DNA from: Actinomyces sp. ZJ308
GTDB lineage: Bacteria > Actinomycetota > Actinomycetes > Actinomycetales > Actinomycetaceae
Assembly: GCF_011752065.1 (NCBI RefSeq)
Contig: NZ_JAAIJY010000004.1
Coordinates: forward strand, 62,001 to 126,000
Direction of reading: 5' to 3'
Length of the DNA: 64,000 nucleotides
Program-made: the position numbers and the translations under genes
In this document: in pieces, positions 1 through 64,000 of the stretch
How the letters are laid out: every line of letters begins with the position of its first letter
Position numbering within the stretch: the first letter of the stretch is position 1
The notes under the pieces: model-generated
Told to the model about the DNA's origin: nothing
The model's input: only the letters and a program-made list of their open reading frames with translations
Databases searched by the model: none

Positions 1-1136
1 TAGTCCCCCAGGGGCACCGGGCTGTAGGGGCCGACGAAGACGGCTCCGGCGTTGCGGATCCGACGGGCGACCTCGGAGGCCTCGGCGGTGTGGATCTCCA
101 GGTGCTCGGCGGCGTAGGCGTCGGCCACCTCGATGGCCTGCTCGAGGTCACGCACCAGGACGGTCCCCGACTGCGGACCGCTCAGGGCGGCGCCGGCCCG
201 CTCCCGGTGCCGGGTCGCGCTGAGCCTGCGCTCGAGCGCGACGTCGACGGCATCGGCCAGCTGCGGGGAGTCGGTGATGAGGACGCTGCCCGCGTTGGGA
301 TCGTGCTCCGCCTGGGAGAGCAGGTCGGCGGCCACGTACTCGGGGTTGGCGCCGGCATCAGCCAGGACGGCGATCTCGGTGGGGCCGGCCTCGGCGTCGA
401 TGCCGACCGCACCCATGACGGCGCGCTTGGCCGCGGCCACGTAGACGTTGCCGGGGCCGGTGATGACGTCGACGCCCTGGCACAGGACCTCTCCCCCGGC
501 ATCGGCACGGTCGGTGTCGTTCTGGGCGTCGGCGCCGTAGGCGAGCATCGCGATCGCCTGGGCACCGCCGACGGCGTAGACCTCGGTCAGCCCCAGCAGC
601 GCGCACGCCGCCAGGATCGTGGGGTGGGGCAGTCCGGCGAACTCGGCCTGGGGCGGGCTGGCCAGGGCGATCTGCTCGACGCCGGCCACCTGGGCGGCCA
701 CCGCGTTCATGACCACGCTGGAGGGGTAGACGGCCAGTCCCCCGGGAACGTAGAGCCCGACGCGCCGGACCGGGATCCAGCGCTGGGTGACGGTGCCTCC
801 GGGAATCACCTCCGTGGTGCACTCGGTGGGCACCTGGGCGCCGTGTCCGGCGCGGTTGTGGGCAATGGACAGCTCCAGCGCCTCGCGCACGCCCGGGTCC
901 AGGTCGCTCAGCGCCCGGGCGATGGCCTGGGCGGGTACGCGCAGATGGGCCGGGCGTACTCCGTCGAAGCGCTCGGCGGCGTCGCGCAGGGCGGCCGCGC
1001 CCCGGGAGCGGACGTCCTCGATCAGCGGGGCCACCGCGTCCTGGGCGGTGGTCACGTCGAGGGTGGCCCGGGGAAGCGCCTGCGCCAGCTGGCGAGGAGA
1101 CAGTTGGGTACTGCGCAGATCAGTGCGGTTGAGCAT
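1..1136 (-). CDS. hisD: Histidinol dehydrogenase, 3' end cut off by window edge
   Basis: Catalyses the last two steps of histidine synthesis, oxidising L-histidinol to L-histidine with NAD+, as a zinc-dependent cytosolic dimer. About 378 codons are present; the family is about 430-440 residues, so roughly 55-60 C-terminal residues lie outside the window. The N-terminus [11 protein letters not shown] and the segments [19 protein letters not shown] and GPGNVYV are typical of His[13 protein letters not shown] (about residues 270-280) carries the zinc-binding Gln and His, and AAEHLEIHT (about 342) holds the later conserved Glu-His pair. The start is the ATG at 1134-1136. The gene is transcribed away from metE and separated from it by a strong hairpin, so it is probably the first gene of its own (his) unit. 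Confidence 0.95.
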
Positions 1137-1161
1137 GCCCGCAAGCCTACCGGCCGTGCGC

Positions 1162-1200
1162 GAGGCGGCCTGGGAGAGATGTCCTCTCCCAGGCCGCCTC
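1162..1200 (-). terminator. Strong hairpin terminator after metE
   Basis: A perfect 16-bp inverted repeat: GAGGCGGCCTGGGAGA at 1162-1177, a 7-nt loop, and its complement at 1185-1200. It starts about 40 nt beyond the metE stop and ends before the hisD start. No clear T-run follows, as is common in high-GC actinobacteria. Confidence 0.8.
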
Positions 1201-1238
1201 ACACGCCTCGGGCCGCCTCAGATGCTCCCTGTGTCAGA

Positions 1239-3629
1239 TCACAGGTTCTCGCGCACGGCGCGGGCGGCGCCGACGAGGCTGGTCAGGCTCGCCTCGGTCT
1301 CGGCGTAGGCGCGGGTCTTGAGGCCGCAGTCGGGGTTGACCCAGACCTTCTCCGCCCCCAGGGCGTCCACGGCCCGCTGGAGCAGCTCGGTGCACTCGGC
1401 CTGGCTGGGAACGCGCGGGGAGTGGATGTCCCACACGCCCGGGCCGAGCTGGCGCTCGAAGCCGTGCTCGGCCACGGCGGGCAGGATGTCCATGCGTGAG
1501 CGGGAGGCCTCGATCGATGTGACATCGGCGTCGAGGTGGTCGACCGCGTCGATGACGACGTCGAACTCCGAGTAGCACAGGTGGGTGTGGACCTGCGTGG
1601 CGGGCGCGGCGCCCCCGGTGGCCAGGCGGAAGGATCCGACGGACCACTCCAGGTAGGCCGGGCGGTCGGCGCGACGCAGCGGCAGGGTCTCGCGGATGGC
1701 CGGCTCGTCGACCTGGATGACGCCGATGCCGGCGGCCTCGAGGTCTGCGACCTCCTCGCGCAGAGCCAGGCCCAGCTGGTCGGCGACCTGAGCGCGTGGG
1801 ACGTCGTCACGCACGAAGGACCAGGCCATGATCGTCACCGGACCGGTGAGCATGCCCTTGAGGGGCTTGTCGGTCAAGGACTGGGCGTAGGCCGACCAGG
1901 CCACCGTCATGGGCTCGGGACGGGCGACGTCGCCCCACAGGATCGAGGGACGGGTGCAGCGCGAGCCGTAGGACTGGACCCAGCCGTGCTCGGTGGTCAC
2001 GAATCCGTCGAGAAGCTCGGCGAAGTACTGCACCATGTCGTTGCGCTCGGCCTCGCCGTGCACCAGCACGTCCAGTCCGAGGCGCTCCTGGAGGGCGACG
2101 ACGCTGGCGATCTCGGCGCGCATGGCGGCGTCGTAGGCTGCGTCGTCGATCTCGCCCTTGCGCCAGGCGGCCCGGGCCTTGCGGATCTCGGCGGTCTGCG
2201 GGAAGGAGCCGATGGTGGTGGTGGGCAGCTCGGGCAGGCCGAGGCGCTCGTCCTGGGCGGCCTTGCGCTCGACGTAGGGGGCGCGGGTGCGGTCGGCGTC
2301 GGTGACGGCGTCGACGGCGGCGCGCACCTCGTCACGGTGCACACCCGGGTGGGCGGCGCGCTGGTGGCGCAGGTCGGTGTCCTGGGCGAGCTCTGCACCG
2401 ATGGCGTCGCGCCCCTCGGCCAGTCCCTTGGCCAGAGTGATGACCTCGCCGACCTTCTGGTCGGCGAAGGCGAGCCAGGAACGGATCTGCGCATCGATGG
2501 AGGTCTCGCGCTCGACGTCGTGAGGCACGTGCTGAAGGGAGGTCGAGGTGGCCACGGTGATCGGGGCGCCCTCGGGAAGGCGCTCGCGCAGCTGCTCGAG
2601 CGTCGTCAGTGCCGCGTCCAGGTCGGTGCGCCAGATGTTGCGTCCCGAGACGACGCCGGCGACGACGGCCTTGCCCTCGAGGGCGGCCAGGTCACCGGCC
2701 TCGGGCAGGTCGCCGGCAACGAGGTCGAGGCCCACGGCCTCGATCGGGGTGGCCCCGAGCACGGGCAGCGCGTCACCCAGGGAGCCGTAGGTTCCGGCCA
2801 CGAGGATCTGGGGACGCTCCACGATGGCGCCGAGCCAGGTGTAGGCGTCGCGCACGGCATCGAGGATGCGCCCGCGATCAACGCTCCAGGAGTCGGAGAC
2901 CAGGGCGGGCTCATCGAGCTGGACCCAGGTGGCACCGGCCCTCTGCAGGTCCATGAGCAGGTGGCCGTAGGCGTGCAGGACGTCGCCGAGCCGGTCCAGG
3001 GGGTGGAAGTCCTCGGCCGCCTCGTCGGAGGGCTTGGCCATGAGCAGGTAGCTCACCGGTCCCACGACGACGGGGCGCACCTCGACGCCGGCGTCCTTGG
3101 CCTCACGGACCTGGTCGGCGATGGCGGTGTCGACGTATCCGATGGGGGTGGAGGCATCGATCTCGGGAACCAGGTAGTGGTAGTTGGAGTCGAGCCACTT
3201 GGTCATCTCCAGGGCGGGGCGGGCCCCCTCGCCACGAGCCAGCGTGAAGTAGCCCTCGACGTCCAGGGCGCCGTCGGCGTCCAGCAGGTCACGGAAGCGG
3301 GCGGGGGCGGCGCCCAGGGTGGCGGTCACCTGGAGCACCTGGTCGTAAAGGGTGAAGTCAGCTGGCACCGAGGCGGGCTGAGTCAGGCCCAGGTCCGTCA
3401 GGCGCGAGCGGGTGGCGCCGCGCAGCTCGGCGGCGGCGTGCCCGAGCTCGTCAACGCTCAGGTTCCCCTTCCAGAAGGACTCGACAGCGCGTTTGAGCTC
3501 GCGGTCCCTGCCGATGCGGGGGTAGCCCAGAATGGTGGCTCCCGGAAGAGGGGCCGAGGGGACCTGCGACTCGGTCACGGCGATCTCCGCCGGCGAGACG
3601 GTGGTGTCCGGCTCAGGGGTGGCGCTCAT
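1239..3629 (-). CDS. metE: Cobalamin-independent methionine synthase
   Basis: Transfers the methyl group of 5-methyltetrahydropteroyl-polyglutamate to homocysteine to make methionine in the cytosol, without B12. At 796 residues it has the expected two-barrel length. The N-terminal barrel begins with ILGYPRIGRDRELKRAVESFWKG, the C-terminal barrel with LPTTTIGSFPQT. The zinc ligands of the family are visible: His and Cys in VHTHLCYSEF (about residue 681) and Cys in VNPDCGLKTR (about 765). The ATG start overlaps the metF stop (ATGA), so the two genes should be co-translated: MetF makes the methyl-THF that MetE consumes. A 16-bp hairpin follows the stop. Confidence 0.97.
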   Translation of the reverse strand: MSATPEPDTTVSPAEIAVTESQVPSAPLPGATILGYPRIGRDRELKRAVESFWKGNLSVDELGHAAAELRGATRSRLTDLGLTQPASVPADFTLYDQVLQVTATLGAAPARFRDLLDADGALDVEGYFTLARGEGARPALEMTKWLDSNYHYLVPEIDASTPIGYVDTAIADQVREAKDAGVEVRPVVVGPVSYLLMAKPSDEAAEDFHPLDRLGDVLHAYGHLLMDLQRAGATWVQLDEPALVSDSWSVDRGRILDAVRDAYTWLGAIVERPQILVAGTYGSLGDALPVLGATPIEAVGLDLVAGDLPEAGDLAALEGKAVVAGVVSGRNIWRTDLDAALTTLEQLRERLPEGAPITVATSTSLQHVPHDVERETSIDAQIRSWLAFADQKVGEVITLAKGLAEGRDAIGAELAQDTDLRHQRAAHPGVHRDEVRAAVDAVTDADRTRAPYVERKAAQDERLGLPELPTTTIGSFPQTAEIRKARAAWRKGEIDDAAYDAAMRAEIASVVALQERLGLDVLVHGEAERNDMVQYFAELLDGFVTTEHGWVQSYGSRCTRPSILWGDVARPEPMTVAWSAYAQSLTDKPLKGMLTGPVTIMAWSFVRDDVPRAQVADQLGLALREEVADLEAAGIGVIQVDEPAIRETLPLRRADRPAYLEWSVGSFRLATGGAAPATQVHTHLCYSEFDVVIDAVDHLDADVTSIEASRSRMDILPAVAEHGFERQLGPGVWDIHSPRVPSQAECTELLQRAVDALGAEKVWVNPDCGLKTRAYAETEASLTSLVGAARAVRENL

Positions 3630-4858
3630 GCGTTCTCCTTGGTGATGGTGGTGTGGGGCTGGACGGGGTGACGGGAAGAGGCTGCTGAGCCCGAGGAGCC
3701 GCAGCGCAGGAAGGAGGGGCCCCGGCCGGGGGTGGCCTGGAGGTAGCCGCGGTCGACGGCGTCGCGCACCTCCCGGTCAGGGGCGGCCCCGGCCAGGATG
3801 CCACCCAGACGCAGGTGGCTGATGACATCGAGGGCCGGACGGGTCCGGTTGAAGGTGTACAGGTGCAGTCCGGGCGCCCCGGCACGCAGCAGCGCCGTGG
3901 CCAGGTCGAGCGTGGCGCCAATACCGCGCTCCACGAGGGTGGCGCCGCTGGCAGAGCCCAGTGAGGACCGCAGACCCTGAGGAACCTTGACCCCGGTGAG
4001 CGCCTCAAGGCGGGTGAGCCGGCGCAGGTCGGTCAGAGGAATGACCCCGGGCAGGATCGGGATGCTCACCCCCGCGTAGGAGGCGGCGTTGGTCAGGGCC
4101 ACGTAGTCGGCCGGGTCGTAGAACACCTGGGTGATGGCCAGGTCGGCGCCGGCGGCCTGCTTGGCGGCCAGGACCTCGATGGCCTCGATGTGGTCGCTGG
4201 TGGCCGGGTAGGCGGCCACGGCGATGGTGACATGGCGCCGGCCGTCACCGAAGAAGTCGGCCTCGACCTCCCGGATGACCCGGACGAGGTCGTCGGCGTG
4301 GCGCAGCTCCCCGGCGACGTCGTCGGCCCGGGTACCGGCTGGGGGGTCACCGCGCAGTGCCAGGAAGCGTCGCACGCCCATGCGCAGGAAGCGGGTGACG
4401 ATGTCGACGGCCTCCTGCTTGCGGTAGCCGATGCAGGTCAGGTGCGCCATGAGGGGGATGGTGCTGGACTCGAGCACGTGGGCGAGCACGCACTCGGACG
4501 GGTTGGTCTCCTCCCGGACGACGCGCACACGAGGCGCGTCGTCGCACCGACCGTCCACCGGATCCGGAAGATCCGCTCCACGCACCCGCGTACCGGCTGC
4601 CGAGGCAGGCTCGGTCACGAAGGTGGGACGGTAGGTCACCGAGACGAAGTCGGGGCCGGTGGCCAGGAGCCTGTCGATCCGCCCCCAGGTGGCCGAGGCG
4701 GCCTTGCCCGGACGTGGGGGGAAGAGCTCCAGACTGACGGTGGGCAGCGCCCGTTTCGGTGACCGTGCCGCTGCCGGCCCACCACTGCTTGAGTCATCGC
4801 CGCGGCTCCCGACTCCGGCAGTGGACTCGGTGGGCTCAGTGGACTCATTGTCTATCAC
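3626..4858 (-). CDS. metF: 5,10-methylenetetrahydrofolate reductase with N-terminal extension
   Basis: Flavoprotein that reduces methylene-THF to methyl-THF for methionine synthesis. Recognised by SLELFPPR near the start of the barrel, MAHLTCIG, LALRGDPP (about residue 171), ITQVFYDPADY, ILPGVIPL and HLYTFNRTRPA near the C-terminus. I chose the GTG at 4858 because GGAG lies about 5 nt upstream; an open frame continues to a TTG at 4957 without a good ribosome site. From the GTG the product is 410 residues, longer than the usual 290-310. The excess is a Ser/Gly/Thr-rich leader of about 50 residues and a loop after FVTEPAS (RVRGADLPDPVDG...). Overlaps metE by 4 nt. No SAM or cobalamin riboswitch was recognised upstream. 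Confidence 0.93.
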   Translation of the reverse strand: MIDNESTEPTESTAGVGSRGDDSSSGGPAAARSPKRALPTVSLELFPPRPGKAASATWGRIDRLLATGPDFVSVTYRPTFVTEPASAAGTRVRGADLPDPVDGRCDDAPRVRVVREETNPSECVLAHVLESSTIPLMAHLTCIGYRKQEAVDIVTRFLRMGVRRFLALRGDPPAGTRADDVAGELRHADDLVRVIREVEADFFGDGRRHVTIAVAAYPATSDHIEAIEVLAAKQAAGADLAITQVFYDPADYVALTNAASYAGVSIPILPGVIPLTDLRRLTRLEALTGVKVPQGLRSSLGSASGATLVERGIGATLDLATALLRAGAPGLHLYTFNRTRPALDVISHLRLGGILAGAAPDREVRDAVDRGYLQATPGRGPSFLRCGSSGSAASSRHPVQPHTTITKENA

Positions 4859-5046
4859 GTCGTCTCCATCGATCCTGGCTGAAGCACCCGCGCACCGGGT
4901 TGCTGCGGCGTCGTCGAACCAGGTCTCTCGGCCGCTCTGGATGGTCGAGCGTATCAAACCATGGCCGCACCCCGGCCCCGGCGGCGTCCCAGATAGCGAG
5001 AATCTTCCGCTCAGTCAGCAAGCCTGTACCGCGTCGTGCGCCCCGG

Positions 5047-5418
5047 TCAGTACACCTTGGGCGCTCCTCCCGACCATCTCGCCCAACAGGCGAGTCGCTC
5101 AGGCGGCGCCCAGCTCTCATCCTCGGTGCCGACCTCGCCGGTGGCCGCGGACACCACGAGGGCCGCCAGGCTCGGCTCGCCGCGGGCCCGGCAGTCGTGG
5201 CTGATCATGCAGAGCAGGGGACCCATATGACGCGGCAGCACGCCCCGTCCGATCGAGTCGCTGAGCTCGCCGTAGGTGATGACCTCTCGGTGCTGAGCGA
5301 CGTCGATAAGGACGGAGCGTGCTGCGATGGTGGACTGGGCCAGCCTCGGGGTGAGTCGGTGCATCCTCTCCCCCACGGGGAAGCGGTCACCGACGGTGAT
5401 GGCGAGCTGCTGTGACAC
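5047..5418 (-). CDS. Small uncharacterised protein (ITYGEL / LVVSAATG type)
   Basis: Encodes 123 residues from the GTG at 5418. An ATG at 5364 (MHRLTPRLAQ) directly after GGGGGAGAGG is an alternative start giving 105 residues. The segments VLIDVAQHREVITYGELSDSIG and ISHDCRARGEPSLAALVVSAATGEVG resemble a widespread family of short hypothetical proteins with the consensus 'ITYGELA...IS...GRPMLSALVV...TG.PG'; I know of no established function. No membrane segment or signal peptide is visible. It sits alone between metF and the surface protein, in the same orientation, with 188 nt to metF. Confidence 0.6.
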   Translation of the reverse strand: MSQQLAITVGDRFPVGERMHRLTPRLAQSTIAARSVLIDVAQHREVITYGELSDSIGRGVLPRHMGPLLCMISHDCRARGEPSLAALVVSAATGEVGTEDESWAPPERLACWARWSGGAPKVY

Positions 5419-5492
5419 AGAATGATGATCCGGGATGTCCGGGACTGCTCACAAGATCATGCCGCCGCGCCTCACCCTGGGACCGGCTCCGA

Positions 5493-7943
5493 TCAGCCGG
5501 CCATGCGACGGCGCACCAGGATGAAGCCGCCTCCCATCGCGATGGCAGCCACCGCCAGCACGATGGCGGTGATGCTGGTACCCGTCAGCGGAAGCCGACC
5601 ACCGCCGGCGGCCGCCGCGGCGGCGGCGTCCTGTCCCTGGCCGGCCTCGGCGTTGGCACCGGGCTTGGCGACGCTGGAGTTCTTCTGGCCGGCGCCGGCC
5701 TTGGAGCTGGAGGGGTTGGCGCTCTCAGAGCCCTGACCGGCGGTACCGGAGGTCCCACCTGCGGTCGAGCCGTTGCCGTCCTGAGCAGCCGCGGTGGAGG
5801 AGGGCTGGCCGCCACCGTTGCCGCCACCGTTGTCACCGGCGCCGCCGTTGTTATTGCCACCATTGTTGGCATTGCCACCGTCTCCGGCGTTGTTGCCACC
5901 GCCGTTGTTGTTACCGCCGTCTCCGGCGTTACCGCCGTTGTCGCCGGCGCCGGGCACGGCACCGCCGCCCCAGGCGACGTTGACCAGCGCGCCGCGGTCC
6001 ACGGCGACATTGGCGTTCACGCCGAGGGTCTTGGCGACGTCCTCAGGCAGGGCGTGACCGGTGCCGGAGGCGGGGCTGCCCTCCTTGAGGTGGAAGTCGG
6101 AGGTCTTGTCCATCGGGTTGGCGGACTCCTTGACGAAGAACGGGTTGTTCTCCGGAGAGCCGTGCAGGTCCAGGCCGTTGGCCTCCTTGCCGGAGGCCTT
6201 CACGTTCGAGTCGGCCGTGAAGTCGGCGAGCTTCTCGGCGTTGACCGACTGGGTCTGGCGGTCGGCGCCCCAGTTCCACAGGACCGTGGTCGACAGGGTC
6301 TGGGGGTTCTCGTGGCGGTAGTAGGCGTCGTAGTCGATGGTGGAGACCATCTCATTGGCGTAGACGGCGCCGGAGCCGTCCTGGTTGGCACCGCCGAGGA
6401 CCTGGACCATCGCCGAGTAGCGCCACTCGTCCCCGGGCTTGGGGGTGGTCTGCTCGGAGGAGAAGATGTTGTTCATCACCGTGGTGTTGGTGGTGTCCCA
6501 GCTCAGCCCGTGCTCAGCGCTCCACTTCTGCACCTGGGTGCACACACCCTGCTCATTGCGGGCGTTGCAGCCGTCGGAGCGGGTGTCCTCCTGGATCCAC
6601 AGGCTGGTCAGCGCGTGGGAGACGGTGTTGTTCCACACCCTGCTGTCGTTGGAGCCGGAGATGTGGATACCGACGCCGGCTCCCGCCACGATGTTGGAGG
6701 CGATGAGGTTGTTGGAGGAGACCTCGTTGAAGATCGCCACCGGGACGTTGACGAAGTAGTTGCCGACGATCTCGGAGTCCATCACGCCCTCGTCGAACCA
6801 GATGCCCGCGCCGCGGTTCTGGTCATAGGCCGTGGGGTCGGAGATGTCCACGCCGGTGGCCGAGTAGTCCACGGTGTTGTTGGCGAAACGGATGTTCTTG
6901 GAGTGGGTGATCTTGGTGTCGGCCAGGGTGCAGTAGGCGCCGCAGTCCTTCGTGATGAAGCCGGAGGTGTTGTTATTCCTCCACAGGTTGTTCTCGACCT
7001 TGGCTCCGCTGGAGTCATTGATGCCGAAGGCGTTGGATCCGTTGTTCTCGAACAGGTTGTTCGACACGACCGCGTTGGTGGAGTCAATGACCTGCAGCGC
7101 ACCCGCCGTCGAGGAGTAGCGGAAGGTGGAGTTCTCGATGCGGGGGGCTCCGTGCGCGGCCACAATCATCCCACCACCGGAGATGGTGCCGATCTCAGGG
7201 TCCTGGTAGTCCCAGCGCTGGACCGCGGAGTACTTCTCCACCGTCAGCCCGGACAGGGTGATGTTGTCGGTGTTGAAGGACAGTGCCCGGGAGTGCTGGA
7301 CCACCTCGACCTGGTGCTGACTGGGGTCGACACCGATGACGTAGGAGGTGCCCCGGTGCGCCTTGACGTTGTAGCCGGCCTGGTTGTTGTTCGGGTTCTT
7401 CAGGGTGACCGGGTCCGGGTCGTCGACGTAGAAGGTCGACGCGGTGACCTCGTCACGGCTGAGCACCTGGGTCAGGGGCTGGCCGTCGACGAACACCTGC
7501 TCGGGGTGAGCGGCCATCCCCTCCTTGGCAGGGTCGGCGTTGATGGTGCAGACCGTGCAGAAGCGGACCATGTCGTTGCCCGTGGACCACTTTCCGTCAC
7601 CCCCGGCGCTCCAGCTGGTGGGGACCTCTGCGCCGGTGAGAACCGGCTTGGCCCCCTCGGCCGCCTTGATGGTCACACCCTTGTCCACCGCGAGCTCACC
7701 CTCGCGGTAGGTGCCGTTGGCCAATTCAATGGTGTCGCCGTTGCCGGCCGTCTTCAGGGCCGCTCCAATGGTTTGGAAGGGCTTGGCCGCGGTTCCGTCC
7801 CCCGCGTCCGAGCCCCCTTCGGCCGAGACATGGATGGTGCTGCCGTCCGCAGCGGCCGCTTCTGGCGCATGTGTCACGGCCAGAACAGGCGCCGACAGCG
7901 ATAGAGCGAGTATCGCCATCTGGGCGACGATTCGACGCTTCAT
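5493..7943 (-). CDS. LPXTG-anchored secreted right-handed beta-helix protein
   Basis: A cell-wall surface protein of 816 residues. Residues 1-33 are a signal peptide (KRR, a hydrophobic stretch, then a site near AEAAAADG). The segment IHVSAEGGSDAGDGTAAKPFQTIGAAL opens a DUF1565/pectate-lyase-like parallel beta-helix with irregular Asn-rich coils (VVSNNLFENNGSNAFG, KVENNLWRNNNTSGF) to about residue 660. Cysteine pairs (CTVC, CGAYC, CNARNEQGVC) could form disulfides. A Gly/Asn/Ala linker (about 670-780) reaches the sorting signal LPLTG at 784-788, followed by a hydrophobic segment and RRRMAG, so sortase should attach it to peptidoglycan. Glycan binding or cleavage is possible, but no catalytic set can be assigned by eye. 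The substrate is unknown. The leader is AT-rich. Confidence 0.85.
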   Translation of the reverse strand: MKRRIVAQMAILALSLSAPVLAVTHAPEAAAADGSTIHVSAEGGSDAGDGTAAKPFQTIGAALKTAGNGDTIELANGTYREGELAVDKGVTIKAAEGAKPVLTGAEVPTSWSAGGDGKWSTGNDMVRFCTVCTINADPAKEGMAAHPEQVFVDGQPLTQVLSRDEVTASTFYVDDPDPVTLKNPNNNQAGYNVKAHRGTSYVIGVDPSQHQVEVVQHSRALSFNTDNITLSGLTVEKYSAVQRWDYQDPEIGTISGGGMIVAAHGAPRIENSTFRYSSTAGALQVIDSTNAVVSNNLFENNGSNAFGINDSSGAKVENNLWRNNNTSGFITKDCGAYCTLADTKITHSKNIRFANNTVDYSATGVDISDPTAYDQNRGAGIWFDEGVMDSEIVGNYFVNVPVAIFNEVSSNNLIASNIVAGAGVGIHISGSNDSRVWNNTVSHALTSLWIQEDTRSDGCNARNEQGVCTQVQKWSAEHGLSWDTTNTTVMNNIFSSEQTTPKPGDEWRYSAMVQVLGGANQDGSGAVYANEMVSTIDYDAYYRHENPQTLSTTVLWNWGADRQTQSVNAEKLADFTADSNVKASGKEANGLDLHGSPENNPFFVKESANPMDKTSDFHLKEGSPASGTGHALPEDVAKTLGVNANVAVDRGALVNVAWGGGAVPGAGDNGGNAGDGGNNNGGGNNAGDGGNANNGGNNNGGAGDNGGGNGGGQPSSTAAAQDGNGSTAGGTSGTAGQGSESANPSSSKAGAGQKNSSVAKPGANAEAGQGQDAAAAAAAGGGRLPLTGTSITAIVLAVAAIAMGGGFILVRRRMAG
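5812..5965 (-). repeat. Low-complexity Gly/Asn-coding repeat in surface protein linker
   Basis: Imperfect short repeats of the kind gccgccgttgtt / ccaccgtt encode alternating GGN, NNG and GDGG units in the wall-spanning linker of the LPLTG protein. Such repeats may change length by slippage, which would alter how far the beta-helix head projects from the wall. Confidence 0.7.
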
Positions 7944-8129
7944 GGTGTCTCCGTCTCCGTAGTGTTATCAGAACGCCGTTACCCTACCGTGATAAATTGC
8001 ATTTGGCATCCGTTATATCCGCTTACTTCTGAGAGATGCTTCTCTCACTCATGATGCCGTTGCAGTCTTGCCCCAGGCACTACCTCGATCGATGTGCGTG
8101 ATCTGCTTCCTTTCTGCAAGGATCGACCT
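7944..8129. promoter_or_regulatory. AT-rich divergent leader between surface protein and S4 gene
   Basis: The 186-bp gap is distinctly richer in A and T than its surroundings and must hold promoters in both directions. It includes TTATCA and TGATAA about 19 nt apart (near 7965-7996) as an inverted pair, and a small GAGAG/CTCTC hairpin near 8031-8046. Exact promoter boxes could not be fixed. Confidence 0.35.
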
Positions 8130-8414
8130 ATGACGCACGCAACATCGCAGAACGCATCCCGGTACCCGACCGTCTCAGTGTCTGGAAGCATCAAGCTCGG
8201 TCAGTTCCTCAAGCTGGCCGGCCTGGTGGAGGACGGTGCGCAGGCGCGCATCGCCATCCAGTCCGGCGACGTCACGGTCAATGGCGCCTTGGAGACGCGT
8301 CGCGGGCACCATCTCTCCGACGGCGACGTCGTGGTCATCGACCACCCCGCCGGTCGGGTCGGCGCCATCGTCGAGCAACCGGGGTCCGGGACTGGTCCCG
8401 GACCCCGGCGCTGA
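8130..8414 (+). CDS. Small S4-domain RNA-binding protein (YbcJ/YaaA type)
   Basis: A product of 94 residues from the ATG at 8130, nearly all of it one S4 RNA-binding fold: IKLGQFLKLAGLVEDGAQARIAIQSGDVTVNGALETRRGHHLSDGDVVVID. Proteins of this size and pattern bind structured RNA and are often linked to ribosome work; the target here is unknown. An in-frame ATG 36 nt earlier is possible, but MTHATSQ is the more natural start. The last dozen residues (EQPGSGTGPGPRR) are low-complexity because their DNA forms a hairpin that probably terminates the transcript. Confidence 0.85.
   Translation: MTHATSQNASRYPTVSVSGSIKLGQFLKLAGLVEDGAQARIAIQSGDVTVNGALETRRGHHLSDGDVVVIDHPAGRVGAIVEQPGSGTGPGPRR
8379..8408 (+). 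terminator. Hairpin overlapping the end of the S4 gene
   Basis: Perfect 14-bp inverted repeat (CCGGGGTCCGGGAC at 8379-8392, complement at 8395-8408) with a 2-nt loop, ending a few bases before the S4 stop codon. It lies between convergent genes and could stop transcription from both sides. Confidence 0.7.
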
Positions 8415-8457
8415 CAACGAGCCGCCCGAAGCTCAGTCGGGATGCAGCGGCCGGGAC

Positions 8458-10458
8458 CTACCCGTCCCGGTTCCCGTCGGACTCACCGGCGCCGTCGTCG
8501 CCGACGACGTCAGTATCGGAGTCGGGTTCCTGCCCACCGTCGCCGGTACCGTTCTCGCCGTCCGTGCTGTCTGCGGTGGAGGACAGCGTGGTGTGCAGCT
8601 CGATGGTCTCGACCTCATGAGGCTCACTGGCGGTGGTGACGGCAGTGGTCACCGAGTCCACCAGGACCTGGTTGGCCAGTGAGTGCCGCAGCAGCATGGG
8701 GTCGTTGTTGAGGTCCTTGTAGAGCGAGACGCACAGCAGCAGCATGACGACGACGAAGGGCAGTGCCGAGACGATCGTGATGTCACGCAGGCCGGTGAGG
8801 ACCTCCGCAGGATCGTTTCCTCCGGCGAGCAGCATGGCGGAGGCCACCCCGCCGGTGGCCACCCCCCAGAAGACGACCGTGAAGCGACTCGGGTCGGTCG
8901 CCCCGTTCTCCGACAGCCCGCCCATGACGATGGAGGCGGAGTCGGCGCCGGTGACGAAGAAGATCGCCACCAGGACCACTGCCAGGGCCATGAGCACGAA
9001 GAGGACCACGCTGTGCACGGGCATGGCGTTGAGCAGGTCGAACAGGATGGTGTCGAAGTTCAGGTCGGGAGTGCCGTCGCCCTTGAGGTGGACGAGGGCG
9101 TCCACCGTCCTGCCGGCGCGCTCGGCCCGCTCCTGAAGCCCGATGGCGCCGCCGCCGAAGATGGCGAACCAGATGAGGGAGACCACCGAGGGAACGAACA
9201 TGACACCGGTGACGAACTGCCGGATGGTGCGCCCGCGCGAGATCCGGGCGATGAACATGCCCACGAAGGGCGTCCAGGAGATCCACCAGGCCCAGTAGAA
9301 GATCGTCCAGGAGGAGAGCCACTCGGACATGTCCTTGTTGCCGATGGCCGCGGTGCGCGAGGCCATGGCGGGCAGCTCGTCGATGAAGTCGCCGATCGCC
9401 GAGGGGATGATGTTGAGGATGAACAGCGTGGGGCCACCGATGAAGACGATGATCGCCAGGAGCACGGCCAGCACCATGTTGATGTTCGACAGCCACTGGA
9501 TGCCCTTCTCAATGCCCGAGATGGCGGAGGCCACGAAGCAGGCGGTCAGAACCGCGATGATCGCGACCAGTGTCCCGGAGCTCACCTTGTCGACGAGGTT
9601 GGTCGACACCATGCCTCCCCCGATCTGCAGCGCCCCCAGTCCCAGGGAGCAGGCGGATCCGAACAGGGTGGCGACGATCGCCAGGATGTTGATGATGCGC
9701 CCCCCGATGCCGTCAACGGCCTGACGCCCGAACAGGGAGGTGAACATCGCGGAGAAGAGCTGGGACCGGCCCAGTCGGTAGGTTCCGTACGCCATTCCGA
9801 GTCCCACCAGGGCGTACATCGCCCACGGATAGATCGTCCAGTGGAACAGCGCGGTTCCCATCGCGGTGCTGGCGGCCTTGGCCGTCTGCGGATCGACGGT
9901 GTCCGGCGGAGGCGACATGTAGAAGTACAGCGGTTCACCAACGCCGTAGAAAATCAGGCCGATCCCCATTCCGGTCGCGAACATCATGGAGACCCACGAG
10001 CCGGTGGAGTACTCGGGCTCCTCCCCGTCGCCGCCCAGGGGGATCTTGCCGAACCGCGAGGCCGCGACGAAGACCACGAAGACGACGAACAGGGTGGAGG
10101 ACAGGACGAAGAGCCATCCGAAGTTGCTGATCGTTCCGCCCAGGGCCCACTTGGAGACTCGCCTCAGCCCGTGCGGATCGATGAAGCCCCAGGTGACGAA
10201 GGCGAGGGTGGCGGTCGCGGCGACGCCGAAGACCACCTTGTCCATGCCCTCGCCCGTGTCGTGGGGCTGGCGGGAGACCGATCTCCTCAGACGCTCGAGC
10301 AGGTGACGCTGCCGCCGTTTCACCGTCGCCGGCGAGGCGTGGAAGGCCGGCGTCGAAGTCGTTCCCTGAGACTGTTCAGACGCTTCCTCTTCTCGCTCGG
10401 AGCCTTCCTGCTCCGGTTCCTGTGTCATCGTTGGAGGGTTCAGATCCTCGTCACTCAT
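8458..10458 (-). CDS. BCCT-family (betaine/choline/carnitine) transporter
   Basis: A secondary transporter in the cytoplasmic membrane, 666 residues, with 12 expected helices between about residues 65 and 560. MMFATGMGIGLIFYGVGEPL (about 161) contains the Gly-Met-Gly-Ile-Gly motif of sodium-coupled glycine-betaine carriers such as BetP; carnitine/butyrobetaine antiporters lack it. IFYWAWWISWTPFVGMFIARISRGRTIRQFV (about 391) is the BCCT signature with the tryptophan cage. This suggests Na+-driven betaine uptake for osmoprotection (inference from family). The charged N- and C-terminal tails (Glu/Ser-rich, Asp/Gly-rich) could act in osmosensing. The start is the ATG at 10458 behind GAGG; a TTG codon immediately precedes it. 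A 13-nt palindrome lies in the leader. Confidence 0.92.
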   Translation of the reverse strand: MSDEDLNPPTMTQEPEQEGSEREEEASEQSQGTTSTPAFHASPATVKRRQRHLLERLRRSVSRQPHDTGEGMDKVVFGVAATATLAFVTWGFIDPHGLRRVSKWALGGTISNFGWLFVLSSTLFVVFVVFVAASRFGKIPLGGDGEEPEYSTGSWVSMMFATGMGIGLIFYGVGEPLYFYMSPPPDTVDPQTAKAASTAMGTALFHWTIYPWAMYALVGLGMAYGTYRLGRSQLFSAMFTSLFGRQAVDGIGGRIINILAIVATLFGSACSLGLGALQIGGGMVSTNLVDKVSSGTLVAIIAVLTACFVASAISGIEKGIQWLSNINMVLAVLLAIIVFIGGPTLFILNIIPSAIGDFIDELPAMASRTAAIGNKDMSEWLSSWTIFYWAWWISWTPFVGMFIARISRGRTIRQFVTGVMFVPSVVSLIWFAIFGGGAIGLQERAERAGRTVDALVHLKGDGTPDLNFDTILFDLLNAMPVHSVVLFVLMALAVVLVAIFFVTGADSASIVMGGLSENGATDPSRFTVVFWGVATGGVASAMLLAGGNDPAEVLTGLRDITIVSALPFVVVMLLLCVSLYKDLNNDPMLLRHSLANQVLVDSVTTAVTTASEPHEVETIELHTTLSSTADSTDGENGTGDGGQEPDSDTDVVGDDGAGESDGNRDG

Positions 10459-10773
10459 CAAATAACCTCGTAGACAGTACAGTCACTGACTGCTTTGGGA
10501 CGTTACGAGCGTATCAAGGCGACGAGAACCCGCCACCTGAGAGCCTGCTGGCACGGGCATCGCAAGGATGCCGGAATGTCGCTCCAAAGCCTGCCTCAGT
10601 CTTCCTGGGAGGCGGCTTGGACCGCCTCTGACCTGCTGTTCGTCAGGCATTGGCGAGGATACGGAGGATACGGCGAGGTCACGACCGGGGCCTCCTCACC
10701 GTGCTCAGGCGGACCTGTGTGAGTTAGGTTGCATCAGGCGCTGCCGCCGTCGCCGGGGCGCAGCGGCACGCAG
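10459..10773. promoter_or_regulatory. 315-bp gap: BCCT leader and dnaE 3' flank
   Basis: No gene was found. Near the transporter is the perfect palindrome CAGTCACTGACTG (10480-10492), 22 nt upstream of its start and a candidate operator. TTGATACGCTCG (minus strand, 10506-10517) also occurs upstream of metF. A 9-nt tandem (gaggatacg twice) lies near 10657-10676. No hairpin terminator for dnaE was recognised. Confidence 0.35.
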
Positions 10774-13700
10774 CTAGTGGCGCAGGCAACCCGGGCCCAG
10801 CAACGCCTTGATGTCGGAGTAGAAGGCCGGCGAGGCCTCCACCCGCAGCGAGGCATCCAGCTGGGTACGCACCTCGCGCCCCGGGCTGGTCAGCGTCAGA
10901 CGCACCGTGGACCCTCCCGGGTGCTTGGTGAGCACGTCCTTGAACTGCTCCACCAGCGGCCCGGTGCACCGGTTGGTGGGCAGCGTGATGAGGACCGCCT
11001 CGTGGGCGGCGCTCGAGATGTCCGGAATCGTCATCTCCTGGGCGTACAGGGCGACCTGCCCGTCACGTCGGTTGAGGCGTCCACGCACTGTGACCACCGT
11101 GTCCGGAGCCAGCATGGTGGAGACGGTCTGATAGGTCTGGGGGAAGAAGAGCACCTCAATGCTTCCGGCCAGGTCCTCGATCTGGGCGATGGCCCACAGG
11201 TTTCCCTGCTTGGTGGTCTTGCGGGTCAGCGAGGTGATGAGACCGGCAATGGTCACCATGGCGCCGTCGGGAAGCTCGTCGTTCTCGTGGAGCTCGGAGA
11301 TCTCCTTGTCTGCGAGCTTGCCGAGCAGGCCCTCCAGGCCCATGAGGGGGTGGTCGGAGACGTAGAGCCCCAGCATGTCGCGCTCGTAGGCCAGCTTGTC
11401 CTTCTTGTCCCACTCCGGCAGGTTGGGGACGTCGGAGGAGAAGACCGGACCGTTGCCGAAGGGCGAGGCGTCCTCGCCGTCGGGGCCGCCCATGAGGGAC
11501 GCGAACAGGTCGAACTGGCCGGCCGCCTCGTTGCGCTTGACGCCGATGACCTCGTCGACGAAGTCCTCGTGGCAGGCCTGCAAGGAGCGCCGCGTGTGCC
11601 CCAGCGAGTCGAAGGCGCCGGCCTTGATGAGGGAGTCGATGGTGCGCTTGTTGCACACGACGGCGGGCACCTTGTCGAGGAAGTCCTCGAAGGAGGTGAA
11701 CTCGCCCTTCTCCCGGCGGGCGGCGACGATGGCGTCGACGACGTTGATGCCGACGTTGCGCACCGCGGACAGGCCGAAGCGCACGTCCTCGTCGACCGCG
11801 GAGAACTGGGCGCGCGAGGCGTTGACGTCCGGGGGCAGCACGGTGATGCCCATGTGACGGCACTCCCCCAGGTAGACCGCCAGCTTGTCCTTGTTGTCCT
11901 TCTGGCTGGTGAGCAGGGCCGCCATGTACTCGGTCGGGTAGTGCGCCTTGAGGTAGGCCGTCCAGTAGGACACCACCCCGTAGGCGGCCGAGTGGGCCTT
12001 GTTGAAGGCGTACTTGGCGAAGGGCACCACGACGTCCCACAGGGTCTTGACGCTCTCCTTGGAGAATCCGGCCTCAACCATGCCGGCCTCGAACTCGACG
12101 AACATCTTGGCCAGGATGTCCATCTTCTTCTTGCCCATGGCCTTGCGCAGCGCGTCGGCCTTGCCCATCGAGAAGCCCGCCAGGTCGGTGGCGATCTTCA
12201 TGACCTGCTCCTGGTACACGATGAGGCCGTGCGTGGTTCCCAGGATCGGGTCGAGGGCGTCCTTGAGCTCGGGGTGGATCGGAACGACCTCCTGCAGGCC
12301 GTTCTTGCGCAGCGCGTAGTTGGTGTGCGACTCCGCCCCCATGGGGCCGGGACGGTAGAGGGCGCCGACGGCGGAGATGTCCTCGAAGTTGTCGGGCTTC
12401 ATCAGGCGCAGCAGGGTGCGCATCCCGCCGCCGTCGAGCTGGAAGACGCCCAGGGTCTCGCCGCGTGAGAGCAGCTCGTAGGTCGCGCGGTCATCGAGCT
12501 CGACATGGTCGATGTCCAGGGCCGGCTTGCCGTTGGCGACGATGTTGTCCAGGGCGTCGGAGATGACCGTGAGGTTGCGCAGCCCCAGGAAGTCCATCTT
12601 GAGCAGTCCCAGGTGCTCGCAGGTGGGGTAGTCGAACTGGGTGATGACGGCGCCGTCCTGGAGGCGCTGCATCATGGGGATGATGTCGGTGAGTGTGGCC
12701 GAGGACATGATGACGGCGCAGGCGTGGACGCCCCACTGCCGGGTCATGCCCTCCAGTCCCTTGGCCAGCTCGACGATCTTCTGGGCGTCGGGGTCCTCGG
12801 CGTGAAGCCTGCGGAACTCCTCGGCCTCCCCGTAGCGCTCGTCGTCGGGGTTGAAGATGCCCTTGATCGAGATGTCCTTTCCCTGGACCGAGGGGGGCAT
12901 GGCCTTGGTGAGGCGGTCGCCGACCGCGTAGGGGTAGCCCATGACGCGGCTGGAGTCCTTCAGGGACTGCTTGGCCTTGATGACGCCGTAGGTGACCACC
13001 TGACTGATGCGGTCGGCGCCGTACTTCTCACGCACGTACTCGATGACCTCGTCGCGCCGACGCTCGTCGAAGTCGACGTCGATATCGGGCATGGAGATGC
13101 GCTCGGGGTTGAGGAAGCGCTCGAAGATGAGTCCGTGGCGCAGCGGGTTGAGCTCGGTGATGCCCATCGCGTAGGCCACCATCGACCCGGCTCCCGAACC
13201 GCGTCCCGGACCCACCCGGATGCCGTGGGCCTTGGCCCAGTTGATGTAGTCGGCCACGACGAGGAAGTAGCCGGGGAACCCCATCTGGGTGATGACGCCG
13301 ATCTCGTACTCGGCCTGCTTACGGCAGTCCTCGGGGATGTCGCCGTTGAAGCGACGATCCATGCCGCGCCAGCACTCCTTGACGAACCAGGACTCATCGT
13401 TCTCACCCTCGGGGACGGGGAAGGCCGGCATGAAGGAGGCGCCCTCGTCCACGGTGCGGAAGCGCACGTCGCACTGCTCGGCCACGAGCAGGGTGTTGTC
13501 GCAGGCCTGGGGCATCTCGGAGAAGAGTCGGCGCATCTCATTGCCGGGGCGAAGGTAGTAGGTGTCGCCGTCGAACCTGAAGCGGTCTGGGTCGGAGAGC
13601 ACCGAGCCGGAGTTGATGCACAGCATCGCGTCCTGGATGGTGCGGTCCTCGGGGCGCACGTAGTGGGAGTCGTTGGTGGCCAGCAGCGGGGCACCGAGCT

Positions 13701-14367
13701 CCTGGGCCAGGCGCAGCAGGTCCTTGGTGACGCGCTGCTCGATCTCCAGGCCGTGGTCCATGAGCTCGACGTAGAAGAACTCCTTGCCGAAGATGTCCTG
13801 AAGCTCTCCGGCGGCGCGCAGGGCCTCGTCCCACTGGCCCAGGCGCAGACGGGTCTGGACCTCCGAGGAGGGGCAGCCGGTGGTGCCGATGAGGCCGGCG
13901 CCGTAACGGGAGAGCAGCTCGCGGTCGATGCGGGGCGCCTTGCCCCACTGGCCCTCCAGGGATGCGAAGGAGTCCATGCGCATGAGGTTGTGCAGGCCCT
14001 CGTCGTTGCGCGAGAGCAGCGTCATGTGCGTGTAGGAGCCGCGGGCGGAGACGTCGTCGCTTCTCTGGGACTCATCGCCCCAGAAGATCCGAGTCTTGTC
14101 GAAGCGCGAGGTACCGGGGGTCATGTAGGCCTCCACCCCGATGATCGGCTTGATGCCGGCGGCCCTGGCGGCGGAGTAGAACTCGTAGGCGCCGAACATG
14201 TAGCCGTGGTCGGTGATCGCCAGGGCGGGCTGGCCCAGGCGCTTGGCCTCGGCCACGTAGTCCTTGATCTTTCCGGCGCCGTCCAGCATGGAGTAGTCGG
14301 TGTGGACGTGAAGGTGGACGAAGTCGTCCCTGGGGGCTGCATCTTCCTGACTGCTCATCTCCGCCAT
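10774..14367 (-). CDS. dnaE: DNA polymerase III alpha subunit
   Basis: Catalytic subunit of the replicative polymerase, acting in the cytosolic replisome. The length of 1197 residues is normal for actinobacterial DnaE1. It begins with the PHP domain (FVHLHVHTDYSMLDGAGKI, ITDHGYMFG). The polymerase active site has MPDIDVDFDERRR (about residues 423-435) with two catalytic aspartates, and KMDFLGLRNLTVI (about 590) with the third. GRGSGAGSMVAYAMGI and FNKAHSAAYG are also typical. The C-terminal part contains the helix-hairpin-helix region and an OB fold (VTIAGLITSLTRKTTKQGNLWAIAQIEDL). Transcribed in the same direction as the panE-like/GNAT/rluD/lspA genes, but with a 172-nt gap and its own leader. 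Confidence 0.98.
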   Translation of the reverse strand: MAEMSSQEDAAPRDDFVHLHVHTDYSMLDGAGKIKDYVAEAKRLGQPALAITDHGYMFGAYEFYSAARAAGIKPIIGVEAYMTPGTSRFDKTRIFWGDESQRSDDVSARGSYTHMTLLSRNDEGLHNLMRMDSFASLEGQWGKAPRIDRELLSRYGAGLIGTTGCPSSEVQTRLRLGQWDEALRAAGELQDIFGKEFFYVELMDHGLEIEQRVTKDLLRLAQELGAPLLATNDSHYVRPEDRTIQDAMLCINSGSVLSDPDRFRFDGDTYYLRPGNEMRRLFSEMPQACDNTLLVAEQCDVRFRTVDEGASFMPAFPVPEGENDESWFVKECWRGMDRRFNGDIPEDCRKQAEYEIGVITQMGFPGYFLVVADYINWAKAHGIRVGPGRGSGAGSMVAYAMGITELNPLRHGLIFERFLNPERISMPDIDVDFDERRRDEVIEYVREKYGADRISQVVTYGVIKAKQSLKDSSRVMGYPYAVGDRLTKAMPPSVQGKDISIKGIFNPDDERYGEAEEFRRLHAEDPDAQKIVELAKGLEGMTRQWGVHACAVIMSSATLTDIIPMMQRLQDGAVITQFDYPTCEHLGLLKMDFLGLRNLTVISDALDNIVANGKPALDIDHVELDDRATYELLSRGETLGVFQLDGGGMRTLLRLMKPDNFEDISAVGALYRPGPMGAESHTNYALRKNGLQEVVPIHPELKDALDPILGTTHGLIVYQEQVMKIATDLAGFSMGKADALRKAMGKKKMDILAKMFVEFEAGMVEAGFSKESVKTLWDVVVPFAKYAFNKAHSAAYGVVSYWTAYLKAHYPTEYMAALLTSQKDNKDKLAVYLGECRHMGITVLPPDVNASRAQFSAVDEDVRFGLSAVRNVGINVVDAIVAARREKGEFTSFEDFLDKVPAVVCNKRTIDSLIKAGAFDSLGHTRRSLQACHEDFVDEVIGVKRNEAAGQFDLFASLMGGPDGEDASPFGNGPVFSSDVPNLPEWDKKDKLAYERDMLGLYVSDHPLMGLEGLLGKLADKEISELHENDELPDGAMVTIAGLITSLTRKTTKQGNLWAIAQIEDLAGSIEVLFFPQTYQTVSTMLAPDTVVTVRGRLNRRDGQVALYAQEMTIPDISSAAHEAVLITLPTNRCTGPLVEQFKDVLTKHPGGSTVRLTLTSPGREVRTQLDASLRVEASPAFYSDIKALLGPGCLRH

Positions 14368-14388
14368 GAACCCATCCTAGGCCCGTCA

Positions 14389-14412
14389 GGCGCCTCGTCT
14401 CCGGGAGGCGCC
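14389..14412 (-). terminator. Possible weak hairpin upstream of dnaE
   Basis: GGCGCCTC and GAGGCGCC form an 8-bp perfect stem with an 8-nt loop, between the panE-like stop and the dnaE start. It could partly separate the two transcripts. Confidence 0.3.
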
Positions 14413-14539
14413 CGGCGGCGGTGTCGCCGTGAAACCGTTGCGCCGTCTGGACATTCCCGGTGCGGTTGAGCATATGTTGTGAGAATTCCGCCCCCGGTGG
14501 ACGTCCTCGACCGGCCAGCGGCCTGCGACGGGACGGCCG

Positions 14540-15274
14540 TCAGCCCCGGGCCCGGGCTCCGGCCTCCCTCGGGGCCAGGACGGCATGGGCGAGGTCGAGC
14601 ACGGGTGTGGGCACGCCCGTCTCGTCGCCGGCGCGGCAGACTGCCCCGAGCTGGGCGTCGAGCTCGCTGGGCAGACCGGCGGCGATGTCTCGTTGCATCG
14701 AGGTGGTGGCTCCGGCGGGCTGGGCGTCGGCCAGGGCCATGACGGCGGTGACCGGGTCGGGGGCGGCGTCGGTGGCCAGGTCGTGCCCGAGGCCGGAGGC
14801 GACGGCGACCACCTCTTCCACGCCCCGGATGAAGGCGTCGCGCAACTCGCTGCGCAGGATGCCGATGGGGGCCTGCGCAGCAGCGCCGAGCGCGCCCTGG
14901 ACGACGACGAAGGACGCCTTGCGCCACAGCTCGGCCCAGACGGAGTCGGGGACCCAGGCACGGATGCCTGCTGCCTCCAGTGCGGCGACGATGGCAGCGC
15001 TGCGGGCGGAGGCACTGCCGTCCCACTCCCCCAGGGCCAGTGAGCCGGCGGAGCCGATGGTGCGGACGGTTCCGGGTGAGACGACGGCGGCGTAGACCCG
15101 GGCCGTCACGGCGCCGGGCTCACCGTTGGAGCAGTCACGTAGCGTCAACCCGCCGCAGCGCAGGGCCTTCAGTGTGCGGCCGTGGACGAGGAACCCGACC
15201 TGCTGGCCGCTCGCGGCCAGGCGGGCGCCGAGCCATCCGCCGATGCCTCCGGCACCGATGACGACGATCCTCAT
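14540..15274 (-). CDS. Ketopantoate reductase-like protein with internal deletion
   Basis: Homologous to PanE/ApbA, which reduces 2-dehydropantoate with NADPH in pantothenate synthesis. MRIVVIGAGGIGGWLGARLAASG is the Rossmann start, and the C-terminal helical domain is present (SVWAELWRKASFVVVQGALGA..., GVPTPVLDLAHAVLA). The product is 244 residues; the family is near 300. The shortfall is local: after LTLRDCSNGEPGAVTARVYAAVVSPGTVRTIG the stretch that normally holds the second half of the nucleotide fold (the 'VKA' strand and the 'QNG' loop) is missing, about 60 residues, without a frameshift. It may be inactive or altered. Probably distal in the lspA-rluD-GNAT unit. The start is ATG 15274; an open frame extends to 15343. 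Confidence 0.75.
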   Translation of the reverse strand: MRIVVIGAGGIGGWLGARLAASGQQVGFLVHGRTLKALRCGGLTLRDCSNGEPGAVTARVYAAVVSPGTVRTIGSAGSLALGEWDGSASARSAAIVAALEAAGIRAWVPDSVWAELWRKASFVVVQGALGAAAQAPIGILRSELRDAFIRGVEEVVAVASGLGHDLATDAAPDPVTAVMALADAQPAGATTSMQRDIAAGLPSELDAQLGAVCRAGDETGVPTPVLDLAHAVLAPREAGARARG

Positions 15275-15353
15275 GGGCCTCTCCTCTCCTGCACCGCTCC
15301 GCCCCGTTCGGCTGAGCCTCGCCGCGTGTGGCCTCTGCGCCATTCGGGGGGCG

Positions 15354-15947
15354 TCAGGACGGGCCGTCCGCGGTGGTGGTGACGGTAGTGACGGTGCGTG
15401 CCATGTCCTGATGCCAGATTCCGGCGTCGAGGTAGCGGTGGCCGTCCAGGACCCGGTAGCCGCAGCGCTGGTAGAAGCCCATGGCCTGCTCCTGGGCGGA
15501 GAGGATCACCTCGACGCCGGACCGGCCCGAGTACCTCAGTGCCGCCTGCTCGAGGGCTGCTACGACGCGCGCCCCCAGACCCGTACCGCGCGCGAGACGG
15601 CGCACGGCCAGGCGGCCGAGGTGAACCTGGTCGGGGTGCTCGGGCTCCATGAGGATGCGCCCGGCTCCCAGGGGCGTGCCGTCGGCCCCGCGGGCCAGGA
15701 GGTGAACCGTGGTGGGGGCGTCATCCCTGGCATCGATCTCCTGGATGAGGGGAACCGCCTGCTCACCGACGAAGACCTCGAGGCGCACGTCGGCCACGGC
15801 GGTGCGCAGCCGGTCCGCCTCGGCCCCGGTCCGATCGCCGCGGACGGTGGCGAAGCCGATCGGCTCACGGACGGTGGCGGGCCTGATATCGAGGGCGGGT
15901 GTACAGGAACCGGGTCGACTGCCGGCAGTCTCTGTCGTGTCGGTCAT
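15354..15947 (-). CDS. GNAT-family N-acetyltransferase
   Basis: 197 residues, with the acetyl-CoA fold in the second half. VRLEVFVGEQAVPLIQEIDARDD is characteristic of the ElaA/YjcF-like subgroup. LGRLAVRRLARGTGLGARVVAALEQAAL contains the pyrophosphate-binding loop, and ILSAQEQAMGFYQRCGYRVL is the last conserved strand. The acceptor is unknown; small amines or protein N-termini are typical of the superfamily. Starts 9 nt after the pseudouridine synthase stop with GAGGGA upstream, so it should be in the same operon. The first 30 residues are unstructured. Confidence 0.88.
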   Translation of the reverse strand: MTDTTETAGSRPGSCTPALDIRPATVREPIGFATVRGDRTGAEADRLRTAVADVRLEVFVGEQAVPLIQEIDARDDAPTTVHLLARGADGTPLGAGRILMEPEHPDQVHLGRLAVRRLARGTGLGARVVAALEQAALRYSGRSGVEVILSAQEQAMGFYQRCGYRVLDGHRYLDAGIWHQDMARTVTTVTTTADGPS

Positions 15948-15956
15948 GCATATCCC

Positions 15957-16877
15957 TCACGGGAGCCGGAGAACATCGAGGGCGTGGACGAGGTCGGCGG
16001 GGTAGTCGGAGGTGAAGACCATGTGCTCACCGGTGATGGGGTGGGCGATGCCGAGCCGGCGGGCGTGAAGCCATTGACGACTGAGTCCGGTGCGCGCCGT
16101 CATGGCCGGGTCGGCGCCATAGGTGGCGTCACCGACGCAGGGATGGCCGACCGCCGCCATGTGGACGCGGATCTGGTGGGTGCGTCCGGTCTCCAGCTGA
16201 ACCTCGGCCAGGCACGCCCCGGGCATCGCCTCGATGACGTCGTAGTGGGTGACGGACTCGCGCCCGCCATCGATGATCGCCATCTTCCACTCCCGGCTCG
16301 GGTGGCGGCCGATAGGGGCATCGATCGTGCCGCTGGAGGGATCGAGATGGCCCTGGACCAGGGCGTGGTAGACCTTGTCCACCGTGTGCTCCCGGAAGGA
16401 GCGTTTGAGCACGGAGTAGGCCCTCTCCCCCTTGGCCACGATCATGACCCCCGAGGTGCCCACGTCCAGGCGCGAGACGATGCCCTGGCGCTCGGCGGCT
16501 CCGGAGGTGGCCACCCGCACGTGCATCGCCTTGAGGGCGCCCAGGACGTCGGGGCCGTCCCATCCCATGGAGGGGTGGGCGGCGACGCCGGCGGGCTTGT
16601 CCACGACGACGATGTCCTCGTCCTCGTAGAGGAGGTCCATTCCCTCGACGGGGGTCGCAACGGGCTCGACGGGGCGCGGGTCGGGCAGGTCGACCTCGAG
16701 GACGTCGCCGGTGCGGAGGCGAGCGGACTTGGTAAGCCGATCGCCGTCCCTGCGCACGTCGCCGCTCTCGCACAGGTCGCCGACCCGGCTGCGGGACAAG
16801 CCGGTCATGCGGGCCAGGGCTGCGTCAACGCGTTCGCCGTCGAAGCCATCGGGTACTGGCATGAGGCGCAGGCTCAT
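15957..16877 (-). CDS. rluD: RluA-family 23S rRNA pseudouridine synthase
   Basis: Converts specific uridines of rRNA to pseudouridine. The 306 residues comprise an N-terminal S4 domain ([28 protein letters not shown]) and the RluA catalytic domain. The nucleophilic Asp lies in [17 protein letters not shown] (about residue 133), where the usual 'HRLD' is 'SRLD'; [22 protein letters not shown] and [21 protein letters not shown] are also typical. The symbol rluD is by position and similarity only, since the exact site cannot be read from sequence. The ATG overlaps the lspA stop (ATGA), a pairing conserved across many bacteria. Confidence 0.92.
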
Positions 16878-17644
16878 TGCGGCTCCGTGGGCTCCACCGG
16901 AGCAGACGCCTCTGAGGTCTCCGAGTCCCCTGAGGGCCGGGCGTCGCCGTGCCTCCGGAGCCTCCTGGCGCCACCGGTCTTGCGAACCGAGGTCTTCGAT
17001 CCCCCGGGCTCCGTGGCGTCACCCGCACCGGCGCGCGTCCCGTCGATCTCCCAGCCTCCCAGGGACAGGATGATGATCCCCACGGCGGCGAGCACGATCG
17101 CGATGTCCGCGATGTTGCCCACGAAGTAGCCGCCGTAGTCGATGAAGTCGATGACGTGTCCGCGCAGGAACCCGGGCTCTCTCAGGAGGCGGTCGATGAG
17201 GTTGCCGACCGCGCCGCCGAGCACCAGGCCGAGGGCCACCGCCCACGATCGGGACACCAGGTTGCGGGAGACGCGGATGATGATGATCACCACGAGCAGG
17301 GCGATGAGTGCGAAGATCCAGGTCTGTCCGGTGGCGAAGGAGAAGGCGGCACCGGGGTTGCGCACCAGGACGAGCCCCAGCGCCTGGCCGAGCAGCGCCG
17401 TGTGCCGTCCGTCGGCCAGGGCGGAGAGAGCCCACTGCTTGGTGATCTGGTCGACGACGACGATGACGATCGCCACCGTCCACAGCACGGCAACCGCGAA
17501 GCGCTTGGATCGACGGCCGCCTGCGTTCTCGCCGTCCTGCGATCCCAGGATCTTCTCCATGGTGCCGAACGGGCTGTCTGCTGGCAGTGAAACGACATTG
17601 TCTGCGGCGTCCTCAGAGGAGGCCGGGTCCATGTGGTCTGGCAT
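16874..17644 (-). CDS. lspA: Lipoprotein signal peptidase (signal peptidase II)
   Basis: Membrane aspartic protease that cleaves the signal peptide of diacylated prolipoproteins. Four helices are visible, with [10 protein letters not shown] (about residue 61), [13 protein letters not shown], and the two catalytic Asp regions [10 protein letters not shown] (about 146) and [10 protein letters not shown] (about 175). I start it at ATG 17644 ([10 protein letters not shown]) because GAGAAAG lies 4 nt upstream. An open frame continues to 17806, but it would run through the perfect hairpin at 17707-17740, which argues against it. The product is 256 residues with unstructured tails at both ends; the C-terminus is Arg/Ser/Glu-rich. 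Confidence 0.94.
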
Positions 17645-17706
17645 GAGGCTTTCTCGCATTGCGCTCAAAAGAGAACAGGTGATGGGTAGGAGCGTGCGCA
17701 CCGAGC

Positions 17707-17740
17707 GAAGGGCGGCGACCCGCGCGGGTCGCCGCCCTTC
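17707..17740 (-). terminator. Perfect hairpin between wag31 and lspA
   Basis: GAAGGGCGGCGACCC (17707-17721) and its exact complement (17726-17740) flank GCGC, so the whole 34-nt block is palindromic. It lies about 145 nt beyond the wag31 stop and probably ends the division-cluster transcript before lspA. Confidence 0.75.
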
Positions 17741-17883
17741 GTAGGAGGCCGTGTCAGAGACAGCTGGAGGGGCTGAGCCTTCCTTGGCGGACGGCAGCCA
17801 TAGCACTCCGTAGGCCTGCCCCTGAGGTACTCACGGGTGGCACCGGGAGGCGATCTGGAAGATCACGGACCGGACGGTCACGG

Positions 17884-18489
17884 TCACAGTCCGGAGATGG
17901 AGCTCTCGCCGCCGTCCTCGACGTTGGTCAGCAGGTTCTGCAGGTAACTCTTGAGGCGGGTGCGGTAGTCGGACTCGAAGCGCCGCAGCTCGTCGATCTT
18001 GTGCTCGAGACCGGAGCGCTCCTTCTCCAGCTGAGCCAGGGTCCGGTTGCGCTGGTCCTCGGCCTCACGCACGATCTGCTCCCCGGTGGAGCGGGCCTCA
18101 GTGACGATGCGCTCACCCTCGGCCTTGCCGTTGGCGACGTGCTCGTCGTGGAGGCGCTGGGCCAGCTCGAGCATGCCGGACGCAGCGGCCGGGCCCTGGC
18201 CGCCGGACTCGCCGGAGACCGCAGGCACGGACACAGCCGGCTCGGCCTGGACCGGAGAGACGGGGGAAGCGGGGGCGGCGGGGATGGCAGCCCCTTCGCC
18301 GAGCTGGGCCACTCGGCGGTTGGCGGCCTCGAGCTTGGCCTTGAGGTCGGCGTTCTCAGCCTCCAGCTGACGCATTGCCTCGACTACCTCGTCGAGGAAC
18401 TCGTCGACCTCGTCCTGCTCGTAGCCCTCACGGAACTTGGTCGCCTGGAACTTTTTGTTGAGGACGTCGTCTGCTGTCAGCAGCGTCAT
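17884..18489 (-). CDS. wag31: DivIVA-family polar growth protein Wag31
   Basis: Cytoplasmic coiled-coil scaffold that marks curved membrane at poles and septum and directs wall growth in actinobacteria. The 201 residues start with the membrane-binding DivIVA domain: MTLLTADDVLNKKFQATKFREGYEQDEVDEFLDEVVEAMRQLEAEN. A Pro/Ala/Val-rich linker (about 75-115) separates it from a second coiled coil (LAQRLHDEHVANGKAEGERIVTEARSTGEQIV...). It closes the dcw cluster after yggT, as in mycobacteria and corynebacteria. A strong hairpin follows. Confidence 0.95.
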   Translation of the reverse strand: MTLLTADDVLNKKFQATKFREGYEQDEVDEFLDEVVEAMRQLEAENADLKAKLEAANRRVAQLGEGAAIPAAPASPVSPVQAEPAVSVPAVSGESGGQGPAAASGMLELAQRLHDEHVANGKAEGERIVTEARSTGEQIVREAEDQRNRTLAQLEKERSGLEHKIDELRRFESDYRTRLKSYLQNLLTNVEDGGESSISGL

Positions 18490-18654
18490 GGGTCGTCACC
18501 TCGGTGTCGTTACGGATAAGGTCACGAGCACCGGGCATCCGGTCACTCATGCGGACAGAGTACCTGAACTCGAGGTTCAGGCCACATCAAGCGCGCTATC
18601 TCACGCTGACGTGAGGACAGCACTCTAGCGGTTCGTTCGCGACTTGACACCTGT

Positions 18655-18951
18655 TCAGATGAGAAGTCTGAGGAACCACTGGAGGATCCAGATCCCGAAG
18701 ACCAGGACCAGGAAGCTCAGGTCGATGCCAACCCCTCCCAGGCGTGCCATGGGAACCTTCTGACGGATCAGTCGCAGAGGCGGATCCGTCAGGGCGTACA
18801 CCAGGTTGGCCAGCACCAGGACGACTCCCTGAGGGCGCCACTGGCGGGCGAACACCTGAATCCAGTCGAGCACGACCCTGACCAGGAGGATGAGGAAGTA
18901 CAGGCTCAGAATGCTCGACAGGATCCAGGCCAGCGGCGAGACAAGGCTCAC
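18655..18951 (-). CDS. YggT-family membrane protein
   Basis: 98 residues with two hydrophobic segments (about 5-28 and 75-97) around the conserved core RVVLDWIQVF and YALTDPPLRLIRQKVP. YggT proteins lie between sepF and divIVA in most Gram-positive division clusters; the exact role is unsettled, but the linkage suggests septum or membrane organisation. The GTG start at 18951 is 12 nt from the sepF stop, so they are probably co-transcribed. Confidence 0.92.
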   Translation of the reverse strand: MSLVSPLAWILSSILSLYFLILLVRVVLDWIQVFARQWRPQGVVLVLANLVYALTDPPLRLIRQKVPMARLGGVGIDLSFLVLVFGIWILQWFLRLLI

Positions 18952-18962
18952 GTGCGGTCAGC

Positions 18963-19427
18963 TCAGCTCTGATTGAAGAACCGGCCGCGGGCCTGTGCGA
19001 CCTCACCGCCGTCGATCTCGACACTCGCTGGAGTCAGCAGGAACACCCGCGGAGTGACTCGCTCGATCGCGCCGTGCAGGCCGAAGACCAGGCCGGCGGA
19101 GAAGTCCACCATGCGACGGGCGTCCGACTCACTCATACCCGTGAGGTTGATGATGACGGGAACCCCGTCACGGAAGGACTCGCCGATGATCCTGGCCTCG
19201 TTGTAGGTCGAGGGGTGCACCGTGACGATGCGACGGAGGTCCGGGGCGGCGTCAACGGGCTCGGGCGCGGCCGGGGCGGAGAAGTCCTCGTAACCCTCGT
19301 CGACGAAGTCCTGCTCGTGCTCCTGCACGGCGTAACCGGCGTCGGCAGCCTCATAGCTGTCCTCGTAGGTCTCCTCCTCCGGCTCCGAGTAGCCGAGGAA
19401 ACTGGTCATACTGCGCAGCGCGCCCAT
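18963..19427 (-). CDS. sepF: Cell division protein SepF
   Basis: Membrane-associated partner of FtsZ that tethers the Z ring; in actinobacteria, which lack FtsA, it is the main anchor. At 154 residues, the N-terminal amphipathic segment MGALRSMTSFLGYSE is followed by an acidic, Tyr/Glu-rich linker and the SepF domain (RRIVTVHPSTYNEARIIGESFRDGVPVIINLTGMSESDARRMVDFSAGLVFGLHG). The start is ATG 19427 with GGAGCGATAA just upstream. Confidence 0.95.
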   Translation of the reverse strand: MGALRSMTSFLGYSEPEEETYEDSYEAADAGYAVQEHEQDFVDEGYEDFSAPAAPEPVDAAPDLRRIVTVHPSTYNEARIIGESFRDGVPVIINLTGMSESDARRMVDFSAGLVFGLHGAIERVTPRVFLLTPASVEIDGGEVAQARGRFFNQS

Positions 19428-19579
19428 TTATCGCTCCTTGGTTCGTCCGGTCCCCTGCGTTCCGGATGTGCTGCGACCGTATCCGCCCCCGCAACACCGC
19501 ACGGGGACCTCAACCCGGCGTGTCCCTAACCTCAGGTTCCAGGTAGGTCACGCTCAGGAAGTATTCAGTCGTCTGGGCG

Positions 19580-20392
19580 TCAACGCGGGACCACGACACC
19601 TGCCAGCCGTCCAGTCACCCCGTCTCGCCGGAAGGAGTAGAAGCGCGGGTCCTCATAGGTGCACCACTGACCTGCACTGATGTGCCCGACCCCCGCGCGC
19701 TCGAGCTGAGCGAGGACGCCCGCCGCCACGTCAAGGCCGGGAGTGCCCCACGACGTGCGTGAGGCACAGGCGGGTTCGCGCTGCGCGGACAGCGTGCGCA
19801 TGTGATCCGGAACCTCGTAGCAGGAGCCGCAGATCGACGGGCCGACGGCGGCCCAGAGGTCGGTCGGGTCCGCTCCGGCTCTGCGGAGGGACTCGATCGT
19901 GGCGGGAACGACTCCGTCAAGCATGCCGCGGCGTCCGGCATGGACCGCCGCCGTCAGAGAACCGTCTCGGGAGGCCAGCAGGAGGGGGACGCAGTCGGCG
20001 ACGAGGACGCAGCAGCCGGCGGGCGCACCGGCCGCCCGGGCATCCAGGACGAGCGCGTCCGCGGTGGGCACCGGCTCGACCCGGGCCGTGGCCACGACGG
20101 CGGAGTGGACCTGGTTCATCCAGGCCAGGTGCCGGTCCTGCTCAAGACCGAGCAGCGCCTCGAGCCTGCGACGGTGACCATGAACACGCTGCGGGTCGTC
20201 TCCGACGTGCAGCGCCAGGTTCCACCCGGTGTAGGCCGTCGTCCCCCCACCGCTTCCACCACTGCCATCGATCCCGCTGACGCGCCCCTCAGCCTGTGCG
20301 ACGGCGCCGCTCCCGCCAGGGACGGGACGGGCCCGCAGGCCACGGGTGGTGAAGTACCCGCGGGCCCCCGGGCCCAGATCCACCTCGATCAT
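19580..20392 (-). CDS. pgeF: Purine nucleoside phosphorylase / laccase-domain protein PgeF (YfiH)
   Basis: Multicopper-oxidase-fold protein that phosphorolyses purine nucleosides. In some bacteria it edits peptidoglycan precursors, which fits its place after ftsZ. The zinc-site residues are visible: His in MNQVHSAVVA, Cys in VLVADCVPLLLAS and His in AAVHAGRRGMLDGV; VGPSICGSCYEV is also typical. The start could be ATG 20392 (MIEVDLGPGARGYF, 270 residues) or ATG 20425 (MCDTNVGQVSD); the former matches the usual first strand. The C-terminus YSFRRDGVTGRLAGVVVPR is complete. The insertion VSGIDGSGGSGGGTTAY is a flexible loop. Confidence 0.88.
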   Translation of the reverse strand: MIEVDLGPGARGYFTTRGLRARPVPGGSGAVAQAEGRVSGIDGSGGSGGGTTAYTGWNLALHVGDDPQRVHGHRRRLEALLGLEQDRHLAWMNQVHSAVVATARVEPVPTADALVLDARAAGAPAGCCVLVADCVPLLLASRDGSLTAAVHAGRRGMLDGVVPATIESLRRAGADPTDLWAAVGPSICGSCYEVPDHMRTLSAQREPACASRTSWGTPGLDVAAGVLAQLERAGVGHISAGQWCTYEDPRFYSFRRDGVTGRLAGVVVPR

Positions 20393-20453
20393 GTCCGAGA
20401 CCTGACCGACGTTCGTGTCACACATCTCCGAGCGGCCCCGACGTCGGTTCCGC

Positions 20454-21818
20454 TCAGCGCAGGAAGTCGGGCAGGTCGATGCCGTCGTCGTCGGCGTCGA
20501 CCCCGATGACCTGAGGAACCTCGAGCTCGGAGACCGGCTGCTGAGCCGGAACCGAGCCGTACGAGCCGTAGGAGTCGTCGACGTAGGCGGGCATGCTCCC
20601 TGACGACAGGGCCTCTGCCGCACTGACCTCCGACAGGTGAGCCGCGGCCGCCGGCGACGGGGCCGGAGCCAGCGGGACGGGCCGGGTCACGGGATTCTGC
20701 GCGGCGTGGGCACCGCCGCGAGGTGCGGGGGCCGGCGGCAGGTCCTCGACCGGGGAGGCGGCAACCGGCGGGACGGCGGCGGCCCGCGACAGCCGGGTCA
20801 CCGGATCGGCCAGGCCGCCCACCACCGGCTCGGAGTCGAAGCCGGCGGCGATGACCGTCACCCGGACCTCGTCGCCCAGAGCGCCGTCGACAACGTTTCC
20901 GACGATGATGTTGGCCTCGGGGTGGACGGCCTCCCGCACGAGGTTGGCGGCCTCGTTCATCTCGAACAGACCCAGGTCGGAGCCCCCCTGGAAGAAGAGC
21001 AGCACGCCGTGGGCGCCGTCGATCGAGGTCTCCAGCAGCGGCGAGGCGATGGCCTCCTCGGTGGCCGTGATCGCGCGGCCCTCACCGGTGGCCGAGCCGA
21101 TGCCCATGAGGGCGCTGCCGGCGCCCTGCATGACGGACTTGACGTCGTTGAAGTCGACGTTGATGAGGCCGGGGGTGGTGATGAGCTCGGTGATGCCCTG
21201 AACACCCTGAAGAAGCACCTGGTCCGCCTGCTTGAAGGCGTCCACGACGGAGATGTTCTTGTCGGCGATCTGCAGGAGGCGGTCGTTGGGGATGACGATG
21301 AGGGTGTCGACCTCCTCGCGCAGCGCCTGGACGCCGTCCTCGGCCTGCGCCGAGCGGCGACGCCCCTCGAAGGAGAAGGGGCGGGTGACCACGCCGATGG
21401 TCAGCGCGCCGATGCTCTTGGCCAGGCGGGCGACCACGGGGGCGGCTCCGGTGCCGGTACCGCCTCCCTCTCCGGCGGTGACGAAGACCATGTCTGATCC
21501 GTCGAGGGCCTCGCGGATCTCGGACTCGTGGTCCTCGGCGGCCTTGCGGCCGATGGCCGGGTCGGCACCCGCCCCCAGCCCTCGGGTCAGGTCACGTCCG
21601 ACATCGAGCTTGACGTCGGCGTCGGACATGAGCAGCGCCTGGGCGTCGGTGTTCACGGCGATGAACTCGACGCCACGCAGATCGGCCTCGATCATGCGGT
21701 TGACGGCGTTGACGCCGCCGCCGCCGACGCCGACGACCTTGATCTCTGCCTGGTAGTGCTGTGCGTCGTCCACAGCCATGCTCTCGACCACTGGCGTCCC
21801 CTCCGCGAGTTTCGTCAT
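20454..21818 (-). CDS. ftsZ: Cell division GTPase FtsZ
   Basis: Tubulin homologue that polymerises into the Z ring. 454 residues from ATG 21818, chosen because GGAGGGCTC sits directly before it; [17 protein letters not shown] at 21779 is an alternative. Nucleotide-binding segments are [23 protein letters not shown] and [15 protein letters not shown] (about 110-124). The T7 catalytic loop is [14 protein letters not shown] variable Pro/Ala linker leads to the conserved tail [14 protein letters not shown], which binds SepF and FtsW. It has its own 245-nt AT-rich leader, so it is probably transcribed from an internal promoter as well as by read-through from ftsQ. Confidence 0.98.
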
Positions 21819-22063
21819 GAGCCCTCCGGTGAGGGCTCCCCTCAAACCTCAACCTCAAGTTAAGGTCTATACTTATGTCATTCTCTGAATGACTGGCTTA
21901 ACGCTATGAGACTTCCAGGACGTCGTGACGCATTGAAGCCCGGCGTGTTCGCGTGCAGTTGCCTGCGGATTTCCTGCTATATCCCTGCGACTTACCTGTA
22001 ATAAATCTGAAGGTTTGAAGCTCGTGTCTCCCAGCTCGGTGTCCACGCGCCTGACCGAGCCGC
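21819..22063 (-). promoter_or_regulatory. ftsZ leader with palindrome
   Basis: The 245-nt gap between ftsQ and ftsZ is AT-rich compared with the cluster. It contains a perfect palindrome, GTCATTC-TCT-GAATGAC (21877-21893), about 60 nt before the ftsZ start, next to the AT-rich minus-strand stretch CATAAGTATAGACC and to AACTTGAGGTTGAGG. An internal ftsZ promoter is likely; the boxes are not certain. Confidence 0.45.
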
Positions 22064-23335
22064 TCAGGACGCCGGAGGCGACGTCTCGGGCGCCGTCGTA
22101 GCCCCGTCGGCGGATCGCGTCGTGGGGCGATGAGGTGAGGAGACGTCATAGACGGACGCGCTGGAGGTCATGAGGGTGGCCAGGACCCGCGCCTTGAGCT
22201 CGTTGTCCTGGGTGTCTCCCCACACCACGCTGGCGCCGTTGGACAGGGTGAGCGTGACCTGCCCGGACTCCGTGGCGCTCCCGCTGGTCACCTGAGCCAG
22301 AGTCTGAGGCGTGAGAGAGCCCACCACCTGGGTGACGGCCGCGACCTGCTTGGCTGAGATCGTCTGAGGTCCGCTCGCGCCGTCGGCCTGGTCGGGCATG
22401 ATGGTCACCAGGCCCGACGGCGCCTCGGGGACCCGATCGAGGACCACGGCCTCGTTGTCGAGCACCTGGTAGCCGTCCGCTCCCTGGACGGTGGCCACCG
22501 GTACCCGCATCGTCAGCTGCACCCGAAGTCCCCGGGGCCAGGCCCTGGTCACCTGTGCCTGGCGCACCCGGACCAGCTTGTCACTCACCTGGGAGGAGAG
22601 CCGTCCGGTGTCGAGCCGCAGCAACGAGTCGCCCGAGTAGGAGGCCAGGACGTCACGGACCTGCTTGTCCGAGACGCTGCCGTCCGATCCGACGACGGAG
22701 ATCCTCTGTGTCTGCAGGCCCAGGAGGGGTGAGAAGACCAGGGCCCAGACCACCAGGACGACGGCGAGCACGACGACGACGGCCGTTGCCAGTCGGCGCA
22801 GGCGCAGTCGGCGCAGGGCCTGCTGACGTTCCTTGAGACGGTCGGCGAGCCCGGTGGAGACGACCCGGTCATCCCCTCTGGGCAGCGCGACCTGACGGCG
22901 GCCGAAGACGGTCAGCTCGGTACTCGACGCGCTCTGCGGGCCGGCGGTCGTCTCCGGCGCCTTGCTCCCCTTCGACGGAGTCTGACCATGCTGCTTGCCG
23001 GAGGAGGTCGGGCGTGAGCCGCCCGCGGAGGGGGTCGTTTCCCTCACGGCGCCCCGACCGGAGCGTGGGGCCCCGCCGGCACCAGGAGCCCGGGGTCGCC
23101 TGGCCGGGCCGGCAGTGGCCCGGCGCTCGGCCGCCCGCTGAGTCTGCGAGGTCTGCGGGTTCTGCTGGGAGCGCCTCGTGTCGGACTGTCCACTCCCGCT
23201 CTGGCCGCCCTGGCCGGTCTGCCCGGAGCGGACGGGGCGCGGGCGCCGGTTCCCCGAGCGGCGCGGAGGAATGCTGGCCGGCGTTCCCTGAGACCGGTTG
23301 GACGGCTCGGGGCGGGGTGCCGAGGGCTTCCTCAT
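22064..23335 (-). CDS. ftsQ: Cell division protein FtsQ
   Basis: Bitopic membrane protein of the divisome that joins FtsL and its partners and regulates septal synthesis. The 423 residues comprise a long cytoplasmic region (1-180) rich in Arg, Pro, Gly, Ser and Gln, one membrane helix (about 180-205, LATAVVVVLAVVLVVWALVF), a POTRA domain (TQRISVVGSDGSVSDKQVRDVLASYSGDSLLRLDTGRLSSQV...) and the beta domain. FtsQ proteins are usually 250-320 residues, so the N-terminus is unusually extended. The ATG overlaps the murC stop (ATGA). Confidence 0.92.
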   Translation of the reverse strand: MRKPSAPRPEPSNRSQGTPASIPPRRSGNRRPRPVRSGQTGQGGQSGSGQSDTRRSQQNPQTSQTQRAAERRATAGPARRPRAPGAGGAPRSGRGAVRETTPSAGGSRPTSSGKQHGQTPSKGSKAPETTAGPQSASSTELTVFGRRQVALPRGDDRVVSTGLADRLKERQQALRRLRLRRLATAVVVVLAVVLVVWALVFSPLLGLQTQRISVVGSDGSVSDKQVRDVLASYSGDSLLRLDTGRLSSQVSDKLVRVRQAQVTRAWPRGLRVQLTMRVPVATVQGADGYQVLDNEAVVLDRVPEAPSGLVTIMPDQADGASGPQTISAKQVAAVTQVVGSLTPQTLAQVTSGSATESGQVTLTLSNGASVVWGDTQDNELKARVLATLMTSSASVYDVSSPHRPTTRSADGATTAPETSPPAS

Positions 23336-24909
23336 GCCCGCCCGCCTCGATCCTCGGGCGAGCCGGGGGCACTGCCCTCGCGGGCCGTCAGGTCATCCAG
23401 AACCGTGGAGGCCAGCTCGGTGACGTCACCCGCCCCGACCGTCAGCAGCAGGTCGCCGGAGCGGGCCAGTGCGGCCACGGCGTGCGCGGCCTCCTGGCGA
23501 TCCGCGACGAAGGCGGCCCTGCCGGGGGGAACCCGCCGGGCGACCGTGTCTCCGGTGATGTCGGGGAAGTCGGCCTGGGTCTCCCTGGCGGGGTAGACGT
23601 CTGCGACGACGACGGCGTCGGCCAGGGCCAGGGCCTGACCGAAGCGGTCGGCGAAGGCCCGGGTGCGGGAGAACAGGTGCGGCTGGAAGAGCACCAGGAC
23701 CCGGCCGCCGCGCTCCTGGGCGACCTCGCGCGCGGTGTGCAGGAGTGCCTCGATCTCCGTGGGGTGGTGGGCGTAGTCGTCGATGACGCGTACGCCGTCG
23801 GCCTCGCCCCGATCCTCGAAGCGCCGCCCGGTGCCTCCGAAGGCGCCCAGGGCACGGGCCATCTCGGCCGGTTCGATGCCCAGCTCGATGCCGGCGGCCC
23901 AGGCGCCGGCGGCATCGAGGGCCACATGGTCTCCGGGCACGGCCAGCACCAGCTCGACCGGGCTCCGGGGCGGCTCCTGCGCGCCCACGGCGCCGGTCTG
24001 GGCCCGGTGCTCCGTGCTGGTCAGGGTCAGCAGCGCACGGGTGGCGGAGGCCCCGCGCTCCTGGATGTCCAGGTGGACGTGCCCCTCCCCCACCAGCGTC
24101 CCGCCGGGCAGGGTCTCGGGACCTGCGAAGGAGTAGGTGACCACGCGCAGCCCCTCATCGGCGGCCGACTGCGCCAGGCGCAGTGAGCCGGGGTCCTCGG
24201 CGCAGGCCACCAGGAGGCCCCCGGGAACCAGGCGGTGGGCGAAGTCGACGAAGGCCGCCTCGAAGGCCTCGGCGGTGCCGTAGCTGTCGAGGTGGTCCGG
24301 CTCGACGTTGGTGACGATCTCCACGCGGGGTGAGTAGTTGAGGAAGGAGCGGTCGGACTCGTCGGCCTCGGCCACGAGGGCGGAGCCGCTCCCCAGGTGG
24401 GCCCCGGTACCCAGCGCCCTGACGACCCCGCCGATGGCGAAGGAGGGGTCGGCACCGGCCTGGGTGAGGGCCTCGGCGAGCATGCCCGAGGTCGTCGTCT
24501 TGCCGTGCGCGCCGGCCACGGCGACGAAGTCCAGCCCCTGGGCGGCCAGGGCCAGGGCCTGGGAGCGGTGGATGACCTCCTGACCCCGTCGGCGGGCCTG
24601 GGCGAGCTCGGGGTTGGTCTCCTTGATCGCAGTGGAGACCACGACCGTGCTCGCCTCGGGGACGTGCGCGGCGTCATGGCCCAGGTGGGTCGTGATCCCC
24701 AGGTCGGCCAGGTGGTCGAAGGCGGGACCGCCGTGGGCGTCGGAGCCCGAGACCCGGGCACCCCGAGCCGCGAGCAGCTGGGCGACCACGCTCATGCCCG
24801 CTCCCCCGATACCGATGAGGTGGAACGACCTGCCGGCCATCGTGTGTCGGTCAGTACCGGCCTGCCGGGAGACGGCGTGGGGGGCGGGGTGGTGTGTCGG
24901 GGCGGTCAT
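23332..24909 (-). CDS. murC: UDP-N-acetylmuramate--L-alanine ligase
   Basis: ATP-dependent cytosolic ligase that adds L-Ala to UDP-MurNAc, the first step of the peptide stem. 525 residues from ATG 24909, which overlaps the murG stop (ATGA). HLIGIGGAGMSVVAQLLAARG is the UDP-binding loop, VAGAHGKTTTSGM (about residue 132) the P-loop, and DYAHHPTEIEALL plus LFQPHLFSRTRAF mark the C-terminal domain. About 25 residues precede the usual start, so MAGRSFHLIG (24840) is an alternative. Confidence 0.96.
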   Translation of the reverse strand: MTAPTHHPAPHAVSRQAGTDRHTMAGRSFHLIGIGGAGMSVVAQLLAARGARVSGSDAHGGPAFDHLADLGITTHLGHDAAHVPEASTVVVSTAIKETNPELAQARRRGQEVIHRSQALALAAQGLDFVAVAGAHGKTTTSGMLAEALTQAGADPSFAIGGVVRALGTGAHLGSGSALVAEADESDRSFLNYSPRVEIVTNVEPDHLDSYGTAEAFEAAFVDFAHRLVPGGLLVACAEDPGSLRLAQSAADEGLRVVTYSFAGPETLPGGTLVGEGHVHLDIQERGASATRALLTLTSTEHRAQTGAVGAQEPPRSPVELVLAVPGDHVALDAAGAWAAGIELGIEPAEMARALGAFGGTGRRFEDRGEADGVRVIDDYAHHPTEIEALLHTAREVAQERGGRVLVLFQPHLFSRTRAFADRFGQALALADAVVVADVYPARETQADFPDITGDTVARRVPPGRAAFVADRQEAAHAVAALARSGDLLLTVGAGDVTELASTVLDDLTAREGSAPGSPEDRGGRA

Positions 24910-26165
24910 GCCGCACTCTCCTCGTCGGTGGGAGCGGGATTCGTGGAGGCGCACTGCTGGATGAGGGCGGACAGTCGGGCCGCCGCGTCCTGGACTCCGG
25001 TGGAGGCCGCGGCCCGGGCCATGGCGGCCTGATGCTCGGGGTCGGAGATGAGCACCGCGAAGTCGAGGATGTCGGAGGGCTTGAGGTCGGCGTCGAGCAC
25101 CAGGCGCCCGCCTCCTGAGGCCAGGACGTCGGCGGCGTTGAGACGCTGCTCACCGTTGCCGATCGGAAGGGGGACGTAGAGCGCGGGCAGTCCCAGGGCG
25201 GTGATCTCCGCGACGGTACCGGCACCGGAGCGGCACAGGACCCCGTCGGCACAGGCGTAGGCCTGTTCCATGGTGGTCAGGTAGTCCAGCACGTGGTAGC
25301 GATCGGTCAGATCCTGCGGCGCGCCGGAGGCCACTGCCGCCTCGAGTGCGGCGCGCACGGGGGCGTCCTTGTCCTTGCCGGTCAGGTGCAGCACCTGCAG
25401 GCCTGCGGGCAGGGAGTCCAGTGACTCGCTGAGGACCTCGTTGAGGTGCTGGGCCCCCAACGAGCCACCCGTCACCAGGAGCGTGGGCATGTCGGGGTCG
25501 AGTCCCAGCGCCCGGGCGCCCTCGACGCGGGCGCGCCGGGCCCCCTCGGAGGTGGCCCGCTGCGTCACCAGGGTGGCGATGGCCGGGCGCAGTGGCAGCC
25601 CGGTGACCTCGGTGCTTCCCTTGGAGGCCTTGAGACGGGTGGAGGCGAATGTCAGGGCGACCGCCCTGGCCCAGGACGCCCCCAGCCGGTTGGCCAGGCC
25701 GGGCCGGGCGTTCTGCTCGTGGATGACGACCGGCACGCCGGCCTTCCGGGCGGCCAGGTACGCGGGGGTGGAGACGTAGCCGCCGAAGCCGACGACGACG
25801 TCGGCCCCGACCGCCTCGATGGCCTCGGTGGCTGCGCTGATCGCCTTTCCCAGCCGGTGCGGCAGGCGCAGCAGGTCCCCGCTGGGACGCCGGGGCAGGG
25901 GAACCCGGGGAACGAGGGCCAGCTCGAAGCCGGCCTCGGGCACGAGGCGGTTCTCCAGCCCCTCGGCCGTTCCCAGGACGAGGATCCGCGTGCGGGGGTC
26001 GCCGCCCAGGGCCGGCTCCTGCAGGGCCGCGGCCGTGGCCAGCAACGGGTTGACGTGGCCGGCGGTGCCGCCACCGGCCAGCAGCACCCGCAGCGGCTGG
26101 GGCCGCTCCGGTCTGCTGGACGGCGCCTCCTGGGGCGAGCCTGCGCTCTCACTTGTCTCGGGCAC
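24906..26165 (-). CDS. murG: Lipid II synthase MurG (UDP-GlcNAc transferase)
   Basis: Peripheral membrane glycosyltransferase that adds GlcNAc to lipid I. I place the start at GTG 26165, preceded by TAGGAGGAACC, an ideal ribosome site; it overlaps the ftsW stop by 17 nt. The 419 residues contain the N-terminal glycine loop VLLAGGGTAGHVNPLLATAAAL (about 25-45), FGGYVSTPAYLAARKAGVPVVIHEQNA, LLVTGGSLGAQHLNE and the UDP-GlcNAc-binding CRSGAGTVAEITALGLPALYVPLP. The C-terminal Ala/Thr-rich tail is variable. Confidence 0.96.
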   Translation of the reverse strand: MPETSESAGSPQEAPSSRPERPQPLRVLLAGGGTAGHVNPLLATAAALQEPALGGDPRTRILVLGTAEGLENRLVPEAGFELALVPRVPLPRRPSGDLLRLPHRLGKAISAATEAIEAVGADVVVGFGGYVSTPAYLAARKAGVPVVIHEQNARPGLANRLGASWARAVALTFASTRLKASKGSTEVTGLPLRPAIATLVTQRATSEGARRARVEGARALGLDPDMPTLLVTGGSLGAQHLNEVLSESLDSLPAGLQVLHLTGKDKDAPVRAALEAAVASGAPQDLTDRYHVLDYLTTMEQAYACADGVLCRSGAGTVAEITALGLPALYVPLPIGNGEQRLNAADVLASGGGRLVLDADLKPSDILDFAVLISDPEHQAAMARAAASTGVQDAAARLSALIQQCASTNPAPTDEESAA

Positions 26166-27828
26166 GGTTCCTCCTAGGGACAATGACTGCCAGGGAGCGA
26201 CGCAGCGCCCCGGGACTCGTGGACAGGGCCTCCTGCGCGCCGGGTTCGTGGCGGGCGAAGGCCAGAAGCACCCCGATGGCCAGGAGGACCGAGACCAGGG
26301 CGGTTCCTCCACGGCTGACGAGGGGAAGCGGGACGCCCAGCACCGGCAGGGCGCCGGTGACGACCCCCATGTTGATGATCGCCTGCCCCACGATCCACGC
26401 GCCGATGGCCGAGGTCGTGGCCACGACGTAGATCGAGGTGTGGCGTCTCATGAGGCGCAGGCAGCAGGCGCCGATGGCGGCGAACAGGACGATGACGACG
26501 AGGGTGCCCACCAGTCCGAACTCCTCGCCGAGCACGGCGAAGATGTAGTCGGAGTCGGCCTGGGTGAGGTAGCCCCATTTCTGGCGCGAGGAGCCCGGTC
26601 CGACGCCGAACCAGCCGCCGGTTCCCAGCGCCCACATGCCGTGCTTGGGCTGGTAGCCCACGCCGGTGGGGTCCGCCCCCTCGGGGTGGATCCAGGCGAT
26701 GATGCGGGCGCGCCGGTTGGCGCTGAGCATGGAGGCCGCTGCGAACAGCAGCATGCCGAGCGTGCCCAGGAGGGCGAACCATCGTTTTCTCAGTCCCCCC
26801 ACCCACAGGGCGCCGGCGACGATGAGGACCAGGATGATGACGGTTCCCAGGTCCTGTCCCCCCAGGACGCTCAGGATCGCGATACCGACGCCGGCCCAGC
26901 CCGCGTGCCACGACCGGTCCCGGCGCTTGGCCACGTACCAGGTCACCATTGTGCCCAGGACCAGGGCAAGAGCCATCTTGATGAACTCCGAGGGCTGGGC
27001 CGTGCCGACCCCGGGCACCAGGATCCAGTTGCGGTTTCCGTAGACGTTGACGCCGATGGGAGTGAAGACAAGGCACTGCATGGCGATCGTCAGCCCCAGG
27101 ACCGCCCAGGCGACCCGGGGGAACCAGGACAGGGGCATGCGGGAGATCCCGATCATGCCCACGGTCCCCACGACGGCGAAGATGAGGTACTTGGCGAAGT
27201 CGGTGAAGGCGTTGCCCCCGTTGGCGGCCACGGTCACCGACTGCACGGAGAAGACCATGATGAGCCCGAAGGTCTCCAGCACCAGGGTGGAGACGAGCAG
27301 GCAGTAGTAGGTCAGGGTCACCTGCTCGGCGCTCTGAGCAGCGTCAGCGGCGCTGTTCGGCCGGCGTCCGCGACGCCCGTGCGATGAGGCGCCGTCGGGC
27401 TCGGTGGAGCCGGCTCCGTCCCAGGGGCGGGCCAGGCGCTCGCCCCAGCGCGCCAGGCGCCCGGACCAGGCGGCACGCACCTGGCCGATACGGCCCGTGG
27501 TCCGGGAGCCGCCACCGTTCGACGACCTCCTCGGCGATGTCGGTGAGGACGCCTGGGGCGAGGGGACGCCCGTCCGTCGCCTCGGGGAGCCCGACGACTG
27601 CCGGGGCTGGGCCGAGCGCGAGCCGGTCCGCTTGGCAGACCTCGGCTGCTTCCTCGACTGCTTCCCGGGTCGCTTGGACGATGCGGCCGACGCTCCTCGA
27701 GTCTCGGCCCCGCCGGACCTGTGATCGCCACGGCCCTTCTCCGCTGCGCGGTCGGAGGGCGCCGAGGACCCCGACGAGGGCGGTCTCGACGAGCGAGGAG
27801 CGGTGGCCGAGGTGGACCCGGTCTTCAC
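26149..27828 (-). CDS. ftsW: SEDS glycosyltransferase FtsW with long basic N-terminus
   Basis: Polytopic septal peptidoglycan polymerase that works with FtsI. The membrane region begins near residue 170 (LTYYCLLVSTLVLETFGLIMVFS) and has about ten helices. Family hallmarks include PSEFIKMALALVLG, GGQDLGTVIILVLIV and the C-terminal VPLPLVSRGGTALVSVLLAIG. The first 170 residues are very Ser/Arg/Pro-rich and without counterpart in standard FtsW (about 380-420 residues). The total is 559. The start ATG overlaps the murD stop (ATGA). Confidence 0.95.
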   Translation of the reverse strand: MKTGSTSATAPRSSRPPSSGSSAPSDRAAEKGRGDHRSGGAETRGASAASSKRPGKQSRKQPRSAKRTGSRSAQPRQSSGSPRRRTGVPSPQASSPTSPRRSSNGGGSRTTGRIGQVRAAWSGRLARWGERLARPWDGAGSTEPDGASSHGRRGRRPNSAADAAQSAEQVTLTYYCLLVSTLVLETFGLIMVFSVQSVTVAANGGNAFTDFAKYLIFAVVGTVGMIGISRMPLSWFPRVAWAVLGLTIAMQCLVFTPIGVNVYGNRNWILVPGVGTAQPSEFIKMALALVLGTMVTWYVAKRRDRSWHAGWAGVGIAILSVLGGQDLGTVIILVLIVAGALWVGGLRKRWFALLGTLGMLLFAAASMLSANRRARIIAWIHPEGADPTGVGYQPKHGMWALGTGGWFGVGPGSSRQKWGYLTQADSDYIFAVLGEEFGLVGTLVVIVLFAAIGACCLRLMRRHTSIYVVATTSAIGAWIVGQAIINMGVVTGALPVLGVPLPLVSRGGTALVSVLLAIGVLLAFARHEPGAQEALSTSPGALRRSLAVIVPRRNRARDK

Positions 27829-29450
27829 GGCTGCCCCTGGACACCGGAGGCCTCCACCGTCTGGGCGCCGGCGAGTCCGGTGTGGGCCCGGGCCGCGGCG
27901 GCGAACAGGTCACCGCGCTGGGCGTAGGAGGTGAACTGGTCCCAGGAGGCGCAGGCCGGCGCCAGCATGACGGTGTCGCCGCTGCGGGCCAGGGCTCCGG
28001 CCGCCTCCACCGCCGCGACGCTGACCCGCTCGGGCGCGGCGTCGCTGACGCGGGTGACCGGCAGTCCTGGCGCCTCCTGCTCCAGGGCGGCCAGGATGTC
28101 GCTCTGGTCCTTGCCGATGACGACGGCGCCGCGCAGATGGGGCCGCACGGTGCGGACCAGGTCGAAGAACTGGGCACCCTTGGTGTCTCCGCCGCAGATC
28201 CACACACCGGTTCCCTTCGGCAGGGAGGTCAGCGCGGCCTCGGCGGAGTGCGGGTTGGTGGCCTTGGAGTCGTCGACCCAGGTGACGCCGTCGGCCTGGG
28301 CGACGGTGACGATCCGGTGGGCACCGGGGCTGTAGTCGCGCAGCCCGGCCGCGACCGACTCCGCTCCGACCCCGGCCGCGCGGGCCAGGCAGGCGGCCGC
28401 CAGGGCGTCGGCGAGCAGGTGCGCGGGCAGGTTCTCGGGGCGCCGCCCCGGGGCCAGGTGGGCCATGTCGGTGGCGGTGGCGAGCTCGACGCCGCTGGAG
28501 CGGCGCTCGGCGTGGAAGGCACGGTCCACCAGCATGTCCTCGACCATGCCGACCTGTCCCAGGCCCGGCGCGGCCAGGGTGAAGCCGACGGCCCGGCAGC
28601 CCTCGACGACGTCGGCCCGGCGCACCATGTCCTCAGTGGCGCCGTCGGCGAGGTTGTAGACGGCGGCGAGCCGGGTGCGGGCGTAGACGCGGGCCTTGTC
28701 CGCGGCGTAGGCCTCCGGGCCCCCGTGCCAGTCGAGGTGGTCGGCGGCCAGGTTGAGGCAGGCCGAGGCCAGGGGGGAGAGGGTCCGGGTGGTGTGGAGC
28801 TGGAAGCTGGACAGCTCCACGGCCAGGGCGTCGGCGCTGCCGGCCAGCACCGCCTCGATGACGGGGGTGCCGATGTTGCCGACGGCAGGGGCCGTGAGTC
28901 CCTGGGCCTCCAGGATCGCCGAGAGCATGCCGACCGTCGTGGTCTTGCCGTCCGTGCCGGTCAGCGTGAGCCAGGGGACGTCCGCACGCGAGGAGTCCTG
29001 CTGGAGCCTCCAGGCCAGCTCGATCTCGCTCCAGGTCTCGATGCCAGCCGCCTCGGCGGTGCGCAGGACCGGGCCGGTGGCCGGGACTCCGGGGGAGACG
29101 ACGAGCAGCCGCGCCGGGGAGTCGGCCAGGGCGGCCGCTGTCGCCTCGCCGTCGGCGACGGTGGCCGAGACCACGGAGGTGGCCAGGGTGCCGTGCGCGG
29201 TGGCGTCCAGCGCCTCGATGGAGGCCTCGCGGCTGTCGAAGACGTGGATGCGGGCCCCCAGGGTGGCCAGGGCGTCGACGACGGCGCGTCCGGTTCGCCC
29301 GAGCCCGACGACGGCCACGTGGGCGCCGTCGAGCTGGTCGCTCAGGGACCCGCCAGGGCCGCTCACGGCACCGGCCGCAGCGGATCCGGGTGCACCCACC
29401 GGACCGGCGCCGCTGGTCGGTTCACCGGGGACTTCAGTCAGACTCGTCAC
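27825..29450 (-). CDS. murD: UDP-MurNAc-L-alanine--D-glutamate ligase
   Basis: Adds D-Glu to UDP-MurNAc-L-Ala using ATP in the cytosol. 541 residues. AHVAVVGLGRTGRAVVDAL is the UDP-binding start (about 44), TGTDGKTTTVGMLSAIL (about 160) the P-loop, and SFQLHTTRTLSPLASACLNLAADHLDWHG and WVDDSKATNPHSAEAAL are strongly conserved. The first 40 residues are an extra Gly/Pro/Ala-rich leader. The annotated GTG at 29450 has AGGAG only at a long distance (about 14 nt), so the exact start is uncertain. Followed directly by ftsW (ATGA overlap); 104 nt separate it from mraY. Confidence 0.95.
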   Translation of the reverse strand: MTSLTEVPGEPTSGAGPVGAPGSAAAGAVSGPGGSLSDQLDGAHVAVVGLGRTGRAVVDALATLGARIHVFDSREASIEALDATAHGTLATSVVSATVADGEATAAALADSPARLLVVSPGVPATGPVLRTAEAAGIETWSEIELAWRLQQDSSRADVPWLTLTGTDGKTTTVGMLSAILEAQGLTAPAVGNIGTPVIEAVLAGSADALAVELSSFQLHTTRTLSPLASACLNLAADHLDWHGGPEAYAADKARVYARTRLAAVYNLADGATEDMVRRADVVEGCRAVGFTLAAPGLGQVGMVEDMLVDRAFHAERRSSGVELATATDMAHLAPGRRPENLPAHLLADALAAACLARAAGVGAESVAAGLRDYSPGAHRIVTVAQADGVTWVDDSKATNPHSAEAALTSLPKGTGVWICGGDTKGAQFFDLVRTVRPHLRGAVVIGKDQSDILAALEQEAPGLPVTRVSDAAPERVSVAAVEAAGALARSGDTVMLAPACASWDQFTSYAQRGDLFAAAARAHTGLAGAQTVEASGVQGQP

Positions 29451-29554
29451 GGTGCGGGTTCACGCTCCTGGTTCCTCACGCCTCCTCACCGGTCCGCCGG
29501 CGGGAGGCTCTGCATCAGTGGTTCGTCGGGCCCTGGTGGCCCGGGCGGCCCGGC

Positions 29555-30655
29555 TCACCCGAAGATGAGCTGGCGCAGGTACTCGGCGTAGAAGAGTCCC
29601 AGTCCTGCGATGACACACAGGCCGGCGATGATCCAGAAGCGGATCACCACGTTGACCTCGGTCCATCCTCCCAGTTCGAAGTGGTGATGCAGTGGAGCCA
29701 TGCGGAAGACGCGTCGGCCTGTCGACTTGAACGAGACGATCTGGATGATGTCGCTCATGACCTCGGCCAGGAAGAGCCCGCCCAGGATGACGGCGAGGAA
29801 CTCGGTGCGGGTCAGGATCGACAGCCCCGCCACGGCCCCTCCCAGCGCCAGGGAGCCGGTGTCACCCATGAAGATCTTGGCGGGTGAGGCGTTCCACCAC
29901 AGGAACCCGAAGCAGGCCCCCATGAGGGCCGCGGCGATCATCGCCAGGTCGCGAGGGTCCCTGACCTGGTAGCAGGTGGTGGGGACCATGGACTCGTGGC
30001 CGTAGTTGCAGGACTGGTTGGTCTGCCACACGCCGATGAGGGTGTAGGCGCCGAAGACCATGGCCGAGGCGCCGGCGGCCAGCCCGTCGAGACCGTCGGT
30101 GAGGTTGACGGCGTTGGACCAGGCGGTGATGAGGAAGTTCGCCCACAGGATGAACAGGATGAGCCCGACGACGCTGCCGGCGAAGGCCAGGTCGATCGCC
30201 GAGTCCCGGGCGAAGGAGATCCGTGTGGAGCCGGGGGTGAGCCCGTTGCGGTCGGCGAAGCGCAGGGCGGCCACCGAGAAGCCGACGCCGATGAGCGCCT
30301 GTCCCACGATCTTCTGCCAGGCCCGCAGCCCCAGGGAGCGCTGCTTGGAGATCTTCTCGAAGTCGTCCAGGAAGCCGATGAGCCCGAGCCCGACGATGAG
30401 GAAGAGCAGCAGGACCCCGGAAGCGCGCGGTGTGCGCAGCTGGGTGAGGTTGGCCAGGGTGTATCCCAGGACGGTGGAGATGATGATGACGAGGCCGCCC
30501 ATGGTCGGCGTGCCGCGCTTGGTGAAGTGGCCCTGAGGGCCGTCCTGGCGGATGAACTGCCCGTACTCCTTGGCGTGGAGGTAGCGGATGAGCAACGGGG
30601 TTCCCAGCAGGGTGCCCACCAGTCCGACCACGCCGGAGATGAGGATGGCGGTCAT
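29555..30655 (-). CDS. mraY: Phospho-N-acetylmuramoyl-pentapeptide-transferase
   Basis: Integral membrane enzyme that transfers phospho-MurNAc-pentapeptide to undecaprenyl phosphate, giving lipid I. 366 residues with ten predicted helices. GTPTMGGLVIII, NAVNLTDGLDGLAAG (about 182, Mg2+-binding Asp), FMGDTGSLALGGA and the His cluster MAPLHHHFELGGW are the diagnostic motifs. One periplasmic loop (QSCNYGHESMVPTTCYQV) carries two cysteines. The start ATG overlaps the murF stop. Confidence 0.97.
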   Translation of the reverse strand: MTAILISGVVGLVGTLLGTPLLIRYLHAKEYGQFIRQDGPQGHFTKRGTPTMGGLVIIISTVLGYTLANLTQLRTPRASGVLLLFLIVGLGLIGFLDDFEKISKQRSLGLRAWQKIVGQALIGVGFSVAALRFADRNGLTPGSTRISFARDSAIDLAFAGSVVGLILFILWANFLITAWSNAVNLTDGLDGLAAGASAMVFGAYTLIGVWQTNQSCNYGHESMVPTTCYQVRDPRDLAMIAAALMGACFGFLWWNASPAKIFMGDTGSLALGGAVAGLSILTRTEFLAVILGGLFLAEVMSDIIQIVSFKSTGRRVFRMAPLHHHFELGGWTEVNVVIRFWIIAGLCVIAGLGLFYAEYLRQLIFG

Positions 30656-32103
30656 CGGGGACGAACCTCCTTGAGGTGGTCGGCCAGGCGCCAGGCGCCT
30701 GATCCGTTGGAGCCCTTGACCAGGACGGCGTCGCCGTCGGACAGGAGGGCGTCGATCTGGGAGATGGCGGTCGCGGCATCGGCGAAGCCGACGACCTCGA
30801 CCCCTCGCGCCCCGGCTGCCTCGAGTGCCTCCTGGGTGGAGCCGATGCCGATGAGCATAGCGGCTCCGGCCTGGGCGGCTAACTCCCCGGTGCGCGCGTG
30901 ATCGGCGGCGGAGGACTCCCCCAGCTCGAGCATCTCGGAAACCACGACGACGCGGCGCCGGTCCCCGGCCAGGGCAGGCAGAGCGGCCAGCGCCGCCGTC
31001 ATGGAGTCGATGTTGGCGTTGTAGGAGTCGTCGATGAGGAGAAGATCACCACTGAGCTCGGTCACGTCCATGCGGTGGGGGCTCTCGATGCTCACGGAGC
31101 CGAGCCGCTCGGCGACGAGCTCGGGTCCCAGCCCCGCGGCCAGGGCCAGGCCCGCCGCGGCCAGGGCGTTGGCCACGTTGTGAGCGCCGGCCACGGCCAG
31201 CCGGACGCGCCGGGGCTCATCGAGTCCGGGCAGGCGGAGGTCGAAGGCCGCTCGGGCGGCCTCGTCCAGGACGATGTGCTCGGCGCGCAGGTCCGCAGCG
31301 CCTCCCCGGCTGGAGAAGGTGAGGACCTGCGCCGGGGCGAGCTCCGCCATGGCGGCGGCGCGCGCGTCGTCGGCGTTGAGGATGGCGGTGCCGCCGGGAA
31401 GCAGGCCGGCGATGATCTCCGCCTTGGCGGCGGCGACTCCCTCGATGGAGCCGAACCCGCCCATGTGGGCGTGGCCGATCATGAGGACGCCGGCCGCGTC
31501 CAGTGGCGCGATATCGGTGAGGTAGGCGATGTGGCCGGGGCCCGAGGCTCCCATCTCCAGGACGAGGTAGCGGGTGCGCTCGTCGGCCTCCAGGACGGTC
31601 AGCGGCAGGCCGATCTCGTTGTTGAAGCTGGCTCTGGGAGCCACCGTCGGCCCGGAGGCGGCCAGCAGCTGGCGGGTGAGGTCCTTCGTGGTGGTCTTAC
31701 CCACCGAGCCGGTCATCGCGACGACGGTGAGCCGCTGACCGCGATCCGCTGCTGCCTGGCGCAGGCCGGCCAGGTGGGTGCGGGCCAGGGCGCCCAGGGC
31801 CGTGACGGTGTCCTCCACGAGGACGAGTCCCATGGGCGGGTCCTCGGGGGCCGCCTCGATCTCCTCCCCGGACAGCCCGGCTCGGGCCGCCTCCAGGTCG
31901 GAGACGATGGCCCCGACGGCGCCCAGGCCGAGTGCGGAGCCCAGATGGGCATGGCCGTCGGTGCGTTCGCCGTGGACGGCGACGAACAGGGCGCCCTCGG
32001 CGGCCTGACGGGAGTCGGTGACGACGGGGCCGGTGACGGAGGCGTCCGGGCCGATGAGTCTGCCGCCGACGGCGGCTGCGATCTGACTCAGGCTGAGGTT
32101 CAT
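30652..32103 (-). CDS. murF: UDP-MurNAc-tripeptide--D-alanyl-D-alanine ligase
   Basis: Adds the D-Ala-D-Ala dipeptide to complete the UDP-MurNAc-pentapeptide. 483 residues from ATG 32103, which overlaps the murE stop (ATGA); MNLSLSQIAAAVGG is a classic MurF N-terminus. Motifs are TGSVGKTTTKDLTRQLL (P-loop, about 130), NNEIGLPLTVL, LEMGASGPGHIAYL and LLIDDSYNANIDSM. The C-terminus VLVKGSNGSGAWRLADHL is complete. Confidence 0.96.
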   Translation of the reverse strand: MNLSLSQIAAAVGGRLIGPDASVTGPVVTDSRQAAEGALFVAVHGERTDGHAHLGSALGLGAVGAIVSDLEAARAGLSGEEIEAAPEDPPMGLVLVEDTVTALGALARTHLAGLRQAAADRGQRLTVVAMTGSVGKTTTKDLTRQLLAASGPTVAPRASFNNEIGLPLTVLEADERTRYLVLEMGASGPGHIAYLTDIAPLDAAGVLMIGHAHMGGFGSIEGVAAAKAEIIAGLLPGGTAILNADDARAAAMAELAPAQVLTFSSRGGAADLRAEHIVLDEAARAAFDLRLPGLDEPRRVRLAVAGAHNVANALAAAGLALAAGLGPELVAERLGSVSIESPHRMDVTELSGDLLLIDDSYNANIDSMTAALAALPALAGDRRRVVVVSEMLELGESSAADHARTGELAAQAGAAMLIGIGSTQEALEAAGARGVEVVGFADAATAISQIDALLSDGDAVLVKGSNGSGAWRLADHLKEVRPR

Positions 32104-33686
32104 CCCCGTCCCCATTTCTCCTCAACGGCCTGGGCCATGACGGGGGCGTCGTTGTAGCGGATGAACTCGCCGGCCATCTCCAGGAAGGGCTCGTGGCCCT
32201 TGCCGGTGACGATGACGGTGTCGTCGGGCCCGCACAGCTCGACCCCCCGGCGCACGGCGTCGCCGCGCCAGGTGGTGACCTCCTCGACGTCCTTCAGGTC
32301 CGGGCGCACGCTGCGCACCCCCTCCAGGATGGCGTCACGGATGAGCTGGGGGTCCTCGCTGCGGGGGTTCTCATCGGTGATGACCAGGACGTCGGCCAGG
32401 CGGGCGCACACCTCGCCCAGCATGGGGCGCTTGCCCTGATCGCGGTCGCCGTCGGAGCCGAAGACCACGATGAGGCGACCGGGGGTGATGGGACGCACGG
32501 CCTTGAGGGCCAGCTCCATGGCGTCGGGGGTGTGGGCGAAGTCCACGATGCACAGGCCGCGTCGGTCGTCGCGCTGACTGATGCGCTGCATCCGACCCGG
32601 GATGTTGTGGGCTCCTGCCAGGGCGGCGGTGGCCGTGGCGGCGGGAACGCCCGCACGGATGGCCATGACCAGGGCCAGGGCGGCGTTCTGGACGTTGACG
32701 AGCCCGGGCAGGGGGCAGGAGGCCTCGATCTGCTCGCCGTCGGGCCCGTGGAGGATGAAGGTGGTGGCGGAGTCGGTCAGGGAGACGGCGGCATCGCTGA
32801 CCCACCAGTCGGCGGGGGTGTCGCCGGGGTAGGCGCGCACGCGGTCGACCTCGATGGGGGCCTCCTGCGCGAGCCGGGCGCCCCACTGGTCGTCGACGCA
32901 GACAACGCCGCGACGGGCGTGCTCGGGGGTGAACAGCTGCGCCTTGGCCTCCAGATATCCCTCCATGGTCTTGTGGAAGTCGAGGTGGTCGCGCTGGAGG
33001 TTGGTGAAGCCGGCGACGTCGAAGACGACGCCGTCGAGCCGGTGCAGGACGATGGCGTGGCTGGAGGCCTCCAGGGAGGCGGCGCCGACCCGGTCCTCCA
33101 CGGCCAGGGCCATCATCCGCTGCAGGACGGGGGCCTCGACGGTGGTGCGCGGGGACTCCACGGAGCGCTCCCCCACGCGCAGCTCAACGGTCCCGGCCAC
33201 CATGCAGCCGCCGACGTGGGCCGACAGGATCGCATCCAGGAAGTAGGAAGTGGTCGTCTTGCCGTTGGTGCCGGTCACTGCGGTGGTGACCAGACCGCGT
33301 GCGGGGTGGTGGTAGACCTCGGCGCTCAGGGGGCCGACGACGGCGCGGGGATCGTCGTGGACGAGGACCGGGGTGCCGGGGGCGATCTCGTGGACGATCC
33401 GGGCGCCGTCGGTGTCGGTCAGGACCGCGACGGCCCCGGAGGCGACGGCCTCGGCGGCGAAACGGGCGCCGTGGACGGTGAAGCCGGGCAGGCCCACGAA
33501 GAGCTCGCCCGGGGCGGTGTCACCGGAGTCGACACTGACTCCCAGGACGCTCAGGTCGCCCAGGGCGGCGGCATCATCAGCTGAGGCGGGAACCAGGGAG
33601 AAGCGCTCGCACAGAGTGCTGATGGGGATGGGACCATTGGAGCCCGGCCGTAGGGCGGCGGCCGACTCGTAGGCGTGGTTGCTCAT
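32100..33686 (-). CDS. murE: UDP-MurNAc-tripeptide synthetase
   Basis: Adds the third, diamino amino acid of the stem peptide to UDP-MurNAc-L-Ala-D-Glu. 528 residues. GTNGKTTTSYFLDAIL (about 136) is the P-loop; EASSHAI and FTNLQRDHLDFH are typical. The amino-acid-selecting loop reads VITDENPRSEDPQLI (about 435): the Asn-Pro-Arg of meso-DAP enzymes is present, although Actinomyces walls are described as having lysine or ornithine at this position. I therefore do not name the added residue. The start is ATG 33686 with GAGGAACT upstream; murF overlaps the end. Confidence 0.95.
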   Translation of the reverse strand: MSNHAYESAAALRPGSNGPIPISTLCERFSLVPASADDAAALGDLSVLGVSVDSGDTAPGELFVGLPGFTVHGARFAAEAVASGAVAVLTDTDGARIVHEIAPGTPVLVHDDPRAVVGPLSAEVYHHPARGLVTTAVTGTNGKTTTSYFLDAILSAHVGGCMVAGTVELRVGERSVESPRTTVEAPVLQRMMALAVEDRVGAASLEASSHAIVLHRLDGVVFDVAGFTNLQRDHLDFHKTMEGYLEAKAQLFTPEHARRGVVCVDDQWGARLAQEAPIEVDRVRAYPGDTPADWWVSDAAVSLTDSATTFILHGPDGEQIEASCPLPGLVNVQNAALALVMAIRAGVPAATATAALAGAHNIPGRMQRISQRDDRRGLCIVDFAHTPDAMELALKAVRPITPGRLIVVFGSDGDRDQGKRPMLGEVCARLADVLVITDENPRSEDPQLIRDAILEGVRSVRPDLKDVEEVTTWRGDAVRRGVELCGPDDTVIVTGKGHEPFLEMAGEFIRYNDAPVMAQAVEEKWGRG

Positions 33687-33793
33687 AGTTCCTCAATCTA
33701 TCGCGACCTTCGACTGTCGATCTTCCACAAGAGCCCCTCCGGCCCACTTCGCCGGGGTGCTGGTGGTCACGCTCACCTAGCTCATGGGGCACC

Positions 33794-35593
33794 TCACTGG
33801 CTCGCGTCCCGTTCCCCGCCGGCTCCGTCCCGGGCGGCCTGGGCGGCGACGACGCTCGGGTCCGGGGCGATGTTGAGCGCCTGCATGGCGGCCAGCGCCA
33901 CCTCCCGGAAGACGGGGGCGGCGACGGTGCCCCCGAAGATGCCCTCGGGCCGGTAGACGATGACGGCGATCGCCAGGACCGGGTCGCGTGCGGGCAGGAA
34001 GCCGACGAAGGAGGCCACGGTGGAGTCGTCGGTGAGGATCTCGGTGGTCCCGGTCTTGCCCGCCACCAGGTAGCCGTTGATGGAGGCGGACTCGGCGGTG
34101 CCGCCCTCCTGGGTGACGCCGATGAGCATCTCGGTGAGGGTCTTGGCGGTGGCCTCGGAGATGACCCGCGCCCCCTCGGGGCGGGTCTGGGGAGTCTCCT
34201 TGCCGTCGGCGTCGATCCATGCGTCGATGACGCGCGGCGCCACGCGCACGCCCTTGTTGGCCACGGTGGCCAGCACCTGGAGGGACTGGAGGGTGGTTCC
34301 GGCGACCCCCTGCCCGAACATCGTGGTGTAGCGGGTGCGGTCGTCCCAGGAGCTGGGCGGGTAGATGATCCCGTCGGACTCGGCGGGCATCTCGATGCCT
34401 GTGGCCTCGCCCCAGCCGAAGCGCTTCATGTAGTCGTAGCGGACGTCGTCGGAGACCTTCTCACCGATCTGGACGGTGCCGACATTGGAGGACTCCGCCA
34501 GGACCCCGGAGGTGGTCAGCGTCTGGGTCTCGTGCTCGTGGGAGTCCTTGAAGGTCTGCCCGCTGGCCGAGGTCCAGGTGTAGGGGATGGTCCAGGTGTC
34601 CTCGGGCTTGACCGCGCCCTCCTCCAGGGCGGTGGCGAAGGTGACGACCTTACCGACGCTTCCGGGCTCGAAGACGGCCTGGACGCTGCGGGCGGTGCGG
34701 TTCTCCTCGGAGGTGGCCGAGGGGTCGGAGGGGTCGACGGAGTTGGAGTCGGCCAGGACGACGACCTTGCCGGTACTCGGCTCCATGGCCATGACGATTC
34801 CCCAGTCGGCGTGCTGGGCGGCCACCGTGCGGTCGATGGTCTCCTGGGCGATGGACTGCAGGTCCGGGTTGAGGGTGGTGCGCACCGTGGCGCCGGGCCT
34901 GGCCGGTTTGTCCTCCTGCTCGCCGGTGGGGATGATGACGCCGCTGCGTCCGATCTCCTCACTGCCCTTGCCGTCGACGCCGGTGAGCAGCTTGTTCTGG
35001 GTGAGCTCCAGCCCGGCGGCCCCGATGAGCTCGCGGTTGTGCTCCCCCTCGTGGGTGAAGCCCAGGACGTTGCCGGCCACGGTCCCGGCCGGGTAGGTGC
35101 GTCGGGTGCGCTGGTCGGGCTCGACGCCGGGGATGTCCAGGGCCTTGATCTTGCGCCAGGTGTCGGGGGCGACCTCCTGGGCGATGACCTCGTAGGTCCG
35201 CTCTCCCACGAGCTTGGCCCCGAGCTCGAGGGGGTCGACGTCGAGGATCGGGGCGAGCTGGGCGGCGACCGCCGCCGCCCCGTAGCCGACGACGACCTTC
35301 TCGTTGACGCCGGTGGACTCGTTCGGACGCATCTCGGTGCGCTCGTACTGGGCGATGAGGGTCTGGTTGACGCCGATGTCGTAGCTGACCGCCGACGAGG
35401 CCAGGACCGTGCCGTCTCGTCCGGTGATGTCTCCCCGGGGGGCCCGGTTGACCCAGGAGACCGTGCGCTCGGCCTTGGCCTTGGCGGCCAGCTCGGGCCC
35501 GTCGATCGCCTGGACGTAGACGGTGCGACCGGCCAGGGCCGTGAAGAGCAGCAGGCCCCCGGCCTGGAGCGCCTGACGACGCGAGGGATTCAC
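33794..35593 (-). CDS. ftsI: Septal penicillin-binding protein FtsI (PBP3)
   Basis: Class B transpeptidase that cross-links septal peptidoglycan with FtsW. 599 residues: a short cytoplasmic start, one membrane helix (about 10-28), the PBP dimerisation domain beginning at NRAPRGDITGRDGTVLA, and the transpeptidase domain with FEPGSVGKVVTFA (active Ser, about 310), AESSNVG (SxN, about 365) and VAGKTGTTE (KTG, about 511). The GTG start lies 6 nt after the ftsL-like stop. The C-terminus ends in a short acidic/basic tail. A 107-nt gap precedes murE. Confidence 0.96.
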   Translation of the reverse strand: MNPSRRQALQAGGLLLFTALAGRTVYVQAIDGPELAAKAKAERTVSWVNRAPRGDITGRDGTVLASSAVSYDIGVNQTLIAQYERTEMRPNESTGVNEKVVVGYGAAAVAAQLAPILDVDPLELGAKLVGERTYEVIAQEVAPDTWRKIKALDIPGVEPDQRTRRTYPAGTVAGNVLGFTHEGEHNRELIGAAGLELTQNKLLTGVDGKGSEEIGRSGVIIPTGEQEDKPARPGATVRTTLNPDLQSIAQETIDRTVAAQHADWGIVMAMEPSTGKVVVLADSNSVDPSDPSATSEENRTARSVQAVFEPGSVGKVVTFATALEEGAVKPEDTWTIPYTWTSASGQTFKDSHEHETQTLTTSGVLAESSNVGTVQIGEKVSDDVRYDYMKRFGWGEATGIEMPAESDGIIYPPSSWDDRTRYTTMFGQGVAGTTLQSLQVLATVANKGVRVAPRVIDAWIDADGKETPQTRPEGARVISEATAKTLTEMLIGVTQEGGTAESASINGYLVAGKTGTTEILTDDSTVASFVGFLPARDPVLAIAVIVYRPEGIFGGTVAAPVFREVALAAMQALNIAPDPSVVAAQAARDGAGGERDASQ

Positions 35594-35599
35594 CGGCGC

Positions 35600-36073
35600 C
35601 TACTTCCCGGCCTGGCCGGCCTTGGCCGCCTGGGCGGGGGTGCCCTCGGTGAGCTGGCCCTTGTCGACGTCGACGACGCCGGGAGCGGCGGCGGGCACCA
35701 TGCCGAGCTCCTTGGCACGGGTGGCCAGGGCGTCGGGTGCCGAGGCCTCCTGCACCTGGGTGCGCAGCGTCTCGACGTGGTCCTCGGCGACGTTGAGCTC
35801 GACCTGCTTCTCCTTCATCCGGTAGGCGGTATCGGCCATCTTGGCGTTGAGGAGCATCGAGGCGATGAGAGCGCCCGCCAGCACCATGATGATGAGCGTG
35901 AGGAAGGGCAGGGAGGACGAGGTCGCCCGGGAGGCGCCGCTGATGACGCGCAGCTGGGGACGGGTGACGGAACCGGCCTCAGTGCGTCCCTGGGTGCCGG
36001 TGGAACCACTTGCCTGGGCGGTGCGCCGCGTTGTGACCGGGCGGGTGACTCGAGCAGTGGCGGTGGCGCTCAT
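35600..36073 (-). CDS. ftsL: FtsL-like septum protein
   Basis: A 157-residue bitopic membrane protein in the ftsL position between rsmH and ftsI. The N-terminal 50 residues are basic and Thr/Arg-rich; one helix spans about 53-75 (LPFLTLIIMVLAGALIASMLL); a short coiled coil follows (YRMKEKQVELNVAEDHVETLRTQVQEA) and then ATRAKELGMVPA, a typical DivIC/FtsL end motif. A low-complexity Ala/Gly tail closes it. FtsL is poorly conserved, so the call rests on context and architecture. Confidence 0.85.
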   Translation of the reverse strand: MSATATARVTRPVTTRRTAQASGSTGTQGRTEAGSVTRPQLRVISGASRATSSSLPFLTLIIMVLAGALIASMLLNAKMADTAYRMKEKQVELNVAEDHVETLRTQVQEASAPDALATRAKELGMVPAAAPGVVDVDKGQLTEGTPAQAAKAGQAGK

Positions 36074-36104
36074 CGATGTGCCTTCCCTGTGATGTTTCTG
36101 GACT

Positions 36105-36160
36105 GATGACTGGATGACTGGGGCGGGTGGGGCCGGTTGGCAGCGGTTGGCAGCGGTTAG
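36105..36160. repeat. Short tandem repeats between rsmH and ftsL
   Basis: GATGACTG occurs twice in tandem (36105-36120), and GGTTGGCAGC twice plus a partial third copy (36135-36160), reaching the rsmH stop. These are likely slippage products with no evident function. Confidence 0.6.
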
Positions 36161-37273
36161 CTATGTCCTCCGGTGCCGACCGGGTCGGTGCCCGGCCTTG
36201 CGCCCCGGGCTCCGGCTGCGCTCTGCGGCCGGAGCCGGTGGGGACTCGGGTACGGGGGCCTGGTCGGCCGGGCGGATGCGTACGGCTGCGCGCAGCCGCA
36301 CCGGGGCGGAGCGGGGGTTGTGGTCGAGCTCGCGGGCATCGGCCTTCTCCGCGCCGCTGGTGAGCAGCTCGAGGTAGGGGCGGTCCGCCTCGGGCACGAC
36401 AGGCAGGTCCCGCGGCGCCCGAGCGGTGGCCCCGCGGCTGAGGGACCGCTTGACGATGCGGTCCTCCAGCGACTGGTAGGACTCCACCACGAGGCGTCCC
36501 CCGACGCGCAGGCTGTTGAGCGCCCGGGGCACGGCCCGCTCCAGGACGTCGAGCTCGGCATTGACGGCGATGCGCAGCGCCTGGAAGGTCCGTTTGGCCG
36601 GGTGCCCGCCACTGCGGCGGGCCGGTGCCGGCACCGCCTGACGGACGAGCTCGGCCAGCTCCTGCGTACTGGCGACCGGCTTACCCGCCTCACGGCGACG
36701 CACGATGGCGGAGGCGATACGGGAGGCGAATCGCTCCTCGCCGTAGGTGCGCAGGATGTGGGTGATCTCAGCGGCGCCTGCGGTCTCCAGCAGGTCCTGG
36801 GCGGTGGTCCCCGAGCCCTGGTCCATGCGCATGTCCAGGGGTGCGGGGCGGGCGTAGGAGAATCCCCGTGAGGCCTCGTCGAGCTGGAGGGAGGAGACGC
36901 CCAGGTCCATGAGGACGGCGTCCACCGTCCCCTCGGCGCGCACGGAGTACTCACGGGCAACCCGGTCCACGGCGTCGTAGGTGGTCTGAACCGCCACGAA
37001 GCGGTCTGCGAAGCGCTCCAGGCGCGCTGAGGCCAGCGCGATCGCCTCGGGGTCGCGGTCGATGCCCACGACGCTCAGAGCCGGGAAGCGCTCGAGCGCC
37101 GCCTCGGTGTGGCCCCCCATGCCCAGGGTGCAGTCGATCATGACCGGCCTTGCAGAGGTCTGGTCGGCGGCCCCCTCGATCGCGGGGGCGAGCAGGTCCA
37201 GGCAGCGCTGGAGGAGCACCGGCTCGTGCCGGCCGGCGGCGTCGGCGGTTGCCTGAGCCTGGGGGCTGGTCAT
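36161..37273 (-). CDS. rsmH: 16S rRNA (cytosine1402-N4)-methyltransferase
   Basis: Methylates C1402 in the 16S decoding centre using SAM. 370 residues; HEPVLLQRCLDLL at the start, the SAM loop MIDCTLGMGGHTEAALERFP (about 45-60), VLMDLGVSSLQLDEASRGFSY and AFQALRIAVNAELDVLERAVP are strongly conserved. The C-terminus extends past the usual end with a basic Pro/Ala tail (SPPAPAAERSRSPGRKAGHRPGRHRRT). Second gene of the dcw cluster. Confidence 0.96.
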   Translation of the reverse strand: MTSPQAQATADAAGRHEPVLLQRCLDLLAPAIEGAADQTSARPVMIDCTLGMGGHTEAALERFPALSVVGIDRDPEAIALASARLERFADRFVAVQTTYDAVDRVAREYSVRAEGTVDAVLMDLGVSSLQLDEASRGFSYARPAPLDMRMDQGSGTTAQDLLETAGAAEITHILRTYGEERFASRIASAIVRRREAGKPVASTQELAELVRQAVPAPARRSGGHPAKRTFQALRIAVNAELDVLERAVPRALNSLRVGGRLVVESYQSLEDRIVKRSLSRGATARAPRDLPVVPEADRPYLELLTSGAEKADARELDHNPRSAPVRLRAAVRIRPADQAPVPESPPAPAAERSRSPGRKAGHRPGRHRRT

Positions 37274-37509
37274 GCGGCGCTCTCCTTCCTGGTGCTGGTC
37301 CGGTGGCGGGCACTGGACGCGTCTGGTGCTGGGTGGCTCAGCTCCCCGTGAGGGGTTGCGGAGCGTCGGTCTGCCGGATCGGCTGCCCGTCGTCGACGTC
37401 GGTTCGCGGACCGGCGGTGGCCATCTCGCCAGGACTCCTCCCGTGGTTCCGGCGCCGGGGAAGAGGCGTCGGACGCGACATCGGGCGGAGACCTCACGAG
37501 ATGGCTCAC
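37270..37509 (-). CDS. Possible small ORF coupled to rsmH
   Basis: An open frame of 79 codons (GTG start at 37509) fills most of the 350-nt gap between mraZ and rsmH, and its stop overlaps the rsmH start as ATGA, the arrangement used throughout this cluster. The product is Arg/Ser/Ala/Asp-rich with no recognisable domain and only a weak CAGGG ribosome site. It may be a chance frame in GC-rich DNA. Confidence 0.25.
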   Translation of the reverse strand: MSHLVRSPPDVASDASSPAPEPREESWRDGHRRSANRRRRRAADPADRRSATPHGELSHPAPDASSARHRTSTRKESAA

Positions 37510-37623
37510 CAGAGCCCTGACGGCCTCAGCGTGCGGTCCACGGTGTTCAGTTGGGGTTCAGCCGGCGGTTCGACCGGGTATTCGGCTGCCGGTCGCCGGT
37601 GGCGACCGACGGCCGGTTCCGGC

Positions 37624-38055
37624 TCAGAAGAAGCCGGGGATGATCTCCTCCGCCGTATCGGCGAAGACCTGCTCCTGAGCGGCCAGGTAGGTGCTCCAGG
37701 ACTCGGCGTCCCAGATCTCCACCCGGGCCCCGGCTCCGATCACGGCCAGGTCCTTCTTCAGGCCCGCGTAGGCCCTCAGTGGCGCCGGCAGCGTGATGCG
37801 GCCCTGCTTGTCCGGGATCTGCGAGTCCGCGCCCGAGAGCATGACGCGCACGTAGTCACGCGCCTGCTTCTGAGCCAGGGGCGCCTCACGCAGCTGGGCG
37901 TACATGCGCTCGAACTCGGCAGCGGTGAAGGCGTACAGGCAGTGCTCCTGACCCCGGGTCAGAACCACGCCGCCCGCAAGCTCCTCACGGAACTTCGCCG
38001 GGAGGATGAGACGGCCCTTCTCGTCCAGCTTGGGTGCATGCGTTCCCAGGAACAT
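37624..38055 (-). CDS. mraZ: Transcriptional regulator MraZ
   Basis: DNA-binding repressor of the division cluster, forming a ring of AbrB-like domains. 143 residues from ATG 38055, preceded by the ideal AAGGAGGTGGCTC. Two SpoVT/AbrB units are visible: [26 protein letters not shown] (about 1-27) and [22 protein letters not shown] (about 80-100), each with the conserved D.KGR..LP pattern. It is the first gene of the cluster and should control it through the box array 34-68 nt upstream. Confidence 0.96.
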
Positions 38056-38088
38056 GAGCCACCTCCTTCCCCTCGACGACCCCGTGCA

Positions 38089-38123
38089 CCCCACCCTACT
38101 CCACTTCCCTCCCTTTTCTCCCA
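38089..38123 (-). promoter_or_regulatory. MraZ operator: four boxes at 10-nt spacing
   Basis: Read on the minus strand: TGGGA, 5 nt, GGGAG, 5 nt, TGGAG, 5 nt, TGGGG. Known MraZ boxes are TGGGN repeats with 5-nt spacers upstream of mraZ, so this matches in sequence, spacing and place (34-68 nt before the start). Confidence 0.8.
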
Positions 38124-38233
38124 CCCCTCCCCCGCGAGCACATCACAACTACGCATCGCCGACGCTCCTCCACCGGCGACACATCCTCGTCTTTCGTTGA
38201 TATCGCACGCATCAGAGATGAACTCGAACGCAG

Positions 38234-38259
38234 TGGAGGAGGGTGGAGGGACGGTGGAG
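38234..38259 (+). promoter_or_regulatory. Second TGGAG array in opposite orientation
   Basis: On the plus strand TGGAG occurs at 38234-38238, 38244-38248 and 38255-38259 (5- and 6-nt spacers), inside GTGGAGG repeats. It faces away from mraZ, about 110 nt beyond the MraZ boxes, and could be a further MraZ binding site. No plus-strand gene follows within this gap. Confidence 0.4.
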
Positions 38260-38446
38260 GGAGGCATTCACCACCACCTCTTCGGCGTGGTGGATGTACA
38301 GGAAAAAAGCAGCCTTCATCCGGCCTGCACGCAGGCTTCAGGTGATGAGGCCCGGACGGCGCAGCTCTTCTGGAAGATCCCTGGAGTTCCTTGGAATCCC
38401 CTGTGATTCTGCGGGTTTTGCGGGGATCTGGTGAGGAGCCGACAAC

Positions 38447-38494
38447 CTGCAGGCCCTGTCCCGAGCCGGTGAGCGTCGGGGACAGGGCCTGCAG
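38447..38494 (-). terminator. Strong hairpin after the DUF3040 gene
   Basis: Perfect 16-bp inverted repeat (CTGCAGGCCCTGTCCC at 38447-38462, complement at 38479-38494) with a 16-nt loop, about 135 nt beyond the DUF3040 stop. It insulates the mraZ leader from upstream transcription. Confidence 0.75.
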
Positions 38495-38629
38495 ATGCTG
38501 GAAGGGTTTGGAAGGGTGGTGGGATGTGGGGGTGGTGTTGGTGGAGGGAAGTGGGGGCCACGTCGGCAGGGACGACCTCGAAGGAGTACTCGAAGGAAAG
38601 GCCGAGGCGGATCGAGTCAGGTGAGTCCG

Positions 38630-39043
38630 TCAGTCCTCGGTGTCGCGGCGGCGCTCCCAGCGCTCGGACTGACGGTCCATGAAGGAGGAGCGCTTCTTCT
38701 TACCGCTCCGGTCTCGACCGGGCTGACCGCCACCGGTGGCGGACCGGTTCGAGCCCGAGGCGCTCTCGACCCGGGTCAGGGCCAGGGCCACGCCGCCGAC
38801 GGCCACGAGGAAGCCCGCCACCCCCAGCAGGATGGAGACGAGGTTGTGACGCACCGAGACCCCGGCGATGAGAAGGGCCAGACCGATGAGCACCAGGGCC
38901 ACGCCCCCACCGATATGACGGGGCGAGAGACGCGAGAGCTGACGCTCCTCACGTTGGAGCGTCTGCGCCAGGTCGGGATCGTCCTGGTGGAGCTGCGACT
39001 CCAGGTCCCGCAGGACCTGCTGCTCTCGCTCTGACAGTGCCAT
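38630..39043 (-). CDS. DUF3040 membrane protein
   Basis: 137 residues from ATG 39043 (AAGGAGC 4 nt upstream; an adjacent ATG lies at 39046). MALSEREQQVLRDLESQLHQDDPDLAQTLQ is the typical DUF3040 start, followed by two hydrophobic segments (about 48-66 and 72-92) and a basic Ser/Arg tail. The family is actinobacterial, often placed beside the dcw cluster, and has no established role. Transcribed toward mraZ but separated by a terminator. Confidence 0.88.
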   Translation of the reverse strand: MALSEREQQVLRDLESQLHQDDPDLAQTLQREERQLSRLSPRHIGGGVALVLIGLALLIAGVSVRHNLVSILLGVAGFLVAVGGVALALTRVESASGSNRSATGGGQPGRDRSGKKKRSSFMDRQSERWERRRDTED

Positions 39044-39239
39044 CATGCTCCTTGCTTCCGGGCGGGGCCGGGGATCTGCGCCGTAGTTGCCAGGATAGGC
39101 GCTGTGGGGGCTCAGGAGAAACTGGCGGAACCAGGTTGGTCGAGATTGGTCGGGTCGGACCGAGGCGGAGCGGCCGAGACCCGAGCGGGCCGGGACCGTC
39201 TGACCGTCTGGCACATCGTCTTCTCCTCACCGCTCGCGC

Positions 39240-40526
39240 TCACGGCCCCGTCTCATCATCGCGCGCTCGCCGTCTCGTGCTGCCGTGCGGCGACCGGGCG
39301 GCCCCGCCTCCGCCTCCCAGCAGGCTGGCCGGGGCCAGCGCACCGCTGCCCCATCTGCGGCGCACGGCGTCGGCCGCCCTCTCCGAGGCACCGCGCCGGG
39401 GGTCCTCGTCCAGGAGGAGCTGGACGCCGTCGTCGGGACGCAGCAGGCCCTCGACCCGCACCCCCAGGAGGCGGAAGCCGCCGGCCGGCACGGGCAGGGC
39501 GGAGTAGAGCGAGGAGACGGTCTCCCAGATGTCGTGGGCGAGGTCGGTGGGGACGGGCAGGGTGCGTGAGCGGGTGACGGTGGTGAAGTCGGCGCCCCGG
39601 GCCTTGAGGACGACGACACGGCACCGCAGGTCTCCCGCGCGCAGACGGGCGGCGCACTGGTGGGTCTGGTCCAGCAGGACCCGTCGGGCGTGCTCCCGGT
39701 CCGTGACCGTGTCGAAGAAGGTCGTCTCGGTGCCCACCGACTTCTCCTCGCGCACCGGCTCCACACGGCGGGGGTCGACGCCGTGGGACAGCTCGTGCAG
39801 GTGACGCCCGGCGGCCCGGCCCAGGATCCTCTCCAGGTGGCGCACGTCGGTGGCCGCCAGGGTGCGCACGTCCTTGACGCCCCATCGATCCAGGACCTCC
39901 TGGGTCCGGGCGCCCACGCCCCACAGCGCCCCGACCGGCAGCAGGTTGAGGAAGTCCTGGGTGGCGTCGGCCGGGATGAGGAGCAGGCCGTCGGGCTTGG
40001 CGTGGGACGAGGCGAGCTTGGCGACGAACTTGGTGGAGGCGATGCCCACAGAGGCCGGAACACCCACGCGCCTGCGGACCTCGGCGCGGATCCACCTGCC
40101 GATGGTCACTGGCGAGCCCATGCGGCGCCGGGCCCCGGTCACGTCGAGGAAGGCCTCGTCGATGCTCACCTTCTCCAGGACTGGGGTGACCTCCGCCAGG
40201 ACGGACATGACCTGGGCCGAGACCTGGGAGTAGAGGCCGTGGCGCACGGGCAGGACCACGGCCTGGGGGCAGCGCCGGGAGGCCTCGGCCATGGACATCG
40301 CCGAGGAGACGCCGAAGGCTCGGGCCTCGTAGGAGGCGGCCGAGACGACGCCCCGGCCGTCGCGGCCGCCGACGATGACGGGGCGGCCGACCAGCTCGGG
40401 GTGCTCGAGGAGCTCGACCGAGGCGAAGAAGGCGTCCATGTCGACGTGGATGATGGGGGTGGCGGAGTCGTCATCACCCCAGGAGCGGCGCGCGGCCTGG
40501 GAACGGGGCGCCCTGCTCATCTCCAC
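39240..40526 (-). CDS. dinB: DNA polymerase IV (Y family)
   Basis: Low-fidelity translesion polymerase. 428 residues. IIHVDMDAFFASVELLEHPEL (about 24-45) and SIDEAFLDVTGARRRMG (about 117-133) hold the catalytic acidic residues; VSAASYEARAFGVSSAMSM is the fingers region, VGIASTKFVAKLASSHAKPDG and LWGVGARTQEVLDRWG the palm-thumb boundary, and VGTETTFFDTVTDREHA the little-finger start. No clear beta-clamp peptide was identified at the C-terminus, which ends in a variable Arg/Gly-rich tail. Confidence 0.95.
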   Translation of the reverse strand: MEMSRAPRSQAARRSWGDDDSATPIIHVDMDAFFASVELLEHPELVGRPVIVGGRDGRGVVSAASYEARAFGVSSAMSMAEASRRCPQAVVLPVRHGLYSQVSAQVMSVLAEVTPVLEKVSIDEAFLDVTGARRRMGSPVTIGRWIRAEVRRRVGVPASVGIASTKFVAKLASSHAKPDGLLLIPADATQDFLNLLPVGALWGVGARTQEVLDRWGVKDVRTLAATDVRHLERILGRAAGRHLHELSHGVDPRRVEPVREEKSVGTETTFFDTVTDREHARRVLLDQTHQCAARLRAGDLRCRVVVLKARGADFTTVTRSRTLPVPTDLAHDIWETVSSLYSALPVPAGGFRLLGVRVEGLLRPDDGVQLLLDEDPRRGASERAADAVRRRWGSGALAPASLLGGGGGAARSPHGSTRRRARDDETGP

Positions 40527-40668
40527 CTCCTCTCATACGACGGACTCGCCCGTCAGGGCCCTGTGACGCGCTGCGGCGCGACGACCGGGACCCTCGGCTG
40601 AGAAGGACTGGCACGACCGGGACGACCGGCCGCCTCCCCTGATGTGCCTCTCAGGCTACCGTGGGGCT

Positions 40669-41505
40669 GTGACACGTAAACGCAGGGCCTCCGGTTCCAC
40701 GGCGCTGACGGGCCTGCCCTCCGGCCCGGTGCGAACCTCCTTCGCCACGGCCGAGCTGGCGGCGCGCGATACCGGTGTCCTCCTCATGCTCGACGGTGCG
40801 GAGTCCTCCTTCCTGGGCCTGCGAGACCCGGCCCACCTGGACTTCGAGTACCACCAGCAGATGGATGCGGTACTGACGGCGCTGCGCGGCGAGGGCGGCC
40901 CCGTCAGGGCCCTCCACCTGGGCGGGGCGGGATGCGCCCTGGCCAGGGCGTGGGACACCACCCGCCCCGGGTCCCAGCAGGTCGCCGTCGAGATCGACGA
41001 GATCCTGGCGGCCCGGGTACGCGCCTGGTTCGACCTGCCCCGCTCCCCCAGGCTGCGGATCCGGGTGGGTGACGCCGCCGAGGTGGTCTCCGGGCTGCGG
41101 CCCGGCCAGTGGGACGTCGTCGTGCGGGACGTGTTCAACGGCGGGAGCGTTCCGGCCTCCTGCCGGAGCCGGGAGTTCCTGACCTCGTGCCTGGAGGCGC
41201 TCGCACCCGGCGGGCTGCTGCTGGTCAACACCTCCTCCGTGCCCAGGGCCCAGGCCGGGGCCGAGATCGAGGCGCTCAGGGAGGCGCTGGGGGCAGGCTC
41301 CTCCGGTCTGGTGATCGTCGCCGACCCGGCCGCGGTGCGCGGCCGACGTCGGGGGAACCTGGTGCTGGTGGCCCGCCGTGAGCCCTTCACCGGCCCCGAG
41401 CTCGAGGAGATCGAGCGCGCGGTGCGCCGCCTGCCGCTGCCGGTGCGCACCTGGCCCGCCGATGACGCCGCGCTGCCGCGTCCCGAGGGCGGCCGGGCCC
41501 GCTGA
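40669..41505 (+). CDS. Spermidine-synthase-like SAM-binding protein
   Basis: 278 residues from the GTG at 40669 (an ATG frame extends to 40642). It has the class I methyltransferase/spermidine synthase fold: ALHLGGAGCALARAWDTTRPGSQQVAVEIDEILAARVRAWF is the nucleotide loop, and WDVVVRDVFNGGSVPASCRSREFLTSCLEALAPGGLLLVN the central strand. Actinobacterial proteins of this kind ('fused spermidine synthase-like') usually lack proven aminopropyl transfer; the substrate is unknown. It stands alone and divergent from dinB. Confidence 0.8.
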   Translation: MTRKRRASGSTALTGLPSGPVRTSFATAELAARDTGVLLMLDGAESSFLGLRDPAHLDFEYHQQMDAVLTALRGEGGPVRALHLGGAGCALARAWDTTRPGSQQVAVEIDEILAARVRAWFDLPRSPRLRIRVGDAAEVVSGLRPGQWDVVVRDVFNGGSVPASCRSREFLTSCLEALAPGGLLLVNTSSVPRAQAGAEIEALREALGAGSSGLVIVADPAAVRGRRRGNLVLVARREPFTGPELEEIERAVRRLPLPVRTWPADDAALPRPEGGRAR

Positions 41506-41538
41506 GGCGGCAGGCTCCCAGCCCGGTCGGACTCGCCG

Positions 41539-42477
41539 TCAGCCCCCGCGGCCGGGGTTCCAGCCCTGAGGCCCCAGGTCCCCGGAGTCGTTGGCCTCCA
41601 GGAAGGCCTCGAGTCGAGCACCGATCTCATCGGCGCTGGGCAGGTTGAGGACGGGCGCGGTGGTGTCCACCTCGCCGGTGGCGATCCTGGGGGCCATGGC
41701 GTCGTACTGGGCCTCGAGGGCCGAGACGACGGCGCTGACCTCCGGCTGCTGGGCGGCCTCGGCGTTGATCTCGGCGCGATTGATGCTGGCGGCGGCCTCC
41801 AGGTCCCCCACCGGCAGGGCCAGGCCGGTGGCCTGCACGACGGCGGTCAGCAGCGCCGAGGCGCCCTGCGGGAACTCGTCACGGGCCACATAGTGCGGGA
41901 TCGCCGCCGAGACTCCCCGCGAGTCCAGGCCCAGCTCACCCAGCCGCAGCTCGAGGTAGGCCGACATCGAGCCCGGCAGCTCGACGTGGCCGAAGAGCTC
42001 GGGCTGGTTGGGCAGCAGGTCGGGCTGGCTGCCGTGATGGTGCACGTAGGTCGGGCGCGTGTGGGGCACGGCCATGGGGATGCCGCTCATGCCGACCGCC
42101 TGGCTCACACCCATGGACACGGCCAGGTGCGCCACGGCCCCGACGAACTCGTCCCACCGGTAGTCCGGCTCGCTGCCGTGGAGCAGCAGAAGGTCCTCGC
42201 CGTCGTCGTCGTGGAGGAGGTCGAGGACCAGCTCGGGCATGACGACCGAGGAGTAGGTGTTGTGGACGAAGGTCATCGTGGGGCGCCGGGCGCGGTAGTC
42301 CACGAGGGCGTCGATGTCGAAGGTGGCCAGGCGCTCGCTGGGAAGCGTCATGAGCAGCTGGTCGACGGCCAGGGCGCCGGCGTTGCCCGCGTCCATGGCG
42401 CCCTCGAAGTAGTGGATGAGGACCCTCGGGGAGATCGGCTGATCCGCGGGGTGCTGGATGGTGAACAGTGGTCTCAC
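41539..42477 (-). CDS. PAC2-family protein
   Basis: 312 residues from GTG 42477 (GGAGGAGA about 8 nt upstream), the usual PAC2 length. HYFEGAMDAGNAGALAVDQLL, PTMTFVHNTYSSVVMPELVLDLLHDDDGEDLLLLHGSEPDYRW, AVGMSGIPMAVPHTRP and GSMSAYLELRLGELGLDSRGVSAAIPHYVARDEFPQGASALLTAV are the conserved blocks. PAC2 proteins are related to eukaryotic proteasome assembly chaperones; the bacterial role is unknown. The open frame continues upstream, but those residues are not PAC2-like. Confidence 0.88.
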   Translation of the reverse strand: MRPLFTIQHPADQPISPRVLIHYFEGAMDAGNAGALAVDQLLMTLPSERLATFDIDALVDYRARRPTMTFVHNTYSSVVMPELVLDLLHDDDGEDLLLLHGSEPDYRWDEFVGAVAHLAVSMGVSQAVGMSGIPMAVPHTRPTYVHHHGSQPDLLPNQPELFGHVELPGSMSAYLELRLGELGLDSRGVSAAIPHYVARDEFPQGASALLTAVVQATGLALPVGDLEAAASINRAEINAEAAQQPEVSAVVSALEAQYDAMAPRIATGEVDTTAPVLNLPSADEIGARLEAFLEANDSGDLGPQGWNPGRGG

Positions 42478-42970
42478 GAGCCCGTCTCCTCCTGTCTGGT
42501 CTGGTCCGCCCTCCCGGGGCCTCCGCCCGTCCCCACAGCCCCGGTGCCGGGGCGGGTGCGGCCGACGGTGTCGGGAAGGGTTGTGTAGGTGTCGTGCAAT
42601 GGTTTCAGCGGTTTCAGCGGTCTCGGCATGATCTTGGCTCGGTACCCGACTCGGTCCTGTCCTGGTCGGGCGACGTCGACTCGGTGACGAGATTCGGCGT
42701 TTTATCAGGATTCGTCCGGGTGAGTGCCTGGGAACAGCGGATAGCGTCCTCGGCACTCCTGCCAACACCTTGTGGATTGTCGATGTTCCCGTCCGTGGCG
42801 GGTTCGGGCGACGTGTTCGCCCTCGGCGTCCCCACCGGGACCTCAGCAGGAGAATAATGGGTCGACCGTACTGAAGCCATCACCGACCCCAGTACCCGTC
42901 AGCGTCAACCAGCGCCAGCGAGAGCTCCTCACGAGCCCGCCGGCCAGAACCCCAACCGATGCGAGGTCTT
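42478..42970. other. 493-bp divergent gap between PAC2 and HelD-like genes
   Basis: No gene is supported here. It includes a GCCCCGG/CCGGGGC mini-hairpin near 42537-42552 and a tandem of GGTTTCAGC (two copies plus GGTCTCGGC, 42601-42627). AT content rises around 42690-42860, where promoters for the flanking genes may lie; no exact boxes are claimed. Confidence 0.5.
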
Positions 42971-45691
42971 GTGAGTCAGACGATCCCCTCTCGCCCGCCG
43001 CAGTCCCGGCGGAAGGCACGTCAGCGGGCGGAAGACGCCGCTAAAGACGTTGCGGGAGGCGATGCGGGCAGTGTCCGCGAGCGCGAGGTGCGCGGTGAGC
43101 AGGAGGTCGTCGACCTCGCCTACAGCGAGCTGGACCGTCAGCTGGCCCAGGCCCGCCGCTCCCTGGCCCGCACCGAGGCCCAGGGCGTCAGCGGCACCCA
43201 CCAGTCGCGCGGGGAGCGGGACGCCTACGCCGTGCACTACTCGTCGTTGGTCTCCTCCCTGGAGGGGGTCGAGGACCGCCTGGTCTTCGGGCGGATGGAC
43301 ATGAGCCGGGCTCCCGACGACGCGGCGGGGTCAGCCGGCGCAGGAGCCGTCTCCGGATCCGCTTCGGCCTCCTCTCCCGGCTCGGGCCGGGGCGTGGGCA
43401 GCTCCTCCCCGGTGACCGATGGGGGGCGGCGCCACTACGTGGGTCGGATCGGGCTGCAGGACGCTCAGCACCGCGAGGTGATCCTGGACTGGCGCGCGCC
43501 CCTGGCCCGGGCCTTCTACCAGGCCACGGCCTCCCATCCGATGGGGCTGGTGCGCCGTCGGCACATCGACACCCGGGCCCGCCAGGTGCTCGGGGTGGAG
43601 GACGAGGTCCTCGACCTGGACGCCCTGGAGGCGGGCGGCGCCCCGGCGGGAGCGTCCGGCGCCGCAGTGGCAGCCGGGCAGTTGCAGGGAGAGGGCGCCC
43701 TCATCGCCGCGATGTCCACGGCCCGCGACGGCCGGATGGGTGACATCGTGGCCACGATCCAGGCCGAGCAGGACCGGATCGTCACCTCCTCGGGCCGGGG
43801 CGTGCTCGTGGTCCAGGGCGGCCCGGGAACCGGCAAGACGGCGGTGGCGCTGCACCGGGTGGCCTACCTGTTCTACTCCGAGCGCGAGCGCCTGGAGCGC
43901 TCGGGCGTGCTGCTGGTGGGGCCGTCACGGACCTTCCTGCGCTACGTGGAGCAGGTGCTGCCCTCCCTGGGTGAGACGGGCGTGGTATCCACCACGATCG
44001 GGGACCTGGTGCCGGGCGTGCGGGCCACCGCGCAGGAGGATGCCCGCATCGCCGAGATCAAGGGGCGCGCCCTGTGGGTCAAGGCCCTGGAGTCCGCGGT
44101 GCGGGGCCTCCAGCGCGTCCCCGAGGCCCCGCGCGAGATCGAGGTCCAGGGGACGCGCCTGAGGCTGGAGCCCGGCGACGTGCGCGAGGCGGCCTCCCGG
44201 GCCCGCCGGGGCGGCAAGCCCCACAACCTGGCCCGGGAGACCTTCGTGCTGTGGCTGCTGGAGCGCCTGACCGACCAGTACGCGGCGGCCACGAACCAGG
44301 ACGCCTCGGACGCGGACACGCGCGCCTGGATCCGGGAGGAGATCCGCACCGCCCGAGACGCCCGCCGGGAGATCAACCTGTGCTGGATGCCGACGACGCC
44401 CGAGGGGCTGCTGGAGCGGCTGTGGAGCCGGCCGGCCCTCCTGGAGCAGGTGGCGCCGTCCCTGAGCGAGCAGGAGCGGGCTCTGCTGTACCGGGAGCCG
44501 GGAGGCGCTCTCACCCCGGCGGACGTCCCGCTCATTGACGAGCTGGCCGAGCTGCTGGGGCCCAGCGAGGACGCCCAGGCCCGACGCGCCCGGCTGGAGG
44601 CCCGGCGCCGTGAGGACCTGGTGGCCTACGCGGCCCAAGCGATCGAGTCCCAGGACCTGGGGGACGGGATGGTCAGCGCAGAGATGCTCGCCGACCGGGT
44701 CTCCCAGGGCGGTCCCACGCTCACCCTGGCCGAGCGGGCGCGTGCGGATCGGACGTGGACCTACGGGCACGTCGTCGTCGACGAGGCCCAGGAGCTCGGT
44801 GCCATGGCCTGGCGGGCGCTGGCGCGCCGCTGCCCGGTGCGCTCCTTCACGGTGGTGGGAGACCTGGCGCAGTACTCGGGGCCCCACGCCCCGGACAGCT
44901 GGGGCGAGGTGCTCTCCGCCCTGGGGACGGCGTCGGCGCAGGAGCCCGGCGGACAGTCCCGCTCCCAGTCCCGTCACCGGGCCCGCTCGCGCTCCCGGCA
45001 GGGCAGGCAGTCGGGGCGCTCGCGCGGCGGGTCGACCCCGCTGCGCGAGGAGGCGCTCAGCGTCTGCTACCGCACGCCGGCCACGATCATGGAGGTCGCC
45101 GAGGAGACGGTGACGCAGCTGGGCCATCCGCCGGTCTACCCGGTGCGCTCGGTACGCGACCTGCCCGACTGCCTCGAAATCACTGAGATCACTGAGACCT
45201 CTGCATTCCCCGACATCGCAGAGAACTCAGAAGCCACTGAGGTCACTGAGGTCGCCGGGGACGCGCGGGCCACGCCCGCGCCGGAGGGCCCGGCGGGTGA
45301 GGACTCCGGCGCCTGGGCGCAGGCTCTGCGCGAGGCCGTGCGCGAGGAGTCGGCCCGTCTTGACCAGGAGGTGGGCTCCGGCGTCGGGCGTATCGCGGTC
45401 ATCTCCCCCTCGCCCCGCCGCACCGAGGCGCTGCTGCGCCAGGACCCGGTCCTGGACGCCGCGATGGAGGCGCCGGGCGGGGACGTGCTGCGTTCACGGC
45501 TGCTGGTGGTCAGCCCGATGCTGTCCAAGGGGCTGGAGTTCGACGTCGTCGTGCTGGTCGACCCGGCTGAGATCGGTGAGCGCAGCGCGGGCGACCTGTA
45601 CGTGGCGATGACCCGGCCCACGCGCCGCCTGCGGGTGGTCAGCCGTCTTCCTCTGCCTCAGGGTCTCGAGGCACCCGCCGGCGCCCGGTGA
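42971..45691 (+). CDS. HelD-like RNA polymerase-associated helicase
   Basis: UvrD/SF1-type ATPase of the HelD group, which binds RNA polymerase and frees stalled complexes. 906 residues from GTG 42971 (GAGGT upstream); ATG 42959 is an alternative. A coiled-coil N-terminal arm (EQEVVDLAYSELDRQLAQARRSLART) precedes YVGRIGLQDAQHREVILDWRAPLARAFYQA. Walker A is VVQGGPGTGKTAVALHR (about 285), Walker B VVDEAQELGAMAWRAL (about 600), with RSFTVVGDLAQYSGP, LLVVSPMLSKGLEFDVVVLVDPAEI and YVAMTRPTRRLRVV following. Low-complexity inserts interrupt it at about 120-145, 660-690 (Ser/Arg) and 735-765 (Thr/Glu). A rifamycin-resistance role is known for some HelD/HelR proteins; nothing here proves it. Confidence 0.88.
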   Translation: MSQTIPSRPPQSRRKARQRAEDAAKDVAGGDAGSVREREVRGEQEVVDLAYSELDRQLAQARRSLARTEAQGVSGTHQSRGERDAYAVHYSSLVSSLEGVEDRLVFGRMDMSRAPDDAAGSAGAGAVSGSASASSPGSGRGVGSSSPVTDGGRRHYVGRIGLQDAQHREVILDWRAPLARAFYQATASHPMGLVRRRHIDTRARQVLGVEDEVLDLDALEAGGAPAGASGAAVAAGQLQGEGALIAAMSTARDGRMGDIVATIQAEQDRIVTSSGRGVLVVQGGPGTGKTAVALHRVAYLFYSERERLERSGVLLVGPSRTFLRYVEQVLPSLGETGVVSTTIGDLVPGVRATAQEDARIAEIKGRALWVKALESAVRGLQRVPEAPREIEVQGTRLRLEPGDVREAASRARRGGKPHNLARETFVLWLLERLTDQYAAATNQDASDADTRAWIREEIRTARDARREINLCWMPTTPEGLLERLWSRPALLEQVAPSLSEQERALLYREPGGALTPADVPLIDELAELLGPSEDAQARRARLEARRREDLVAYAAQAIESQDLGDGMVSAEMLADRVSQGGPTLTLAERARADRTWTYGHVVVDEAQELGAMAWRALARRCPVRSFTVVGDLAQYSGPHAPDSWGEVLSALGTASAQEPGGQSRSQSRHRARSRSRQGRQSGRSRGGSTPLREEALSVCYRTPATIMEVAEETVTQLGHPPVYPVRSVRDLPDCLEITEITETSAFPDIAENSEATEVTEVAGDARATPAPEGPAGEDSGAWAQALREAVREESARLDQEVGSGVGRIAVISPSPRRTEALLRQDPVLDAAMEAPGGDVLRSRLLVVSPMLSKGLEFDVVVLVDPAEIGERSAGDLYVAMTRPTRRLRVVSRLPLPQGLEAPAGAR
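45178..45253 (+). repeat. Short ACTGAG-type repeat inside HelD-like gene
   Basis: Imperfect tandem units of the kind atcactgag / gtcactgag encode EITEITET and EATEVTEV. The segment is noticeably poorer in G and C than its surroundings and lies in a variable loop before the C-terminal helicase motifs. Confidence 0.6.
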
Positions 45692-45729
45692 GCGGGATCG
45701 CACACGGCCGTCGGCGGCACTGACCACGC

Positions 45730-45752
45730 AGGTTACGCCACCGTAGGTTACG
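45730..45752 (+). promoter_or_regulatory. Direct repeat AGGTTACG upstream of acyl-CoA ligase
   Basis: AGGTTACG occurs at 45730-45737 and 45745-45752 (15-nt period), about 100 nt before the first ligase start; between them TACG-N4-CGTA forms a small palindrome. A regulator site is likely; its protein is unknown. Confidence 0.4.
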
Positions 45753-45850
45753 GTTGCTCCTGACATCTCGCCGTTGTGCCCGGTGGCACCTGCGGCGGGC
45801 GGGACCTTCCTGTCAGCGGAAGGCTCACGGCAGACAAGGGGGGAAGACCC

Positions 45851-47818
45851 ATGAGCGCTCCACGCACGTCGCCACCCAGTGGGAACGGCCACGCCGGCGA
45901 GCCCGGTCCGGTGGACGAGGTCGTCTCGGCGACCGGCTCGGGCGTCTCGCGGGAGGCCGTTCTCGACGCCGTCTACCGGGAGGCCGGGGTGCCCGACACG
46001 GTGGCCGCGGTGAGCGAGCCCCTGTCCTGCATGCTGCGCGACGCCGCCCGGAACTTCCCCGACCGGGTCGCCCTGGACTTCCTGGGCGCCACCACCACCT
46101 ACTCCCAGCTGGAGACCCAGGTGGCTCGGGCCGCCGAGGCCCTGCGGGGTCTGGGGGTCGGGCGCGGGGACGTCGTCGGGGTCATTCTGCCCAACTGCCC
46201 CCAGCACGTGGTCCTGGCCTATGCGGCCTGGCGCATCGGCGCGATCGTCGCCGAGCACAACCCGCTGGCGCCGGCCGCTCAGCTGCGCGAGCAGTTCCAC
46301 ATCCATCGCGGGCGCGTCATCATCGCCTGGGAGAAGACCCTCGAGCGCCTCGTGGCGGCGGTCGGCTCCCTGGAGGCGGCGGGCCTGGGGGGCCTGAGCG
46401 TGTACTCGGTGGACCTGTCCCGGCACCTGCCGCTGCGCAGCCGTCTGGCTTTGAGGCTGCCGGTGGCCGCGGCCCGCACCCAGCGCCACGAGCTGCGCGG
46501 GAGGGTTCCGGCCGGGGTGCGTTCCTGGGACGACCTGGCGGCGTCGGCCACGCCCCTGGCCACGGGCTTCCCCCTGCCGGGCGTCTCGGACACCGCTGCA
46601 CTGCTGTACACCGGCGGGACCACGGGCACGCCCAAGGCGGTGTGCCTGACGCATGAGAACCTGCGCTCCAACGCCGAGATGTCCCTGGCCTGGGCCTCGC
46701 GCACCACGAGCGTGGGCAAGGAGACCTTCTACGCCGTCCTGCCCTTCTTCCACGCCTTCGGCATGTCCCTGTCGCTGCTGTGCGCGGTGGGGCTGGCCGC
46801 CACCCAGGTGGTGCTGCCCAAGTTCGGGGCGGACCTGGTGCTGGCCGCCTGGAAGCGGCGCCCGGCCACCTTCTTCCCGGGGGTGCCGGTCATGTTCGAC
46901 CGCCTGGTGACCAAGGCCCGGGCCACGGGCGCCGACCTGTCCTCCTGCACGATCGCGGTGTGCGGAGCGGCCCCCAACCCGCTGGCCGTTGCCCAGGCCT
47001 GGGAGGAGGCCACCGGCGGCACGATCATCGAGGGCTACGGCATGACCGAGTCCTCCCCCATCATCCTGGGCAACCCCATCTCGCCGGCGCGCCGCCCCGG
47101 CACCCTGGGGGTGCCCTACCCCTCCACGCAGGTGCGGCTGGTGGATCCCGAGGACGTCGAGCGGGAGGTGGCTCCCGGCGAGGTCGGCGAGCTGCTGGCC
47201 CGCGGTCCGCAGGTCTTCACCGGCTACTGGGACAATCCCGAGGAGAGCGCCGAGGTGCTGCTGCCCGGCGGCTGGCTGCGCACCGGCGACCTGGTGCGCC
47301 AGGAGGAGGACGGCTTCTACGTCATCGCCGACCGCCGCAAGGAGCTCATCATCTCAGGGGGCTTCAACATCTACCCCACGGAGGTGGAGGCGGCGGTGCG
47401 CTCAATGCCGCAGGTGGAGGAGGTCGCCGTCGTCGGGCTGCCGGCCGAGGCCGGCAACGAGTCCGTCGTCGCCGCGATCCTGCCCAAGGAGGGCCAGACC
47501 GTCACCCTGGAGCAGGTGCGCGAGTGGGCGGCCAAGACCCTGTCCAACTACGCCCTGCCGCGTCAGATCGCGATCCTTTCCGAGATGCCCCGATCCCAGA
47601 TCGGCAAGGTCCTGCGCCGCGTGGTGCGCGAGGAGCTCCTGGCGGCCCGGGAGGCGGCCTCCGGTGCCGCGACGGCGGCAGCCGTTTCCATCGTCGAGCA
47701 CTTCCCCGGCAGGAGCGAGCGCAGGGACGACGGCAAGGATGACAGCAGACATGACGGTAGGGACGGCACTAGGAACGACGCCAGGCACGGCAGAGAGAAC
47801 GGCCATGCCCCCCACTGA
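45851..47818 (+). CDS. Long-chain fatty-acid--CoA ligase (first of tandem pair)
   Basis: AMP-forming ligase that activates fatty acids to acyl-CoA. 655 residues from ATG 45851 with GGGGGAAG upstream. ALLYTGGTTGTPKAVCLTHENL (about 250-270) is the ATP/P-loop, EGYGMTESSPIILGNP the adenylate motif, GELLARGPQVFTGYWDNPEE and GWLRTGDLV the hinge region, DRRKELIISGGFNIYPTEVEAAV the C-terminal domain, and RSQIGKVLRRVVRE holds the catalytic Lys. It ends in a 50-residue Asp/Arg/His/Gly tail absent from the next gene. Chain length is not readable. Confidence 0.92.
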   Translation: MSAPRTSPPSGNGHAGEPGPVDEVVSATGSGVSREAVLDAVYREAGVPDTVAAVSEPLSCMLRDAARNFPDRVALDFLGATTTYSQLETQVARAAEALRGLGVGRGDVVGVILPNCPQHVVLAYAAWRIGAIVAEHNPLAPAAQLREQFHIHRGRVIIAWEKTLERLVAAVGSLEAAGLGGLSVYSVDLSRHLPLRSRLALRLPVAAARTQRHELRGRVPAGVRSWDDLAASATPLATGFPLPGVSDTAALLYTGGTTGTPKAVCLTHENLRSNAEMSLAWASRTTSVGKETFYAVLPFFHAFGMSLSLLCAVGLAATQVVLPKFGADLVLAAWKRRPATFFPGVPVMFDRLVTKARATGADLSSCTIAVCGAAPNPLAVAQAWEEATGGTIIEGYGMTESSPIILGNPISPARRPGTLGVPYPSTQVRLVDPEDVEREVAPGEVGELLARGPQVFTGYWDNPEESAEVLLPGGWLRTGDLVRQEEDGFYVIADRRKELIISGGFNIYPTEVEAAVRSMPQVEEVAVVGLPAEAGNESVVAAILPKEGQTVTLEQVREWAAKTLSNYALPRQIAILSEMPRSQIGKVLRRVVREELLAAREAASGAATAAAVSIVEHFPGRSERRDDGKDDSRHDGRDGTRNDARHGRENGHAPH

Positions 47819-47899
47819 GCTCACCGCCCCCGCGCACCCTGCGCACCACTGACATCCCTCACTCCCGCACACCGAGACCGCCCACCCGACCCCACAGAC

Positions 47900-49690
47900 A
47901 TGAGCAACAGCACCATCGACGCCGGCGCCCGGCCGCAGCAGGCCACCGAGGACTACCACCGCTACCTGCGCCCTCACTACCAGCCGGGGATCCCCGCGGC
48001 GGTCGAGGTGCCCGACGCGCCCCTGAGCGAGCTGCTGGAGACGGCAGCGCGCTTCTACCCCGACCGGGTCGCCATCGACTTCCTGGGCGCCGCGATGACC
48101 TACCGCGAGCTGCTCGAGGCCTCCGAGCGCGCGGCGCAGGTACTGCGCACCTCGGGCGTGCACAAGGGCGACCGGGTGGCCCTCATCATGCCGAACTGCC
48201 CGCAGCACGCCGTCGCGCTCTACGGGGCCCTGCGCGTCGGGGCGATCGTGGCCGAGCACAACCCGCTGGCCCCCGCCGAGGAGATCCGCTCCCAGCTGGA
48301 CGCGCATGGCGCTCAGGTCGTCATCGTGTGGGAGAAGGGCGTCGATCTCGTCTGCGATCCTGGGGATCCTGAGGGTTCTGCGACCCAGGCGGCCTGCGGG
48401 GACCGGCTCGGGGGCCGCACGGTCTTCACCGTGGACCTCTCGGCCGCGATGCCGGTGCGCCTACGCGCCGCGCTGCGTCTGCCGGTGGAGCGGGCCCGCC
48501 GCCAGAGGGCGGCCTTCCGGGCAGGCAGCCTGCCAGGCGGCGTGCGCTCCTGGGACAGGGAGGTGGCCGGCGCCCACCGGATCCCCTCGCGCTTCCCCTA
48601 CCCGGCGGGCTCGGACGTCGCGGTCCTGCTGCACACCGGCGGGACGACCGGTACCCCCAAGGCGGCGATGCTCACCCACCAGAACCTTCGGGCCAATGCC
48701 AACCAGGCCATCGCCTGGGTGCCGATGCTGCACGAGGGCGGGGAGAACTTCCTGTGCCTGCTGCCCTTCTTCCACGCCTTCGGGCTGACCTTCAACCTGT
48801 TCTGCGCGGTGCAGAAGGCCGCCACCCAGGTGATGCTGCCCAGGTTCTCGGTGGACCAGGTGCTCGAGGCGCACGAGCGGCGCCCCTTCACCTTCTTCGT
48901 CGGGGTGCCGGTCATGTTCGAGCGGATCCTCGAGGGCGCCCAGAGAAGGGGCACGAGCCTGCGCACCCTGCGCTACGGGGTGTGCGGGGCCGCCCCGATG
49001 CCTCCGGAGGTCGGTGCCCGCTGGGAGAAGGCGACCGGCGGCTACTTCGTCGAGGGTTACGGCATGACCGAGACGAGCCCGATCGTCGCGGGCACGCCCA
49101 TGGGACCCTCACGGCGGCTCGGCGCCCTGGGCCTGCCGTTCCCCTCCACGGATGTGCGCATCGTCGACCCCGAGGACCCGGACCCGGCCCGGGAGGTTCC
49201 CGACGGCGAGCCGGGCGAGCTGCTAGTGCGCGGCCCCCAGGTCTTCGCCGGCTACTGGGAGGACGAGGAGGCCACCCGGGCCGCGATCCTGCCGGACGGC
49301 TGGCTGCGCACGGGTGACATCGTGCGCCGCGAGGACTCCTTCCTGTGGATGGCCGACCGCAAGCGCGAGCTCATCCTGACCGGCGGCTTCAACGTCTACC
49401 CCAGTCAGGTCGAGGCGGCGATCCGCTCCTTGGAGGGCGTGGCCGACGTCGCCGTCGTGGGGCTGCCCGACGGCGCCAGGGGCGAGCTCGTGTGCGCCGC
49501 CGTCGTCCTGGCCGACGGGGCCGCTGCCGCTTCAGTGACCCTGGAGGCGGTTCGCGAGCACGCCGAGCGGACGGTTCCGCGCTACGCGCTGCCCCGCCGC
49601 TTGGAGATCATCGAGGAGATGCCCCGTTCCCAGATCGGCAAGGTCCTGCGCCGCGTCGTGCGCGAGCGGGTGCTCGCTGCAGGCGGCTGA
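47900..49690 (+). CDS. Long-chain fatty-acid--CoA ligase (second of tandem pair)
   Basis: 596-residue paralogue of the preceding ligase with the same motif set: LLHTGGTTGTPKAAMLTHQNL (about 247), EGYGMTETSPIVAGTP, GELLVRGPQVFAGYWEDEEA, GWLRTGDIV, DRKRELILTGGFNVYPSQVEAAI and RSQIGKVLRRVVRERVL. Long stretches correspond closely, suggesting an old tandem duplication. A short insert (CDPGDPEGSATQAACGD, about 152-170) distinguishes it. The gap to the first gene is 81 nt, so they probably share a transcript and may divide substrates. Confidence 0.92.
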   Translation: MSNSTIDAGARPQQATEDYHRYLRPHYQPGIPAAVEVPDAPLSELLETAARFYPDRVAIDFLGAAMTYRELLEASERAAQVLRTSGVHKGDRVALIMPNCPQHAVALYGALRVGAIVAEHNPLAPAEEIRSQLDAHGAQVVIVWEKGVDLVCDPGDPEGSATQAACGDRLGGRTVFTVDLSAAMPVRLRAALRLPVERARRQRAAFRAGSLPGGVRSWDREVAGAHRIPSRFPYPAGSDVAVLLHTGGTTGTPKAAMLTHQNLRANANQAIAWVPMLHEGGENFLCLLPFFHAFGLTFNLFCAVQKAATQVMLPRFSVDQVLEAHERRPFTFFVGVPVMFERILEGAQRRGTSLRTLRYGVCGAAPMPPEVGARWEKATGGYFVEGYGMTETSPIVAGTPMGPSRRLGALGLPFPSTDVRIVDPEDPDPAREVPDGEPGELLVRGPQVFAGYWEDEEATRAAILPDGWLRTGDIVRREDSFLWMADRKRELILTGGFNVYPSQVEAAIRSLEGVADVAVVGLPDGARGELVCAAVVLADGAAAASVTLEAVREHAERTVPRYALPRRLEIIEEMPRSQIGKVLRRVVRERVLAAGG

Positions 49691-49717
49691 TTCGCCCCCA
49701 GCCGTTCCTCGCCGGCG

Positions 49718-50164
49718 CTACGGGGTGAGCGCACGCTCCCAGGGCTCGATCTCGCCGGGGATCACCCGGAGGATCGGGTGCGCCTTGAGACGGTCCGGCA
49801 GAGGCAGGAGATCCGGGGCGCGCACGGCCAGCTTGGCCTCGAGGTGCCTGCGCTCCAAGTCCATCTGCCCCTCGGTCACCGTCAGGACGACGCCGGAGCA
49901 GCCAGCCTCCGGCACGTCGATGCGGGAGGCGTCGAAGCGGTAGCCGCGCCGGACGGCCTCCTCACGCAGCCCCCACAGGTAGGCGCCCACCGCAGCAGCC
50001 GGCGTCGTCGGGGCGGATACTCCGCGGAAGCGCTCGAGCTGGGGGTGGTTGCGGTAGCCGCGGGTGCGCCCGGCCAGGACCGCCTGGGCCAGCAGCGACT
50101 CTCTCCAGCAGGCTACCAGCCCCGCACGGTCCAGGTGGGAGGGGTGAAGCGACCACATGCGCAT
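49718..50164 (-). CDS. Pyrimidine dimer DNA glycosylase / endonuclease V family protein
   Basis: 148 residues. MRMWSLHPSHLDRAGLVACWRESLLAQAVLAGRTRGYRNHPQLERFRG matches the Pyr_excise family, whose prototype, phage T4 endonuclease V, uses its N-terminal residue and a Glu near position 23 to remove UV dimers. A Glu is present at about position 22 (WRESLLAQ). The C-terminal half (RGYRFDASRIDVPE...) is also typical of cellular members. Possible role in UV repair; cellular homologues are little studied. Lies 27 nt upstream of dapA in the same direction. Confidence 0.82.
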   Translation of the reverse strand: MRMWSLHPSHLDRAGLVACWRESLLAQAVLAGRTRGYRNHPQLERFRGVSAPTTPAAAVGAYLWGLREEAVRRGYRFDASRIDVPEAGCSGVVLTVTEGQMDLERRHLEAKLAVRAPDLLPLPDRLKAHPILRVIPGEIEPWERALTP

Positions 50165-50191
50165 GACTGCGGTCCCTGCCGTCTTACAGGC

Positions 50192-51088
50192 CTACAGGAG
50201 CCCGGAGGCGGCCAGGACCTCGCGCAGCGCGGCGACCTCGTCGGCCTCGGCGCGCACGAGGGGCAGGCGCAGGGTGGGGCTGGGCAGGCGCCCCTGCAGG
50301 TGCAGGGCCTCCTTGGCCATGACGGCGCCCTGACCGCCGCCCATGATGGCGTGGACCAGGGGACGCAGCGTCCGGGCCAGGGCGCGGGCACTGGCCAGGT
50401 CACCGGCGTCGACGGCGGCGATCATGTCCCGCCAGGAGTGGGCGTCGGCGTGGGCGGCCACGGAGATGACTCCGGAGGCGCCGTGGGCGAGCCAGGCGAA
50501 GTTGAGGCCGTCGTCACCGGAGTAGTACTCCAGGCCCGTGGACTCCATGCGCCTGAAGCCCTGCTCGACGTCCCCGGTGGCGTCCTTGACGGCCTTGACC
50601 CGGGGGTTGCCGGCCAGGCGGGCCAGGGTGGCCTCGGTGATCCGCACGCCGGTGCGCCCGGGGATGTCGTAGATCATGACGGGCAGGTCGGTGGCCTCGA
50701 CGACGGCGTTGATGTGCTGGTAGACGCCCTCCTGGCTGGGGCGGTTGTAGTAGGGGGCGTTGATGAGCAGGCCCTCGGCACCGGCCTCCTGGGAGGCCTG
50801 GCCGATGCGCACCGCGTGGGCCGTGTCGTTGGAACCGGCGCCGGCCATGACCATGGCGCGTCCGGCCAGGGCGTCCTTGACCTGACGGATCAGCTCCTGC
50901 TTCTCGGGGGTGTGGGTGGTCGGGGACTCTCCAGTGGTGCCCGACAGGAGGATCATGTCGGCGCCGTCGTCGACGAGGCTGACCGCCAGGGCACGGGCGG
51001 CGTCGAAGTCGACCTCCCCGTCGGGCGTGAAGGGCGTGACCATGGCGACGCCGACGGAACCGAAGCTGCGAGAAGGGGCTGCGCTCAT
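50192..51088 (-). CDS. dapA: 4-hydroxy-tetrahydrodipicolinate synthase
   Basis: Condenses pyruvate with aspartate semialdehyde, the first committed step to diaminopimelate and lysine. 298 residues, a (beta/alpha)8 barrel. GVAMVTPFTPDGEVDFDAARAL, LLSGTTGESPTTHTPEK, MIYDIPGRTGVRI (Tyr about 138) and VKAVKDATGDVEQG (Schiff-base Lys about 164) are all present. dapB lies about 1.1 kb away in the same direction, interrupted by a plus-strand acetyltransferase gene. Confidence 0.96.
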   Translation of the reverse strand: MSAAPSRSFGSVGVAMVTPFTPDGEVDFDAARALAVSLVDDGADMILLSGTTGESPTTHTPEKQELIRQVKDALAGRAMVMAGAGSNDTAHAVRIGQASQEAGAEGLLINAPYYNRPSQEGVYQHINAVVEATDLPVMIYDIPGRTGVRITEATLARLAGNPRVKAVKDATGDVEQGFRRMESTGLEYYSGDDGLNFAWLAHGASGVISVAAHADAHSWRDMIAAVDAGDLASARALARTLRPLVHAIMGGGQGAVMAKEALHLQGRLPSPTLRLPLVRAEADEVAALREVLAASGLL

Positions 51089-51410
51089 GGTGCCACCCTA
51101 ACGCCCACGGGAGCGGCGGAAGACGCGTTCTCACGATCTGTCGGATAGGCCAGGAGCGGTCCGCCTACGAGCCGATACGAGCCGATTTGTCCGTATGGGA
51201 CGACTTTGAAGCCTCCGTCCCCTACCAGTGCCGGGACGGGAACTCTCTGACCTGCACAAACGCAATCCGCCCCCGTGAGACGGCCAGCCAAAGTCGTCCC
51301 GTACGGACACTTTCCCGCCATATGCCTTGCCACCGAGCCCTCTCCAGATCTTGTACCCACGGCACCCGGGCCTCCGACACCGATATGCGCAACGGTCCTA
51401 GGCTCGAGTC
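51089..51410. other. 322-bp gap with inverted-repeat element
   Basis: No gene is supported. It holds a tandem acgagccgat (two copies ending about 51187) and, directly after, the 120-bp element bounded by 20-bp inverted repeats listed separately. Confidence 0.6.
51189..51308. repeat. 120-bp element with 20-bp terminal inverted repeats
   Basis: The left arm (51189-51208, beginning GTCCGTATGGGACG) and right arm (51289-51308) are complementary at 19 of 20 positions. Inside is a further CCGTCCC/GGGACGG pair (51215-51221 and 51233-51239). Arms, size and lack of coding capacity resemble a MITE, or a large regulatory hairpin in the dapA leader. No obvious target-site duplication was seen. Confidence 0.6.
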
Positions 51411-52169
51411 ATGGACTCCTCGACCCCCGCAAGCCCCTCACCTTCCGCAAGCCCGGACGACTCCTTCCTGGGGGCCGGCCCGCTGGCCGGACTTGGCCCG
51501 GACCTGGACGCGCGAACGCCGCACCGGCACGCCCGTGCGGACCACAACGAGCATGACGATAGCGAGCACCCCCATGGCGGCGCCCAGGGCCCGGCTGGCT
51601 TCGTACGTCCGGCCCGGACGGAGGACCTGAAGGCGATCGGCCGGGTTCAGGCCGCCACGATGCTCGCCTCCCTGCAGACCGGGCACGCCGCTGAGCACGG
51701 CTCGGCCCTGCCCGAGGGAGTGCGGGCCATGATCGCCGCCCCGGTCATCGCGGCCGGCTGGGAGGCGGCCGTGGCCGAACCGCCCTCGCCCCGGCACCAC
51801 GTCCTGGTGGCCACCACCGCCGGGGACAGTACCGAGGAGCGGGCGGTGGTGGGTCTGCTGGGCCTGGCCCCCACGCAGTCCGTGGACGCCGACGGCCAGG
51901 TCGATGAGGCCGGCGTCCGAGCCGTGGAGGTCACGGCCCTGGGCGTGGAGCCCGCCAGCCAGCGCCGGGGCCATGGGTCCAGGCTCCTGGCCGCCGCCGT
52001 GGACCTGGCCCGCCAGGACGACGCCAGGGCGCTGGTGGCCTGGGCCGTGCGCGGGGACGAGTCGGTCAGCCGGCTCCTGGCCTCGGTCGGCATGGCGCCC
52101 ACCGGGGCGCACCGGGTGCTCGGCGTCGGTGAGGGCATCACCGAGGACTGCTGGGCGGCCTCACTGTAG
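51411..52169 (+). CDS. GNAT-family acetyltransferase
   Basis: 252 residues. The first 60 are Ser/Pro/His-rich and probably disordered; the GNAT fold starts at GFVRPARTEDLKAIGRVQAATM. VEVTALGVEPASQRRGHGSRLLAAAVDLARQDDARALVAWAVRGDESVSRLLASVGMAPTG contains the acetyl-CoA loop (RRGHGSRLL). The substrate is unknown. It lies convergent with dapB and divergent from dapA. Confidence 0.82.
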   Translation: MDSSTPASPSPSASPDDSFLGAGPLAGLGPDLDARTPHRHARADHNEHDDSEHPHGGAQGPAGFVRPARTEDLKAIGRVQAATMLASLQTGHAAEHGSALPEGVRAMIAAPVIAAGWEAAVAEPPSPRHHVLVATTAGDSTEERAVVGLLGLAPTQSVDADGQVDEAGVRAVEVTALGVEPASQRRGHGSRLLAAAVDLARQDDARALVAWAVRGDESVSRLLASVGMAPTGAHRVLGVGEGITEDCWAASL

Positions 52170-52210
52170 AGCGTCAGTCAGTCCCGATCGGCTCTGCCTA
52201 CTCCCCCGCC

Positions 52211-52963
52211 TCAGAGATCGAGAAGGGCGTCCAGGCCGATGGTCAGGCCGGGACGGCTGGAGACCTGTCGGACGGCGAGGACCACCCCGGGCATGAAGGA
52301 GGCCCGGTCGAAGGAGTCGGTGCGGATGGTCAGCTGCTCGCCGGGATTGCCGAGCACGACCTCCTCGTGGGCGGTCAGCCCCCGCAGGCGCACGGCGTGG
52401 ACGTGGACGCCGTCGACGACGGCCCCGCGGGCGCCGCCCGGGTCGGTCTGGGTGGCGTCCGGCATGGCGCCCAGGCCCGCCTCGGCGCGGGCGGCGGCGA
52501 TGCCCTGGGCGGTGGCGACCGCGGTGCCCGAGGGGGCGTCGACCTTGTTCGGGTGGTGGAGCTCGATGACCTCGGCGGACTCGAAGTAGGGGGCGGCCTT
52601 GGCGGCCAGGCTCATGGCCAGCACGGCGGACAGGGCGAAGTTCGGGGCGATGAGGACGGCCCGGCCGGCGGCCTCGGGCCGGGCCAGGCGGGCGCGGACG
52701 CGCTCGTAGGACTCCTGGTTCCAGCCGGTGGTGCCGACGACGATGTCCACCCCGGCGTCGATCAGGGCGTGGACATTGGCCTCGGTGACGCTGGGGACGG
52801 TGAAGTCGACGGCGACGTCGGCGCCGGCCAGGTGCTCAGCATCGAGGGGGTCCCCCACGTCCAGTCGGGCCACGAGCTCGAGACCCTCGGCGTCCTGGAC
52901 CGCCTGGCAGACGGTCGATCCCATGCGCCCGGCGGCGCCCACAACAGCTACGCGAATCGTCAT
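52211..52963 (-). CDS. dapB: 4-hydroxy-tetrahydrodipicolinate reductase
   Basis: Reduces the DapA product with NAD(P)H toward diaminopimelate and lysine. 250 residues, normal length. IRVAVVGAAGRMGSTVCQAV is the dinucleotide loop, VDIVVGTTGWNQES and ALSAVLAMSLAAKAAPYFESAEVIELHHPNKVDAPSGTAVATA hold the catalytic His and Lys, and VLGNPGEQLTIRTDSFDRASFMPGVVLAV is the tetramerisation region. Confidence 0.96.
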   Translation of the reverse strand: MTIRVAVVGAAGRMGSTVCQAVQDAEGLELVARLDVGDPLDAEHLAGADVAVDFTVPSVTEANVHALIDAGVDIVVGTTGWNQESYERVRARLARPEAAGRAVLIAPNFALSAVLAMSLAAKAAPYFESAEVIELHHPNKVDAPSGTAVATAQGIAAARAEAGLGAMPDATQTDPGGARGAVVDGVHVHAVRLRGLTAHEEVVLGNPGEQLTIRTDSFDRASFMPGVVLAVRQVSSRPGLTIGLDALLDL

Positions 52964-52980
52964 GGCCCCACCCTAGCTAC

Positions 52981-53625
52981 TCACTCGCCGGCCGCGGGAG
53001 ACGTCTTGCCCTCCGGCGCCAGCAGACCGGGACGGATGAGCTCCAGCCAGCGCCGGCGGACCTCGACCGGACTGTCAGCGGGGCAGAAGACCATGAGGAT
53101 GTAGAGGTCGGAGACGGTGAGATCGGGTCTCAGTCGCCCCTCTTCACGCCCCGCCTCGATGAGGCGCTCCAGGGCCTCGGTGGCTCGGGCCTCCGGCTCG
53201 GAGTACTCCATCTGCGCCCCCAGGGCCAGCGCGACGGCCTTGGCGGAGTGACTCCTCGCGATCATCTCCAGCGCCCGCTCCAGGAAGTCCAGGAGCTCCT
53301 GCGCGGCCTCGGCCCGGCGGGCCTCAACCCGCGCCCACGTCTCCTGAGCGTCTGCGGCCAGGACCTCGACGTACTGGTTGACGACCGCCGCGAGCAGGTC
53401 CGCCTTGTTGGGGAAGTGCCGGTAGAGCGTGCCGACAGCGACACCGGCCGCCCGGGCGATCTCCCCCATGGCCACCTCGGTCCCACGCTCGGTCACCAGG
53501 CGCATGGCGGCCTCAAGGATGCCGGTCCGGTTGCGCACGGCATCGGCGCGCCTCGACGAGCGCTCCGGCGACGTGCCGGTCGCTGCTGGCTGTTCCGCCC
53601 CTTGCTCGGCGGCGCCATCCTTCAT
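52981..53625 (-). CDS. TetR-family transcriptional regulator
   Basis: 214 residues from ATG 53625; the frame stays open to 53664. The helix-turn-helix domain covers about 30-80: RTGILEAAMRLVTERGTEVAMGEIARAAGVAVGTLYRHFPNKADLLAAVVNQYVE. The C-terminal ligand domain is of the SBP/TetR_C type seen beside oxidoreductases. It is divergent from an SDR gene, and the gap between them contains a 14-bp inverted repeat operator, so it should repress both genes. The inducing ligand is unknown. Confidence 0.92.
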   Translation of the reverse strand: MKDGAAEQGAEQPAATGTSPERSSRRADAVRNRTGILEAAMRLVTERGTEVAMGEIARAAGVAVGTLYRHFPNKADLLAAVVNQYVEVLAADAQETWARVEARRAEAAQELLDFLERALEMIARSHSAKAVALALGAQMEYSEPEARATEALERLIEAGREEGRLRPDLTVSDLYILMVFCPADSPVEVRRRWLELIRPGLLAPEGKTSPAAGE

Positions 53626-53692
53626 CCGAGTCACGCTCCTCCGTCTCCTTGCCTCGTCCCACACCGTGCCGAGGGTCTCAGTTGCACAAAGG

Positions 53693-53730
53693 TGAATCTT
53701 TGTTCAGGATAGTACATGAACGAAGATTCA
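53693..53730. promoter_or_regulatory. TetR operator in the divergent promoter
   Basis: TGAATCTTTGTTCA (53693-53706) and TGAACGAAGATTCA (53717-53730) are inverted copies with one mismatch, separated by 10 nt. Placement between the regulator and the SDR gene is typical of autoregulated TetR pairs. Confidence 0.8.
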
Positions 53731-53755
53731 GGTTAGCGAGAGGACACCTCAGACG

Positions 53756-54664
53756 ATGACGACCACCACGCCCACCGAGGCCCCGACAACGTCTCCCGAG
53801 AACTCCACGGCAGACTCGGAGCACTCAGAGTATTCGTCGAACCGCACCGCGCTCGTCACCGGAGCCTCCTCCGGCATCGGCGAGGACACCGCCCGCAGAC
53901 TCCAGGCGCTGGGCTACACCGTCTACGGCGCGGCCCGCCGCATCGACCGCCTCCAGGCCCTGGCCGCCGACGGCATCCGCCCGTTGGCCATGGACGTCAC
54001 CGACGACGCCTCGATGAGCGCCGGCGTGGACCGCATCCTTGCCGAGACCGGCCGCATCGACGTCCTGGTCAACAACGCCGGCTACGGCTCCTACGGAGCC
54101 ATCGAGGACGTCCCGATCGACGAAGCCCGCCGCCAGTTCGAGGTCAATGTCTTCGGCCTGGCCCGCCTGACCCAGCTGGTGACCCCGCACATGCGCACCC
54201 AGGGATCGGGCACCATCATCAACATCTCCTCCATGGGCGGAAAGCTGACCACGCCGCTGGGCGGCTGGTACCACGCCACCAAGTACGCCGTCGAGTCCCT
54301 CAGTGACGCGCTGCGCATGGAACTGCGGCCCTTCGGGATCGACGTCGTCGTGGTCGAGCCCGGCGGGATCCGCACCGAGTGGGCCTCGATCGCCGCCGAC
54401 CACCTGGAGGCCACCGCCGAGGGCAGCGCCTACGCCGACCAGATCAAGGCCGTGGCCGGAGCCATGCGCAGCGAGTCCAACCAGCGGCGCTACTCCCCTC
54501 CCGAGGTCATCGCCCGCACCGTCGGCAAGATCGTCACCGCCCGCCACCCGCGGACCCACTACGCGGTGGGCTTCATGGCCAAGCCGCTCATCGCCGCGCG
54601 TCGTGTCCTGCCCGACCGCACCTTCGACCACCTCATCGGCGCCGCCTTCGGGATGCTGCGCTGA
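53756..54664 (+). CDS. Short-chain dehydrogenase/reductase
   Basis: 302 residues, classical NAD(P)-dependent SDR. TALVTGASSGIGEDTARRLQALGYTVYGAARR (about 31-60) is the cofactor loop; DVLVNNAGYGSYGAIEDV, IINISSMGGK (catalytic Ser) and YHATKYAVESLSDALRMEL (Tyr and Lys, about 171) complete the active site. The Arg after GAAR favours NADP. The first 28 residues are a Thr/Ser/Glu-rich extension. Probably repressed by the adjacent TetR. The substrate is unknown. The 32-bp direct repeat begins 7 nt beyond its stop. Confidence 0.93.
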   Translation: MTTTTPTEAPTTSPENSTADSEHSEYSSNRTALVTGASSGIGEDTARRLQALGYTVYGAARRIDRLQALAADGIRPLAMDVTDDASMSAGVDRILAETGRIDVLVNNAGYGSYGAIEDVPIDEARRQFEVNVFGLARLTQLVTPHMRTQGSGTIINISSMGGKLTTPLGGWYHATKYAVESLSDALRMELRPFGIDVVVVEPGGIRTEWASIAADHLEATAEGSAYADQIKAVAGAMRSESNQRRYSPPEVIARTVGKIVTARHPRTHYAVGFMAKPLIAARRVLPDRTFDHLIGAAFGMLR

Positions 54665-54671
54665 TCGAGGT

Positions 54672-54703
54672 CGGCACGGACCGCGGGCACCGGGGCCGAC
54701 GGC
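54672..54703 (+). repeat. Direct repeat, left copy (32 bp)
   Basis: Begins CGGCACGGACCGCGGG and matches 55755-55786 at 31 of 32 positions (one G/A change). It lies just after the SDR stop and bounds a patch of gene fragments. Confidence 0.8.
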
Positions 54704-54748
54704 CTGCCGCGCCTGCGCACGTATGCCCGCATCTTCGGCACGGATGCG

Positions 54749-55039
54749 GTGACGAAGAACCAGGCCGCCTACCTCGACGCCCGCCCGCATCGGAACGTTG
54801 AGGACGCGACCCGCACAGCAAACCGAGCCCACGCCGAAATCGAGGCGTTACGCGCACTCACCCCCACCGAGGCACTTCGACGCATCAAGCAGTCCCGTGC
54901 CATCGAGCAGACGCAGCGCAATGCCACCGACCGCGCTGTCGAGGAACGTCACCGCCAACTCCAATCCTCGCGCGCCCTGACTCAAGACCGCGGGCGGGCC
55001 GTCCCTGGACAGACGACCGCAGCACCAGCGTGCTCGTAG
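54749..55039 (+). CDS. Hypothetical protein, perhaps a C-terminal remnant
   Basis: A 96-codon frame (GTG start) with a helical, Arg/Glu/Ala-rich product: AYLDARPHRNVEDATRTANRAHAEIEALRALTPTEALRRIKQSRAIEQTQRNATDRAVEERHRQLQ. The reading frame upstream (LPRLRTYARIFGTDAVTKNQ) is equally protein-like back to the SDR stop, so the visible piece may be the tail of a larger gene whose front is lost. The style resembles coiled tails of plasmid or conjugation proteins, but no family is assigned. Confidence 0.4.
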   Translation: MTKNQAAYLDARPHRNVEDATRTANRAHAEIEALRALTPTEALRRIKQSRAIEQTQRNATDRAVEERHRQLQSSRALTQDRGRAVPGQTTAAPACS

Positions 55040-55050
55040 ACTTCGAACTC

Positions 55051-55092
55051 ATAGGTGCATAGTCATATAGGTGTGCAGTAGACTATGTGGCA
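55051..55092 (+). promoter_or_regulatory. AT-rich operator-like segment
   Basis: CATAGTC (55058-55064) and GACTATG (55081-55087) are an inverted pair, and ATAGGTG occurs twice (55051-55057 and 55067-55073). It directly precedes an ATG (55093). It resembles the autoregulatory leader of a PadR-type gene. Confidence 0.4.
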
Positions 55093-55290
55093 TGGAGTTG
55101 AAGCGCGCAATCCTCGGGCTGCTGTCGACCCGCTCCGCGCGGGGAAGACCTTCGGTCTGCTGGGAACGAACGGCGCCGGTAAGACCACGACCGTGGAGAT
55201 GCCGGCAGGTCTCCGCCGGCCCACCCAGGGCAGCGTCCGGCTCTTGGGGCTGAATCCGTTCAGCGACCTCATGCGGTTCTTGATCCTCGG
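55093..55290 (+). pseudogene. Broken fusion: regulator start joined to ABC ATPase fragment
   Basis: From ATG 55093 the frame reads [15 protein letters not shown], like the start of a PadR-family regulator. Within 50 nt the sequence becomes, in another frame, an ABC-2-type ATPase: [38 protein letters not shown], with an intact Walker A. The ATPase match stops after about 40 residues, with no Q-loop, signature or Walker B. This looks like deletion-joined remnants of a regulator-ABC transporter locus. Confidence 0.55.
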
Positions 55291-55340
55291 CATCCGTGCG
55301 CATATCCTCGCAATGCAGTGGCTCGATGAAAGGAAACCAC

Positions 55341-55724
55341 ATGACCACGATCGCTCTTATCGTCGTGCTCGCACTGCTGGCGGCGCTCGCCGTCGGGCAG
55401 ATCCTCGCCGCGTCGGGCCTTCCCTTAGGTCGTTTCGCGTGGGGCGGCAAGCACCGCGTTCTGCCGCGTGGGCTCCGCGTCGCCAGTGCGGTGTCGGTGC
55501 TGGTGTACGCGGGGTTGGCGGCCCTGCTGCTCAGCCGTGCGGGTATTCTCCCGGCCGGAGACAGTGCAGCGGTGATCGTCTTGACCTGGGTGGCGTTCGC
55601 GTTCTTCGCCGCGAGCGTGGCGCTCAACGCGATCTCGCGCAGCCCCGCCGAACGCTGGACGATGACACCGACCAGCCTCCTGCTGGCAGCAGCAACGCTC
55701 GTCATCGCCCTGGGCGGAGGGTAA
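55341..55724 (+). CDS. Small integral membrane protein, unknown
   Basis: 127 residues from ATG 55341 with AGGAAA upstream. Four hydrophobic segments are visible (about 3-24, 45-65, 73-95, 106-125) with short loops ([41 protein letters not shown]). No family is assigned. It is complete, with a good ribosome site, and may be the one intact gene of the repeat-bounded patch. Confidence 0.6.
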
Positions 55725-55754
55725 CGGTGTGCTCGTAGTGGCCTCTGACATGTG

Positions 55755-55786
55755 CGGCACGGACCACGGGCACCGGGGCCGACGGC
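55755..55786 (+). repeat. Direct repeat, right copy (32 bp)
   Basis: Begins CGGCACGGACCACGGG; 31 of 32 positions identical to 54672-54703. Confidence 0.8.
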
Positions 55787-55846
55787 GTACTGCGGGCAGC
55801 AGTCGTCGTCGGCCCCTCACGTGACTGGGCCGAATGGCGGCCGACG

Positions 55847-57280
55847 TCAGTCGACCGGCCCCACGAGGATGCGGGCGCGCTTCTGGTCCACCAACCAGGC
55901 GGCCATCTCCTGGACCTCCTCAGGGGTCACGGACTCCAGACGGCGCAGGTTGTCCTCCATGGAGCGCAGGCGCCCGGTGACGACCTCGGCGCGCCCCAGG
56001 CGCCCCATGCGGGCCAGGGAGTCCTCCCCGCCGAGCACCATGGCGCCGCGCAGCTGGCCCCGGGCCCGCGCCATCTCACGGTCGGTGACGCCGTGCTCGG
56101 CGAGCTTCTCGAACTCGCCGATCATGACGGTGCTCACCTCGTCGACGTCGCCGGGGGCGCAGCCGGCGTAGAGCCCGAAGGCGCCGGAACCGGCGTAGGA
56201 GGTGTCGAAGGCGTAGGTGGTGTAGGCCAGGCCCCGCTTTTCGCGCACCTCCTGGAACAGGCGCGAGGACATGCCTCCGCCCAGGATGGTGGTGAGCACG
56301 CTCATGGCCCAGCGCCGTTCATCGCGCACCGCGATGCCCTGGCAGGTCAGGTACAGGTGGGTCTGCTCGCTCTCGCGCGCAACGGTGATGTCATGGACGT
56401 CCAGCGCCGTGAAGGGCTCGATCTCGAAGCGGCGCTCGCGCGGGACCGCGTCGGCAGAGGCGTCCCAGCCGGCCGCGGCCAGGTCGGCGGCCACGCGCTC
56501 GCAGACCTCGTCGTGGTCGACGGCGCCGGCGGCCGCCACCACGAGGGTGTCGGAGGCGTAGGTGCGCTTGTAGTGCTCCCACACGGCGTCGCGCGGTACG
56601 GCGGTGACGGTCTCGTTGGTGCCACCGATGGGGCGGCCCAGCGGCGTGTCCTCGCCGAAGGCGGCGCGGGCGAAGGCCTCCTGGGCGACGTCGGCGGGGT
56701 CGTCTGCGGCGTCGGCGAGCTCGGAGACGATGACGCCGCGCTCGGTCTCGACGTCGGTGGGCTCCAGGAGCGAGGAGGTCACCATGTCGGCGAGCACGTC
56801 GAGGGCCTCCATGCCATCGGGGGCGAGCACGCGGGCGTAGTAGGAGGTGTGCTCCTTGGAGGTGGCGGCGTTGGACTCGCCACCGATCATGTCGAAGGCC
56901 TCGGCGATGTCGTGGGCGTCGCGCGTGGCGGTGCCCTTGAACAGCAGGTGCTCCAGGAAGTGGGTGGAGCCCTCCTGGCCGGGCGCCTCGTCCCGGCTGC
57001 CGACGCCGAACCACATGCCGATCGAGGCCGAGCGCAGGCCCGGCACGGACTCGGTGATGACGCGTACCCCTCCGGGCAGGACGGAGCGGCGGGTGAGCGC
57101 ACCGTCGTCGTGCAGGGTGAGCTCAGTGCCGTCGCGGCCGGGCCGCCCGCGCCGCAGCTCCACCTCGGAGTAGTCGGTCGAGCTCAAGGTCTCCCCCGCT
57201 GCCGGGTTCGAAGCGAGGTCTGCTGAGGATGTGGGTGCCACCGACCCTGCTGAGCCGGTTCGCGTGTCTGGGTTGGTCAC
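55847..57280 (-). CDS. M16-family zinc metalloprotease (insulinase/PqqL type)
   Basis: 477 residues from GTG 57280. STHFLEHLLFKGT (about 102-114) holds the inverted zinc motif HxxEH; the third ligand Glu should lie in ETERGVIVSELADAADDP (about 180). The inactive C-terminal M16 half follows (LTCQGIAVRDERRWAMSVLTTILGGGMSSRLFQEVREKRGLAYTTYAF). Encoded just downstream of pnp, a linkage common in Gram-positive bacteria. The first 45 residues are a Ser/Thr-rich leader. No signal peptide; cytosolic peptide degradation is likely. Confidence 0.92.
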   Translation of the reverse strand: MTNPDTRTGSAGSVAPTSSADLASNPAAGETLSSTDYSEVELRRGRPGRDGTELTLHDDGALTRRSVLPGGVRVITESVPGLRSASIGMWFGVGSRDEAPGQEGSTHFLEHLLFKGTATRDAHDIAEAFDMIGGESNAATSKEHTSYYARVLAPDGMEALDVLADMVTSSLLEPTDVETERGVIVSELADAADDPADVAQEAFARAAFGEDTPLGRPIGGTNETVTAVPRDAVWEHYKRTYASDTLVVAAAGAVDHDEVCERVAADLAAAGWDASADAVPRERRFEIEPFTALDVHDITVARESEQTHLYLTCQGIAVRDERRWAMSVLTTILGGGMSSRLFQEVREKRGLAYTTYAFDTSYAGSGAFGLYAGCAPGDVDEVSTVMIGEFEKLAEHGVTDREMARARGQLRGAMVLGGEDSLARMGRLGRAEVVTGRLRSMEDNLRRLESVTPEEVQEMAAWLVDQKRARILVGPVD

Positions 57281-57367
57281 CCGCGAAGACTAACGGGCAG
57301 CGGGGCCCGCTGTCGTTCCAGTAGCCCACGACGCCCTGCCGCGCGCAGCGAACGCGCCTCCGAACGA

Positions 57368-57408
57368 CGGTGTCCCCGCCCGGTCCAGCGGACCGGGCGG
57401 GGACACCG
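57368..57408 (-). terminator. Strong hairpin after pnp
   Basis: A perfect 19-bp stem (57368-57386 with 57390-57408) and a 3-nt loop, about 40 nt beyond the pnp stop and before the M16 gene. It probably ends or attenuates the pnp transcript. Confidence 0.8.
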
Positions 57409-57445
57409 GGACGTGCGTCAGCCGGCTAGCGACGCCTGGCGGACC

Positions 57446-59818
57446 TCACTCCTCCTCGGAGGAGTCGGCGGAGCGCATCCGACGACGACGCGGACGACGC
57501 TCGCGGCGCGGCTGCTCGCCCTCCCCGTCCTTGCTCTCGCGGCTCTCGCGCTCACGACGCGAGCCGCCGTCGCGCGAGGCCTTGCGGGCCGCCTCACCCT
57601 CGGCCTCGGCGGCGAGCTGCTCGTCGGTGAGGACCGCGTGCAGGCTCAGCTTGCCGCGCTGATCGATCTCCGCCAGCTCGACCTGGACCTTGTCACCCAC
57701 GCCCAGGACGTCCTCGACGTTCTCCACGCGCTTGCCGCCGACGAGCCGGCGGATCTGGGAGATGTGGAGCAGGCCGTCCTTGCCGGGGGTCAGCGAGACG
57801 AAGGCGCCGAAGGTCGTGGTCTTGACCACGGTGCCCACGAAGCGCTCGCCGATCTCGGGCATCTGCGGGTTGGCGATGGCGTTGACGGCGTCACGGGCGG
57901 CCTCGGCGGAGGGGCCGTCGGAGGCGCCGATGTAGACGGTGCCGTCGTCCTCGACCGTCAGGTCCGCGCCGGTGTCCTCCTGGATCTGGTTGATCATCTT
58001 GCCCTTGGGGCCGATGACCTCCCCGATCTTGTCCACGGGGATGCGCACGGCCAGGACGCGCGGGGCGGTGGGGGCCATCTCGTCGGGGGCGTCGATGGCC
58101 TGGGCCAGGACGTCGAGGATGAACAGTCGGGCGTCTCGGGCCTGGCCGAGCGCTCCGGCCAGGACCTCCGAGGGCAGGCCGTCGAGCTTGGTGTCCAGCT
58201 GGAGGGCCGTGATGAAGTCGCGGGTTCCGGCGACCTTGAAGTCCATGTCCCCGAAGGCGTCCTCGGAGCCGAGGATGTCGGTGAGGGTGGCCCACTTGGT
58301 CTCGCCGTCGATGACCTCGTGCATGAGGCCCATGGCGATACCGGCCACGGGGGCGCGCAGCGGGACACCGGCGTTGAGCAGGGACAGGGTGGAGGCGCAC
58401 ACCGAGCCCATGGAGGTCGAGCCGTTGGAGCCCAGGGCCTCGGAGACCTGACGGATCGCGTAGGGGAAGTCCTCGCGGGCGGGCAGAACCGGCACCAGGG
58501 CCCGCTCGGCCAGGTTGCCGTGGCCGATCTCGCGGCGCTTGGGGGCGCCCACTCGGCCGGTCTCACCGGTGGAGAAGGGCGGGAAGTTGTAGTTGTGCAT
58601 GTAGCGCTTGTGGGTGACCGGGGAGAGGTCGTCCACCTGCTGTTCCATGCGCAGCATGTTGAGGGTGGTCACGCCCAGGATCTGGGTCTCGCCGCGCTCG
58701 AAGATGGCAGAGCCGTGGACGCGGGGCAGGACCTCGACCTCGGCGGCCAGGGTGCGGATGTCCTTCAGGCCGCGTCCGTCCATGCGCACGCCCTCGGTGA
58801 GGGTGCGGTGGCGCACGATCTTCTTGGTCACGGAGCGGAAGGCGGCCTTGAGGGCCTTGGTGTCCTCCTCGGTGGGGAAGGACTCGGCGAGCTCGGCCAG
58901 CACCTCGTCGCGCACGGCGTCGGTGGCCAGGTCGCGGGCCTGCTTGCCCTCGGTGGCGATGGCGGCGGCCAGGCCGTGGGCCTCGGCGGCCTTCTCGACG
59001 GCGTCGTACTGCTCGTCGGAGTAGTCCAGGTAGAGGGGGAACTCGGCGGTGGGCTTCGAGGCGTGCTGGGCAACCTCGAGCTGGGCGTCGCACAGGGCCT
59101 TGATGTGGGGCTTGGCGGCCTCCAGGCCCTCGGCGACGACGGCCTCGGTGGGGGCCACGGCCCCGGCGTTGATGAGCTCCCAGGCGTGCTCGGTGGCGCC
59201 GGCCTCAACCATCATGATGGCAACGTCGCCGCCCTCCAGGACGCGGCCGGCCACGACCATCTGGAAGGTGGCGCGCTGCTGCTCGGAGTAGCGGGGGAAG
59301 GCCACCCAGTGCCCGTCGATGAGGGCCAGGCGGGTGCCGGCCACGGGCCCGGAGAAGGGCAGGCCGGCGATCTGGGTGGACATCGAGGCGGCGTTGATGG
59401 CCAGGACGTCGTAGTCGTCGTCGGGGTGGATGGCCAGGACGGTCTCGACGACCTGGACCTCGTTGCGCAGGCCCTTGACGAAGGAGGGGCGCAGCGGACG
59501 GTCGATGAGGCGGCAGGCCAGGATGGCGGCGGTGCCGGCGCGGCCCTCGCGACGGAAGAAGGAGCCGGGGATGCGCCCGGCGGCGTACTGGCGCTCCTCG
59601 ACGTCCACGGTCAGGGGGAAGAAGTCGAACTGGTCCTTGGGGTGCTTGCCCACGGTGGTCGCGGACAGGACGGCCGTCTCACCGTCGAGGTAGGCCATGG
59701 CGCTTCCGGCGGCCTGCTTGGCCAGGCGGCCCGTCTCGAAGCGCACCACGCGCTTACCGAAGGAGCCGTTGTCGATCACTGCCTCGGCGGCGGTGACCTC
59801 GGGGTCATCAATGAACAT
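57446..59818 (-). CDS. pnp: Polyribonucleotide nucleotidyltransferase (PNPase)
   Basis: Phosphorolytic 3'-5' exoribonuclease; trimeric. 790 residues from ATG 59818 (GAAAGAGA upstream); the frame is open further but not conserved. Two RNase PH domains are visible ([32 protein letters not shown]... and [35 protein letters not shown]...), then KH ([27 protein letters not shown], about 600) and S1 ([31 protein letters not shown], about 655). The Arg/Glu-rich tail after about 730 is typical of actinobacteria. Confidence 0.97.
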
Positions 59819-60247
59819 GAAGTCTCTTTCTCGCGATCGTCGAGCCGGTCCGTGGCCTTCGATCGAGGCCCACGGAGCCCGGTCCTCCCGCACGCGGATC
59901 TCCATGATCCCACGGCGCGGAGGCGGTTCCGGAGGCCACCACCGAAAACCGACGGGGCCGGCAGCTCTCCGGGTCTCTTCCCGGAGGCAGGGCTGCGGTC
60001 CCCCGTGCCCCTCACCGGTTCTCACGCCGGGAGAGCGTCGAAGAGCCGTCACGAGCACGCAGAGGGCGCAGCCGCGCAGATTCTATCGTGCGCGGCCTCA
60101 TCATGCCGATCGGCGCCGCCGAGTGCCACGTGAGATGAGACGCGCGGGACCTTCGATTCTGGACCGGGTTCGCCCCGGCGTGACAAGGTAGCGCCAATGA
60201 CAGGACAAATAACCCTGTCTCACCCCTTCTTCTCAGGAGCGTCAACG
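59819..60247. promoter_or_regulatory. 429-bp divergent leader between pnp and fucO
   Basis: No gene was found. A CTCCGGG/CCCGGAG hairpin (59967-59986) lies in the pnp leader. Close to fucO, GACAGG and CCTGTC (60199-60204 and 60214-60219) flank ACAAATAAC, a plausible operator over a -10-like region. Confidence 0.4.
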
Positions 60248-61399
60248 ATGACCTACCGCATGATCTTCAACCAGACCGGCTACTTCGGCAGGGGCGCGAT
60301 CGCCAACATCGCCCCAGAGATCGCCCGCCGGGGCCTGACCCGGGCCTTCATCGTCACCGACCCGGTGCTGGCCGACAACGGCACCGCCGCCCGCATCACC
60401 GACCTGCTCGATAAGGCCGGCATCGGCTGGGAGATCTTCTCCGACGTCGTCCCCAACCCGCCGGTCGAGAAGGTCCAGGCCGGCCTGGCGGCCTTCCGCG
60501 CCTCGGGCGCCGACGTGCTCATCGGTCTGGGCGGGGGCTCGCCTCAGGACACCTGCAAGGCGATCTCGGTGATCGCCACCAACCCCGACTTCGAGGACGT
60601 CCTGAGCCTGGAGGGCCTGTCCCCCACCACCAGGCCGGGCGTGCCGATCATCGGCGTGCCCACGACCGCGGGCACGGCCAGCGAGACCACCATCAACTAC
60701 GTCATCACCGACACCGCCAAGCAGCGCAAGTTCGTGTGCGTCGACCCCCACGACATCCCGGTCCTGGCCATCGTCGACCCCGATCTCATGGACGGCATGC
60801 CCCGCTCGCTCAAGGTGGCCACCGGGCTGGACGCCCTCACCCACGCCATCGAGGGCTACATCACGCCGGGTGCGTGGGAGCTCTCCGACGCCCTGTGCCT
60901 GCGCTCCATCCAGATGATCGCCGCCAACCTGCGCGCCGCGGCCGACGGGGACGCCGACGCCGTGGAGCAGATGGGCCTGGCCGCCTACATCAACGGCATG
61001 GCCTACTCCAACGTCGGGCTCGGCCTGGTCCACGGCATGGCGCACCCGCTGGGCGGGCGCTACAACGCCCCGCACGGGGTGGCCAACGGGATCCTGCTGG
61101 CTCCGGTCATGGCCTTCAACGCCGAGCACACCGGGGAGAAGTACCGCGACATCGCCGAGGCCTTCGGTGTCGCCGGCGCCCAGACGATGCCGCTGGACGA
61201 GGCGCGCGCCGCAGCGGTGGAGGCCGTGGCCCAGCTGACGCGGGACCTGGGCAACCCCACGCGGATCTCCGAGGTCGGGGTGGAGGCCGACGGGGTCGAG
61301 GCCCTGACCGATGACGCCTTCGCCGACGTGTGCACGCCGGGCAACCCGCGTCCCGCGACCCGCGAGGACATCAAGGCGATCTACACCTCGCTGCTCTGA
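60248..61399 (+). CDS. fucO: Lactaldehyde reductase / 1,2-propanediol oxidoreductase
   Basis: Iron-dependent group III alcohol dehydrogenase that reduces L-lactaldehyde to 1,2-propanediol in fucose or rhamnose fermentation. 383 residues from ATG 60248 (AGGAGCG upstream). The sequence follows E. coli FucO closely: ADVLIGLGGGSPQDTCKAISVIA, VPTTAGTASETTINYVITD, FVCVDPHDIP, and the metal ligands Asp and His in GLDALTHAIEGYI (about 195) and two His in LGLVHGMAHPLGGRYNAPHG (about 262-277). It sits on the opposite strand between rpsO and pnp, with no fucose or rhamnose genes nearby. Confidence 0.93.
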   Translation: MTYRMIFNQTGYFGRGAIANIAPEIARRGLTRAFIVTDPVLADNGTAARITDLLDKAGIGWEIFSDVVPNPPVEKVQAGLAAFRASGADVLIGLGGGSPQDTCKAISVIATNPDFEDVLSLEGLSPTTRPGVPIIGVPTTAGTASETTINYVITDTAKQRKFVCVDPHDIPVLAIVDPDLMDGMPRSLKVATGLDALTHAIEGYITPGAWELSDALCLRSIQMIAANLRAAADGDADAVEQMGLAAYINGMAYSNVGLGLVHGMAHPLGGRYNAPHGVANGILLAPVMAFNAEHTGEKYRDIAEAFGVAGAQTMPLDEARAAAVEAVAQLTRDLGNPTRISEVGVEADGVEALTDDAFADVCTPGNPRPATREDIKAIYTSLL

Positions 61400-61434
61400 G
61401 CCCCTCGGGACAGCTGAAGACGCATGAAAGACGG

Positions 61435-61470
61435 TGCGGCCCGGCTCCCCATGACGGGGGCCGGGCCGCA
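61435..61470. terminator. Bidirectional hairpin between fucO and rpsO
   Basis: TGCGGCCCGGC followed by TCCCC, a short loop, GGGGG and CCGGGCCGCA form a stem of about 15 bp with one bulge. It serves two convergent genes. Confidence 0.75.
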
Positions 61471-61492
61471 AGGCTCGCGGGCGCCAGCGCGC

Positions 61493-61762
61493 TCAGCGGC
61501 GGATGCCGAGGCGGGCGATGAGGGCACGGTAGCGCTCGATGTCCTCCCTCATGAGGTAGTCCAGGAGGCGGCGGCGCTTACCGATGAGCAGGTAGAGGCC
61601 GCGACGCGAGTGGTGGTCGTGGGTGTGGCCCTTGAAGTGCTCGGTGAGGTTGGAGATGCGCTCGGTGAGGATGGCGACCTGGACCTCCGGGGAGCCCGTG
61701 TCACCCTCGTGGGTGGCGTACTCGGCGATGATCTCTTGCTTGCGCTCGGGGGTAACCGACAT
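61493..61762 (-). CDS. rpsO: 30S ribosomal protein S15
   Basis: Primary 16S rRNA-binding protein of the platform. 89 residues, exact family length: [70 protein letters not shown]. The frame is open far upstream, but the ATG at 61762 is unambiguous. In most bacteria pnp follows directly; here a divergent fucO intervenes. Confidence 0.98.
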
Positions 61763-62006
61763 GCGGACTCCTTCGGGTCTCGTTGCACGGAGCGCCGGGG
61801 CAGGTTCTCCCGGGCATGAGGTATCCGTGGCCGATCGACGGCCTGCCAACCCTACCAGCGTCGCCGCACGCCGACCGCGCCGGCCGCTGTGTGAACCGGC
61901 ACAGCTCCGGGGCGGAAACGGGGTGGATGGCACCCCCCGACGACGAGCCCGGCCCGGGGCGCTCCGGCTCCGGAGACGGTGGCCGCAGCCGCTGCAGATA
62001 TTGCGG

Positions 62007-63032
62007 CTACTGCGCGGTGACGTCCTCAGGACGGATCGGATCGGGGACCGGGACGCCCAGGATCCGGGCGGTGTCCTCGATGTCGGTGCGCATCTGGGCC
62101 AGCAGCGGGTCCAGACCGTCGAAGGCGAGCATGGGGCGCAGGCGCTCGACGAGCTCGATCCCGACCTCCTCGCCGTAGAGGTTGAGGTCGGCGCGCCCCA
62201 GCACGTGGGCCTCGACCGTGCGCTGGGGGACGTCGTCGAAGGTGGGGTTGGTGCCGATCGAGATGGCGGCGGGAAGACGCTGTCCGCCCCCGTCGGCGCC
62301 GCTGCCGCGCACCAGCCAGCCGGCGTAGACGCCGTCGGGCGGTACGACGCCGGCGGTGGCGGCCTCCAGGTTGGCGGTGGGGAAGCCGAGCTCGCGCCCG
62401 CGTCGCAGCCCCCTGACGACGACTCCGCGCAGCCGGTGGGGACGTCCCAGGACCTGGTGGGCCTGCCCCATGTTCCCCTCCTTGAGGCACTGGCGTATCC
62501 AGGTCGATGACCAGCGCCGCCCCTGCTGAGAGCGGATCTTGGAGACGATCTCCACCGCGAAGCCGTCGGCCCGCCCGATCTGCTCCAGGGTGGCGGCGTC
62601 CCCCGAGTTGTGGCAGCCGAAGCGCACATCGTCCCCGACGACGACCGCCCGGGCTCCGAGCAGATTCTCCAGCCAGGTGCGCGCGAAGTCCTGGGGGCTC
62701 TGGGCGGCGAAGTCGAGGGTGTAGGTGATGACCAGGACCGCGTCCAGACCAATGTCTCCCAGAGAGGCCAGGCGGTCGGTCAGGGAGGTGATGAGGGGCA
62801 GGTCCAGGTCCGGCTGGTGGACGCTGCGGGGGTGCGGGTCGAAGGTGACCGCCACGGCCAGGGGCCGCTCACCGTCGCGGGCGAGCTCGTCGGAGAGCTC
62901 GACGACGCGCCCCAGGACCGCCTGGTGCCCACGGTGGACGCCGTCGAAGATGCCCATCGTGACCACCGTGCCCGGTCCGCCCGGTGCGCTCAAGCTCGCT
63001 GGCACCTGCTCGGCGCCGTACCAGACCTCCAC
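62007..63032 (-). CDS. ribF: Bifunctional riboflavin kinase / FAD synthetase
   Basis: Makes FMN and FAD. 341 residues from GTG 63032. The N-terminal adenylyltransferase half shows [25 protein letters not shown] (about 22-46) and [17 protein letters not shown]; the C-terminal kinase half shows [43 protein letters not shown] and [32 protein letters not shown]. Upstream of rpsO in the same direction with a 244-nt gap, a linkage seen in many bacteria. Confidence 0.96.
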
Positions 63033-63218
63033 TGTCGATATCCCTGCTCTCGTCTGCCTGCGGGGCGCGCTGCACTCCCGCCCGCATGGTCCACGTTACT
63101 GTCCACGTTCCACGGCGCACGCTCCCGACCTGCACAGACGGGACGGGACGGCGGCTCGTGCGGGACAACCCTGCCACGGTCGTACCGCCGGACGCGACCT
63201 GGCGGCCTTCGACACGCC

Positions 63219-63247
63219 TTGACGCTTCTCGACCGTCAGTCTATTCT
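63219..63247 (+). promoter_or_regulatory. Promoter of the ABC permease gene
   Basis: TTGACG (63219-63224), a 17-nt spacer and TATTCT (63242-63247) fit a primary-sigma promoter, with a start expected near 63254, about 110 nt before the ATG. Confidence 0.65.
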
Positions 63248-63255
63248 CGATATCG

Positions 63256-63268
63256 ACCGACGGTCGGT
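63256..63268 (+). promoter_or_regulatory. Palindromic operator at the transcription start
   Basis: ACCGACGGTCGGT, a perfect 6-bp inverted repeat about one central base, lies where transcription should begin. Sites of this kind are typical of TetR/AcrR-type repressors. A half-site-like CGACCGTC occurs between the promoter boxes. Confidence 0.6.
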
Positions 63269-63361
63269 TAGCGTTGCGGACCGATTCCAGGACATGAGAA
63301 AGAGCCACACAGAACACGCACCGGAGAGAAAGACTTCAAAGACTTCAAGGAGGCCGTTGCC

Positions 63362-64000
63362 ATGCTGATGCGACTGCTCAAAGCCGACCTGGCGCGCGGC
63401 GCCGTCGTGGCCGCCACCCTGACCGCCCTCATCGCCCTGGCCGCCACGCTGATGTCGGCTGGGACGTCACTGGTCGTGGACAGCCTGTCGGCGACGAGCC
63501 GGCTCTCGCAGCGGGCCAAGCTGCCGGACCTGGTCCAGATGCACGCAGGGCAGATCGACGACGACACCCTCCAGACCATCGACCAGTGGGCCGAGGCACG
63601 CAGCGACGTCACCGACCACGAGGTCATCAAGACCCTGAAGGCACCGCGCCAGGAGCTGACGATCAATGGCGTCAACCAGAGCGGATCCTTCAACGAGCCC
63701 GCCTTCGTCACCTCCCCCAAGCACCTCGACCTGCTGCTCGATGATCACGGCAACCCCGTGGACCCGGGACCGGGCGAGGTGGTCCTGCCGATCCACTACC
63801 GGGTGATCAAGGCCGCCGACGTCGGCGACACCGTCACCGTGAGCACCTCCGGCAAGCCGATGACGCTGAAGGTGGTGGGCTTCGCAAGGGACGCCCAGAT
63901 GAACGCCGCCATGATCCCCTCCAAGCGCCTGGTGGTCAGCCCTGAGGACTTCTCCACCCTGGAGCAGCAGACCATCGACACCGAGTACCTCATCGAGTTC
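63362..64000 (+). CDS. ABC transporter permease (FtsX/MacB type), 3' end cut off by window
   Basis: The first 213 residues only. A membrane segment (about 14-37, GAVVAATLTALIALAATLMSAGTSLVV) is followed by an extracytoplasmic MacB-like domain: SRLSQRAKLPDLVQMHAGQIDDDTLQTIDQWAE, VKAADVGDTVTVSTSGKPMTLKVVGFARDAQMNAAMI. Such permeases export peptides, lipids or drugs, or act in lipoprotein release; the partner ATPase should lie beyond the window. ATG 63362 has AAGGAGG 8 nt upstream; a second ATG at 63368 is too far. Confidence 0.85.
   Translation, partial: MLMRLLKADLARGAVVAATLTALIALAATLMSAGTSLVVDSLSATSRLSQRAKLPDLVQMHAGQIDDDTLQTIDQWAEARSDVTDHEVIKTLKAPRQELTINGVNQSGSFNEPAFVTSPKHLDLLLDDHGNPVDPGPGEVVLPIHYRVIKAADVGDTVTVSTSGKPMTLKVVGFARDAQMNAAMIPSKRLVVSPEDFSTLEQQTIDTEYLIEF

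Follow-up and report, generated by a model that had tools for sequence, protein, structure and literature searches.

Introduction

Foreign DNA that has settled in a bacterial chromosome is commonly recognised by the marks left at its edges. Decayed integrative conjugative elements of Actinobacteria are typified by a relaxase fragment, flanking direct repeats, and an empty site in a relative, while insertion sequences and transposons are not known to produce target duplications as long as 32 bp. Template-switch insertions of the MMBIR type carry donor pieces ordered at microhomologies, filler bases, and, through a return of synthesis upstream, a flanking duplication. Homology-facilitated illegitimate recombination has been put to the test in E. 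coli, where the duplications of target sequence that were sequenced measured 109-950 bp and were ascribed by the authors to single crossovers involving a circular molecule (PMC3240628). B. subtilis transformants are reported often to carry several discontinuous donor segments close together (PMC13344027).

Here we describe a patch of gene fragments in an Actinomyces genome that shares features with several of these systems. It lies within a 64-kb stretch of DNA, referred to below as the window, and is bounded by direct repeats for which the initial annotation had offered two readings, namely att-like integration by site-specific recombination or a spacer left after deletion of a larger element. 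Comparison with relatives leads us to regard the patch, on balance, as captured debris.

A Repeat-Bounded Patch Between Two Native Genes

Two copies of a 32-bp sequence, identical at 31 of 32 positions and both on the plus strand, occupy 54672-54703 and 55755-55786 (1083 bp from start to start) and enclose 1,051 bp (54704-55754), which confirms both the repeat pair that the initial annotation had placed at 54672 and 55755 and its estimate of about 1.05 kb between them. The neighbours, which it had called housekeeping-like, are by Pfam an SDR-family oxidoreductase gene on the left (53756-54664, plus strand; adh_short, 1e-48), which has an M16 neighbour in the 12 relatives measured, and an M16 peptidase gene on the right (55847-57280, minus strand; Peptidase_M16, 2e-35; Peptidase_M16_C, 1e-36), and both are native. 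Copy 1 is native spacer and ends in the left arm of a terminator-like hairpin whose right arm is not adjacent; copy 2 runs on into native spacer and aligns through to the empty site of a relative, G045.

No match to the repeat with up to three mismatches arose in 100 shuffles of the window. At the same tolerance the whole genome (3.28 Mb, 80 contigs) holds exactly these two copies and no copy on the opposite strand, so the repeat is not scattered, a possibility that the genome-wide search had been proposed to address. Neither an integrase or other recombinase nor a transposase was recognised in the patch (by reading of the ORF list and Pfam searches of three patch frames), in keeping with the earlier remark that no recombinase remains, and ARAGORN returned no tRNA gene in the 64-kb window. 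Elsewhere in the window, the neighbouring stretches 46182-47646 and 48183-49680, which lie some 2 kb from one another, match in three blocks at 72-79%, the pattern that a duplicated gene pair would give.

Composition of the Patch

The enclosed sequence had been described as a set of unrelated fragments. Instead, all but its last nine bases match three pieces of an insert carried by another Actinomyces genome, G009, in the same order and orientation (54696-55139 at 93.0% identity, 55132-55295 at 97.0%, and 55285-55745 at 94.4%). From left to right, all on the plus strand, the patch comprises the 3' end of a TrwC-type relaxase-helicase gene (traA-like) without a start (54698-55015); a 5' fragment of a padR regulator gene (55092-55139), recognised by alignment to an intact 180-aa PadR of G009 (Pfam PadR, 4e-13); a piece of an ABC transporter ATPase gene that holds its Walker-A part and passes into the opening codons of a second padR (55140-55287; Pfam ABC_tran, 1e-07); and orf127, a complete ORF of 127 codons (55341-55724), membrane-like by reading and without a Pfam match. 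Since the relaxase fragment alone matched no Pfam or NCBIfam profile, its identity comes by way of a protein of G127 (1154 aa when counted from the ATG; TrwC and AAA (AAA_30) domains), to the end of which it is 57% identical.

In Brevibacterium linens (L066), padR is followed by frames for an ABC ATPase and a membrane protein, both named by reading, and the PadR is 81% identical to that of G009; this order is likely the ancestral form of the patch pieces. Such a PadR-ABC ATPase-permease cluster represents the source type of the window's padR and ABC pieces, which in comparison are fragments, the permease being absent. The ABC and PadR parts share one frame in G009, and G148 has the stretch too: at L033:3631-4362 of G009 and L059:3331-4221 of G148, a single open frame joins the N-terminus of an ABC ATPase to a PadR domain. 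The stretch is common to two genera within a 95.7% alignment, and it could represent either the scar of a deletion or a fusion that is expressed.

A functional role for orf127 was considered and set aside: the frame is open, but its dN/dS is about 1 (1.05 against G009, 0.96 against G148, and 0.76 against G149), which gives no clear sign of selection. Between G149 and G148 the ratio is 0.34, from 11 differences.

The Spacer Hairpin

The distance between the SDR and M16 stop codons, extrapolated from alignments, was measured in the window and 12 relatives, G038 (which has no SDR gene) and G040 (in which the SDR end was not found) being left out. It amounts to 86-123 bp in six genomes and 249-253 bp in five; the window has 1,182 bp and G009 5,224 bp. 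In the six short spacers a hairpin, GGGGCCGACGRCG...CGTCGTCGGCCCC, can be seen by eye between the convergent SDR and M16 genes, less perfect in some. The window retains this hairpin whole on the right side only (55775-55818, no strand assigned), and the 32-bp repeat is native spacer through most of the left hairpin arm. Folding of 55745-55830 (86 nt, right repeat copy plus downstream arm) yields -47.5 kcal/mol (z -2.61), comparable folding of the G045 hairpin yields -44.4 kcal/mol (z -2.95), and the left copy alone (54662-54722) does not stand out (z 0.12). From its position between convergent genes the hairpin is presumably a terminator; a simple terminator scan returned none, as the hairpin lacks a T-run behind it. 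The window contains another strong spacer hairpin 3' of the next gene, a perfect 19-bp inverted repeat with three bases between its arms (57368-57408).

Five of the 13 measured spacers contain an unrelated small repeat element whose start lies no more than a few bases past GGGGCCRAYGMC, which is the same hairpin arm, and these five could derive from a single insertion. The genomes with such a copy inside the SDR-M16 hairpin are G018, G014, G031, G020, and G021. The family, about 120-170 bp long and partly palindromic with ends like TTGGTGTCCAGATCGGAGACAAAGG (L040:978-1150 and the same spacer in G014, G031, G020, and G021), gives 23 matches in G018, 21 in G014, 16 in G031, 17 in G020, and 10 in G021, some of the matches in these five being the two strands of one place, as well as nine in G023, four in G045, and one each in G000 (the window genome) and G009.

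Junctions

Three of the four joins carry microhomology. At J1 (54696-54703), where the native hairpin arm meets the relaxase gene, the shared bases are CCGACG (6 bp; 7 of 8 bp); J2 (55134-55139) shares the 6 bp TCCGCG, and about 650 bp of G009 sequence is missing there; J3 (55288-55295) shares the 8 bp CGGCATCC (9 bp between two places in G009), with about 440 bp of G009 missing. J4 (55746-55754), between the tail of orf127 and repeat copy 2, consists of nine unmatched bases, TGACATGTG, without microhomology and without another copy in the window; all four joins are read on the plus strand. With G009 as a stand-in for the actual donor, random joins in its segment show at least 6 bp of microhomology in 0.27% of draws and at least 8 bp in 0.06%, about 0.02% of draws being self-matches.

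The left edge of the patch falls inside traA, given that the similarity between the TraA sequences of G009 and G127 reaches some 58 bp beyond this edge, across a stop and a gap of three residues. The stretches held in common with G009 differ among G000, G038, G148, and G149, so that the edges are not the same at each occurrence.

Empty and Enlarged Sites in Relatives

The window segment was searched in 49 genomes of the genus, 48 of which gave a match somewhere; stretches of 13 genomes were retrieved. No relative found is closer than G045, which matches the flanks of the window at 96.3% identity next to the SDR gene and at 95.2% next to the M16 gene. There the two flanks meet directly with one repeat copy, their alignments overlapping by 30 bp. 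This is the empty site that the initial annotation had suggested looking for, and its single repeat copy identifies the patch as an insertion. The two window copies differ at one of 32 sites, and from the G045 copy at four (copy 1) and three (copy 2); as they are closer to each other than to the G045 copy, the duplication looks, tentatively from these 32 sites, younger than the window-G045 split, thus a gain in the window lineage rather than a loss in G045.

At the same place, G009 carries a 5.2-kb insert of the same material as the patch; from a 100% protein match we infer that this genome is Actinomyces gerencseriae DSM 6844 and its contig C2 NZ_AUBN01000003.1. The earlier idea of a spacer left after a larger element therefore holds in the sense of a remnant of something larger. 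The more specific expectation of a larger element between the same repeats held for the locus but not for the repeats: in G009, the one larger version available, neither a repeat copy nor the native hairpin was found in the insert (by BLAST and by whole-spacer alignment, in which 47 to 266 of 300 shuffles did as well as the real comparisons). A scan of nine proteins of the G009 insert recognised no integrase, and the only mobility enzymes that it gave are insertion-sequence transposases (an IS256-type transposase and a DDE remnant). A candidate remnant of the native hairpin beside traA in G009, the string GATCGAGGCC shared with G045, was rejected, as the same bases encode TraA residues that match G127 (IEASA versus IEATA); its targeted G009-G045 alignment was equalled by 16 of 2,000 shuffles, for a region picked after looking.

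The three Actinomyces genomes with a high-identity orf127 (the window's, G009, and G038) all have it beside the 3' end of the M16 gene in the same orientation. In G038 (L035:1700-2780), a dapB-like gene (by reading) lies close to the M16 gene, with padR, ABC, and orf127 debris in between and no SDR gene; from this genome, the TetR-SDR pair itself may be variable at the locus.

Lateral Origin of the Material

At an E-value of 1e-5 or better, orf127 occurs in nine of 213 genomes of the family. Five of these match at 81-100%, namely the window's genome, G009, G038 (residues 14-90 only), G148, and G149, and four further genomes match at 34-36%, as does another locus of the genome from which the window comes. 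G148 and G149 belong to another genus than the window and are probably Schaalia georgiae DSM 6843 and Pauljensenia hongkongensis HKU8, respectively; G038 appears to be an Actinomyces metagenome assembly. Within the genus, orf127 reaches at least 81% identity in three of 49 genomes, so the fragments are not conserved across the genus, and the refuting outcome named in the initial annotation did not arise here.

G009 and G148 share an alignment of 2,004 columns at 95.7% DNA identity, the frame of ABC and second padR included; by comparison, the M16 proteins of the window and G148 are only 53% identical, and those of the window and G009 88%. A segment common to two genera at such identity has moved laterally, and, judged by sequence divergence, the material reached at least one of these lineages after their split. 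Between the window and G009, orf127 has a dS of 0.047 and a dN of 0.049, and the traA piece a dS of 0.104 and a dN of 0.068; the dS of the adjoining SDR gene is 0.228. In the other genus the segment lies at other loci with other boundaries, and G149 and G038 show other internal gaps, so that loss by deletion is common in this segment.

The relaxase fragment of G009 has counterparts in six of 213 family genomes, close ones in G000, G009, and G148 and more distant ones in G127, G097, and G173 (58, 42, and 38%). Searches of wider collections gave short matches of the patch to plasmids, confined to the ABC part (five records, 4-9% of the query), and none to phages; the G009 relaxase fragment matched nothing among plasmids by protein, and none of its 21 pattern hits among viral contigs was confirmed.

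Origin of the Patch

Taken together, these observations lead us to favour, with somewhat more confidence than doubt, an origin by illegitimate, microhomology-guided capture of foreign debris that duplicated 32 bp of the target and left the repeats as its scar. The template switching, the succession of steps, and the donor are proposed as follows. Laterally acquired and already decaying DNA, with the 3' part of a relaxase gene of conjugative type, a cluster of padR and ABC-transporter genes, and the short membrane-like orf127, would have been at hand when synthesis or strand joining at the strong spacer hairpin left the native template at CCGACG. Copying would have gone on along incoming DNA resembling the G009 segment, with two skips at microhomologies of 6 and 8-9 bp, made then or as later deletions, before the native chromosome was rejoined 32 bp upstream of the point of departure. 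As such a return duplicates 32 bp, the flanking direct repeats would be a scar and not attachment sites, and no element enzyme is needed to make them.

The junctions are of the kind expected from illegitimate insertion, with microhomology or filler and without element ends (6 bp at J1, 6 bp at J2, 8-9 bp at J3, and nine unmatched bases at J4). The site, however, is recurrent, being the same in three Actinomyces carriers, though with differing edges. J4, with its nine unmatched bases and no microhomology, also speaks against this reading, and, as the internal joins J2 and J3 could be ordinary later deletions, a single event is only putative. Timing is likewise uncertain, since the dS of the traA fragment to G009 (0.104) exceeds that of the SDR gene to G045 (0.078). 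Ku was found in none of three genomes (G000, G045, and G009) and in one of 14 controls, which speaks against classical end joining and leaves Ku-independent joining; a ComEC-type protein was found in all three, which says little about DNA uptake, as 10 of 14 controls have one as well.

Site-specific integration, as initially proposed, fares less well. It predicts element ends at the repeats, whereas here the left edge lies inside the relaxase gene, three junctions show microhomology, no integrase was recognised, and no repeats were found in the G009 version. Its fullest form, in which a tyrosine or serine recombinase inserted an integrative conjugative element at the hairpin, creating attL and attR, and internal deletions then took the integrase and nearly all else, is rather unlikely in our estimation. 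The TrwC-type relaxase fragment, direct repeats at both edges of the patch, an empty site with one copy, the locus shared by the three Actinomyces carriers found, and the larger version in G009 are all as that history would have them. On the other hand, with the left boundary inside traA, the original left end would at best have been lost, and a later deletion would determine how long the repeat is on that side; the edges are not the element's own ends, the same each time, and the other genus carries the segment at other loci with other boundaries. Neither the patch nor the nine scanned proteins of the G009 insert (insertion-sequence transposases only) yielded a recognisable integrase or excisionase gene, and the single larger version is not enclosed by the repeats. 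A target-site duplication by an insertion sequence or transposon since lost would accord with the insertion-sequence remains in the G009 insert (IS256-type transposase and DDE remnant), but no transposase was recognised in the patch and 32 bp exceeds the duplications that such elements are known to make, so that we give it almost no weight.

That three carriers share one locus and orientation disfavours blind independent insertions, and their divergence opposes vertical descent, leaving allelic transfer via the flanking genes or a hotspot. Descent from a common ancestor of the window, G009, and G038, with loss in G045 and others, would explain the shared locus and orientation, yet it is very improbable: the apparently unconstrained orf127 (dS 0.047) is more conserved than the adjoining SDR gene (dS 0.228), unless later exchange homogenised the patch, and the repeat copies are closer to each other than to that of G045. 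Blind capture in turn fits only if pairing with the flanking genes guided the incoming DNA or if the spacer acts as a hotspot. Pairing of a relative's G009-like SDR-insert-M16 locus via the flanking genes, followed by illegitimate joining inside the spacer, is a more specific form of the capture that we favour, namely homology-facilitated illegitimate recombination. It agrees with the common locus and orientation in the window, G009, and G038, with an orf127 divergence far below that of the adjoining gene, and with the occurrence of target duplications when such events were studied in E. coli (PMC3240628). Neither the SDR gene nor the first 0.8 kb of the M16 gene, however, contains an imported G009-like tract: in 150-base windows, identity to G045 is 88-99% (SDR) and 84-99% (M16), and identity to G009 is 73-94% (SDR) and 76-93% (first 0.8 kb of M16). 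G038, moreover, has no SDR gene beside its patch. In our view this specific form is unlikely.

A hotspot is about as doubtful. In this case the SDR-M16 hairpin of Actinomyces would be a site of breakage or stalling at which template-switch copying occurs while the DNA is paired through the flanking genes; it is favoured by the unrelated small repeat in the same hairpin arm of five of the 13 spacers. If true, several species would have received the same foreign debris at one address, each with its own microhomology scars, while in other genomes the same arm would have taken in an unrelated small repeat. Capture at microhomologies is a known kind of event, and the repeated use of this spacer is its mildly interesting part, marking one Actinomyces spacer as having taken up foreign DNA more than once. 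More generally, mere gene debris can come to be surrounded by flanking direct repeats and to have an empty site in a relative, the usual signs of an integrated mobile element, and the position of the edges within donor genes can tell captured debris from such an element.

Comparison with Known Systems

The patch resembles the decayed integrative conjugative elements of Actinobacteria in its relaxase fragment, its flanking direct repeats, and a relative with an empty site. It differs from them in having no recognised integrase, no tRNA gene in the window, a left edge inside a gene, and a larger version in which no repeats were found. With homology-facilitated or double illegitimate recombination, known from Acinetobacter, Pseudomonas stutzeri, and E. 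coli, it shares the joining of foreign DNA at little or no homology and, for E. coli, the target duplication; the differences are that the patch is natural and not experimental, that its homologous anchor is putative, and that its duplication measures 32 bp as against 109-950 bp (PMC3240628). Lastly, the patch is like template-switch insertions of the MMBIR type in its ordered pieces at microhomologies, its filler, and its flanking duplication, with the difference that its origin in a single event is putative.
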